DNA of 31,338 nucleotides, taken from positions 1 through 31,338 of IMG/VR virus record IMGVR_UViG_3300047550_002709; one strand, given 5' to 3'. The DNA comes from a virus. The position numbers and the translations under genes were made by a program. Each line of letters opens with the position of its first letter. The stretch's first letter is position 1. Positions 1 to 31,338 of this stretch are shown here, in pieces. The notes below the pieces were generated by a model that worked only from the letters and a program-made list of their open reading frames with translations, was not told the origin of the DNA and made no database searches.

Positions 1-1151
1 CTTAATATCCTATCTGCCATGTATTTAGCTCTATCATCTTTCCATGGCCATCTGCCTGATCCGTCAATGATATAAAGCGGCCCGATAAGGCTGTCAATCC
101 TACTGCCGTTTGTAGGATCTACGGTTGACATTTGAACTCTGCCAGCCACGTCCGTTGGGACGCTGCCAATATCTATGTCGAACGTGTCCGTGCCGTAAAA
201 GTCTGTAGCTGATAGCCTTAGGGTGTAATCACCAAAGACGCTATTGCCTGAAGCGGTAACGGTAGATGTAGTTGAGTTTGAAAGTGAAAGCACGGCTGGG
301 GTCGTTCCAACCTGCGCCCATGAATAAGTGATTGTCCCGGTTCCGGTGCAATCCCCGAAAACGCTAAATGATGTATTTGTTTTCTGGGTCCATTTCGTAG
401 AGCCGCTAAATAGTGTCGCCGTTGGGGTCAACGAACAAGTTGGTCCAGTTGGAAGAACCCCGGAACCCTTTAGGGTTAGTATCTGGCCAACCCACTGCTG
501 CGAAGCGCTAATTGTTAAGGTTGGAGTTATGCCTGTCTGAATGGATGCTACTGTCTTGTATTGAAGACCGCCCATTCCGTCTATGTCGGCTACGGCGGTG
601 TATCCGGTATCTGCGGTTGTGGTTATTCCGAGATTATCCCAAATGGCACCCTGGAGAATGATCTCTTCGTTGGTTGATGTGGTAAAGCTAGTAGCGGTGA
701 TCGCGGTCCCGGTTCCACTGTTGCCTGTATTTCCAGAGCAGACATCTATTCCGGAGTTGTCGATTCCGGAAATTTGACCAACTATTACGGATGCGTAAAC
801 GGAAATAGGTGAAAAGTTTACCGTGACGATATCGTTTGAATTGCCAGCAGTACTAAGCGTATACCACCATTGAACATTGCCAATGGTGGCTGTCTTGGCC
901 GGAGAGCATGCAACCCATGTATCTCCAGCCGTATTTGTAATCGAGGAAACGCTTGCCGCTGGTGTTCCGATACGAACCAAAGCTACTAGCGCCCGTCCGT
1001 TAACGTGGTTTGTGCCAGATGTTGAGAGGCTTGTAACGCCAGCACCAGTGGCCACCGAGGCTTTGTCTGCGCTAACGAAGCTTGGAGAGATTACCCCGTA
1101 CAGATGCAGGCAGAACAATAAATATAGAAAGATGCTCTTATATAAATTCAT
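1..1151 (-). CDS. Signal-peptide-bearing tail/fibre-like protein, C-terminus cut by window edge
   Basis: I translated this frame directly: ATG at 1149-1151, open to base 1, 383 residues with no stop, so the C-terminus lies outside the window. The N-terminus (MNLYKSIFLYLLFC...) is a hydrophobic Sec-type signal without a clear lipobox. Residues ~30-230 form a Gly/Ser/Thr-rich beta domain closely related to the next upstream gene (shared blocks TNTAGDTW, KTATIGN, QWWY, GNSNDIVT, DGMGGLQYK). After that comes a region resembling an Ig/PKD-like beta-sandwich (~240-330) and then a new, more charged segment. It starts 2 nt after the stop of its paralogue, so it is probably co-transcribed. It is likely a virion surface or receptor-binding component. 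A phage-encoded exported surface protein is the main alternative. The function is inferred from composition and context only. Confidence 0.75.
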   Translation of the reverse strand, partial: MNLYKSIFLYLLFCLHLYGVISPSFVSADKASVATGAGVTSLSTSGTNHVNGRALVALVRIGTPAASVSSITNTAGDTWVACSPAKTATIGNVQWWYTLSTAGNSNDIVTVNFSPISVYASVIVGQISGIDNSGIDVCSGNTGNSGTGTAITATSFTTSTNEEIILQGAIWDNLGITTTADTGYTAVADIDGMGGLQYKTVASIQTGITPTLTISASQQWVGQILTLKGSGVLPTGPTCSLTPTATLFSGSTKWTQKTNTSFSVFGDCTGTGTITYSWAQVGTTPAVLSLSNSTTSTVTASGNSVFGDYTLRLSATDFYGTDTFDIDIGSVPTDVAGRVQMSTVDPTNGSRIDSLIGPLYIIDGSGRWPWKDDRAKYMADRIL

Positions 1152-1153
1152 TA

Positions 1154-1870
1154 TTAAAAGATTTGTCCTCTGCGTGGCGATGAACCTGAAGAAGCGCTAG
1201 ACCTTAGCGTTATGGTCTGCACTATCCAATCCTGCGACGAGCTTATGGTTAGAGTTGGGGTTATCCCGGATTGGGTCGAAGATACAACCTTGTATTGAAG
1301 ACCTCCCATTCCGTCTAGGTCGGATACTGCCGTGTACCCGGTATCTGCGGTAGCGGTAACGCTCAGCGCTCCCCATATTGCCCCTTGAAGTATTACCTCA
1401 TTGGCATAAGACGTTGAAAACGAGCTAGCTGATACCGACGTTCCGGCTCCATTGCCTCCGGTGTTTCCGGAGCAAACGTCTATTCCGTCTATTCCTGTAA
1501 TTTCTACTACAATTATTGATGCGTATACAGATATAGGGTCAAAATTTGCCGTTACAATATCATTCGAGTTCCCGGCAGAACTTATTACATACCACCATTG
1601 AGCATTTCCAATTGTTGCTGTCTTTAGGGGAGTGCATGCAGTCCAGGTGTCTCCAGCCGTATTCGTTACAGACGAAACTGTTGCCGCCGGGGTTCCGATT
1701 CTTATAAATGCTGCGTATGCCTTTCCTGCTGTATGATTAGTGGCTGAAGTTGAAAGGCTAGTAATTCCTGATCCTGTTGCGTTTGAGGCCTTATCCGTGC
1801 TAGACACGGATACTGAAATCTGACCAAAGCAGCAAGCCGATAAGAATAAAAGCAATAACAGATTTCGCAT
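1154..1870 (-). CDS. Signal-peptide/lipoprotein-like tail protein, paralogue of the next gene
   Basis: This is a 238-residue protein. Residues 1-18 are a strong signal peptide (MRNLLLLLFLSACC) with a lipobox-like LSAC, so Cys13 could be lipidated; signal peptidase I cleavage after CFG is the alternative. Residues ~30-225 are one Ser/Thr/Gly-rich beta domain that matches residues ~30-230 of the downstream gene nearly block for block. A weaker match to the N-terminal ~200 residues of the repeat fibre at 24638-26317 suggests a shared fold. The ATG overlaps the stop of the 1181-aa fibre gene (TAATG), so the two are translationally coupled. Such domains occur in phage tail-associated proteins, but a signal peptide is unusual there. 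There is no catalytic motif. The exact role is unknown. Confidence 0.75.
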   Translation of the reverse strand: MRNLLLLLFLSACCFGQISVSVSSTDKASNATGSGITSLSTSATNHTAGKAYAAFIRIGTPAATVSSVTNTAGDTWTACTPLKTATIGNAQWWYVISSAGNSNDIVTANFDPISVYASIIVVEITGIDGIDVCSGNTGGNGAGTSVSASSFSTSYANEVILQGAIWGALSVTATADTGYTAVSDLDGMGGLQYKVVSSTQSGITPTLTISSSQDWIVQTITLRSSASSGSSPRRGQIF

Positions 1871-4800
1871 TACTGATTACACTCCAGCGTTGCATTTAGA
1901 TACTTTGATGAGCTTACCGTGGTTATATTTGCGGCCAGGATGTCATTTGCGGAAATTGAGGTTGTGGTAAAATCGCTAAGCGTTGTAGATCTTACTGCGG
2001 TTCCAGTGGAGATAGATACGCCGCTAGTATTGATGGAATCTGAAGATGTCGGAATTGCCGTTCCGGATGCCTTCTTCCAGAACTTAACAGTGGCCGTTCC
2101 TCCGTCAACTAATATATTCCATGCCGCTACTGTACATGAAAACGGGACCGCAATATAGACTGTAGTTGTAGATCCCGCCGAAAGCGCAGAGCCTGCCGGA
2201 TCTCCGAATGTGAATGATAACGCTCTAGTGATCTGATTCCCAGTTGGCGATATCATCTGCATGTTAGTTCCGTCGTAAACCAGTTCTACAACTTGCCCAA
2301 CCCTTATTTGATTATCTGAAAGGTCGGTGGTGACGCCTCCAGCTACGCTTTTAATGGTCTTAGCTCCTAAACTATTAAAGTTTATGGTGGCCGCTCCAGT
2401 GTTAGCGGTGTTTGCCTTAAATCTGTACCGTCCGCCCGTTGTGTAAGAAGCGGGGGCTGGTGATAGGGAGCAGGCATAGGTGTCGTTTGATCCAGCATCG
2501 GCGCAATAGGCCACAGAGTCATCTAGAACTGATGTGGCTGTCTGGGCCGCTGTCGATGTCCCGCTTAAATTGCTAAATGCTGGCTGGGCTTTAGTCTGAA
2601 CACCAGCCGCCGTAATATTAGTCAGGAACTGATTAGAGGTTGCGGTTGTCCCGATTACCGCATTGTAAACGTTTCCGGCATCATCCTTCCACAGCGGCAC
2701 TCCAGAGGTACAATACTGAGATACCGTTCCAGAAGATGGCGTTCCTGGAGCGGTTCCGCAAGTTAGTGTTAGCTTGCTGGTAGTAGCATTGCGAACCCAA
2801 GGTACAGTGAATGCCGTGGCATTAGTACCGTCATAACGGAACGCCTGAACGGTGCAAAGGTTTGCGGTTGAGTCTACGGTGCCAGTCCCTACGTAGTTTG
2901 CTGGCCAAGCAAAGGTCCTTCCGCCTGTTCCGTCCTGGCAGATTTCATGAATGATGATCTGTCCGGTTACAGCCCCACTCAGCGTTGAGCTTGAAACGTT
3001 TCCGGTCAGGGTCAGCTTGAAAGAAGTAGTGGCTTTTGATGTAACCGTGAATGTAGGCGTAGCGCTGTATGTCGTTGTTACAGTTTCTGCTATTGTCGGA
3101 GTTCCGCTGACTTCCGTATAGGACACCTGGGCGCATGTTAAATTTCCGTTTGCGGCGATAGTCGTAGCGTACTGACCAGCAGTACAGTCGCTGGGGTTTG
3201 CCGCTAGAGCCGTGGCCGTAGTCGCATTTCCAGAAAGTGATCCGCTAAAGGTTCCCGTTGTGGTTCCAGGAAGCGTCGGATTATTTGGAATGCCAATAGT
3301 TATAGCCCCAGTGGAAGCGGAAACAGAGATCTGGTTGGCTGTTCCGGCTAGCGTAGTGGGGAGAGCGGTACAGCCCTCTGAGTTGCCGTTCGCATCAACG
3401 CCAGTGGCGAATGAGCCAGAGGAGCAGTTAGTTCCATTGGCGGCTAGGGCGATTGCTGTAGTAGCTGAGATTGTTCCACTTCCGGAGGCTGATAGGCTGG
3501 CCCCGGTACCTACAACCATAGCCGCAGAGGCGTTTGTTCCGCTCGTGATATCGTTAAACGCGGAAGATCCGCCGCCACCTCCGGATACAGTGCAATCCGT
3601 GCGCGACTGTCCAGTATTATCTGAACAGGTAACCCCAGATCCAATAAAGTTTACGGTTGGCCTTTGGGTTAAAGCGACACCCTCATCTGCGATTGTTTGA
3701 TTATAGAGAGTAGGAGTTCCGCTAATCTGAGAATAGGCCACTTGAGCGCAGGTTAAATCCCCATTAGCCGCAATGGTTGTGGCGTATTGACCAGCAGTGC
3801 AATCGCTTGGATTCGCCGCTAGCGCTGTAGCCGTTGAAGCATTGCCCGTTAATGGGCCGCTAAATGTTCCTGTAGTCGTCCCTGGAAGTGTGGGGTTGGT
3901 CGGAATGGAGATTACGATTGCTCCAGTGGGCGCAGAAACCGCAATCTGGTTGGTTGTTCCGGTTAAGGTTGTTGGCAGCGCAGTACAACCCTCGGAGTTT
4001 CCCTGGGCGTCTACCCCCTGAGCAAACTGCCCAGAGGAGCAATTTGAACCGTTTGCCGCTAATCTATTAGCCTGAGTTGCAGAGATCGTTCCGGTTCCGG
4101 TAGCAGAAAGGGCGCATCCGTTTCCGCAGACCATGGTAGCGGTGATGTTTGTTCCGCTAGTGATATCGTTAAATGCTGTTGATGATAGGCTTCCAGAAAT
4201 GGTACAATCCGTTCTTGACTGTCCGGAGTTATCGGAGCAGGTTACGCCGGAGCCAGTAAAGTTAATCGTTCCTCTTTGAGTTAGCGATCCCCCTTCGTCT
4301 TGTATTGTCTGATAATAAAGAGTGGGAGTTCCTGATAGCTGGCTATAGGCTACCTGAGCGCAAGTCAGATTCCCGTTGGCGGCAATTGTCGTCGCGTATT
4401 GACCAGCGGAGCAGTCCGTTGGGTTTGCGGCTAGCGCTGCGGCGGTAGTAGCTGCAATCGAGCCAGATCCAGTAGTTGATAGGCTTGCACCTGTTCCGAT
4501 TACCATGGCTGCGGTTGTATTGGTTCCGTTGGTAATAGAGTTGAATCCAGGAGCACCCCCACTTCCGGCCTGTTGTGTCCATACGTTAGTAGCCGTGCAT
4601 CCGTAAAGATTCTGGCCGGATGTAGCACTAGTTAAGAAAAACTGATCGCCCAGGGTGCAGGTAAGCGGAAGAGCTAGCCCGGTCTTCGCCGGGGCCGTGC
4701 TCGATGCGGTACTCATGTCCTGCCGTCCAGTAAATACATTATTGGTTCCAAGCATGGCTACCGTTCCAGTTGCCGGGAAGGTAATAATGTAGCCGTCTGA

Positions 4801-5415
4801 GCCGTTAAAGGTGAGAGTGTTACTGACTGTTACCGTTTTCCCGTCCGCAATAGTGAAGGTCGCCCCAGTAGCTGGCTGGGTGAGTGTAAGCTTGTTAATG
4901 GTTCCGGGAAGGATAAAATTTGAAGGAACTGACAGTACGCATGTTCCGCTATCCGTGATGGAACATGTCCCGCTAACCGTAATCTGACCAGTTGTTCCCT
5001 GGATCGTTACCTGAGTTACCGTGCCGCTTCCAGGAACAGATGTTTGGCTATATAGGCGATTAAATCCGCTGAGATTGCAGGTAACAGTTCCCGAGATTGT
5101 CACTTTTATGTAATTCGGATAGTTCAGCAAGAAGCCCTCAGCGACTGGGCTAGATGAAGAGTTAGACACCGAAGAAACCCCAGAGTACGGAGTAAAAGAC
5201 CCGGTGGATGTTGATCCATAGGATAGGTCTGCGCTCCATGACCCAGACCCGCTACAGGCTATCTGGACGGTAGTTAGGCGCATGGTGGATGCTGACCTAT
5301 TATCTATAATTCTGGTGCTGGTGATTCCAGGAATGTATACGTTGTAGAGCGGCTGAGGCTGTTGGGCAAAAACCGCGCTAGTTAGAAGCAGTAAAACGCT
5401 TAGTAATTTCTTCAT
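1870..5415 (-). CDS. Large repeat-containing tail fibre-like protein with N-terminal signal peptide
   Basis: This is an 1181-residue protein. Residues 1-18 (MKKLLSVLLLLTSAVFA, then QQ) form a textbook Sec signal with an AVFA-type cleavage site. The body is low in charge and rich in Gly, Ser, Thr and Asn. Two module types alternate: FNxITxGTN...LAAN at about residues 291, 415 and 620, and LAANPxDCxAGQYATTIAANG...SGTPT at about 328, 532 and 737. This gives a ~204-205-residue period. A C-terminal part (~950-1181) contains typical fibre text (YRFKAN, GAATINFNSLG, VELVYDGTN) and a last beta domain. A good AAGGGC site precedes ATG 5415. Size, repeats and position downstream of neck genes fit a tail fibre or spike. 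The signal peptide is the odd feature. It may instead be an exported phage adhesin. Confidence 0.8.
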   Translation of the reverse strand: MKKLLSVLLLLTSAVFAQQPQPLYNVYIPGITSTRIIDNRSASTMRLTTVQIACSGSGSWSADLSYGSTSTGSFTPYSGVSSVSNSSSSPVAEGFLLNYPNYIKVTISGTVTCNLSGFNRLYSQTSVPGSGTVTQVTIQGTTGQITVSGTCSITDSGTCVLSVPSNFILPGTINKLTLTQPATGATFTIADGKTVTVSNTLTFNGSDGYIITFPATGTVAMLGTNNVFTGRQDMSTASSTAPAKTGLALPLTCTLGDQFFLTSATSGQNLYGCTATNVWTQQAGSGGAPGFNSITNGTNTTAAMVIGTGASLSTTGSGSIAATTAAALAANPTDCSAGQYATTIAANGNLTCAQVAYSQLSGTPTLYYQTIQDEGGSLTQRGTINFTGSGVTCSDNSGQSRTDCTISGSLSSTAFNDITSGTNITATMVCGNGCALSATGTGTISATQANRLAANGSNCSSGQFAQGVDAQGNSEGCTALPTTLTGTTNQIAVSAPTGAIVISIPTNPTLPGTTTGTFSGPLTGNASTATALAANPSDCTAGQYATTIAANGDLTCAQVAYSQISGTPTLYNQTIADEGVALTQRPTVNFIGSGVTCSDNTGQSRTDCTVSGGGGGSSAFNDITSGTNASAAMVVGTGASLSASGSGTISATTAIALAANGTNCSSGSFATGVDANGNSEGCTALPTTLAGTANQISVSASTGAITIGIPNNPTLPGTTTGTFSGSLSGNATTATALAANPSDCTAGQYATTIAANGNLTCAQVSYTEVSGTPTIAETVTTTYSATPTFTVTSKATTSFKLTLTGNVSSSTLSGAVTGQIIIHEICQDGTGGRTFAWPANYVGTGTVDSTANLCTVQAFRYDGTNATAFTVPWVRNATTSKLTLTCGTAPGTPSSGTVSQYCTSGVPLWKDDAGNVYNAVIGTTATSNQFLTNITAAGVQTKAQPAFSNLSGTSTAAQTATSVLDDSVAYCADAGSNDTYACSLSPAPASYTTGGRYRFKANTANTGAATINFNSLGAKTIKSVAGGVTTDLSDNQIRVGQVVELVYDGTNMQMISPTGNQITRALSFTFGDPAGSALSAGSTTTVYIAVPFSCTVAAWNILVDGGTATVKFWKKASGTAIPTSSDSINTSGVSISTGTAVRSTTLSDFTTTSISANDILAANITTVSSSKYLNATLECNQ
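3085..4545 (-). repeat. Three-copy ~204-residue coding repeat in the tail fibre
   Basis: Copies of the LAANPxDC module start at residues 328, 532 and 737 of the fibre (nt ~4434, 3822, 3207). The partner FNxITxGTN module starts at 291, 415 and 620. The spacing is 204-205 residues (612-615 bp). The third copy is incomplete. The copies are much better conserved as protein than as DNA (different synonymous codons), so they are old duplications held by selection rather than fresh tandem repeats. Confidence 0.85.
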
Positions 5416-5422
5416 AGTGCCC

Positions 5423-5674
5423 TTATGCGGTTGTTACCGCTAGTGTCCCTAGGCTTTCGTCGTAATATATCCTGCCAGCAGCAAGAGCCGCATTCGCGGC
5501 TGTCTGATTTGAATAAGACGGGAATGCTGAATACAAGACAGCAGAGATTGGAGTTAGCGGTACCGTCCCTACTCCTCCCACCTCTTGGTCGGAGGTGGAC
5601 GGAGATGGGGAGGTAGAAACCTCCAGATCCTCCAGGAATATCTTCCTGGGCGTGATTGTTAAAGATGCTGGCAT
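5423..5674 (-). CDS. Small hypothetical structural-region protein
   Basis: This is an 83-residue protein with no recognised family. The first third is polar (MPASLTITPRKIFLEDLEV), followed by a Ser/Pro/Thr-rich stretch. The C-terminal half is Ala-rich and ends in GRIYYDESLGTLAVTTA, which resembles the beta-rich ends of small virion proteins. The ATG is preceded by AAAGGATATTAA, a good ribosome binding site. It lies 8 nt upstream of the large fibre gene and 10 nt after the neck-like gene, inside a tightly packed late operon, so a minor virion or fibre-attachment role is plausible. There is no signal peptide, unlike its three downstream neighbours. Confidence 0.7.
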   Translation of the reverse strand: MPASLTITPRKIFLEDLEVSTSPSPSTSDQEVGGVGTVPLTPISAVLYSAFPSYSNQTAANAALAAGRIYYDESLGTLAVTTA

Positions 5675-5684
5675 TTAATATCCT

Positions 5685-6518
5685 TTAGGTAGTCTGAAGT
5701 AGCACTTCTCCAGCTACGCTTCTTAAAAGTCTGAAAAGTTCGTTTAGGCGGTTCTTGTAGTATTTGGTCAAGGTTTCGTTCTTTGACTCTCCATCCATGG
5801 AGTAAATAGCAGAAAGAACCGCAAATTTTACGTAAGGCTTAAAGCTTGCCGGGAGGTCTGGTATGTAGCCATCCAGGCTTTCAATCTCTTCGCTTGGGGT
5901 GTAGGTGTCGAACTCTGTAATATTCAGAGTTGACTCGGTGATTGTCGCTGGAATCCCATACATCGGGGAGGTAAACTCCGTGTATACCTGACCCAGATCC
6001 GTCTTACCAATGGTCCCATACATACCTATGGATGCCGGATCGTAGTCTATGTCGAAGGTTAGGGCATCGCTGGTCTCAGAGAAGGTGCCATACATGCCAC
6101 TTTCGTAAAAAGTGAAATATCCGTTCCAGGCTGGCTCTGGACGAATCTCGATCTGGTCTTCCTGTAGCTGGTCTGTCCTGAATTCCTCTGGCGTTGCAGG
6201 TCCTAATTGCTGCCATCTATAGTCAGAATTGTCCCAGTAATGGCCTGAGCCTTGATAAAGATTGGACTCGTCGCAGGTGGCTGCTAGGGTCTGGTTGATA
6301 TACCAAGGATGGTCGTAGATGCCGACCCCCAGGGCCGTTGGGATGTTATTCAGCTTTACGAAGCAGTTCGAGGCCTGTAGGATATTCCTAATGGAGTCAT
6401 TCAGAAGCCGAAGGAACATATCATCAGACACAATTTGACCCGTTAAGCCTCCCGGCTCAAACAGGGAATTGCATACATCTGAATAGACTTCGCGTACAGA
6501 AATAGCCACTAATTCCAT
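5685..6518 (-). CDS. Neck/head-tail adaptor-like virion protein
   Basis: This is a 277-residue acidic protein. The N-terminal ~55 residues are helical (IRNILQAS), the middle is beta-rich, and the C-terminal ~60 residues are helical again (KYYKNRLNELFRLLRSV). That helical-beta-helical plan is shared with the 218-aa protein two genes upstream and is typical of podovirus adaptor/neck proteins. Three MYG motifs (residues 142, 166 and 186) mark a short beta repeat in the middle. The ATG is preceded by AGGATAA. Its position, after capsid and decoration genes and before fibres, agrees with a connector or tail-nozzle role. The family is not certain from sequence reading alone. Confidence 0.7.
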   Translation of the reverse strand: MELVAISVREVYSDVCNSLFEPGGLTGQIVSDDMFLRLLNDSIRNILQASNCFVKLNNIPTALGVGIYDHPWYINQTLAATCDESNLYQGSGHYWDNSDYRWQQLGPATPEEFRTDQLQEDQIEIRPEPAWNGYFTFYESGMYGTFSETSDALTFDIDYDPASIGMYGTIGKTDLGQVYTEFTSPMYGIPATITESTLNITEFDTYTPSEEIESLDGYIPDLPASFKPYVKFAVLSAIYSMDGESKNETLTKYYKNRLNELFRLLRSVAGEVLLQTT

Positions 6519-6550
6519 TTTATCCTATGGGTTAGCGGCTATTATAATGA

Positions 6551-6760
6551 TTATTTCTGGTAGGGGTCTGCTGCCGGGGTTCCGTCCGGGTTTTTGAAGT
6601 GCGCTAGTCCTGCGGAAATGCTCTGGGCGATAGCTACGGCAAGCATAATCTTAGCCTTTGCGTCAGAACCCTCCGGGAAGATGCTGGTTGCTAGGTTAAG
6701 GACGTGCAAAACGGTGCCCACCACCTGGATTGCCATATTGACGTTAAAAGTGAATTTCAT
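6551..6760 (-). CDS. Small amphipathic/hydrophobic protein, possible holin
   Basis: This is a 69-residue protein. Two hydrophobic stretches (about residues 8-28 and 40-54) are separated by a short charged turn (PEGSDAKAK), and the C-terminus is polar (HFKNPDGTPAADPYQK). The size and two-segment layout would fit a small holin or membrane-active protein. The segments are Ala-rich and only moderately hydrophobic, so a soluble helical protein is also possible. GGGAATAA precedes the ATG, which lies 3 nt after the 218-aa gene. No amidase is adjacent (it lies at 29747-30367), so lysis context does not help here. Confidence 0.65.
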   Translation of the reverse strand: MKFTFNVNMAIQVVGTVLHVLNLATSIFPEGSDAKAKIMLAVAIAQSISAGLAHFKNPDGTPAADPYQK

Positions 6761-6763
6761 GAG

Positions 6764-7420
6764 TTATTCCCTCGTTGGTTTCTGTTGATCTAGATACATT
6801 GTGGGTTGCTTGTAGCTGTTCCAGTATTTATAGAGATTCACTAGTGTCTGGAAATTTCCAAACATTGCTAAAGATTGAGAAAACGGCACTCCCTGGAGTT
6901 TGCACTGAACAATGTGAGCAGCGTAGTCGCAAACCGTAGTAACCGCCTCCTTTGGGATGTAAATCAGGTCTGAATCTTCTACCAGGACATCCGGCTCGGA
7001 GATCCCGGTGACAAGTAGGGAGCCTCCACCTACAGAGTCTGCCGGATGAATGGCAAACTTTGTTATACCTAAAGGTACCCATCTAGATACCTGCATCCCC
7101 AGGGTAGCCGTAGTATCCTTTAGGAAATCAGGCCAGTCGTTCATCATAGACGGCATCGGGCTAGGCTCAAGAACCTGATTTTCAAATGTCACCCGCATCG
7201 GAAAGATTATCTCTTTTGGGGTGTCATAAATGTGCCTTCCGGCTACGGTAACACTGGTAGACACCGGATAAGTACCCTGGAACCAGCCACATAGAAGATT
7301 AGCAACGGAGATCGCCTCGTTAATTGCGTCCGTCAACTCATCATCCTGGAAGAGTTCGTTGTTATCCTCCAGGCGCGCCAGCGTCTGTTCCTTTAGGAAT
7401 CCTAGTGTCAACCTAGGCAT
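6764..7420 (-). CDS. Head-tail adaptor/neck-like protein
   Basis: This is a 218-residue protein. An N-terminal helical segment (FLKEQTLARLEDNN, then DDELTDAINEAISVANLL) resembles the start of podoviral gp4/gp6-type adaptors. A beta-rich centre follows (RHIYDTPKEIIFPMRVTF; LLVTGISEPDVL), and the C-terminus is helical (EAVTTVCDYAAHIVQ; FQTLVNLYKYWNS). The ATG overlaps the previous stop (TAATG) and follows AGGGTG. Together with the genes at 7644 and 5685 it makes a probable set of neck proteins between the capsid genes and fibres. The assignment rests on architecture and order, not on a signature motif. Confidence 0.7.
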   Translation of the reverse strand: MPRLTLGFLKEQTLARLEDNNELFQDDELTDAINEAISVANLLCGWFQGTYPVSTSVTVAGRHIYDTPKEIIFPMRVTFENQVLEPSPMPSMMNDWPDFLKDTTATLGMQVSRWVPLGITKFAIHPADSVGGGSLLVTGISEPDVLVEDSDLIYIPKEAVTTVCDYAAHIVQCKLQGVPFSQSLAMFGNFQTLVNLYKYWNSYKQPTMYLDQQKPTRE

Positions 7421-7617
7421 TATTCACCCTTTAGGCTAAACTTCTCTTTAGAAAAATCGAAATTGGAGATGCCTTTGTCTAGGTGGCGCATGTACTGGTA
7501 CTGCTTCTCCCAATCTTGACCATCTCCTCTGGCTACATCCAGCATCGGATCTTCTACTGTGTCTACGCGGTCAATAGCCGCCTTAGACATATACTTCTCA
7601 AATTGACTACAGGACAT
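7420..7617 (-). CDS. Small hypothetical protein in neck gene cluster
   Basis: This is a 65-residue protein from ATG 7617 (MSCSQFEKYMSK). I prefer this start because GAGGGAAG lies just upstream. The frame is open to a TTG at 7653, but that start would overlap the upstream gene and has no better site. The protein is polar and rich in Asp, Lys and Glu (DPMLDVARGDGQDW; FDFSKEKFS), with no membrane segment or known motif. The stop overlaps the ATG of the 218-aa adaptor-like gene. It may be a small head-completion or assembly factor, but this is a guess from position. Confidence 0.65.
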   Translation of the reverse strand: MSCSQFEKYMSKAAIDRVDTVEDPMLDVARGDGQDWEKQYQYMRHLDKGISNFDFSKEKFSLKGE

Positions 7618-7643
7618 AATTACTTCCCTCTTTTGCTTTAAAT

Positions 7644-8810
7644 TTACGGCCAATACCAGCCGTCGTATACTGAATAATCGTGATCTTTGGCGAAATTGGC
7701 CCCGCCGAATCCGGAACCCTGACCCCTATTCCCGTAGCGCTGCAAGAGGAAATCGTCATCCTGCAAGCTCATGGATGCAAATCCATCCTCAAACCTGCGC
7801 TCGTAATCAGCCGACAGGGCTGGATTGAAGTACGGGTCGTCCGGGGTAATCTTGGTCCTATAGGCGTCCGCCATCATCCCATGGAAAAGCACCGTTGGGT
7901 TCATGAACGCCGGGACTAAATCTCCCTCTGACATCATCTTCGCTGGCTGCTTGAAGTACGTAACCCGCAACTGCCGCTCAGTGGGGCACCTCGGCCAGAT
8001 CTCCCACTGCATGCAGTTATTTGAGTTAATTCCTTTATTTGCAATAATCTGCGGATACCCAGTAGAGCTTCGCTGTGGGTCGATCCGGTTTAGTTCTAAA
8101 ATCGGGACGTTGACCCTTAACGGAGGCAAGCCTTGAGCCTGATCTACTACGGCCAATAGGGACTTGATATCCGGCGAAATCGTGTAATACATCTGCCAGA
8201 TGGAGTAGTCGTGATCCGTGAGGTCATCAGCCCTCCAGGCCATATCCACGATCATCTCAGTTGCAGATACAATTGCCTCGATGGTAAAGATTGGGAATGT
8301 ATTGCCAAGGCGTAGCTGCCGTCCGCAGTAAGAGCTTGAAGTCACCGCACATCCAGGATTGTGAAATTTCTGAAAAATTGCTACAAATGAGGTTGGCCGT
8401 AGCTCGATCACATGCACAATCTCTGGATCTCCGTCTCCGTCTACATAGAGATAGGAGTCCGCTGTAATACCGTCCATTGATGCTGGTGTTACAATCTGGT
8501 ATCCAGTCCTAATTACACCGTCCGGAAGGGTTGTATTAACCACATCATCTATCGGCCAAGTGGTGCCCGTGCCTGTTACCGTGGTACTATTCTTGGTGAA
8601 ACTGACAGATCCTCCAGTCACCGAGGCCGGGATGTAGAGAATTGTTTCGTCAATCAGGCCACTCCAATATGGCTGGCGGTCGAGGCAGGTTCTGACTCTG
8701 TCATTGGCAAATCCCTGTAATACAGTAGGGGCGCAATTCGGCTTCAAGGCCCTGCATCTGCCGACAAGTTCACCTAGGGTTGTATTGTATGATGAGTGCT
8801 GAACAGCCAT
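7644..8810 (-). CDS. Large neck/adaptor-like virion protein
   Basis: This is a 388-residue protein. N-terminal helices (LGELVGRCRALKP; FANDRVRTCLDR) lead to a beta region with SVSFTKNSTTVTGTGTTWP and LYVDGDGDPEIVHVIEL, then a mixed domain. The tail is Gly/Asp/aromatic-rich (RYGNRGQGSGFGG; DHDYSVYDGWYWP). The tandem threonine-rich beta segment and the position directly after the capsid/decoration block fit a podovirus head-tail joining or tail-hub protein. AGGAAAGTAA precedes the ATG. An intrinsic terminator lies just upstream (8829-8863), so this gene either starts a new transcript or depends on read-through. Confidence 0.7.
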   Translation of the reverse strand: MAVQHSSYNTTLGELVGRCRALKPNCAPTVLQGFANDRVRTCLDRQPYWSGLIDETILYIPASVTGGSVSFTKNSTTVTGTGTTWPIDDVVNTTLPDGVIRTGYQIVTPASMDGITADSYLYVDGDGDPEIVHVIELRPTSFVAIFQKFHNPGCAVTSSSYCGRQLRLGNTFPIFTIEAIVSATEMIVDMAWRADDLTDHDYSIWQMYYTISPDIKSLLAVVDQAQGLPPLRVNVPILELNRIDPQRSSTGYPQIIANKGINSNNCMQWEIWPRCPTERQLRVTYFKQPAKMMSEGDLVPAFMNPTVLFHGMMADAYRTKITPDDPYFNPALSADYERRFEDGFASMSLQDDDFLLQRYGNRGQGSGFGGANFAKDHDYSVYDGWYWP

Positions 8811-8828
8811 TTACTTTCCTAAAAAGTG

Positions 8829-8863
8829 AAAAAGGGGACTGGGTTGCGTAGACCCCAATCCCC
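8829..8863 (-). terminator. Intrinsic terminator after the decoration-like genes
   Basis: On the minus strand, GGGGATTGGG pairs with CCCAGTCCCC (10 bp with one G-U pair, 10-nt loop) and is followed by TTTTT. It lies 21 nt past the stop of the 152-aa gene and 19 nt before the next ATG. Confidence 0.85.
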
Positions 8864-8884
8864 TATCGGTACCTCTTGTTAAGG

Positions 8885-9343
8885 TTATACGCGATACCAA
8901 CTGGTCCCGGACGCCTTGTAAGTTCCACTGGTCGCAGTTGCCATAGTGGCGAGACCAACGATCTGAGTGCCTGAAGCCGCAACGGCAGTAATGGTGCCTG
9001 ACGATGTATTTACAAAGTTCAGGACGGTACCAGCGTTAGTAGCAGCCGGAGCCGCGACGGTGACGTTATGAGCGCCACTACCGGATACTACGACGATGTT
9101 TGACGAAATGCCGACTGACGCAGCCGCTGTAACTGATGTCACAGTCGCCACATCCTGGAGTACGTTGACCGCCTTCCAGGTGCCGGGGCTTCCGCCGCTG
9201 GTGCAGATCCAAGCGGTAGGAGTAGAAAGCGCGGGAGAGGTGTTCTCTACGCGATCCATCGCCTGCCACTGGCCTGAGCCAGGAGCGGCGGTGTCCGCCA
9301 TTGATGAGCGAACACCGTAATCTTCTTGTACGAAATTAGGCAT
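8885..9343 (-). CDS. Putative head decoration/fibre-type virion protein
   Basis: This is a 152-residue protein. The first ~55 residues look like a small attachment domain (MPNFVQEDYGVRSS; TPTAWICTSGGSPGTW). Residues ~60-152 are Ala/Val/Thr/Ser-rich beta text ending in GTSWYRV. That end matches the style of the adjacent 112-aa protein (ANNRWIRY), so the two may share a trimer-forming beta domain. The ribosome binding site is a perfect AAGGAGG, suggesting very high expression, as expected for a capsid decoration protein. The gene sits between two terminators, close downstream of the major capsid gene. Confidence 0.7.
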   Translation of the reverse strand: MPNFVQEDYGVRSSMADTAAPGSGQWQAMDRVENTSPALSTPTAWICTSGGSPGTWKAVNVLQDVATVTSVTAAASVGISSNIVVVSGSGAHNVTVAAPAATNAGTVLNFVNTSSGTITAVAASGTQIVGLATMATATSGTYKASGTSWYRV

Positions 9344-9354
9344 CTATACCCTCC

Positions 9355-9693
9355 TTAGTAGCGAATCCAGCGGTTGTTCGCGGCATCGCTTACTAGGGTC
9401 GCCGCAGTGTTCGCCGCGATGGTGCCAGAAGCGCCCACGATGGTATCCGAACCGCCAGCCGCAAGGGCCACAGATTGGGAGTTTAGATTGACAACACGAA
9501 CCATTTGAGCGTCACCCATACCTAGAGTGGTACCAGTGAGCGCAATTACCGGAAGAACAATCGTAGCCGCGCCAGAAGCGGAAACCGCGATAAGATCCTT
9601 CGGAGCCGTGTTGCCAGGAGCAAAGCCGAGAGTTGTGTTGCCAGTGGCTGTAACGCTTGCTACGCCAGCCTGTAGTGCTCGATTTCCTAACAT
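9355..9693 (-). CDS. Small capsid-associated (decoration-like) protein
   Basis: This is a 112-residue, almost uncharged protein rich in Ala, Val, Thr and Gly (TATGNTTLGF; ASGAATIVLPVIALTG) and ending in ANNRWIRY. It appears all-beta. There is no signal peptide or enzyme motif. It lies between the major capsid gene and the 152-aa gene. Three AAGGAT boxes precede the ATG (9705-9725), the nearest 11 nt away. Position, composition and strong translation signals suggest a decoration or minor capsid protein. A fibre base is the alternative. Confidence 0.7.
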   Translation of the reverse strand: MLGNRALQAGVASVTATGNTTLGFAPGNTAPKDLIAVSASGAATIVLPVIALTGTTLGMGDAQMVRVVNLNSQSVALAAGGSDTIVGASGTIAANTAATLVSDAANNRWIRY

Positions 9694-9726
9694 GTTATAT
9701 TAAAATCCTTTTATCCTTTATCCTTT

Positions 9727-9751
9727 AAAGGGGCCATCCGAAGACGGCCCC
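9727..9751 (-). terminator. UUCG-loop hairpin after the major capsid gene
   Basis: On the minus strand, GGGGCCGTC-TTCG-GATGGCCCC is followed by TTTAAAGG. The 9-bp stem with an extra-stable UUCG tetraloop lies 8 nt past the capsid stop. The T tract is short, so termination may be partial and set the ratio of capsid to decoration mRNA. Confidence 0.7.
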
Positions 9752-9758
9752 AGATTTA

Positions 9759-10814
9759 CTAGGCTAGTGCGGTCCCGATCATTTTAAATGATGTACGGGG
9801 GCTGGAAACCACGAGGTTACTCGCGATCAAGAACTGACCCGAGACATCGATGGTGTTCTGCGCTTCCTTGAAACCAGTGAATCCGAACTGGAACTTCTTG
9901 TTGGCTGAAACGTAATATTCCAGGTAAGAAGTATTGAGGCCGAAGATTACACCGTTGGTTGAACCCGCCACATCCTGGAGGTACTTGGAGATGGTTACGT
10001 CCGCTCCGTTGAACTGGAAGCTCTGAATGCCGACCTTCGCGAGATCGCTGTCCGCGCGCATGTAGCGCTGGTTGGGTTGAGTCGCGTTCCAGATCTTGTT
10101 GTAAGCGCCTTGGGTGCAAACTAGAAGATCGGGCTGGTCTGTACCGAACCAAGCAAAGCCATAGGCGTTGTTCAGATCGTTCAGGGTGAAGGTGCTAACC
10201 GCACGATTGGTGTAGGCGTTTAGGCCACCAACCGCAGCGTAGGTAGTAACCGCACCAGTGGAAGGCGGGGTTAGGATGTCGCTACGAGTGATACCGCCGA
10301 TGGTTGAGAATGACTTGGTGAAGTCAGTCGCAGTTGAATAGGTTGAGTTGCTATTGCCGTCATCGATCCAGGCCATTAGACCGTCGATGTTCTTGGTGCT
10401 GGAGAGCGTACCCTGACCGTCCTGGTAAATCGTGGTACCCAGGAACTGACCCATGGTGAGAGAGGCATTCGCCATTTTGCTCTCAACGATGGAGAAAGCT
10501 GCCTCGGGGCCACGGTTCAGTACGTCATCGGTTCCCAGTAGGGTTACGTTGACATAGCCGAACTTCATGTTCACGGCTAGCGCGGTATCGGTCTGGCGGT
10601 AGGCGGTATCGAACTGATCTCCTCGACCAAACGCGCCGCTGGCCAGAGCCGCGTACATCAAGGGACGCTGGACTGCTAGACCGCCCTCAAAGTTGACCTT
10701 ATTCTTGCTCATTAGGCGAACGAATAGAGGGTCGTTCTTAAAGATTACATCGGTCGTCTTGGGAACGATGTAATTTGTAGTGTAAGCGTTAATTTCGCTG
10801 TATGTTAAAGCCAT
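9759..10814 (-). CDS. Major capsid protein
   Basis: This is a 351-residue protein (MALTYSEINAYTTNYIVPKT...). The N-terminal arm is followed by KNDPLFVRLMSKNKVNFEGG, a segment typical of phage coat proteins. The body alternates helix and strand, and late strands (VISKYLQDVAGSTNGVIFGL-like region, DVSGQFLIASNLVVSSPRTS) suit an HK97-like fold. The length is usual for coat proteins. It sits directly downstream of a scaffold-like gene and upstream of decoration-like genes, with AGAGGAT before the ATG and a hairpin after the stop, the expected layout for the most abundant virion protein. I see no catalytic motif. Confidence is high from context and moderate from sequence. Confidence 0.85.
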   Translation of the reverse strand: MALTYSEINAYTTNYIVPKTTDVIFKNDPLFVRLMSKNKVNFEGGLAVQRPLMYAALASGAFGRGDQFDTAYRQTDTALAVNMKFGYVNVTLLGTDDVLNRGPEAAFSIVESKMANASLTMGQFLGTTIYQDGQGTLSSTKNIDGLMAWIDDGNSNSTYSTATDFTKSFSTIGGITRSDILTPPSTGAVTTYAAVGGLNAYTNRAVSTFTLNDLNNAYGFAWFGTDQPDLLVCTQGAYNKIWNATQPNQRYMRADSDLAKVGIQSFQFNGADVTISKYLQDVAGSTNGVIFGLNTSYLEYYVSANKKFQFGFTGFKEAQNTIDVSGQFLIASNLVVSSPRTSFKMIGTALA

Positions 10815-10865
10815 ATATCCTCTTAGTTATCTATACCTTAGCGGAATCAACGCCCTTCGGTTTCC

Positions 10866-11780
10866 TTATTGCGCGATCCCAAGTTTTTCTTTCCGTAGAG
10901 CTTCTGCCGCTAGTCGGGCGATTGTGCCATCTCCAAGATTTGCCTTGTCGAGTGCCTCTGGATCACCTACTCGCTGCATCTTCGCCTGTAAAGGACCTAA
11001 ACCCGATGTTTCCTGATCTACCGGCATGCTACTATTCAGGTTGCGATTTAGGAACTCCTTTTCAACTGCTTCCCGCTCCTCTTTCCGAATCTTCTCGATT
11101 TCCTCTTGCTTAGCCTTGTCAGCTAGAGCCTGTCGATCTGCGGATACGTACTTGTCATACGCAGTACGAAGATCAGTAGTACCAAATTCGTTTAGTTTTG
11201 CTACTAGCTCCGTTGTCTTTAGGGGCTTCTTAAATTCCGCATAATGCTCGTTTGAAATTTCATTAAGCATTACCGTAAAATAAGCGCTCCCCTGAAAACC
11301 CTTGTCGATTTCCTGAGCCTTTGAAGAAAGTGTGCTTTCTAGATCGTTCTTGGTAACTACACCCTTTTGGGTGATAAACTGCTCGATTTCGTCGAATGTC
11401 ATATCCTGTCCTTTTGATGCTTCTAATTCTTGCGCCTTTTCTCTCCAGTACCGTTCCATCTTCGGAACGTTTGCTTCCTCATCCCAGTTGTTTTCTTTCC
11501 ATTGATGCCAAGCACTTAGCTCTTCGCTAGTTTCCTTGTACTTCGTTGAAATTTCGTCAAACTGATTTGAGATCTCTGAAAATTTATCCTTGTACTCTTC
11601 AGCCTTCCTCGCGGTGTCCCTAAAGGCATCCAGCTTTCTTGAGTAGTCCGATTGGCGAAGCCAACCATCCTTAATGGTTGGATACTTTTCGACTAATCCT
11701 TGTAAGACTCCTCTATCACTTTCATCAGAAACTAAAGAATTCAAAACGTCTTCAAAACTATTTACAGCCATTTGCTCCAT
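10866..11780 (-). CDS. Putative scaffolding protein
   Basis: This is a 304-residue, highly charged, helical protein. Long coiled-coil-like stretches span about residues 55-130 (RKAEEYKDKFSEISNQFDEI) and 215-245 (KQEEIEKIRKEEREAVEKEF). It has almost no Cys and few hydrophobic blocks, and a basic C-terminal tail (RLAAEALRKEKLGI) that could dock to coat protein. It lies immediately upstream of the capsid gene, the classic scaffold position. The start could be ATG 11780 (MEQMAVNSF) or ATG 11771 (MAVNSF); both follow purine-rich GGAGC sequences. There is no protease signature in it; the separate HExxH protein at 13380 is the only nearby protease candidate. Confidence 0.75.
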   Translation of the reverse strand: MEQMAVNSFEDVLNSLVSDESDRGVLQGLVEKYPTIKDGWLRQSDYSRKLDAFRDTARKAEEYKDKFSEISNQFDEISTKYKETSEELSAWHQWKENNWDEEANVPKMERYWREKAQELEASKGQDMTFDEIEQFITQKGVVTKNDLESTLSSKAQEIDKGFQGSAYFTVMLNEISNEHYAEFKKPLKTTELVAKLNEFGTTDLRTAYDKYVSADRQALADKAKQEEIEKIRKEEREAVEKEFLNRNLNSSMPVDQETSGLGPLQAKMQRVGDPEALDKANLGDGTIARLAAEALRKEKLGIAQ

Positions 11781-11869
11781 TGTCCGCTCCAGCTAACTTG
11801 ACATATCGCCTGCCCATCTAAGAGCGCCAGCCTATGCTAGTTGCCTACGGCCATCGAGTTAAAACTTGG

Positions 11870-12232
11870 TTACGCTCCCAATCCCATCTGTCCCGGAGTC
11901 TCCGCTTGCGGCGGACCAGCCGGACTTCCCTCGGGCGGCATACCACCCGGAGGATTGGCAGTCTGTAGTTCGTTGCTAAGCATCGAACCAGCCTCGGCCA
12001 TCTTCTGGACCAAAGGCATTAATTCCTTGCGAGATTGGCTGACCACCTTGGCCACGTTCATCAAACTCGCTGCAATCTTATCTAGTTCACTTTTTGCAAA
12101 AGCGCTAGGATCTGCGCCACCGGAACCCTCCGGCGCTCCTGCAATCATCTGCGCTCCCTGATCCGAATACGCCTGCATCGGCGGCATACTCTGCATCAGT
12201 ACGTCAGGACTCATCGGAGGTCCAGCAGCCAT
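11870..12232 (-). CDS. Pro/Gly/Met-rich small accessory protein
   Basis: This is a 120-residue protein. Both ends are Pro/Gly/Met-rich and likely disordered (MAAGPPMSPDVLMQSMPPMQ; PPGGMPPEGSPAGPPQ). They flank one central helix (SELDKIAASLMNVAKVVSQ). Its ATG overlaps the previous stop (TAATG) with GAAGGTG upstream. The arrangement portal - small disordered proteins - scaffold - coat is common in podoviruses, where such proteins act in head assembly or are ejected. No family is recognised. The 89 nt between this gene and the scaffold gene hold no hairpin or further gene that I can support. Confidence 0.65.
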   Translation of the reverse strand: MAAGPPMSPDVLMQSMPPMQAYSDQGAQMIAGAPEGSGGADPSAFAKSELDKIAASLMNVAKVVSQSRKELMPLVQKMAEAGSMLSNELQTANPPGGMPPEGSPAGPPQAETPGQMGLGA

Positions 12233-12540
12233 TAGTACACCTTCGAGGCGTCTTCAGCCCGATTACTCATCGGAGTGTTTGCGCTCTCGTAACCCTTCTG
12301 CGGAGTCATGTTCAGCTTGATCTTGTCCGCTACGGTTTGAAATTTACCGTTAGGGGTATTCGCGCCGTACTTGACATCCGAAGGAGAGGTCTGAAGCGGA
12401 GCCTTCTGGCTCGTCGCTTGCATCTGCGGCTTGGCGTGGTTTTCCGGGAGCATGCTCTTGGGACCAGTGCTCAGTTTCGGCTTATCGCTTGTACTTTTAA
12501 AGTTCATGTATAAATCCTTCGGGTTTTGCCCTATATTCAT
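12232..12540 (-). CDS. Polar, probably disordered accessory protein
   Basis: This is a 102-residue protein rich in Lys, Pro, Gln, Asn and Ser (TSDKPKLSTGPKSML; ATSQKAPLQTSPSDV), with almost no hydrophobic core. It probably binds or is packaged with other head components. AGGAG precedes the ATG. This is the first leftward gene after the reversed plus-strand cassette, so its transcript must either cross that cassette from the portal side or start in the 64-nt AT-rich gap 12541-12604. No family is recognised. Confidence 0.65.
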   Translation of the reverse strand: MNIGQNPKDLYMNFKSTSDKPKLSTGPKSMLPENHAKPQMQATSQKAPLQTSPSDVKYGANTPNGKFQTVADKIKLNMTPQKGYESANTPMSNRAEDASKVY

Positions 12541-12582
12541 TTTCTCCTAGCTAAGTCGTTAAAACCAAAAGAAAAAATATCA

Positions 12583-12591
12583 TGATATGAT
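12583..12591 (+). promoter_or_regulatory. Extended -10 promoter candidate with overlapping palindrome
   Basis: TGATATGAT (TGn + TATGAT) lies 13 nt before the GTG start at 12605; no -35 is visible. A perfect 12-bp palindrome ATATCATGATAT (12577-12588) overlaps it and could be a repressor site. It is in the only divergent gap of the window. Confidence 0.45.
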
Positions 12592-12604
12592 TTATTTATA
12601 GTAG

Positions 12605-12940
12605 GTGCCAAAGAGAATCAAAATTAAGCGAGATCCACGTCACGCTAGACGCAAACGCCTCTATGGAATAACAGAAGAGGCGTACTCGCAGATGCTTCAG
12701 GCGCAGGAGTTCAAGTGCGCTATCTGCAAGAAAGAAAAGCCTTTAGTCGTAGATCACGCTCATTACGGAGACGAGGCCGTTAGAGGAGGCTTGTGCTCGG
12801 CGTGTAACTGCGCTTTGGGCTTATTCGGTGAGAATGTAGCGGTAATGGAATCAGCGATTGCGTATCTCAAGCATCACTGGGGCCTATATCACGCTAGGGT
12901 TTCTGCTGCGGATGCTCTATTAGATGAAGAATTGTGGTAG
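12605..12940 (+). CDS. Endonuclease VII-family (HNH/DHxH) nuclease
   Basis: This is a 111-residue protein. After a basic N-terminus (PKRIKIKRDPRHARRK) comes the family signature: YGITEEAYSQML, zinc Cys pair C38/C41, catalytic D50-H51-x-H53 (VVDHAHY), second Cys pair C64/C67 and N68 (GLCSACNCALGLFGEN). These match T4 endonuclease VII (D40, H41, H43, N62 and its four Cys). T4 endonuclease VII resolves Holliday junctions and branched DNA before packaging. The start is GTG at 12605, directly after an in-frame TAG, with no clear Shine-Dalgarno. It is on the opposite strand to the late genes around it, so it may be a mobile or separately controlled cassette. Confidence 0.9.
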   Translation: MPKRIKIKRDPRHARRKRLYGITEEAYSQMLQAQEFKCAICKKEKPLVVDHAHYGDEAVRGGLCSACNCALGLFGENVAVMESAIAYLKHHWGLYHARVSAADALLDEELW

Positions 12941-12949
12941 TATATCGCT

Positions 12950-13387
12950 ATGAATGTTGTTATTACCGGGACTCCATCCTTCGCCAAATACCCCAATCTT
13001 GCGCTAGCTAAGTTTAGAAAGAATCCAGTAGCGGCGACTACTGCTATATCTAAATTCGAGGAGCAGTACGAAAAGCTAAGCTCAATCCTTTCCACTTTTC
13101 AGGAAAGTGCCACCATTAAGAAGATCTACAGTCTAAGCCGAGAGGGCCTAGAGCAAGCTGTTGAGCGCTGGGCTTCCGAGGCTAAGATCGGCGTAAAGCG
13201 ATTCAAGCCCAACTGGAAAGAGAGTGGCTCCCGCGCTCTATACGAAAAATGGGTTGAGATGTGCGAAGACGCAGATGCGGCGCTGGTGATCCTGGATGGA
13301 CCCGCCGATGCCGCATGTAAGGGTGTTATCTACGAGATGCGTAAGGCTGGTAAGCCTGTTAGGGTGATTGACCTATATTTCACTTAA
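12950..13387 (+). CDS. Degenerate SLOG/YspA-like (DUF2493) protein
   Basis: This is a 145-residue protein. The pattern is that of the DUF2493/YspA branch of the SLOG Rossmann superfamily: N-terminal VVITGTPSF in place of GSRxF, then ERWASEAKIGVKRFKPNW, YEKWVEMCEDADAALVILDG (residues ~99-117) and CKGVIYEMRKAGKPVRVID (~123-141). The nucleotide-binding GGAxGxD turn normally between strands 2 and 3 is replaced by IYSLSREGLEQ (59-69), and the helical linker before it is long. It probably binds a ligand differently or has lost binding. It starts 9 nt after the endonuclease VII gene, a likely operon, and its 3' end overlaps the convergent metallopeptidase gene by 8 nt. Confidence 0.75.
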   Translation: MNVVITGTPSFAKYPNLALAKFRKNPVAATTAISKFEEQYEKLSSILSTFQESATIKKIYSLSREGLEQAVERWASEAKIGVKRFKPNWKESGSRALYEKWVEMCEDADAALVILDGPADAACKGVIYEMRKAGKPVRVIDLYFT

Positions 13388-14084
13388 GTGCCTGATCTAT
13401 TGTCCTAGGTAGAGGTTTCTTTTGAGACTCTCTCATTTTTGCAATCTTAGATCCTGCGTCTTTGGGCAGAGTTGATAGGTATCTCTTGGTAAATTCTTCC
13501 GCGTTTTTCTCTGTAACGTCTTTTAAATATCCAGGCTCGTATGACATCATATAGGCAGGTATCTCGTACTTCCCGTACCCGGCCCTTTTTGATTCGTAGA
13601 AAGTATTGTAGGCTAAGTCTCCTGGTCTAGGGTAGCCAGTTACACTTTTATGAGCGCTTTCTGGGAAAGCTGGATCTAATGCTGGCTTTCCGCCGAATAG
13701 CGATTTGAAGAAGTCCCATCTAGGTATAGCTTCTGGCATGCTATAAAGGTCTGAGTATTTTCCATCCAGCATGGCGTGTATATTCTCATGGGCTAGTGTC
13801 TTTCTGAAGTTTTCCCAAGTCGCCCCCGGCCTGATTGTTACGCTAATTTTCTTTGCTGCTGGGTCGTAGGCTCCAGTTACTAAATCCTTGCCTTCTTCTA
13901 TATTTCTTGATCGAGAGCTTGGACTGTCCCAGACCGTTCCGTATAGATTTTCCACCTCAATCGGAAGCTTTGTCCATCGGCTATAGATGGTACCATTAAC
14001 TTCCTGGATCGCTTTTTCCCATGGGTCTCCGCGCTCCGTAACAGACTTAGATGCTTTGACTATTTTGTCGAAGTCGTTAGGCAT
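13380..14084 (-). CDS. HExxH zinc-metallopeptidase-like protein
   Basis: This is a 234-residue protein. Residues 97-105 read LAHENIHAM, an HExxH motif (H99, E100, H103) in a helix after a beta-rich N-terminal part. A candidate third zinc ligand is E174 in YEIPAYMMSY, which resembles the ExxA/ExxAY helix of gluzincin-type peptidases. The C-terminus is basic. GGTGGATAAAG precedes the ATG, 3 nt after the portal gene, so it is co-expressed with it. It could be a head-maturation protease, a virion-borne peptidase, or a catalytically idle structural protein. The active-site call is from motif reading; the substrate is unknown. Its 3' end overlaps the convergent SLOG gene. Confidence 0.7.
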   Translation of the reverse strand: MPNDFDKIVKASKSVTERGDPWEKAIQEVNGTIYSRWTKLPIEVENLYGTVWDSPSSRSRNIEEGKDLVTGAYDPAAKKISVTIRPGATWENFRKTLAHENIHAMLDGKYSDLYSMPEAIPRWDFFKSLFGGKPALDPAFPESAHKSVTGYPRPGDLAYNTFYESKRAGYGKYEIPAYMMSYEPGYLKDVTEKNAEEFTKRYLSTLPKDAGSKIAKMRESQKKPLPRTIDQALK

Positions 14085-14087
14085 GCT

Positions 14088-16013
14088 TTATCCACCTATC
14101 GCGGCTGATGGGCCATTCTGCTCAGAGGTTGTCCTGGGTGCTCTAGTACCACCAGCGCCGCCACCATTGGGGCCTTGAGGTCCTCCCTGACCAGCGATAG
14201 CCTGCCACTCCTGCATCTCACTCAAGAACTTCTGCATCTCCTGGTCAGAGTAGCCGAATTTACGCATGACTTCCTGCGGCGGCAGTAATCCACGAGCAGC
14301 CAGCGCCAAGGCTTCCATCTTAGACTTGTCCCTAGCTCCAGAATGTAGACTTCCAGGCTGAACCATTACGGCGAATTGCTTCCAGTGACTCATCTTCCGG
14401 TTTTGGTCCAATGATGCGCTGGTCTCATCTCCCGGATAAAGCATGCCGGGGTCGTAGGTGAAATCTTCCCAGGTCAGACCATCAGAACCCAGGATCTTCA
14501 TTCGCTGCTTGGCCGTGTAGAACTGGATGATATTAGAAACCTTCTGCTGACCGACCCTTTGGATAAAGGATTCGATCATCTTCTCCTCGCGGCGAAGCGG
14601 GGTCTGGAGGGAGTCCTTCATCTGGTCTAGGGTATCACCAGACGGCATCTGCTGCTTCTTGGCCATTGCGGCAACGTCTACGATTCCGCTGAGCTTATCA
14701 AACTCAGGAAGCAGCACTCCCTGATATATATCCCCAACGTATTGAGGGATTTGCGGGATTGCGCCGTACTGGATATCTGTCCCGATATTAACCTGAGGAT
14801 TTACCTTCAGTCTAGCTCCAGGCATGTCCGATAGATACTCGCGCCACGCCGCCTCTGAGGCTACGTTTGTCTTCGTGATAATCGTCGGATTCAGCGCCCT
14901 CTTGGTAAGGTCTAGCACCCCAGCCGGGATCTCGTTGATCGCGTCCTGTAGCGGGATTAGTGACCTGTAGGAGCTTAGCCCATAGTAAGACCACGGGATC
15001 GGGTTCAGCTTTAGGTCTATAAACGGATATAGCCCATGCCAGAACGGGGAGGGGCCGTCGTACATCAGGCGAGTACCGGCGTAGATAATTAGCCGCTTGC
15101 GCGGATAGAGGCGCTCTCCAGGCTTAACCTCGTACCACCAGTTATGCATCGACTGAGGCAGAAACGGGTCCTTCATTAGGATTGTCCGCTTGGATTCATT
15201 GATAGAGATGTCGTCGTAGTAGTACTCTTCTAACTCTATTGATCCGTATAACTTAGATCCGCTATATAGATCCGGCATCTGCCGAACGCCAACTAGGCGC
15301 TTAAACTGGGGCGACATTTGGCTCCAGGTGTATTCCGGGATGTGTCCAGGCCGTGCGAATGTATCGCTAGACTTGGCATCGATGTACCGTGCTTGGTTCT
15401 CGATTCCCTCTGAATTCATCGGGAATACTTTCTTGAAGTAGGAAATTGGTTTCCAATTCCTATAGAGGACAGCCGTTGAATCCTGGATGCTCCGCAGGCT
15501 AGGCTGGATCGGCATGACGTTGTCCGGCCCTAAGGCTAGGCTGGTCATCATACCAGGACTCGCGGCACCCTCACGACAGAAGGAAATCCCGTGAAGCATG
15601 GCGATATCCACCATATCCATCATCACGGAGGATAGCTGCTGACGGTGCCACTCTGCTACCAATACCCCATTAATCGCCGTAGCCGTATCGTCATAGGCCT
15701 CTATGGATGAGGATACCTCACAGACTGGCTGAGAGTCCGTTAGAAGCGCTAATCTCTCCCTACGGACTAGCTCCATCTTGTTTTCAACGAAGCGGCTTTT
15801 GTACTTAGGGCGGCGGTTATCCCATTGATTACCTTCGAGATAGCGGATGTACTTCTCGATGTTATTGAACTCCGGGGAGTTCTTGTAAGCTAGATACGCC
15901 TGCTCTTTAGTCTGTTCTTTCCAGTCGTAGAGCCTTTGGGTATATGCTTTTCGGTAATCCGGTGTTTCCTTGCCGTCTTCCGCGATGGATGGCGAATGGG
16001 GTATTTGGAGCAT
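14088..16013 (-). CDS. Portal protein
   Basis: This is a 641-residue protein. The N-terminus has IEKYIRYLEGNQWDNRRPKY and SRFVENKMELVRRERLALLTDSQP, the usual portal start (helical wing with a short WxxR-type motif). The centre has WSYYGLSSYRSLIPLQDAINE, typical of the portal crown/stem (loops before the long stem helix). The C-terminal part is helical and ends in a Gly/Pro/Ala-rich tail. The length is typical of podovirus/P22-like portals. It is the dodecameric DNA gate and head-tail connector. The ATG overlaps the previous stop (TAATG). It is flanked by large terminase upstream and capsid assembly genes downstream, the standard order. Confidence 0.9.
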   Translation of the reverse strand: MLQIPHSPSIAEDGKETPDYRKAYTQRLYDWKEQTKEQAYLAYKNSPEFNNIEKYIRYLEGNQWDNRRPKYKSRFVENKMELVRRERLALLTDSQPVCEVSSSIEAYDDTATAINGVLVAEWHRQQLSSVMMDMVDIAMLHGISFCREGAASPGMMTSLALGPDNVMPIQPSLRSIQDSTAVLYRNWKPISYFKKVFPMNSEGIENQARYIDAKSSDTFARPGHIPEYTWSQMSPQFKRLVGVRQMPDLYSGSKLYGSIELEEYYYDDISINESKRTILMKDPFLPQSMHNWWYEVKPGERLYPRKRLIIYAGTRLMYDGPSPFWHGLYPFIDLKLNPIPWSYYGLSSYRSLIPLQDAINEIPAGVLDLTKRALNPTIITKTNVASEAAWREYLSDMPGARLKVNPQVNIGTDIQYGAIPQIPQYVGDIYQGVLLPEFDKLSGIVDVAAMAKKQQMPSGDTLDQMKDSLQTPLRREEKMIESFIQRVGQQKVSNIIQFYTAKQRMKILGSDGLTWEDFTYDPGMLYPGDETSASLDQNRKMSHWKQFAVMVQPGSLHSGARDKSKMEALALAARGLLPPQEVMRKFGYSDQEMQKFLSEMQEWQAIAGQGGPQGPNGGGAGGTRAPRTTSEQNGPSAAIGG

Positions 16014-16399
16014 TAAATCCAGGTTCCTTTTTCTCCGCGAGTGTTGCGCTCTTTGCCGTCACTTCCGGCTGGAACCTCGCTTGGAATTTCGGCAGGGTCG
16101 TAATACCCGTACCTCTTGCAAAACTCTTTTTGATCCTGACGGGTTGCGATAAAATGCTTCTCGACTAATCCAGTCTCTGGGTTCCTAGCCGTGGCGAAGT
16201 GACCCTCGGTATTTTCCCCGCAGTACTGGCCCATGCCTTTAGCCCAAGAGATGGCGGGAGCGCTCATGTATCGAGACACTTGCGCTCCGCAGCCTGGGCA
16301 GTCCGGATCAGGGTTATCCCATTTTTTCAAGAGATACTCAAAAAGCTCCCCGTTCTTTTCGCAAGCGGGGTTTGGGCAAGTTCCCTCGAACGTCGGCAT
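16013..16399 (-). CDS. FmdB-like zinc-ribbon protein
   Basis: This is a 128-residue protein. An N-terminal zinc ribbon has Cys8, Cys13, Cys34 and Cys37 (TCPNPACE...DPDCPGCG), followed by VSRYMSAPAISW, the motif that in FmdB-type regulatory ribbons follows the second Cys pair. The rest is polar and charged. Similar small ribbons with a conserved SAP motif occur next to phage terminase and portal genes. The role is unknown; DNA or protein contact during packaging is possible. A second, shorter FmdB-like protein is encoded at 30759. I see no Shine-Dalgarno before ATG 16399, so translation probably depends on coupling with the gene that ends 2 nt upstream. Confidence 0.75.
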   Translation of the reverse strand: MPTFEGTCPNPACEKNGELFEYLLKKWDNPDPDCPGCGAQVSRYMSAPAISWAKGMGQYCGENTEGHFATARNPETGLVEKHFIATRQDQKEFCKRYGYYDPAEIPSEVPAGSDGKERNTRGEKGTWI

Positions 16400-16401
16400 G
16401 A

Positions 16402-16938
16402 TTAGTTAGAAGCGGCCTTTCGCACCATTTCTACAATATCGCTAGACGTAACTATCTCTGTGTTCGTGGCTTCCTTGATAGCCTTCACGTCAGAGCTATT
16501 GAGCGGGACCCAATTTACATCCGGCATAACCTGATATAGCCAGCCATTAGCATGGATGTGGTTCCAGCAGTCCTGCAAGAACTCGTCAACCGTAATTCCC
16601 ATGAAATCAGCATTTTGACGGAAGCTGTCTACTAGTGCAGGGTCCAGTGTAATCTCGAAGGTGTGATTGCCCTTGCTGAGCTTCTTACCCTTCTCTACTA
16701 GCTCTAGGATTTCCTCTGAGGACTGAATATCCTTACCGGAGGCCTTCTTTAGTGAAACCATATCCGCGCTGGTGAGCAATAGTCCACCCTGCGCGACTTC
16801 GTGAAAATACGCTTCGGCGTAAGCCTTTAGGAACGGAGCTAGGCCTTTCTTGCCAGCCGCAGACTCCAGGACTTCCTGATCTTCACCGTTTAAATCGAAT
16901 TCAATTACAACTTTGCTTTTAGATGCATTTCGTGCCAT
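16402..16938 (-). CDS. Internally duplicated ribbon-helix-helix-like protein
   Basis: This is a 178-residue protein made of two similar halves. Half 1: VVIEFDLNGEDQEVLESAA, helix, TSADMVSLKKASGKDI, SSEEILELVEKGKK. Half 2: HTFEITLDPALVDSFRQNA, helix, NSSDVKAIKEATNTEI, TSSDIVEMVRKA. Each half begins with a short strand followed by two helices, as in ribbon-helix-helix proteins; two halves in one chain would mimic the RHH dimer. This could be a DNA-binding regulator or a packaging factor. It starts a transcription unit: TGCCATAAT lies 6 nt before ATG 16938, and there is no Shine-Dalgarno. It sits between large terminase and portal. The RHH reading is an inference from pattern. Confidence 0.65.
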   Translation of the reverse strand: MARNASKSKVVIEFDLNGEDQEVLESAAGKKGLAPFLKAYAEAYFHEVAQGGLLLTSADMVSLKKASGKDIQSSEEILELVEKGKKLSKGNHTFEITLDPALVDSFRQNADFMGITVDEFLQDCWNHIHANGWLYQVMPDVNWVPLNSSDVKAIKEATNTEIVTSSDIVEMVRKAASN

Positions 16939-16944
16939 ATCTCT

Positions 16945-16953
16945 ATTATGGCA
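16945..16953 (-). promoter_or_regulatory. Extended -10 promoter candidate, leaderless
   Basis: Minus-strand TGCCATAAT ends 6 nt before ATG 16938, so a start site 7 nt downstream would be the A of the ATG. No convincing -35. The same layout occurs before the dUTPase gene (TGCCACAAT, also 6 nt). Confidence 0.5.
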
Positions 16954-16969
16954 CAGAAATCCACATTCC

Positions 16970-19159
16970 CTAAAGCATTGAATAATCAGGCATGTACGGG
17001 TCGTTTGACTCGTAACTGGACAAATATCCGTCCGGCTCTATCTCCATATTCCTGATATCGGAACGGGGATTTTGTACCGGAGATTGCGCCTGCATGTTCC
17101 TCTGGGCCTTTAGGAGTCTACTTTCACAAAACGGACAGCGGTTGATAGCGGATGGGTCGTCGGCTCCCCAGTCTTTTTTGCACCTATCGCAGGACATTTT
17201 ATAAAGGCAGAGGGACGGGTCCTTTTCTACCTTCTGCGGGATGATTCCGTAATTATCCTCGTAGTCCCCCTGATGGGCGGTATAAAGACAGATTGCCGCA
17301 GCGATCAGAATGTCATCCTTGAAACCCCTCTGGGCACCTGTTTTTACGCTATCATCTTCCTTGGTAAAGGTCTTCATTTGCTCCACTAGGCGCTTATCCT
17401 GGACGTGGAAGATGCCCTCTTTTAGCCAGCGATCAAGGCTGACTATCAGTTTGGGTTTCGTAACCTGGGTTGTTTGCCAGTGATATGCACCCTGAGCTAC
17501 GGAGATTGATCCAGGCCTTTTCTTGTAAACGTTTGGATATGTTAGGTTTACGAGTAACTGGTCGGCTGTTGAATTGCCTGGAGAGTTGTATTCTACGGCA
17601 ATCTGGGCATCGTTATACCACTTACCTAGCTTGGCTAGCTCATAGGATAAAGTAAGCGGGTCTGTGATATTTGTACAGAGCGTAGCAACGTGGAAATCTG
17701 GCGCTCCGCGAACACCCACGCGGTTTACCCAAGCAACAGAGTCGTCCTTGCCCTTGCCGTACCCAACGTCTACGCCGATCTGGTATTGAGCGCCTGGAAG
17801 CGGATCTTCCCATACAGACAGATAATGCTCGTCGCCCTCATGGAACGCAGTACAGCCCTGGAGGTGGCATTTACGGCTGAGATCGTCTGAGTCGTACCCA
17901 TGGAAAAACCCATGTTTGTCGAAGAATCCCTTACGCGGTTTCTGGGCTTTGGCGCATGTGTAGGTAGCATTCTCTATCGACTTTTCGGAGAATACTGGAT
18001 CGCCGCTGGAGATGAATGCCTCTTCTGCGGTTAGCGCAAGCTCCTGCTTAATCGAGCGTGGATCTGAGGCGTTAAGCTTTTCATTTACGATGAAATAGAT
18101 CTGTTCGTCGGTGAGAGTGTACGGCTTTAACTCGCCAGACCCGCAGTTCGGGCACTTCTGGCCGTCCCGTTTACCTTTAGAGATTTTGCGGTTAAAGAAT
18201 CGCTTGCACTTCTTGTCGGAGCATTGTACCCAGTTCTCATAAACCACATCCCGCATGCGGTTTTCTTCTTCACCTAGCCTCCAGCCGTTGGGCGGGGCCA
18301 TTACGCGGGTGGTTTCAAAGAAATACGGCAGGAATACAGGCTCCCAGTCCGATCTCTCAGCTAGCTCTTCGCACTTTGTATAAAAGTGATGAGACGGAGT
18401 TCCTGCGCCTTTAGCGGTAGACTCTAGGATTGCAATGGTATCCGGGTGGTTTACTAGGGCGTATTTTAGATCTTCTTCTAGAGATTCCTTTAGGTTGCCC
18501 CAGGCGGTAAACTCTGATCCGTGGAAAGCGTTCAGCTTGTAGCCCTGACCCATGCCACCCTTTTTGGTGGACCACTGGACGCGGACTGCCGAATTTAGAC
18601 CAATTCCACCTTCCTTCATGGGAACGTCAAATACGATACCATCGGTGATGCTGAATGATGAGTACCTAGGGCGTAGCCACCACGGCAATTGCCGATACAT
18701 GGGGCTTAGGTAGGTATTGAAGAGATTGGTTGACTGGTCGATATCCTCAGATACAATCAGCCCCTTCCGGTTCGGCTTAAACACACAAGTCCAGAAGACA
18801 ATCGAGTTGCCGAATAGAGACATGCCCAACTGACGGGCTTTGATTAGGATTACTCGCTGGGCCTTCCCGCGCTTCTTCATCTCCTCCATCTTCTGAAGGA
18901 GTAACTCCTGGCCGTCCCATAGGCGTAGGAGTTTATCATTGCCCTGCTTGTCAGATATCCAGAAATAGTTCTGCGCGGCGTAGCGATAGTCCTGCTGACA
19001 CTTCATAATCTCGTTTGAGATTAGAGTTAAGTCCTTTTCTTCTACGTGTTTCCAGCGCTTATCTTCAGGGATGTGCTCGTACTTCTTGAAGTACTCCAGG
19101 AGGTCCCAGACTAGCTTATCCCTAGCCCCCTGGATGGTTGGCGGGGCTTTAATCAGCAT
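16970..19159 (-). CDS. terL: Terminase large subunit
   Basis: This 729-residue protein is the packaging motor. The N-terminal ATPase has Walker A KARQLGMS (107-114) and Walker B TIAILES with catalytic Glu (241-247). The C-terminal RNase H-like nuclease has D464 (IGVDVG), E523 (AVEYN) and D615/D616 (KDDIL). Two extra Cys4 zinc ribbons are visible: one between ATPase and nuclease (C313, C318, C336, C339) and one near the C-terminus (C657, C660, C675, C678). The protein is longer than most TerL (~450-600) because of these. The ATG follows the putative small-terminase stop directly (TAAATG), preceded by GAGAAGAAGG. All core residues are present, so it should be active. Confidence 0.95.
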   Translation of the reverse strand: MLIKAPPTIQGARDKLVWDLLEYFKKYEHIPEDKRWKHVEEKDLTLISNEIMKCQQDYRYAAQNYFWISDKQGNDKLLRLWDGQELLLQKMEEMKKRGKAQRVILIKARQLGMSLFGNSIVFWTCVFKPNRKGLIVSEDIDQSTNLFNTYLSPMYRQLPWWLRPRYSSFSITDGIVFDVPMKEGGIGLNSAVRVQWSTKKGGMGQGYKLNAFHGSEFTAWGNLKESLEEDLKYALVNHPDTIAILESTAKGAGTPSHHFYTKCEELAERSDWEPVFLPYFFETTRVMAPPNGWRLGEEENRMRDVVYENWVQCSDKKCKRFFNRKISKGKRDGQKCPNCGSGELKPYTLTDEQIYFIVNEKLNASDPRSIKQELALTAEEAFISSGDPVFSEKSIENATYTCAKAQKPRKGFFDKHGFFHGYDSDDLSRKCHLQGCTAFHEGDEHYLSVWEDPLPGAQYQIGVDVGYGKGKDDSVAWVNRVGVRGAPDFHVATLCTNITDPLTLSYELAKLGKWYNDAQIAVEYNSPGNSTADQLLVNLTYPNVYKKRPGSISVAQGAYHWQTTQVTKPKLIVSLDRWLKEGIFHVQDKRLVEQMKTFTKEDDSVKTGAQRGFKDDILIAAAICLYTAHQGDYEDNYGIIPQKVEKDPSLCLYKMSCDRCKKDWGADDPSAINRCPFCESRLLKAQRNMQAQSPVQNPRSDIRNMEIEPDGYLSSYESNDPYMPDYSML

Positions 19160-19576
19160 TTAGGCCTTCTTCTCTTCCTCGATAATTTCAGCCTCGATGA
19201 TTGTCTCATCCGGCGAAACCCGCGCCTGCTGGCGTCGAACCAGATCCTCAAATGATACAGATGGACCGTTATTGTGGATCGTGGTATTCCCGCCGAAGTT
19301 CTGATTGATATTAATTCCGCCCTGATCTCGTAATTTTAGGATATCGGCGGCTAGTTCTAGGGCCTTTAGGTTAGGAAGGACTGGATTTCCGTCTTTGTCC
19401 TTGCGGGGCTTGAGATGTGACTTGAGCGCTTTCCGTAGGTCTGTGTAAAGATCTACGGCATCTTCGGCTAGGCGATCCCTAGTCCATTTGTCTAAGGTTT
19501 CAGCCTTTGGGGTAGGTAGGTTGGATGGGTCTCGGACTACAATTTCAAGAGACTCGAAATCTTCTTCATTATGCAT
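19160..19576 (-). CDS. Putative terminase small subunit
   Basis: This is a 138-residue protein from ATG 19576. The position directly upstream of TerL is the classic one. The sequence is mostly helical and charged (DKWTRDRLAEDAVDLYTDLRKALKSH; LKALELAADILKLRDQGG). A turn-rich polar segment follows (NINQNFGGNTTIHNNG), and the C-terminus is acidic (IIEAEIIEEE), which could contact TerL. An in-frame TTG at 19606 would add 10 basic residues and has a weak AGAGAG. I prefer ATG 19576, which overlaps the stop of the 54-aa gene by 8 nt and suggests coupling. No family motif is certain; the call rests on location and architecture. Confidence 0.65.
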   Translation of the reverse strand: MHNEEDFESLEIVVRDPSNLPTPKAETLDKWTRDRLAEDAVDLYTDLRKALKSHLKPRKDKDGNPVLPNLKALELAADILKLRDQGGININQNFGGNTTIHNNGPSVSFEDLVRRQQARVSPDETIIEAEIIEEEKKA

Positions 19577-19733
19577 TGAGTGCTGGAGCTTGGCGCGGCG
19601 CGGCAACGCTCTCTAGTTTGCTCTTCATCTGGGCTACTCTTTCGCGCAGACTCTGGATAGCCTCTTCCTGCTTCTTGTCTAACTCTTTTTGTTTCAATAG
19701 GTTATCTTTATGACTAGTCCCTATGCCGCGCAT
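19569..19733 (-). CDS. 54-residue coiled-coil protein
   Basis: This short gene was found by hand. ATG 19733 is preceded by AGAGGTAAATA, an excellent ribosome binding site, and it runs to TAA at 19569-19571. The centre is a charged coiled coil (KQKELDKKQEEAIQSLRERV, continuing AQMKSKLESV), and the C-terminus is Ala/Pro-rich. It overlaps the end of the holin-like gene by 20 nt and the putative small-terminase ATG by 8 nt, so three genes are chained by overlaps. The role is unknown; a spanin-like or terminase-accessory function is conceivable. Real-gene status is supported by the start signal, frame and packing. Confidence 0.65.
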   Translation of the reverse strand: MRGIGTSHKDNLLKQKELDKKQEEAIQSLRERVAQMKSKLESVAAPRQAPALNA

Positions 19734-19980
19734 TATTTACCTCTAGTTCGATGCGATGATTTGATTCCACGATCCGCTCCATAGTCTCAACAACTATTGC
19801 CATGGTTTTGGTCGATTCCTTGATTAACTCTTCACGCTTTTCGCGCTCGTAGAAAATCTGTTTATCTTTATCCTTATTTTCTTGCCATAAAACCTTGATA
19901 GCAATTGCCATCGACAAGAAAAGTACGCCGGAAGCGCCGAGCTTCAAGATTTCAGGTACTATGGCTGGATCGATAGGCAT
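19714..19980 (-). CDS. Holin-like single-pass membrane protein
   Basis: This is an 88-residue protein. One transmembrane segment lies near the N-terminus (about 13-32: LGASGVLFLSMAIAIKVLW), followed by a long charged helix (QENKDKDKQIFYEREKREEL and beyond). This plan is that of BhlA/UviB-type holin-like proteins; an inner-membrane spanin is less likely because the C-terminal part carries no export cue. It precedes the terminase genes, a frequent site for lysis genes. Upstream lies a TTGATG-N17-TAAAAT promoter overlapped by an inverted repeat (19985-20026). Only a weak AGGA, 11 nt away, precedes the ATG. Confidence 0.65.
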   Translation of the reverse strand: MPIDPAIVPEILKLGASGVLFLSMAIAIKVLWQENKDKDKQIFYEREKREELIKESTKTMAIVVETMERIVESNHRIELEVNNARHRD

Positions 19981-19984
19981 AGGA

Positions 19985-20026
19985 GGAGTGGTCCTATTAA
20001 CTATTTTACAATCCTAGGACCACCCC
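19985..20026 (-). promoter_or_regulatory. Inverted repeat flanking a -10 box, operator candidate
   Basis: The arms GGAGTGGTCCTA (19985-19996) and TAGGACCACCCC (20015-20026) pair over 12 bp with one G-U on the minus transcript. Their centres are 30 bp apart, about three helical turns. One arm lies between the -35 and -10 of the candidate promoter, the other at its start site. No T tract follows, so an intrinsic terminator is unlikely. Confidence 0.55.
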
Positions 20027-20031
20027 ATCAA
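20003..20031 (-). promoter_or_regulatory. Sigma70-like promoter upstream of holin-terminase genes
   Basis: Minus strand: TTGATG (20026-20031), 17-nt spacer, TAAAAT (20003-20008). The expected start is near 19996, about 16 nt before ATG 19980. It lies in the 70-nt gap after the 214-aa gene. Confidence 0.5.
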
Positions 20032-20050
20032 AGCCTTAATTTTCTTCTAG

Positions 20051-20695
20051 TTAAACCACGGTACCAAGCTGAACCATCTCTTGATCCGATGGAGGCCTTG
20101 AGATCGGCGTGAATTGGCTTTCGATTTTGGTTCTCGGGCGAAACATGCTTTCTACGTTATTTCGCACCTCCGTCTTGATCTTCTCCGGATCGAGCACTTT
20201 TTCAGAAAGTGATAAGAATACCGGGATTTCCGCGGGGGTTTTGATCTCAGGACACCGGAAAACAATCCCAACCCCCTCAATTCCGCGAGGATTTGCTACA
20301 GGGGTACCCTTGTAGTCTAACGGCTGATCGAACCCAGCAGGCTTAGCCTCAAAGGACCAATCAATCTTCATCGCCTCAGCAAATAGAGCATCTGGAGTCC
20401 ACGCCGTAGCGCTAGGATCTGCCGCCTTTGCGATAGTGCGGTTCACCTGAGGAGGGGCCTCGATTGTAGATCCGTAGTCTTCAGTCTTTTCCATGGATAG
20501 GCTAATTAGACCAGCGGCAGCAGGAACGCTAGCGATTGGCTGAGGTTGGTTTGGAATGCTTTGATTTAATGTATTACTAGCCTGCGGAAGAAGGTCTGCG
20601 ATATCCATGTAGTCCATGATTAGATCTGCCGTAGCATCCGCGTCATACCCGCGAGCTTTGGCTTTGTTTAGCGCTTTAACGATGATTTCTTTCAT
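20051..20695 (-). CDS. Hypothetical protein
   Basis: This is a 214-residue protein from ATG 20695, chosen because GGAG lies 10 nt upstream and the start falls 4 nt after the previous stop. A TTG start at 20731 would overlap that gene. The N-terminal ~40 residues are helical (MKEIIVKALNKAKARGYDAD...). Next comes a Pro/Gln/Ser linker (QSIPNQPQPIASVPAAAG), then a mixed domain with WTPDALFAEAMKIDWSFE and GVGIVFRCPEIKTPAEIPVF, and a C-terminus with arginine-rich turns. No family is recognised, and there is no membrane segment. It ends the SSB-like operon just before the holin-terminase promoter. Confidence 0.65.
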   Translation of the reverse strand: MKEIIVKALNKAKARGYDADATADLIMDYMDIADLLPQASNTLNQSIPNQPQPIASVPAAAGLISLSMEKTEDYGSTIEAPPQVNRTIAKAADPSATAWTPDALFAEAMKIDWSFEAKPAGFDQPLDYKGTPVANPRGIEGVGIVFRCPEIKTPAEIPVFLSLSEKVLDPEKIKTEVRNNVESMFRPRTKIESQFTPISRPPSDQEMVQLGTVV

Positions 20696-20699
20696 TTGA

Positions 20700-21182
20700 T
20701 TATGCTCCGATTCCTGAGAATTGATCTCCAAGTCCTTGATCTGCCATTAGTTCCAATTCGATATTTGCCGCCTTGTATTTCGCAATATCTGGATCTACGC
20801 CCTGTTTTACAAGTTCCTGATAGGTGTCTTTATAGCGGTATTCCACCATCTCTGGGGTTAACTGCGCTGCCGCTGGCTCCGCTGGGATCATGTAAGTAAC
20901 GAACCGATCTACCGACTCCCGAAGCCTTACGACCTCTTTAATCAGGGCTAGATTCGCGTCTACCGCGTCCTGATTGATCTTATTGGCTCCTTTGTAGATA
21001 TCCTCGATGGAGGCAACTAGCCCAGAGATCGGCTTGCGGTTTTTGTATAGAAATCCGCAAACGATGGCGATCTTCTTAGCATACCCAAGAAACTCTGTAA
21101 AGGCTTGATAGAGCTTGTATAGCAGGCCTATAAGGAGGATGCCAGCTATGATCGAAAGGATGATGATTGCGTCACTACTCAT
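20700..21182 (-). CDS. Membrane-anchored helical protein
   Basis: This is a 160-residue protein. A strong N-terminal transmembrane helix (IIILSIIAGILLIGLLYKLY, about 6-25) is followed by a second, weaker hydrophobic patch (KKIAIVCGFLY), then helical cytoplasmic sequence (ANLALIKEVVRLRESVDRFV). It ends in EYRYKDTYQELVKQGVDPDIAKYKAANIE and a Gly-rich tail. The ATG overlaps the previous stop by 8 nt (ATGAGTAG). No family is recognised. A membrane protein beside SSB-like and AAA+ genes might anchor replication or packaging complexes, but that is speculation. Confidence 0.65.
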   Translation of the reverse strand: MSSDAIIILSIIAGILLIGLLYKLYQAFTEFLGYAKKIAIVCGFLYKNRKPISGLVASIEDIYKGANKINQDAVDANLALIKEVVRLRESVDRFVTYMIPAEPAAAQLTPEMVEYRYKDTYQELVKQGVDPDIAKYKAANIELELMADQGLGDQFSGIGA

Positions 21183-21468
21183 TGCGTTTAGATTCTGGGA
21201 AGTTTACGCTATTAGCCATCACTCCGCCATCCGGGATCACTCGACCGACGACATTCACTGCCTTGCCGCGCTTTAGATACCGAGAGATTGTGCCTGGATT
21301 GGCTAGAGATACCCTGTGATATTCCGGGTGTAATTCTTTGTCATTTCCGCGACCTACTGAGTAGTATGTGATTACAGTAAAATCACTGAATGTTCTGCCC
21401 TTCTCGATCCTTGTTGATGCGTCCTCTTTGATAAGCCCCGATAGGACTGCTAGGTTAATTGATTCCAT
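21175..21468 (-). CDS. Second SSB-like OB-fold protein, tail-less
   Basis: This is a 97-residue protein with the SSB order of strands: INLAVLSGLIKED near the N-terminus, FSDFTVITYYSVGRG, HPEYHRVSLANPG, KRGKAVNVVGRVIPDGG and NSVNFPES. In bacterial SSB these correspond to N-V-x-L-x-G-x-L, F-x-V-A, W-x-x-V and K-G-x-x-V-x-V-x-G-R. It lacks the flexible linker and acidic C-terminal tip, so it should not recruit host partners as SSB does. A full SSB is encoded at 23115, so the two may act at different times or on different substrates. The ATG overlaps the upstream stop (TAATG), with GGAAGACGAA upstream. Confidence 0.7.
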   Translation of the reverse strand: MESINLAVLSGLIKEDASTRIEKGRTFSDFTVITYYSVGRGNDKELHPEYHRVSLANPGTISRYLKRGKAVNVVGRVIPDGGVMANSVNFPESKRNE

Positions 21469-21707
21469 TATTCGTCTTCCTGTTTAGGGTATTTCAGTTT
21501 ATTCCAGGCCCAATTTGTCGTCAATTTCGGCGCTATCTCGGTTGTGTTATGACACCCTCCGCAGATCAGACCATCCTCACGGGCATAGTATTTGCCGCCA
21601 CATGTGCAGATTAGGGGTTGTAGTCGTCCGTCTAACTGAAACCGATTAATTGATCGAATTTGCTCCTCGCTAAAGGGAGCATTCACAAATCCTGGAACTT
21701 CCTTCAT
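21468..21707 (-). CDS. Small zinc-ribbon protein
   Basis: This is a 79-residue protein. A Cys pair CTC (34 and 36) and a second pair CGGC 15-18 residues later form a compact zinc-ribbon-like element (LICTCGGKYYAREDGLICGG). The N-terminus (FSEEQIRSINRFQ) is helical. The C-terminus (WAWNKLKYPKQEDE) is aromatic, then charged. It is the first gene of a leftward group. TGGTATGAT lies 11 nt before ATG 21707 and there is no Shine-Dalgarno, consistent with a near-leaderless mRNA. It is followed by the SSB-like gene with a 1-nt overlap. A nucleic-acid-binding role is plausible. Confidence 0.65.
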   Translation of the reverse strand: MKEVPGFVNAPFSEEQIRSINRFQLDGRLQPLICTCGGKYYAREDGLICGGCHNTTEIAPKLTTNWAWNKLKYPKQEDE

Positions 21708-21718
21708 TTATAGTATTT

Positions 21719-21727
21719 ATCATACCA
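21719..21727 (-). promoter_or_regulatory. Extended -10 promoter candidate
   Basis: Minus-strand TGGTATGAT overlaps the stop of the AAA+ gene and ends 11 nt before ATG 21707. No -35 is visible. The start codon lacks a Shine-Dalgarno. Confidence 0.4.
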
Positions 21728-22865
21728 TATTATTTAGCAACGCCTCCTGAACAGAGGCCATGGGTAATCCGCTCAAGCTTTTGATGGTATCCATATCAAT
21801 TTTAATATTGCCGTTTCTGGCGTAGTCCAGAATTTGTTCCTCGGTTGACGGAAGGAACTCGATATCCACATCAACCCTTCCATTCCTAAGAACGGCTGGG
21901 TCTAGATTCTCCTTGTGATTTGTAGTCATTATAACCACGCATCCATGACTAGAGCAGATTCCGTCCAGAACGTTTAGAACTGCTGTCAATGATACATTCC
22001 TATTTATAGCATCTCCCCTTTTTGGCATTACGCAGTCGATATCTTCCATTAGGATTATACTCCTAGGAGGAACCTTGCTAAAGAGATCCATAAGGTAATT
22101 ATCTCCATGACAAGAAGAAAGCCATAGATTAAAGATTGGCAAACGCAATTCACTGGCTATAGCTATGGCGAGTGAGGTTTTTCCAGACCCAGGAATTCCG
22201 TGGAATAGATATCCACGGTGCCACCCTATTCCCTTTTTATTGTATTCGTCTTCTGATTTTAGAAATTTTTTTATATCTTGCAGTACATCATTAATAGTAG
22301 TCCCTGGAAGGGATACGGTACTGATTTGCCTTTTGTTTATCTTTCTACAGGACGACCACGAACCATGGAATGAATTATATACCATAACTCCAGAACACGA
22401 CCTGGAATACTCCTGATATATAAAATTAAGCATTTCCTTGATATGCTCACGATTAAACCCTATCGCGCTTATCCTGTACCCCTCTGTTTCGATTACATTC
22501 ATTTCTTTCCCGGCTTTTAATTCCTTGCTAAATCTTGTAAATTGATAGTGCCTACCGTTAAACTTTACAAAAAAGCTTGATTTATACGGTGAGACCTGAA
22601 CTCTCTTGTCGCCGTATTCGTTGATTATTTTAGCCACCAGTGTCCTTGATTTGTTTCCGTGGCCGCTTTTTTCGATCCAGTCTGTAAGCGCTTTAAACAT
22701 TGGATCATCATCGTTAATTGTAACCGACAATACGAGCTTGCTTTTTAGAAATGTCCATGCCCTTAATGGTATGTTCCTGGCTAGCGCAATAATCGCACCG
22801 CTAAACATTAAGAGAATTCCAGGGAGCAGTATCTGCGGGTTAAGATTTAAAAAGATTTCATTCAT
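21720..22865 (-). CDS. BCS1-type AAA+ ATPase with N-terminal membrane anchor
   Basis: This is a 381-residue protein from ATG 22865. A transmembrane helix lies at ~12-30 (ILLPGILLMFSGAIIALA). A BCS1-specific-like domain spans ~45-210, then the AAA+ core: Walker A GIPGSGKT (223-230), Walker B IILMEDID (270-277), sensor-1 TTN (314-316) and LRNGRVD with arginine-finger candidates R327/R330. The overall text (RGYLFHGIPGSGKTS; SLTAVLNVLDGICSS; LDPAVLRNGRVD) closely follows mitochondrial BCS1, which moves folded Rieske protein across a membrane. ATG 22898 is also in frame but lies inside a terminator stem. The role in a phage is unknown: translocation, membrane remodelling or host interference are possible. 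Confidence 0.85.
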   Translation of the reverse strand: MNEIFLNLNPQILLPGILLMFSGAIIALARNIPLRAWTFLKSKLVLSVTINDDDPMFKALTDWIEKSGHGNKSRTLVAKIINEYGDKRVQVSPYKSSFFVKFNGRHYQFTRFSKELKAGKEMNVIETEGYRISAIGFNREHIKEMLNFIYQEYSRSCSGVMVYNSFHGSWSSCRKINKRQISTVSLPGTTINDVLQDIKKFLKSEDEYNKKGIGWHRGYLFHGIPGSGKTSLAIAIASELRLPIFNLWLSSCHGDNYLMDLFSKVPPRSIILMEDIDCVMPKRGDAINRNVSLTAVLNVLDGICSSHGCVVIMTTNHKENLDPAVLRNGRVDVDIEFLPSTEEQILDYARNGNIKIDMDTIKSLSGLPMASVQEALLNNMV

Positions 22866-22871
22866 AATGTG

Positions 22872-22904
22872 AAAAAATAGCCGCACAGGTCTCCCCATGC
22901 GGCT
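22872..22904 (-). terminator. Intrinsic terminator of the nucleotide/SSB operon
   Basis: Minus strand: AGCCGCA, 12-nt loop, TGCGGCT, then A and TTTTTT. It starts ~20 nt past the stop of the 70-aa gene and ends 7 nt before the start codon of the AAA+ gene. Confidence 0.9.
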
Positions 22905-22924
22905 GTAAAGTTCAGTTCAAGTTT

Positions 22925-23137
22925 CTACTTCAGTAGAAGTCGTTCACCCTTCTTCCATAAGTCCTTCGCAATCGCTCGTGCGGCTGCGCGGCGTTCGGTC
23001 CTCGTGGATACAGGGAATTGAACCTTAATGGCCGCGTAAGCCCGTCGAGTTAACTCCTGGCGTACAACATTGCGAGAGGAGCCTTCTGGCAAATAATTAG
23101 AAGGTGCGCTTTCGCTAGAAGGGAGGTTCAAATCCAT
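22925..23137 (-). CDS. Small basic hypothetical protein
   Basis: This is a 70-residue protein. The N-terminus is Ser/Pro-rich (LPSSESAPSNYLPEGSS), then a very basic helical part follows (RQELTRRAYAAIKVQ; RTERRAAARAIAKDLWKK). The charge suggests nucleic-acid or acidic-partner binding. GGGAGATAG precedes ATG 23137. It overlaps the SSB stop by 23 nt and is the last gene before a strong terminator, so it belongs to the dUTPase-SSB operon. No family is recognised. Confidence 0.65.
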   Translation of the reverse strand: MDLNLPSSESAPSNYLPEGSSRNVVRQELTRRAYAAIKVQFPVSTRTERRAAARAIAKDLWKKGERLLLK

Positions 23138-23519
23138 TGCCGCTATCTCCCGAGAATTCTGCTCCCCCGCCGTTATTGGATCCGGCCAGGATCACGTTAT
23201 CCGTAACTACTTCAGTCTTATATACTTTCTTGCCATCCTTGTCATCGTAGGAGCTGGTCTGTAAGCGCCCATTGACAAATACCTTAGCTCCCTTAGTAAG
23301 CATCGGAGCTAGCTTCTCATTGCCCCACATTACACAGTTCGTCCAGGTTGTTTCGTTCTTGAATTCACCGCTCTGCTTATCCTTCCATGAGCGCGTTGTC
23401 GCAACACTGAAGTTACTGACCGCCATTCCGCTCTGGGTGTACTTCGTCTCCGCGTCTCGGCCAAGATTGCCTACGAGCGTTACATTGTTATAGGTTACAT
23501 TGTTATAGCTAAATGCCAT
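23115..23519 (-). CDS. ssb: Single-stranded DNA-binding protein
   Basis: This is a 134-residue protein. A complete bacterial-type SSB OB-fold is visible: YNNVTLVGNLGRDAETKYT (10-28), SNFSVATTRSWKDKQSGEF, ETTWTNCVMWGNEKLAP, TKGAKVFVNGRLQTSSYDDK and VVTDNVILAGS. A Gly/Asn-rich linker leads to a C-terminal GFEPPF that resembles the acidic DDIPF tip used to recruit partners. It coats ssDNA in replication, recombination and repair. It lies between a 45-aa acidic protein and a 70-aa basic protein in the dUTPase operon. The start site is weak (AAAGA). It is shorter than E. coli SSB, as is usual for phage forms. Confidence 0.95.
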   Translation of the reverse strand: MAFSYNNVTYNNVTLVGNLGRDAETKYTQSGMAVSNFSVATTRSWKDKQSGEFKNETTWTNCVMWGNEKLAPMLTKGAKVFVNGRLQTSSYDDKDGKKVYKTEVVTDNVILAGSNNGGGAEFSGDSGNGFEPPF

Positions 23520-23525
23520 TCTTTA

Positions 23526-23663
23526 TTATTCTTCCTCTTCTTCGTCGTCTTTTGAGTTCCAGCGAATCCCACGCAAATGCGGATAACGCTCATCTAGTAG
23601 TTTAACGCTGTCACCGATTGGAATCAAGTCCTCTGGGGCCTGTTCTTCTTTCTTTTTCCTCAA
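23526..23663 (-). CDS. 45-residue acidic-tailed protein, TTG start
   Basis: This short gene was found by hand. TTG 23663 overlaps the previous stop (TTGA) and follows AGGAG at an 8-nt spacing, so translation is well supported. The N-terminus is basic (RKKKEEQAPEDL), the middle reads GDSVKLLDERYPHLRG, and the C-terminus is a run of acidic residues (KDDEEEEE). The acidic tail could mimic DNA or an SSB tip. It sits directly before ssb. No family is recognised. Confidence 0.65.
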   Translation of the reverse strand: MRKKKEEQAPEDLIPIGDSVKLLDERYPHLRGIRWNSKDDEEEEE

Positions 23664-24067
23664 TTTCTACACTCCTGATATCCGAAGCCATCATAAGTAG
23701 TATAGAAAATCCCCTTTATGCCAAAATCGCTAGCGCATTGAGAGCAACCACCGCAGGACTTCGCCATGGCTTGCTCAAATCCATCCTCACACTCACGCGC
23801 TCTCGCTACATACACGTAACAACCAGTTAAATCATCCCCCAAGAGTCGCTTTGCCTTGATTACCGCATCCACTTCGGCGTGCAGAAATTCCCGGTGAGGA
23901 TTATCCTTGTATTTCTTCTGGATCGGGTGGGTCTTCTTCTGGTTTACGCCTACGGATACCAGTTCGTTCTTGCGCCAGACTGCTGCGGCAAGCCTTCCAG
24001 ACCCTACCTTTGGGACACAAGAGGCCATCTTCACTAGGTATTCAAGCCTCTTCTGATGCTTAAGCAT
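23660..24067 (-). CDS. Deoxycytidylate-deaminase-like enzyme
   Basis: This is a 135-residue protein. The zinc signature of the cytidine/dCMP deaminase fold is present: HAEVDA (H63, catalytic E65), then a Cys pair in AKSCGGCSQCASDFGIK (C105, C108, C111). The usual P before the first Cys is S, and the third Cys makes a CxxCxxC. The N-terminal strand (RLAAAVWRKNELVSVGVNQ) and C-terminal GIKGIFYTTYDGFGY also fit. Converting dCMP to dUMP would feed thymidylate synthesis together with the dUTPase upstream, whose stop overlaps this ATG (TAATG). Substrate choice (dCMP, cytidine or other) cannot be read from sequence. Confidence 0.8.
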   Translation of the reverse strand: MLKHQKRLEYLVKMASCVPKVGSGRLAAAVWRKNELVSVGVNQKKTHPIQKKYKDNPHREFLHAEVDAVIKAKRLLGDDLTGCYVYVARARECEDGFEQAMAKSCGGCSQCASDFGIKGIFYTTYDGFGYQECRN

Positions 24068-24597
24068 TACGCCACGCCAGTAGAGCCGAAGCCGCCTGAT
24101 CCTCGCTCGGTAGCGGTATCCACAGACTCTACCTGCTTCACTTTTACGGAAAGTACGGGCTGGATAACCATCTGGGCAATCCGATCCCCAACGGTCAACT
24201 CAGCGTTTCCGACCTTCACGTTTTTGGTATTAGCATCCGGGAAGAATGGGGCCTGTCCGGTTGTTGATCCTAGAATCACGCAGACTTCTCCACGGTATCC
24301 GGCATCCACTGTTCCAGGGCTATTTACGACTACACAGCCTTTAAGGGCTAGACCGGAGCGGCTTCGGATCTGAGCCTCATAGCCTTCCGGGAGTGCCATT
24401 TTTAGGCCCGTATGTACAAGGATTGAGAACTCTTTCTTCTCAAAAGATGCGGCCCTTAGGTCAAAACCAGCGTCGGAATCATTAGACTTTTCCGGCAACG
24501 AAGCGCCTGGGTGGATCAATTCAAAGGCGACTTCGATGGGCTGCGGCGATTCTACGCCGATTTCTGAGATTGGGTATTCTGAGGTTTCATTCACCAT
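24067..24597 (-). CDS. dut: dUTPase
   Basis: This is a 176-residue protein from ATG 24597. All five trimeric dUTPase motifs are present: 1 DAGFDLRA (42-49), 2 RSRSGLALKG (78-87), 3 GTVDAGYRGEV (95-105, catalytic Asp), 4 GDRIAQMVI (137-145), 5 RGSGGFGSTG (165-174). It hydrolyses dUTP to dUMP, keeping uracil out of DNA and supplying thymidylate synthesis. The frame stays open upstream to 24807, but that would overlap the fibre gene and lacks family sequence. TTGACA-N17-CACAAT ends 6 nt before this ATG, supporting the start and a leaderless mRNA. It is first in the nucleotide/SSB operon. Confidence 0.95.
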   Translation of the reverse strand: MVNETSEYPISEIGVESPQPIEVAFELIHPGASLPEKSNDSDAGFDLRAASFEKKEFSILVHTGLKMALPEGYEAQIRSRSGLALKGCVVVNSPGTVDAGYRGEVCVILGSTTGQAPFFPDANTKNVKVGNAELTVGDRIAQMVIQPVLSVKVKQVESVDTATERGSGGFGSTGVA

Positions 24598-24603
24598 GGG
24601 CCT

Positions 24604-24632
24604 ATTGTGGCACATGGTTATTAGATTGTCAA
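24604..24632 (-). promoter_or_regulatory. Strong promoter of the dUTPase-SSB operon
   Basis: Minus strand: TTGACA (24627-24632), 17-nt spacer, TGC just before CACAAT (24604-24609). The perfect -35 and extended -10 place the start at about 24597, the A of the dUTPase ATG. It fills the 40-nt gap after the fibre gene. Confidence 0.75.
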
Positions 24633-24637
24633 CTGGT

Positions 24638-26317
24638 CTACTTGCCAACTCCAAGGATGGTTCTGGTAAGAGTGAACGGTGACGGCGGAGCGCCGACATA
24701 ACCAACCGCAAAGCCTGAATTATCTGCCTGAACGGCGTATTGAACGCCAGTAATAACCAAATGGATTGTGCCAGTTGCTGCTCCTGTATTATCGTCCTGA
24801 ACGGCATACGCCACGCCAGTAATTCCAGCCCTGTTTACCTGAACCGTGACTGCATCTTCGCCAATGGCTAGATCGGCTACATTTACTAGCGCCGCAGAGA
24901 CGGTGGTTGAAATCGAATCCGCAGCACTCCCAGAGTCGGATATGTTAATCGTGACCAGGAGGGCCTGAGAGGTGGTGTCAGCCGTCGTAGCATCATCTGA
25001 GACGCTAGCGATTACGTTAACACCAACCGCAGGAACGTCCGCCACGGAGGATAGATCTACAACCGATACCGGAATTGCCGAGGTAGTTAGCGATACCGAA
25101 TCTGCTCCGGTTGAGGAATCCGAGACGCTTAGATTTATTTCCCCCTGAGATTGAATCGTTACCGTCTGGGATTCTGCGCCTGTGGCATTATCTGAAGTGC
25201 TGACATTTACCGGAATCGAGAGAGTGGTTGTCTCTGCTCCGGCAGCGCTGTCTGACGTTGATAGCAACACCTGGACATTCAGGCTAGGCTGGTCATCGCC
25301 CGTAACAAGATCCGTAACATTTACAGGTACATTTACAGAAAGTGAGGCTACGTCCGCGCCTGTGGCGCTGTCTGAAACAGACTGGTAAAGTATTGGTATT
25401 ACAATGCTTACAGACTCTGATCCTGTAGCGCTATCCGATACAGACGGGGTAACATTTACACCAACGGAAGTTGACTCAGATCCCGTAGCATCATCCGATA
25501 CAGATGGATAGCTTATTCCGGAAGCGGTGATCGACTCGGCCCCGGTTGCGCTATCGGACACAGATGGCTGGACTTGTGGCCTAGCGGTTACAGTCTCAGC
25601 ACCCGTTGCGTTATCCGATACGGAAGGAACCAGCCTGTTGATTAAAAGAGTTACGGATTCCGCGCCTGTTGCGCTGTCGGATACTGATGGCTGCGGGTTA
25701 GTGCTTGCCGCCTTTAAACCGACTATTACAGAGGACATATTCCCAGCCCCTGTGAATGTTTGAGACTGAGCACCAGTTGATGATACTATCTTATATGATC
25801 CAATGACGCCCCTGCCGCTTGAACCAGACCCAGTATTTACTCCAGTTAGCCCAGTCCAGCCGGTTCCGGTAGACGCCATTGCGGTTGTTCCGTTATTCTG
25901 ACCACCCACGGCAATAAGTAAATCATTTGCATTCGTGTTGCTGTATGCTCCGGTAGTGATAGGGGAGGCTGATGCAGTGCTTGTACCCACACTACCGTCA
26001 ACAACGGAACTCGTGGCTACGCCAGAAAATTCAGCTATCTCTGAAGCTATGCTTGTTCCGGAACTCCATGTAACCGTAATACTTGTTCCCGCAGATGCGG
26101 CGACTACTCCATACCATAATTCGCAAGATGCGTTTCCGGAGTTTACGCGACCAATAAAATTCCACGTAACGTTGGTCTGCGAAACCGATGAAATAGTTAC
26201 TCCAGATGCTCGGTTTGTCGCATACAGCACTATTACGTTTCCATTTACTGGAGCCTGTGCAGTAATAGTGCTAGTCGTGGATGTTTTATCGCTACCGGAA
26301 ACGAACGCAATAGCCAT
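24638..26317 (-). CDS. Tandem-repeat fibre-like virion protein
   Basis: This is a 559-residue protein. Residues 1-205 form a Ser/Thr/Gly-rich beta domain weakly similar to the proteins at 1154-1870 and 1-1151 (ANDLLIAVGGQNNG region; CELWYGVV against QWWY). Residues ~211-495 hold fourteen copies of an ~20-residue unit of the SVSDSATGAESVS type, each with a fixed Asp. Two AYAVQDDN/QYAVQADN units and a C-terminal tail follow. It is almost uncharged except for those acids, giving a long regular beta stalk, possibly metal-stabilised. Unlike the left-edge relatives it has no signal peptide. It follows methyltransferase and glycosyltransferase genes. A receptor-binding or surface fibre is likely. 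Confidence 0.75.
   Translation of the reverse strand: MAIAFVSGSDKTSTTSTITAQAPVNGNVIVLYATNRASGVTISSVSQTNVTWNFIGRVNSGNASCELWYGVVAASAGTSITVTWSSGTSIASEIAEFSGVATSSVVDGSVGTSTASASPITTGAYSNTNANDLLIAVGGQNNGTTAMASTGTGWTGLTGVNTGSGSSGRGVIGSYKIVSSTGAQSQTFTGAGNMSSVIVGLKAASTNPQPSVSDSATGAESVTLLINRLVPSVSDNATGAETVTARPQVQPSVSDSATGAESITASGISYPSVSDDATGSESTSVGVNVTPSVSDSATGSESVSIVIPILYQSVSDSATGADVASLSVNVPVNVTDLVTGDDQPSLNVQVLLSTSDSAAGAETTTLSIPVNVSTSDNATGAESQTVTIQSQGEINLSVSDSSTGADSVSLTTSAIPVSVVDLSSVADVPAVGVNVIASVSDDATTADTTSQALLVTINISDSGSAADSISTTVSAALVNVADLAIGEDAVTVQVNRAGITGVAYAVQDDNTGAATGTIHLVITGVQYAVQADNSGFAVGYVGAPPSPFTLTRTILGVGK
24832..25687 (-). repeat. Fourteen tandem ~20-residue coding repeats
   Basis: The repeat Asp falls at residues 214, 235, 255, 275, 295, 316, 336, 356, 376, 400, 421, 441, 461 and 482, a spacing of 20-21 (once 24). 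Copies near the N-terminal side are the most alike (SVSDxATGxES). Later ones drift (NVTDLVTGDD, NVADLAIGED), as expected for repeats growing from one end. Confidence 0.9.
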
Positions 26318-26322
26318 TTAAA

Positions 26323-26532
26323 TTAAGTTAACCCATCTATTGTTCCAGAATCGTCAGAAACATTTACCTTTAAAACTCCTCCATCTACAGCAGGATCGTA
26401 TGCCTGCTCATCTAAAGGCTTTGACCACATCAACATATTTCCACAGGCGCAATTATCAATCCAGTTGGTTGCGTCATCCGGGATTGCGGCGGTTGTGGTC
26501 CCGCCGCACGTACAAGCCATGACAATCCCCAT
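26323..26532 (-). CDS. Small Cys-rich (zinc-ribbon-like) protein
   Basis: This is a 69-residue protein. Two short Cys motifs, CTCGG (7, 9) and CACGN about 20 residues later, suggest a small zinc ribbon; the rest is acidic (EQAYDPAVDGG; NVSDDSGT). Start ATG 26532 follows GGGGAAGAG. ATG 26520 (MACTCGG) is also possible. It is squeezed between the glycosyltransferase (stop adjacent) and the repeat fibre (4-nt gap), so it is co-expressed with both. The role is unknown. Confidence 0.65.
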   Translation of the reverse strand: MGIVMACTCGGTTTAAIPDDATNWIDNCACGNMLMWSKPLDEQAYDPAVDGGVLKVNVSDDSGTIDGLT

Positions 26533-27417
26533 CTATCTCTTCCCCTTGAAGGGCCTAGCTGGCCCGTTTTGCGGATGCACCACCGACTTACCATCCGGGG
26601 CATACCTCTGCGGTAAAACCAGCGGAAACCGTCTGCCGTGCTGGTCGATGTGATGAACATAGATATTCGTATCAACTAGAAACGGATACTTCATTTTCTG
26701 GTATTCCGGGTAGCCAGCCTTTTCAAAGAAACCCTCTTTCATTACCCGCTGGCACCAAGCCAGATCGCTAGTCCCACCTTCGCTGACATAGCAGCCCTTA
26801 TCAGGGTCTAGCCAATGGCGAGACGGAGCCGCAAATACCCTGCGAGTCACCTGACCGTTGACTATATACTCCTCTGACTCTGCCCACATAGCCTTTATGA
26901 GCTTGCCGCTAATCAGCGTAAACCCAAACGGAATCCCATCCGTCCAGACTAAATCCCCGATCTTCCAGTCTGGGTAATACCCCTGCCCGATCCCGCGATA
27001 AACCATCGGCTCAGGCGGATCGCTCTTCGTGAAGTAGCATCCAGCTACCACCGGGATGTCATCCTCTATCATGTATTTATTAAGACGAGTAAGCGCATCA
27101 ACCGGAGGGATATTATCGTGCTCCCAACTGAGTAGCCACTGGGCATCCGTATCCACAACGGCCTTAGCTAGAAGATTCTCCGCATCCGCAATCTGGTACT
27201 TAATCGGGACCGTCGGCTGCATGAACTGGATTACATCGGTATGGCTCCAGTTGGTTGGGATTGTAACCCCGAAGCGGCCTAGGACCCATTCAATTCGCAC
27301 TAATCCAGTAGTTGGATGCCCAATAATGAGGCGGTTCTGCCAGTTTCCATTGTTAAACATGGCTGTATTGTACTGGTGCGGCTGGTTGATCTCGATCTTC
27401 TTCTTACTTTTTGCCAT
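26533..27417 (-). CDS. GT-A-type glycosyltransferase-like protein
   Basis: This is a 294-residue protein. The N-terminal Rossmann-like part (RLIIGHPTTGLVRIEWVLGR; IQFMQPTVPIKYQIADAENL) is followed by DTDAQWLLSWEHDNIPP (89-105), where EHDN occupies the place of the metal-binding DxD. Next are VVAGCYFTKSDPPEP and a later GGTSDLAWCQRVMKEGF, which fits the acceptor-side ED/DD helix of GT2-like enzymes. It probably transfers sugar to a virion protein, DNA base or host polymer. GGAG precedes the ATG. It overlaps the methyltransferase by 14 nt. The donor and acceptor cannot be read from the sequence. Confidence 0.7.
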   Translation of the reverse strand: MAKSKKKIEINQPHQYNTAMFNNGNWQNRLIIGHPTTGLVRIEWVLGRFGVTIPTNWSHTDVIQFMQPTVPIKYQIADAENLLAKAVVDTDAQWLLSWEHDNIPPVDALTRLNKYMIEDDIPVVAGCYFTKSDPPEPMVYRGIGQGYYPDWKIGDLVWTDGIPFGFTLISGKLIKAMWAESEEYIVNGQVTRRVFAAPSRHWLDPDKGCYVSEGGTSDLAWCQRVMKEGFFEKAGYPEYQKMKYPFLVDTNIYVHHIDQHGRRFPLVLPQRYAPDGKSVVHPQNGPARPFKGKR

Positions 27418-27931
27418 TCTTCGGCTCCTCCCGCTTGATTAGCACGACTTCCATGAAGCCCTCCAGGTCAAATAGGCACCGCTCAATCCTCCACGGCTTG
27501 GGCCTGTAGAACTGAAAGAATCCGGACGGATGCTCTGGGTCAAAGTAATACCAAGTTGCCTCATTGCAAGGATTCGTGTGACTTGGATCTTGGACAAAAC
27601 CGAAACTAACGCCGTAAGGCATGGCTAATAGGAGCTTGCCTCCCGGCTTCACTACCCGCCAGATCTCATTCATCCACTTAACAAAGCCTAGTTTTGCGGG
27701 ATTGATATGTTCCGCGATGTGGGAGCCGACCGCGATTTCCGCGCAATTATCCGGCAAGGGCCACGGGTATGTCTCGATGTCGTGAACGATATCTACCCCT
27801 GGAAGCTTCTGAAAGTCGATTCCGACCCAATCCGCCCCCTGTTTATTCGCCCCGCATGCGATATCAAGCTTGATAAATTTCTCTTTTTTGATCTTATCTA
27901 AGATCTTCTTTGGTACTTTTTTAGTTGCCAT
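27404..27931 (-). CDS. SAM-dependent methyltransferase (class I)
   Basis: This is a 175-residue protein from ATG 27931. The basic start MATKKVPKKILDKIKKEKFI leads to motif I LDIACGANK (22-30), D39 at the end of strand 2 (WVGIDF), then IVHDIETYPWPLPDN and AVGSHIAEHI (the post-II segment). WRVVKPGGKLLLAMPYG (91-107) is the classic methyltransferase-11 core. Upstream in-frame codons add text with no family resemblance, and the extended -10 TGCTATAAT lies 9 nt before this ATG. The acceptor could be a sugar, protein or lipid. It is paired with a glycosyltransferase, so methyl capping of a glycan is an attractive idea. Confidence 0.8.
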   Translation of the reverse strand: MATKKVPKKILDKIKKEKFIKLDIACGANKQGADWVGIDFQKLPGVDIVHDIETYPWPLPDNCAEIAVGSHIAEHINPAKLGFVKWMNEIWRVVKPGGKLLLAMPYGVSFGFVQDPSHTNPCNEATWYYFDPEHPSGFFQFYRPKPWRIERCLFDLEGFMEVVLIKREEPKNGKK

Positions 27932-27940
27932 TCTCAAGTA

Positions 27941-27949
27941 ATTATAGCA
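27941..27949 (-). promoter_or_regulatory. Extended -10 promoter for methyltransferase operon
   Basis: Minus-strand TGCTATAAT is a perfect TGn-TATAAT element ending 9 nt before ATG 27931. The -35 region is poor and lies in the left arm of the inverted repeat 27957-27990. Confidence 0.65.
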
Positions 27950-27956
27950 GATGCAA

Positions 27957-27990
27957 ATTACGGTCCACGCGGCTAAACGTGAACCGTAAT
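27957..27990. promoter_or_regulatory. 13-bp inverted repeat (operator or weak terminator)
   Basis: ATTACGGTCCACG and CGTGAACCGTAAT pair over 13 bp (one G-U) around an 8-nt loop. It lies 34 nt past the stop of the 173-aa gene and upstream of the extended -10 promoter, covering its -35 position. The arm centres are 21 bp apart, about two helical turns. Only TTTG follows it on the minus strand. Confidence 0.65.
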
Positions 27991-28023
27991 TGATACCATG
28001 GACCTGTAACAATAAGTCCTTTA

Positions 28024-28545
28024 TTATGCTGTAGATAGCCGAATTTGATACGACAAATTTACGGATTGATTGGTGGCTAGCTGACTAGTCGCGTAGGTAT
28101 TCCCCGCAAATAGCGTGCTAGAGGTAGTCGCTGTCCCAAAGAACAAACCTACGTTCTGGATGGTCTTGGCCGCAGTGTAGACGCCTGAGTTCAGGGTTGC
28201 TGCGACCTGGAGGGTCCTAGAGGCGATGGTGCTGATCGAGATGTTAGTCCCGGTCATACGAGCACCCGCCACGTCTGTGATTTCACCGTTGAGAGTTGTA
28301 TCGGTTGCGCCTGGAGCGGTTCCTGTGCCAAGAGCCACCGCCGCCAACTGAGATGATCCACTTACGCCGCCTAGGCATGCACATAGGCCGTTTTGGAATC
28401 CAAAGTTAGTAATTAGGTTTTCGTTCCAGCCGGAATCGCCAACCACTTTAGTTTCTCCGTCCTGGTCTTCTACGATGTTAATGCGAAAGAAGCCCTTGAC
28501 AGATACGGCACTGCCATGCGCTTCTTGTTTCTTTTTCCTTGCCAT
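28024..28545 (-). CDS. Beta-rich virion-like protein
   Basis: This is a 173-residue protein from ATG 28545, which has AGGAG upstream; an earlier in-frame start would overlap the previous gene. The start is basic (MARKKKQEAHGS). It then has GDSGWNENLITNFGFQNGL, LAAVALGTGTAPGATDTTLNGE and NVGLFFGTATTSSTLFAGNTY. The GWNxNLITNxG and ALGTGT blocks are ones I associate with small tail-associated or baseplate-like phage proteins. It ends the four-gene group 29608-28024. A minor tail or fibre-linked protein is likely; the exact role is unknown. Confidence 0.7.
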   Translation of the reverse strand: MARKKKQEAHGSAVSVKGFFRINIVEDQDGETKVVGDSGWNENLITNFGFQNGLCACLGGVSGSSQLAAVALGTGTAPGATDTTLNGEITDVAGARMTGTNISISTIASRTLQVAATLNSGVYTAAKTIQNVGLFFGTATTSSTLFAGNTYATSQLATNQSVNLSYQIRLSTA

Positions 28546-28555
28546 ATTTCTCCTG

Positions 28556-28960
28556 TTAATTTCCAGCACCAAAAGTGCAGGCAGTAATTGTAATTGGGTC
28601 GCCAGTTGTAATAGCAACCGAGTCTAACTTTAACTGACCATCCCCAGCGTTATCTGTCACTTTCCCTTGAATGTGACATAGGGTATCGCCGGAGTTCCAG
28701 ATCCTGTAATATCCGGCATCCCCGGTTCCGGTAGCAGTCCCTGTGTAGGGGCCATTATCGATAGAAACGAACCCAGAAGCCGCTGCCGCAAGCCATGAGG
28801 CCGGGAGTGTTATCTCGACCAATACGGACCCTGTAGGCGCTGCTGCTGTGCTGGCTGGCTCCGTCCCGGTATAGATACGGAGGATCGGACTAGCACCAAC
28901 GGTAGTCTCTAACTGGTTCATTTGCGCGTTGCGGACTTCTACGGAGTATTTAAGAGCCAT
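28556..28960 (-). CDS. Small virion-like protein
   Basis: This is a 134-residue protein. MALKYSVEVRNAQMNQLETTVG, then PILRIYTGTEP, GSVLVEITLPASWL, GYYRIWNSGDTL and HIQGKVT resemble a recurrent small phage tail/virion family found beside ALGTGT-type proteins. It is all-beta by appearance, with no membrane segment. It starts at the stop of the 121-aa gene (1-nt overlap) and ends 11 nt before the next ATG. Probably structural. Confidence 0.7.
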   Translation of the reverse strand: MALKYSVEVRNAQMNQLETTVGASPILRIYTGTEPASTAAAPTGSVLVEITLPASWLAAAASGFVSIDNGPYTGTATGTGDAGYYRIWNSGDTLCHIQGKVTDNAGDGQLKLDSVAITTGDPITITACTFGAGN

Positions 28961-29325
28961 TACAAGCCACCCTTTATGTAGCCAATGGTGATATGGCCTC
29001 CGACATGGATTGGTCCGCCTAGGTCTAGAACCAAGTCCTCATTTTTCTTACAGATGAAGTGTCCAAAATCGCTGTTCGGGACTCCGATATTACCGCCCGT
29101 CATCGCTGTATCATACGGCCCAGAGATAACATCCCCACTCTCGGTCTCAAACGCTACTTCGACATCCCCTGAGGACACAAGCAGGTAGCCGAAAACTACG
29201 ATGAAGTATCCATCCATCCCGGCTATAATCGTATTTGGCCCTGGAAGGCTGGCGGTAACATTATCCGTGGCTACATAGTCAGTCATGCCAAAGGCGGTCT
29301 TAATCGCTGATGGAACTAGAGTCAT
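28960..29325 (-). CDS. Small hypothetical, probably structural, protein
   Basis: This is a 121-residue protein. Mostly strands: NTIIAGMDGYFIVVFGYLLVSSGDVEVAFETES, GPYDTAMTGGN, HFICKKNEDLVLDLGG and HVGGHITIGYIKGG. The C-terminal VGGHxTxGY pattern occurs in small beta-sandwich virion proteins. It overlaps the upstream gene by 26 nt and the downstream ATG by one. There is no catalytic motif. A minor virion component is the best guess from neighbours. Confidence 0.65.
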   Translation of the reverse strand: MTLVPSAIKTAFGMTDYVATDNVTASLPGPNTIIAGMDGYFIVVFGYLLVSSGDVEVAFETESGDVISGPYDTAMTGGNIGVPNSDFGHFICKKNEDLVLDLGGPIHVGGHITIGYIKGGL

Positions 29326-29608
29326 CCTGATTTCCTTCCTCGACTAATCCGGTCCTATGGAGTAGCGCGTAGCCTGGAGTAGCAAGCGCCTTCTGATACT
29401 CTACCGATCCGATGCGAACGTACTTTCCCAACCTGTCCCACTCTCCGAAATCGTTCTTGCTTACAACTTTGCAGATATTGTTCAGCTTGACCGTATTCCC
29501 ACGGCTGATCTTCCCAATCGATGTCTTAGACTTTGTTCCAAGGATGATGGAATACACCTGGAGAGCCAGGATTATAGCTAAAAGCGTATCTGTAGCGTTA
29601 ATTTCCAC
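29300..29608 (-). CDS. Small protein with N-terminal membrane segment
   Basis: This is a 102-residue protein from GTG 29608. A hydrophobic helix at ~8-24 (LLAIILALQVYSIILG) is followed by a basic, then beta-like soluble part (KISRGNTVKLNNICKVVSKN; EYQKALATPGYALLH) and an acidic Ser-rich tail. It could be a membrane-anchored regulator or lysis helper, since the amidase gene is immediately upstream. TGGGATAAT ends 7 nt before the GTG and there is no Shine-Dalgarno, so the mRNA may be leaderless. It heads the four-gene group. Confidence 0.65.
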   Translation of the reverse strand: MEINATDTLLAIILALQVYSIILGTKSKTSIGKISRGNTVKLNNICKVVSKNDFGEWDRLGKYVRIGSVEYQKALATPGYALLHRTGLVEEGNQDDSSSISD

Positions 29609-29615
29609 TTATCTT

Positions 29616-29624
29616 ATTATCCCA
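29616..29624 (-). promoter_or_regulatory. Extended -10 promoter candidate, leaderless
   Basis: Minus-strand TGGGATAAT ends 7 nt before GTG 29608. It lies just downstream of the terminator at 29640-29675, so a new transcript can start where the previous one ends. Confidence 0.5.
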
Positions 29625-29639
29625 CAGCAAGATACGAGG

Positions 29640-29675
29640 AAATAAAATAAATATGGCCGGGATTTCTCCCGGCCT
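29640..29675 (-). terminator. GNRA-loop terminator after the amidase gene
   Basis: On the minus strand, GGCCGGGA-GAAA-TCCCGGCC (perfect 8 bp, GAAA tetraloop) is followed by ATATTTATTTTATTT. The 71 nt between the amidase stop (29747) and this hairpin are non-coding. They include a small CGCC-TATTAA-GGCG hairpin, a TGCTAACAT box that could be a weak extended -10, and no reading frame I can support. Confidence 0.75.
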
Positions 29676-29746
29676 ACACACCGCTAAGTCTTGGACCACC
29701 CGCCTCTCCGCCTTAATAGGCGATCTCCTATTCCTATGTTAGCACC

Positions 29747-30367
29747 CTACCCTAAAACCTCCCAATTAAAAGCAGGACCGATATCAAATTTGTCGCTGCG
29801 GAATGCCGAGTGATCGATAACCCCAGTACACTTTCCAGCAAAGTCTAGATCGAACTGGCCACGCTTTTCCTTTGGCGGAAGATCCCCCTTAATTCCAAAT
29901 CGCACTTTGATATCGCCCACCAAGGCCTTTAGGGATTGCACTTGGATTTCTGGGAACGCGGCGTAGTAATCAAATCCGCGATAGCTTTCGGCTACATATT
30001 TATCCTTCTCATCCACATGGCAGTATTTTTGAGTGAAGGCATTCGGCCAGGAATAGAGGTAGTCGCCCTTCTTTCGGAGCGGCCCAATATTAACCATCTC
30101 AATCGCTACAGAGCGCCTGTCGTGCGCCCAGGTTCCTTTTACGCCTAGGTGGTATGACCAATACTCCGGGTCGTAGGTCTCGAAGACTGAGCCATCCTTG
30201 CCGATAATGTAGGGGGTGGATACGCCGTTCTTATTACCCTTCCAGAAGTTTATAGCGCCATCTACGGAAGATCCAGCCGTGAAGTGGATCAGGACTAGGT
30301 CCTTGGGGTACTTTTTAGGAAAGTAACAACCTTCTGGGAGCCTGCAAGTCTTTGTATCAATTACCAT
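29747..30367 (-). CDS. N-acetylmuramoyl-L-alanine amidase (endolysin)
   Basis: This is a 206-residue protein with the Amidase_2/PGRP plan: LVLIHFTAGSS with zinc ligand H28, PYIIGKDGSVFETY, a conserved SYHLGV (H73), SVAIEMVN (E90), and a C-terminal zinc/catalytic segment VIDHSAFRSDKFDIGP with H186, K193 and D195. This matches T7-lysozyme-type HxxxxxxKxD/C. It cleaves the bond between MurNAc and L-Ala, releasing progeny. There is no signal peptide or cell-wall-binding domain, so it needs a holin. AAAGGACTAAA precedes the ATG. It is isolated between two terminators, which suggests separate timing of lysis. Confidence 0.9.
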   Translation of the reverse strand: MVIDTKTCRLPEGCYFPKKYPKDLVLIHFTAGSSVDGAINFWKGNKNGVSTPYIIGKDGSVFETYDPEYWSYHLGVKGTWAHDRRSVAIEMVNIGPLRKKGDYLYSWPNAFTQKYCHVDEKDKYVAESYRGFDYYAAFPEIQVQSLKALVGDIKVRFGIKGDLPPKEKRGQFDLDFAGKCTGVIDHSAFRSDKFDIGPAFNWEVLG

Positions 30368-30385
30368 TTTAGTCCTTTATACAGC

Positions 30386-30422
30386 AAAAATGGGCCGGGA
30401 GGTGATTCCTCGCTCAGCCCAT
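30386..30422 (-). terminator. Intrinsic terminator upstream of the amidase gene
   Basis: Minus strand: ATGGGCTG pairs with CGGCCCAT, with an inner GAGG/CCTC stem, and is followed by TTTTTG. It lies 18 nt before the amidase ATG, so upstream transcription should largely stop here. Confidence 0.8.
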
Positions 30423-30470
30423 CTCTGTTGTCGGGTAGTTAGCCGGACCTGTAGGCCCTCAAGGCGTAAC
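30386..30470 (-). ncRNA. Possible small RNA (promoter plus ~85 nt plus terminator)
   Basis: A perfect TATAAT (minus strand, 30477-30482) directly follows the stop of the 95-aa gene. From the expected start near 30470 to the terminator tail at 30386 is ~85 nt with no start codon in a usable frame. The segment can fold further (GGCCT...GGTC). No known RNA family is recognised. It could also be just a 5' leader with attenuation for the amidase gene. Confidence 0.35.
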
Positions 30471-30476
30471 ACTTTT

Positions 30477-30482
30477 ATTATA
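30477..30482 (-). promoter_or_regulatory. -10 box (TATAAT) before the possible small RNA
   Basis: Minus-strand TATAAT with TG immediately before it. No TTGACA-like -35 at 17 nt. It lies 3 nt past the stop of the acidic 95-aa gene. Confidence 0.45.
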
Positions 30483-30484
30483 CA

Positions 30485-30772
30485 CTAGTTGATTTCCATA
30501 TCATCTAAATCATCATCATCGTCTTCGAGATAGTCCGTTAGGTAGATGGCGGTCTGTTCTCCAGTTTCCGAGTTAAACGCTTCCAATCCAACAACTTCCA
30601 TCTTTAGGGTTGAACCGTCATCGAACATAAACATAATGTACGGATCTTCTCCCTCTAGCATTTCATCTTCATCTGGCTGAGTGATATCGATCACCGTTCT
30701 ACCGATGAAGTTTCCGATGACATCTCGGATATTCTCTACGTCTCCCTGCAACTCGTAATCATCTAGGTTCAC
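30485..30772 (-). CDS. Small acidic protein
   Basis: This is a 95-residue, very acidic protein. The core has NFIGRTVIDITQPDEDEM, PYIMFMFDDGSTLKMEVVG and EAFNSETG, a small alpha/beta arrangement; the C-terminus is a run of Asp/Glu (LEDDDDDLDDME). The strong negative charge could mimic DNA, as in several anti-restriction or inhibitor proteins, but no such family is recognised. It overlaps the FmdB-like gene by 14 nt and closes the operon that begins at 31123. Confidence 0.65.
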   Translation of the reverse strand: MNLDDYELQGDVENIRDVIGNFIGRTVIDITQPDEDEMLEGEDPYIMFMFDDGSTLKMEVVGLEAFNSETGEQTAIYLTDYLEDDDDDLDDMEIN

Positions 30773-30962
30773 TTGGTTTTGCTCCCTTGGGGTAGTCTGT
30801 AATATAAAACCCGCTCCCGGTGAATCTGAGTTGCGGGGCGCTCAAAATCTGCTGTACTTCTTTATGTCCACAGTAAATACAATCCGGTTCCGGATCGGAC
30901 ATCTTTTTCCGTGCCTCGAATCCACTTTTACAAAAAGTGCAGACATACTCATACATCGGCAT
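30759..30962 (-). CDS. FmdB-family zinc-ribbon protein
   Basis: This is a 67-residue protein. MPMYEYVCTFCKSGFEARKKM is the standard FmdB/CxxC regulatory-protein start (C8, C11), followed by DPEPDCIYCGHKEVQQIL (C28, C31), then the SAPxxRFTGSGFYxTDY tail typical of this family. Members are putative regulatory or DNA-associated ribbons, common in bacteria and phages. The ATG overlaps the previous stop (TAATG). The 128-aa protein at 16013 carries a related ribbon and SAP motif. Confidence 0.85.
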   Translation of the reverse strand: MPMYEYVCTFCKSGFEARKKMSDPEPDCIYCGHKEVQQILSAPQLRFTGSGFYITDYPKGAKPSEPR

Positions 30963-31123
30963 TACTGCTTAATCCAGTCCTTAAAGGCCTTATCTACTGC
31001 GGCATCCCTCGTATCTAGCCATTGATTGAAACACAAAGGGCACACATAAGTCTCGGTTTTTGATACCTTTAGACCTACGGTGCCCTTGGTTGACTTGCCG
31101 CACTTAGCGCACTTCTTGTTCAT
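30962..31123 (-). CDS. 53-residue zinc-ribbon protein
   Basis: This short gene was found by hand from ATG 31123 to TAA 30962-30964. It starts MNKKCAKCGKSTKGTVG (C5, C8) and has a second pair in TYVCPLCFNQW (C28, C31), a compact treble-clef/zinc-ribbon layout. The rest is a charged helix (DAAVDKAFKDWIKQ). A TTGACA-N17-GATTAT promoter ends 8 nt before the ATG and there is no Shine-Dalgarno, so this is probably the first gene of a leaderless mRNA. Its stop overlaps the FmdB-like ATG. The function is unknown. Confidence 0.7.
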   Translation of the reverse strand: MNKKCAKCGKSTKGTVGLKVSKTETYVCPLCFNQWLDTRDAAVDKAFKDWIKQ

Positions 31124-31131
31124 TTCTTATG

Positions 31132-31160
31132 ATAATCTCAGATGCGCTGTGGTTTGTCAA
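31132..31160 (-). promoter_or_regulatory. Promoter with perfect -35 and extended -10
   Basis: Minus strand: TTGACA (31155-31160), 17-nt spacer, TGA before GATTAT (31132-31137). The start site would be ~1-2 nt from ATG 31123. The -35 begins just after the stop of the gene at the right edge. Confidence 0.65.
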
Positions 31161-31165
31161 GCACC

Positions 31166-31338
31166 CTAATCGTTTTTCAGCAATTCAAGCGCAAACTGAA
31201 TTACAGTCTGAATACGGGAGGTACTGGTTCCGGAAAGAGCCGGGATCTGTGCCGCAACCTTCGTGGCCAAGTTCAGCAACGCTGGGCCGTACTTTCCATC
31301 ATCCGGAAGCGCCTTGATCCAGTCTTCCACCTCTAGAT
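31166..31338 (-). CDS. C-terminal fragment of a helical protein (runs off right edge)
   Basis: An open minus-strand frame enters from base 31338 and ends at TAG 31166-31168, giving 56 residues. The text is helical: VEDWIKALPDDGKYGPALLN, ATKVAAQIPALSG and IQTVIQFALELLKND. No motif or family is recognised. Its stop lies 5 nt before the -35 box of the next operon, so it closes the previous transcription unit, although no hairpin terminator is visible. Coding status rests on the clean frame and spacing. Confidence 0.55.
   Translation of the reverse strand, partial: LEVEDWIKALPDDGKYGPALLNLATKVAAQIPALSGTSTSRIQTVIQFALELLKND

Follow-up and report, generated by a model that had tools for sequence, protein, structure and literature searches.

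We identified three adjacent tail-like genes, T1, T2 and T3, each beginning with a Sec-type signal sequence, in a soil-phage sequence, an IMG/VR virus record of 31.3 kb (31,338 nucleotides, here called the window). Our preferred reading, to which we give a probability of about one half, is that they form an accessory cassette within the virion operon whose exported products would bind or cut glycans in the envelope or slime of the host and would not be virion parts. It builds on features that are directly observed, i.e. the signals, their conservation, the operon position, the tail-like homology, cysteine signatures and the carbohydrate- or surface-type domains of sister genes. That phage tail modules contain exported accessory genes is known; the present ones are unusual in their number, size and tail-like nature, and no description of such a cassette was found in the literature searched (open-licence papers on exported phage tail proteins and soil-phage secreted depolymerases).

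Signal sequences of three genes in the virion module

Nearly all genes of the window lie on the minus strand, and this set includes terminase, portal, major head protein, an SU10-type adaptor and small tail genes. Named phages provided only ~25% MCP relatives, such as Mx8, plus short repeats of T1. Relatives retrieved via the head protein reach 78-103 kb in their longest contigs; the window therefore probably covers only part of a tailed phage genome of ~100 kb. The features discussed below are as follows.

1870..5415, minus strand: T1, fibre-like protein of 1181 aa, predicted to be exported (open reading frame, signal-like N-terminus, 30 Cys in the mature part, relatives of the T1 domain)
5365..5415, minus strand: predicted Sec signal peptide of T1, MKKLLSVLLLLTSAVFA^QQ (sequence; rule score and false-positive rate)
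5026..5364, minus strand: N-terminal jelly-roll-like domain of T1, termed NTD (position behind signals in five lineages, structure model, fold search)
2236..2514, minus strand: fibre domain of T1, residues 968-1060, with the Cys pair Y-C-ADAGSNDTYA-C (homologue comparison)
1873..2235, minus strand: C-terminal domain of T1, common to signal-bearing genes of G005, G006 and L020
1154..1870, minus strand: T2, beta-sandwich protein of 238 aa, predicted to be exported (open reading frame, AlphaFold model, Foldseek matches to viral proteins)
1823..1870, minus strand: signal sequence of T2, MRNLLLLLFLSACCFG, with lipobox LSAC or site CFG^Q (sequence)
3..1151, minus strand: T3, a T2 paralogue with an Ig-like region and a further domain (open reading frame, open at the window edge)
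1068..1151, minus strand: predicted signal peptide of T3, ending SPSFVSA^DK (sequence, rule)
5423..5674, minus strand: small conserved virion-module gene directly upstream of T1, no signal (syntenic; identity to close relatives 53-56%)
5685..6518, minus strand: conserved tail-module gene g5685, no signal (slot marker for signal-bearing genes in the window, G004, G008 and G412)
7644..8810, minus strand: SU10-type adaptor protein, no signal (Pfam PF24175, E 1.7e-5, slightly short of the curated cut-off)
9759..10814, minus strand: major head protein, no signal (phrog_9953, E 1.9e-25; 19 relatives)
14088..16013, minus strand: portal protein (phrog_156, E 6.9e-26)
16970..19159, minus strand: terminase large subunit (phrog_2, E 1.4e-16)

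Elsewhere in the window, a minus-strand open reading frame at 24638-26317 encodes 559 aa, overlaps the next gene by 170 bp and has no PHROGs match. Scans of the window for promoters and terminators gave nothing above chance.

The signals were called with a rule based on a charged n-region, an uncharged hydrophobic core and an AxA-like or lipobox site, which does not separate cleaved signals from signal anchors. Its false-positive rate was 0.5% on internal segments and 1.5% on shuffled N-termini. When applied to phage lambda, the rule was positive for Lom, Bor, Rz, Rz1 and RexB and negative for J, Stf, H and R, and the tail and internal virion proteins gp17, gp12, gp14 and gp16 of T7 were all negative. 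In the window, T1, T2 and T3 were positive, as the original prediction of three adjacent tail-like genes with Sec-type signals had stated, and the nine neighbouring virion-module genes examined were all negative. By these rule-based criteria each of the three has a positive n-region, a hydrophobic core and an AxA-like site at its true start, with the predicted N-termini MKKLLSVLLLLTSAVFA^QQ (T1), MRNLLLLLFLSACCFGQ (T2) and MNLYKSIFLYLLFCLHLYGVISPSFVSA^DK (T3).

The claim that the signals are integral to the predicted starts also held, each ATG being the first after an in-frame stop located 2-15 codons upstream and abutting the preceding gene: T1 starts 8 bp beyond its neighbour, T2 shares one base of its ATG with the T1 stop, and T3 comes directly after T2. 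Given that no earlier ATG is available and that the preceding genes abut, the signals belong to the starts of the T1-T3 genes in their operon. The signal feature is real and conserved, and is no artefact of start choice.

T2 and T3 (383 aa as seen, cut by the window edge) are paralogues whose mature parts are ~68-69% identical; their signal regions have diverged in sequence, and both are still signal-like. The N-terminus of T2 is ambiguous, fitting either a lipoprotein (lipobox LSA^C) or an ordinary signal-peptidase-I substrate (CFG^Q). The earlier suggestion of superinfection-exclusion lipoproteins is thus weakly supported: T2 has a candidate lipobox, but T1 and T3 have none and most homologues end in the A/G^Q type of site typical of signal peptidase I.

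The tail-like nature of the three proteins was substantiated for T1 by a domain of fibre genes, for T2 by a fold of minor tail proteins and for T3 through its relationship to T2. Residues 968-1060 of T1 share up to 78% identity with a domain of fibre-like genes in many other virus contigs. The AlphaFold model of T2 (pLDDT 78, pTM 0.80) was compared with predicted phage proteins using Foldseek, giving a best TM of 0.84 (E 3e-11), with mycobacteriophage minor tail proteins among the matches in large number; solved structures matched the fold only as generic beta-sandwiches (Z no higher than 7.0). The NTD of T1 comprises ~110 residues behind the signal and is jelly-roll-like (model m5806aa12c1bb, pLDDT 73), its best structural matches being XepA (Z 8.8) and YomS (Z 8.3), a common jelly-roll with Z barely above background. 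Searches of T1-T3 against Pfam, NCBIfam and PHROGs gave no family above threshold, and we recognised in them no enzyme or known binding family and no beta-helix or other glycan-cutting domain. Sequence relatives of T2 outside the window were found neither in IMG/VR (searched with peptide patterns) nor in named phages, nor in 297 Acidobacteriota genomes, a search run without a positive control. The C-terminal part of T3 weakly matches a gene cluster of one bacterial locus, L164 (E 0.005-0.007).

Signal-bearing genes in related phages and in Acidobacteriota

We found the NTD in five lineages, all of one group of ~100 kb phages, represented by the window, G412 (also L166), G004, G008 and G005. 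Absence of the signals from homologues had been named in advance as the outcome that would count against the prediction; within the phage's own lineage the reverse was seen, the NTD lying directly behind a signal-like N-terminus in 5/5 lineages. The C-terminal fibre domain of T1 is more widely spread than the NTD and occurs both with and without a signal, indicating that the domain itself is not intrinsically exported. A fibre region predicted to be exported in G003_27128 is signal-less in G001_24906 of a sister phage (53% identity over 264 aa). G003 and G001 also carry adhesin-like repeat fibres (NTA-x-G...NTTGSNN), with a signal in G003 (L146 7128-9644) and none in G001 (L131 4906-8970).

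The position of these genes varies. In G412, the slot after the g5685 homologue, which is that of the window, is occupied by four consecutive signal-bearing genes of 842, 250, 290 and 1289 aa, with more beyond; the start of the 842-aa gene, MKKILLILALLFVRVRISA^QQ, was judged by eye, since the signal rule fails on it owing to an arginine. A row of four signal-bearing genes also exists in G003, at a different place, and the closest relatives of the window (head protein 78-81% identical) have none at the window's slot and one to four elsewhere. The core head and tail genes, in turn, are syntenic and signal-free in all these phages. Among genes of at least 100 aa in seven relatives plus the window, signals are over-represented within the virion module, with 18/110 genes vs 21/532 outside it (Fisher p 1.2e-5, a value that ignores relatedness). 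The variable slots, together with this enrichment, indicate that T1-T3-type genes are accessory cargo of what is likely a late operon.

A conserved, signal-less fibre-base gene (METKEPDSRLSVRKEDLDDQELYRLNQV...) ranges from ~200 to 2023 aa among close relatives (G001 57946-64017, G002 36710-41203, G003 51017-51637; the same gene is present in G005, G008 and G412). In this tiny sample it measures 202-256 aa in four phages with the NTD cassette, vs 1497-2023 aa in two of the three phages without it. Two observations concern other genes of the relatives. An inserted HNH-endonuclease-like open reading frame separates the adaptor gene from the next tail gene (L166 979-1845, the same as G412). In L017 (9345-9968) and L018 (9308-9952), an open reading frame with a LAGLIDADG-like motif (YIAGLLDGEGTIG and YIAGFIDADGHVG, respectively) interrupts the major head protein gene, which suggests an intron or intein with a putative homing endonuclease.

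The T1 domain was detected in 6 of 84,980 bacterial and archaeal genomes scanned, all six of them Acidobacteriota, and in 4 of 396 sampled Acidobacteriota genomes, one already found in the wider scan; only the former scan is neutral as to phylum, as a sample within one phylum cannot show absence elsewhere. With matches in 4/396 genomes, the domain is rare and probably mobile. Since the genomes carrying it, nine in total, all belong to this phylum, the phage of the window probably infects Acidobacteriota. Inspected in context, all nine genome loci had signals or signal-like starts. Some are prophages, in which the gene is the last of the tail module (L050/L129), one of three in a row after the tail genes (L163) or located behind a head gene (L162). 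At the remaining loci, two or three signal-bearing genes stand in a row by themselves, flanked by host genes or located on short contigs. These fibre-like rows outside visible prophages are located at L051 892-7119, L053 2462-8785, L054 3967-8150, L055 587-7431 and L164 1898-10218, the last of which sits between glycosyltransferase-like genes. Glutamine at position +1 was not used as a host marker: it follows 13/42 predicted signals in the Acidobacteriota loci and 8/27 in the phages, with only three in the E. coli sample.

Cysteine signatures and domains of sister genes

The 30 Cys of mature T1 occur mostly as two per small module. In its fibre domain, a pair of the form [FY]C-x-DAG...YAC-x-LSP is present in some homologues, and its occurrence was compared with that of the signals. 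With fully automatic signal calls, the pair was found in 16/27 signal-bearing vs 6/29 signal-less homologues (p 0.006). Inspection of the six signal-less exceptions showed that four are signal-bearing, the automatic call having failed through a wrong start or a narrow miss of the rule, and the other two (L060 and L077), with uncertain 5' ends, were set aside. After this curation of starts the pair was present in 20/31 signal-bearing vs 0/23 signal-less homologues (p 3e-7, inflated by relatedness); eleven signal-bearing homologues lack it. The signal state switches at least 7 times along the domain tree, of which only three independent pairs stand on well-supported branches; Cys follows the signal in ~1.3 of these on average and never goes the opposite way, in a phylogenetically independent test that is underpowered. 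A second signature is the parity of the Cys number in proteins of the phage group, even/odd counts being 21/5 for exported vs 160/167 for other proteins (p 0.0019, relatedness ignored). Cys density did not separate exported from other proteins. The two signatures, pair and parity, suggest from the sequences that export is real.

Several sister genes combine a signal with domains of surface or carbohydrate type. In G005_39461, the signal and NTD are followed by a tailspike-type beta-helix that matches phrog tail protein and tail spike families (best E 9e-17) as well as beta-1,3-glucanase and alginate epimerase structures. Other signal-bearing genes of the group encode Laminin_G_3 concanavalin-like lectin domains, an SGNH/GDSL-like (esterase-like) domain slightly short of the curated cut-off, the Ig-like domains He_PIG and Big_2, and a surface-protein repeat of the choice-of-anchor type. 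For G007_31366 and G006_26689 a lyase-like function was considered, but Pfam did not confirm it and it was dropped. Given the lectin, SGNH-esterase-like, tailspike and surface-repeat domains in the cassettes of relatives, exported adhesins are the best supported of the functions originally proposed. Another of these, tail parts with an unusual use of the membrane, may also hold.

Possible functions of the cassette

Under the reading that we prefer, T1-T3 would be translated late, together with the virion genes, and would cross the inner membrane by Sec with removal of the signal peptide. After forming disulfides in the periplasm, they would bind or cut glycans of the envelope or of the extracellular polysaccharide, as free proteins resembling fibres or tailspikes. 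This would loosen or mask the matrix and the receptors surrounding the dying cell, so that progeny could escape without being trapped by debris. The lack of a recognised enzyme domain in T1-T3 counts against this reading, as does the layout of the genes, since swapped C-terminal parts on a conserved N-terminal domain are the classic arrangement of virion-anchored tailspikes. XepA of prophage PBSX, Lom of lambda and Llp of T5, described below, are precedents for it. A further precedent is WceF of Pantoea stewartii, an exported enzyme of tailspike fold that acts on the EPS of its own bacterium (PMC7949094). It differs in being encoded by a bacterial gene in an EPS cluster and in using a Tat signal, and T1-T3 themselves have no enzyme domain.

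The resemblance to tail fibres, minor tail proteins and tailspikes resides in the T1 domain, the T2 fold and the G005 beta-helix; to our knowledge, such proteins do not carry signal sequences, whereas T1-T3-type proteins do. They could still be true tail parts, i.e. virion fibres or spikes exported to the periplasm for disulfide formation and added to particles at lysis. We regard this as unlikely, although it would account for the likeness of T1 to virion fibres and of T2 to minor tail proteins, for the tail-operon position and Cys pairing, for the retention of the NTD while fibre or beta-helix parts are swapped behind it, and for the short fibre-base gene of the phages with the NTD cassette. 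Against it, the core tail genes are complete without T1-T3-type genes, the closest relatives lack such genes at the window's slot, a sister protein has choice-of-anchor repeats of the surface-anchor type, and we know of no tailed phage that matures its virion fibres in the periplasm. The two-compartment assembly route that this implies, with genuine fibres and spikes passing via Sec to the periplasm, becoming disulfide-bonded and joining particles only at lysis, is not described for tailed phages and seems rather doubtful. We judge equally doubtful a role in superinfection exclusion or receptor masking, by which the receptor of the phage itself would be blocked by exported copies of receptor-binding modules. 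Proteins for exclusion are usually early, whereas these genes lie inside a probably late operon; moreover, each genome has several of these large proteins, most of which are not lipoproteins, and sister genes have enzyme-like domains. The lipobox of T2 and the domains that exported proteins have in common with signal-less ones of sister phages (G003 vs G001) fit such masking, and a precedent exists in Llp of T5, which blocks readsorption and the binding of debris (PMC9586334). Llp is likewise an exported phage protein acting in the envelope of the infected cell, but it is a small lipoprotein with no homology to fibres.

Lysis helpers or surface proteins of lysogenic conversion have precedents in two systems. 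XepA of prophage PBSX is a late phage protein that is exported and absent from particles (PMC6834076), and Lom of lambda lies between tail genes (PMC12309495). The NTD has XepA and YomS as its best structural matches, and Lom, like Bor and Cor-type tail-region morons, is a signal-bearing accessory gene among tail fibre genes. XepA, however, is a single protein of a lytic cassette from a Gram-positive host and has no fibre domain, and Lom is one small outer-membrane beta-barrel, in contrast to a row of several large fibre- or tailspike-like proteins. As the jelly-roll is generic, with Z scores barely over background, and no lysis gene was recognised adjoining the cassette, a function of this type appears highly unlikely. 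The hydrophobic N-termini might instead arise by chance or insert into the membrane for DNA entry, and hydrophobic virion proteins do exist in other phages. We consider this the least credible possibility, because the A/G^Q-type sites are consistent across unrelated genes, Cys signatures accompany them, and the feature turns up again in phages of unrelated types and in clusters on host chromosomes.

Phage annotation takes fibre- and tailspike-like genes as virion parts and receptor-binding proteins. Several such genes are most likely exported in this group, so host-range inference from them could be wrong. If exported, they would represent an overlooked class in soil, namely phage-made extracellular glycan-active proteins; if periplasmic maturation is true instead, they would reveal an unsuspected periplasmic assembly step in tailed phages.
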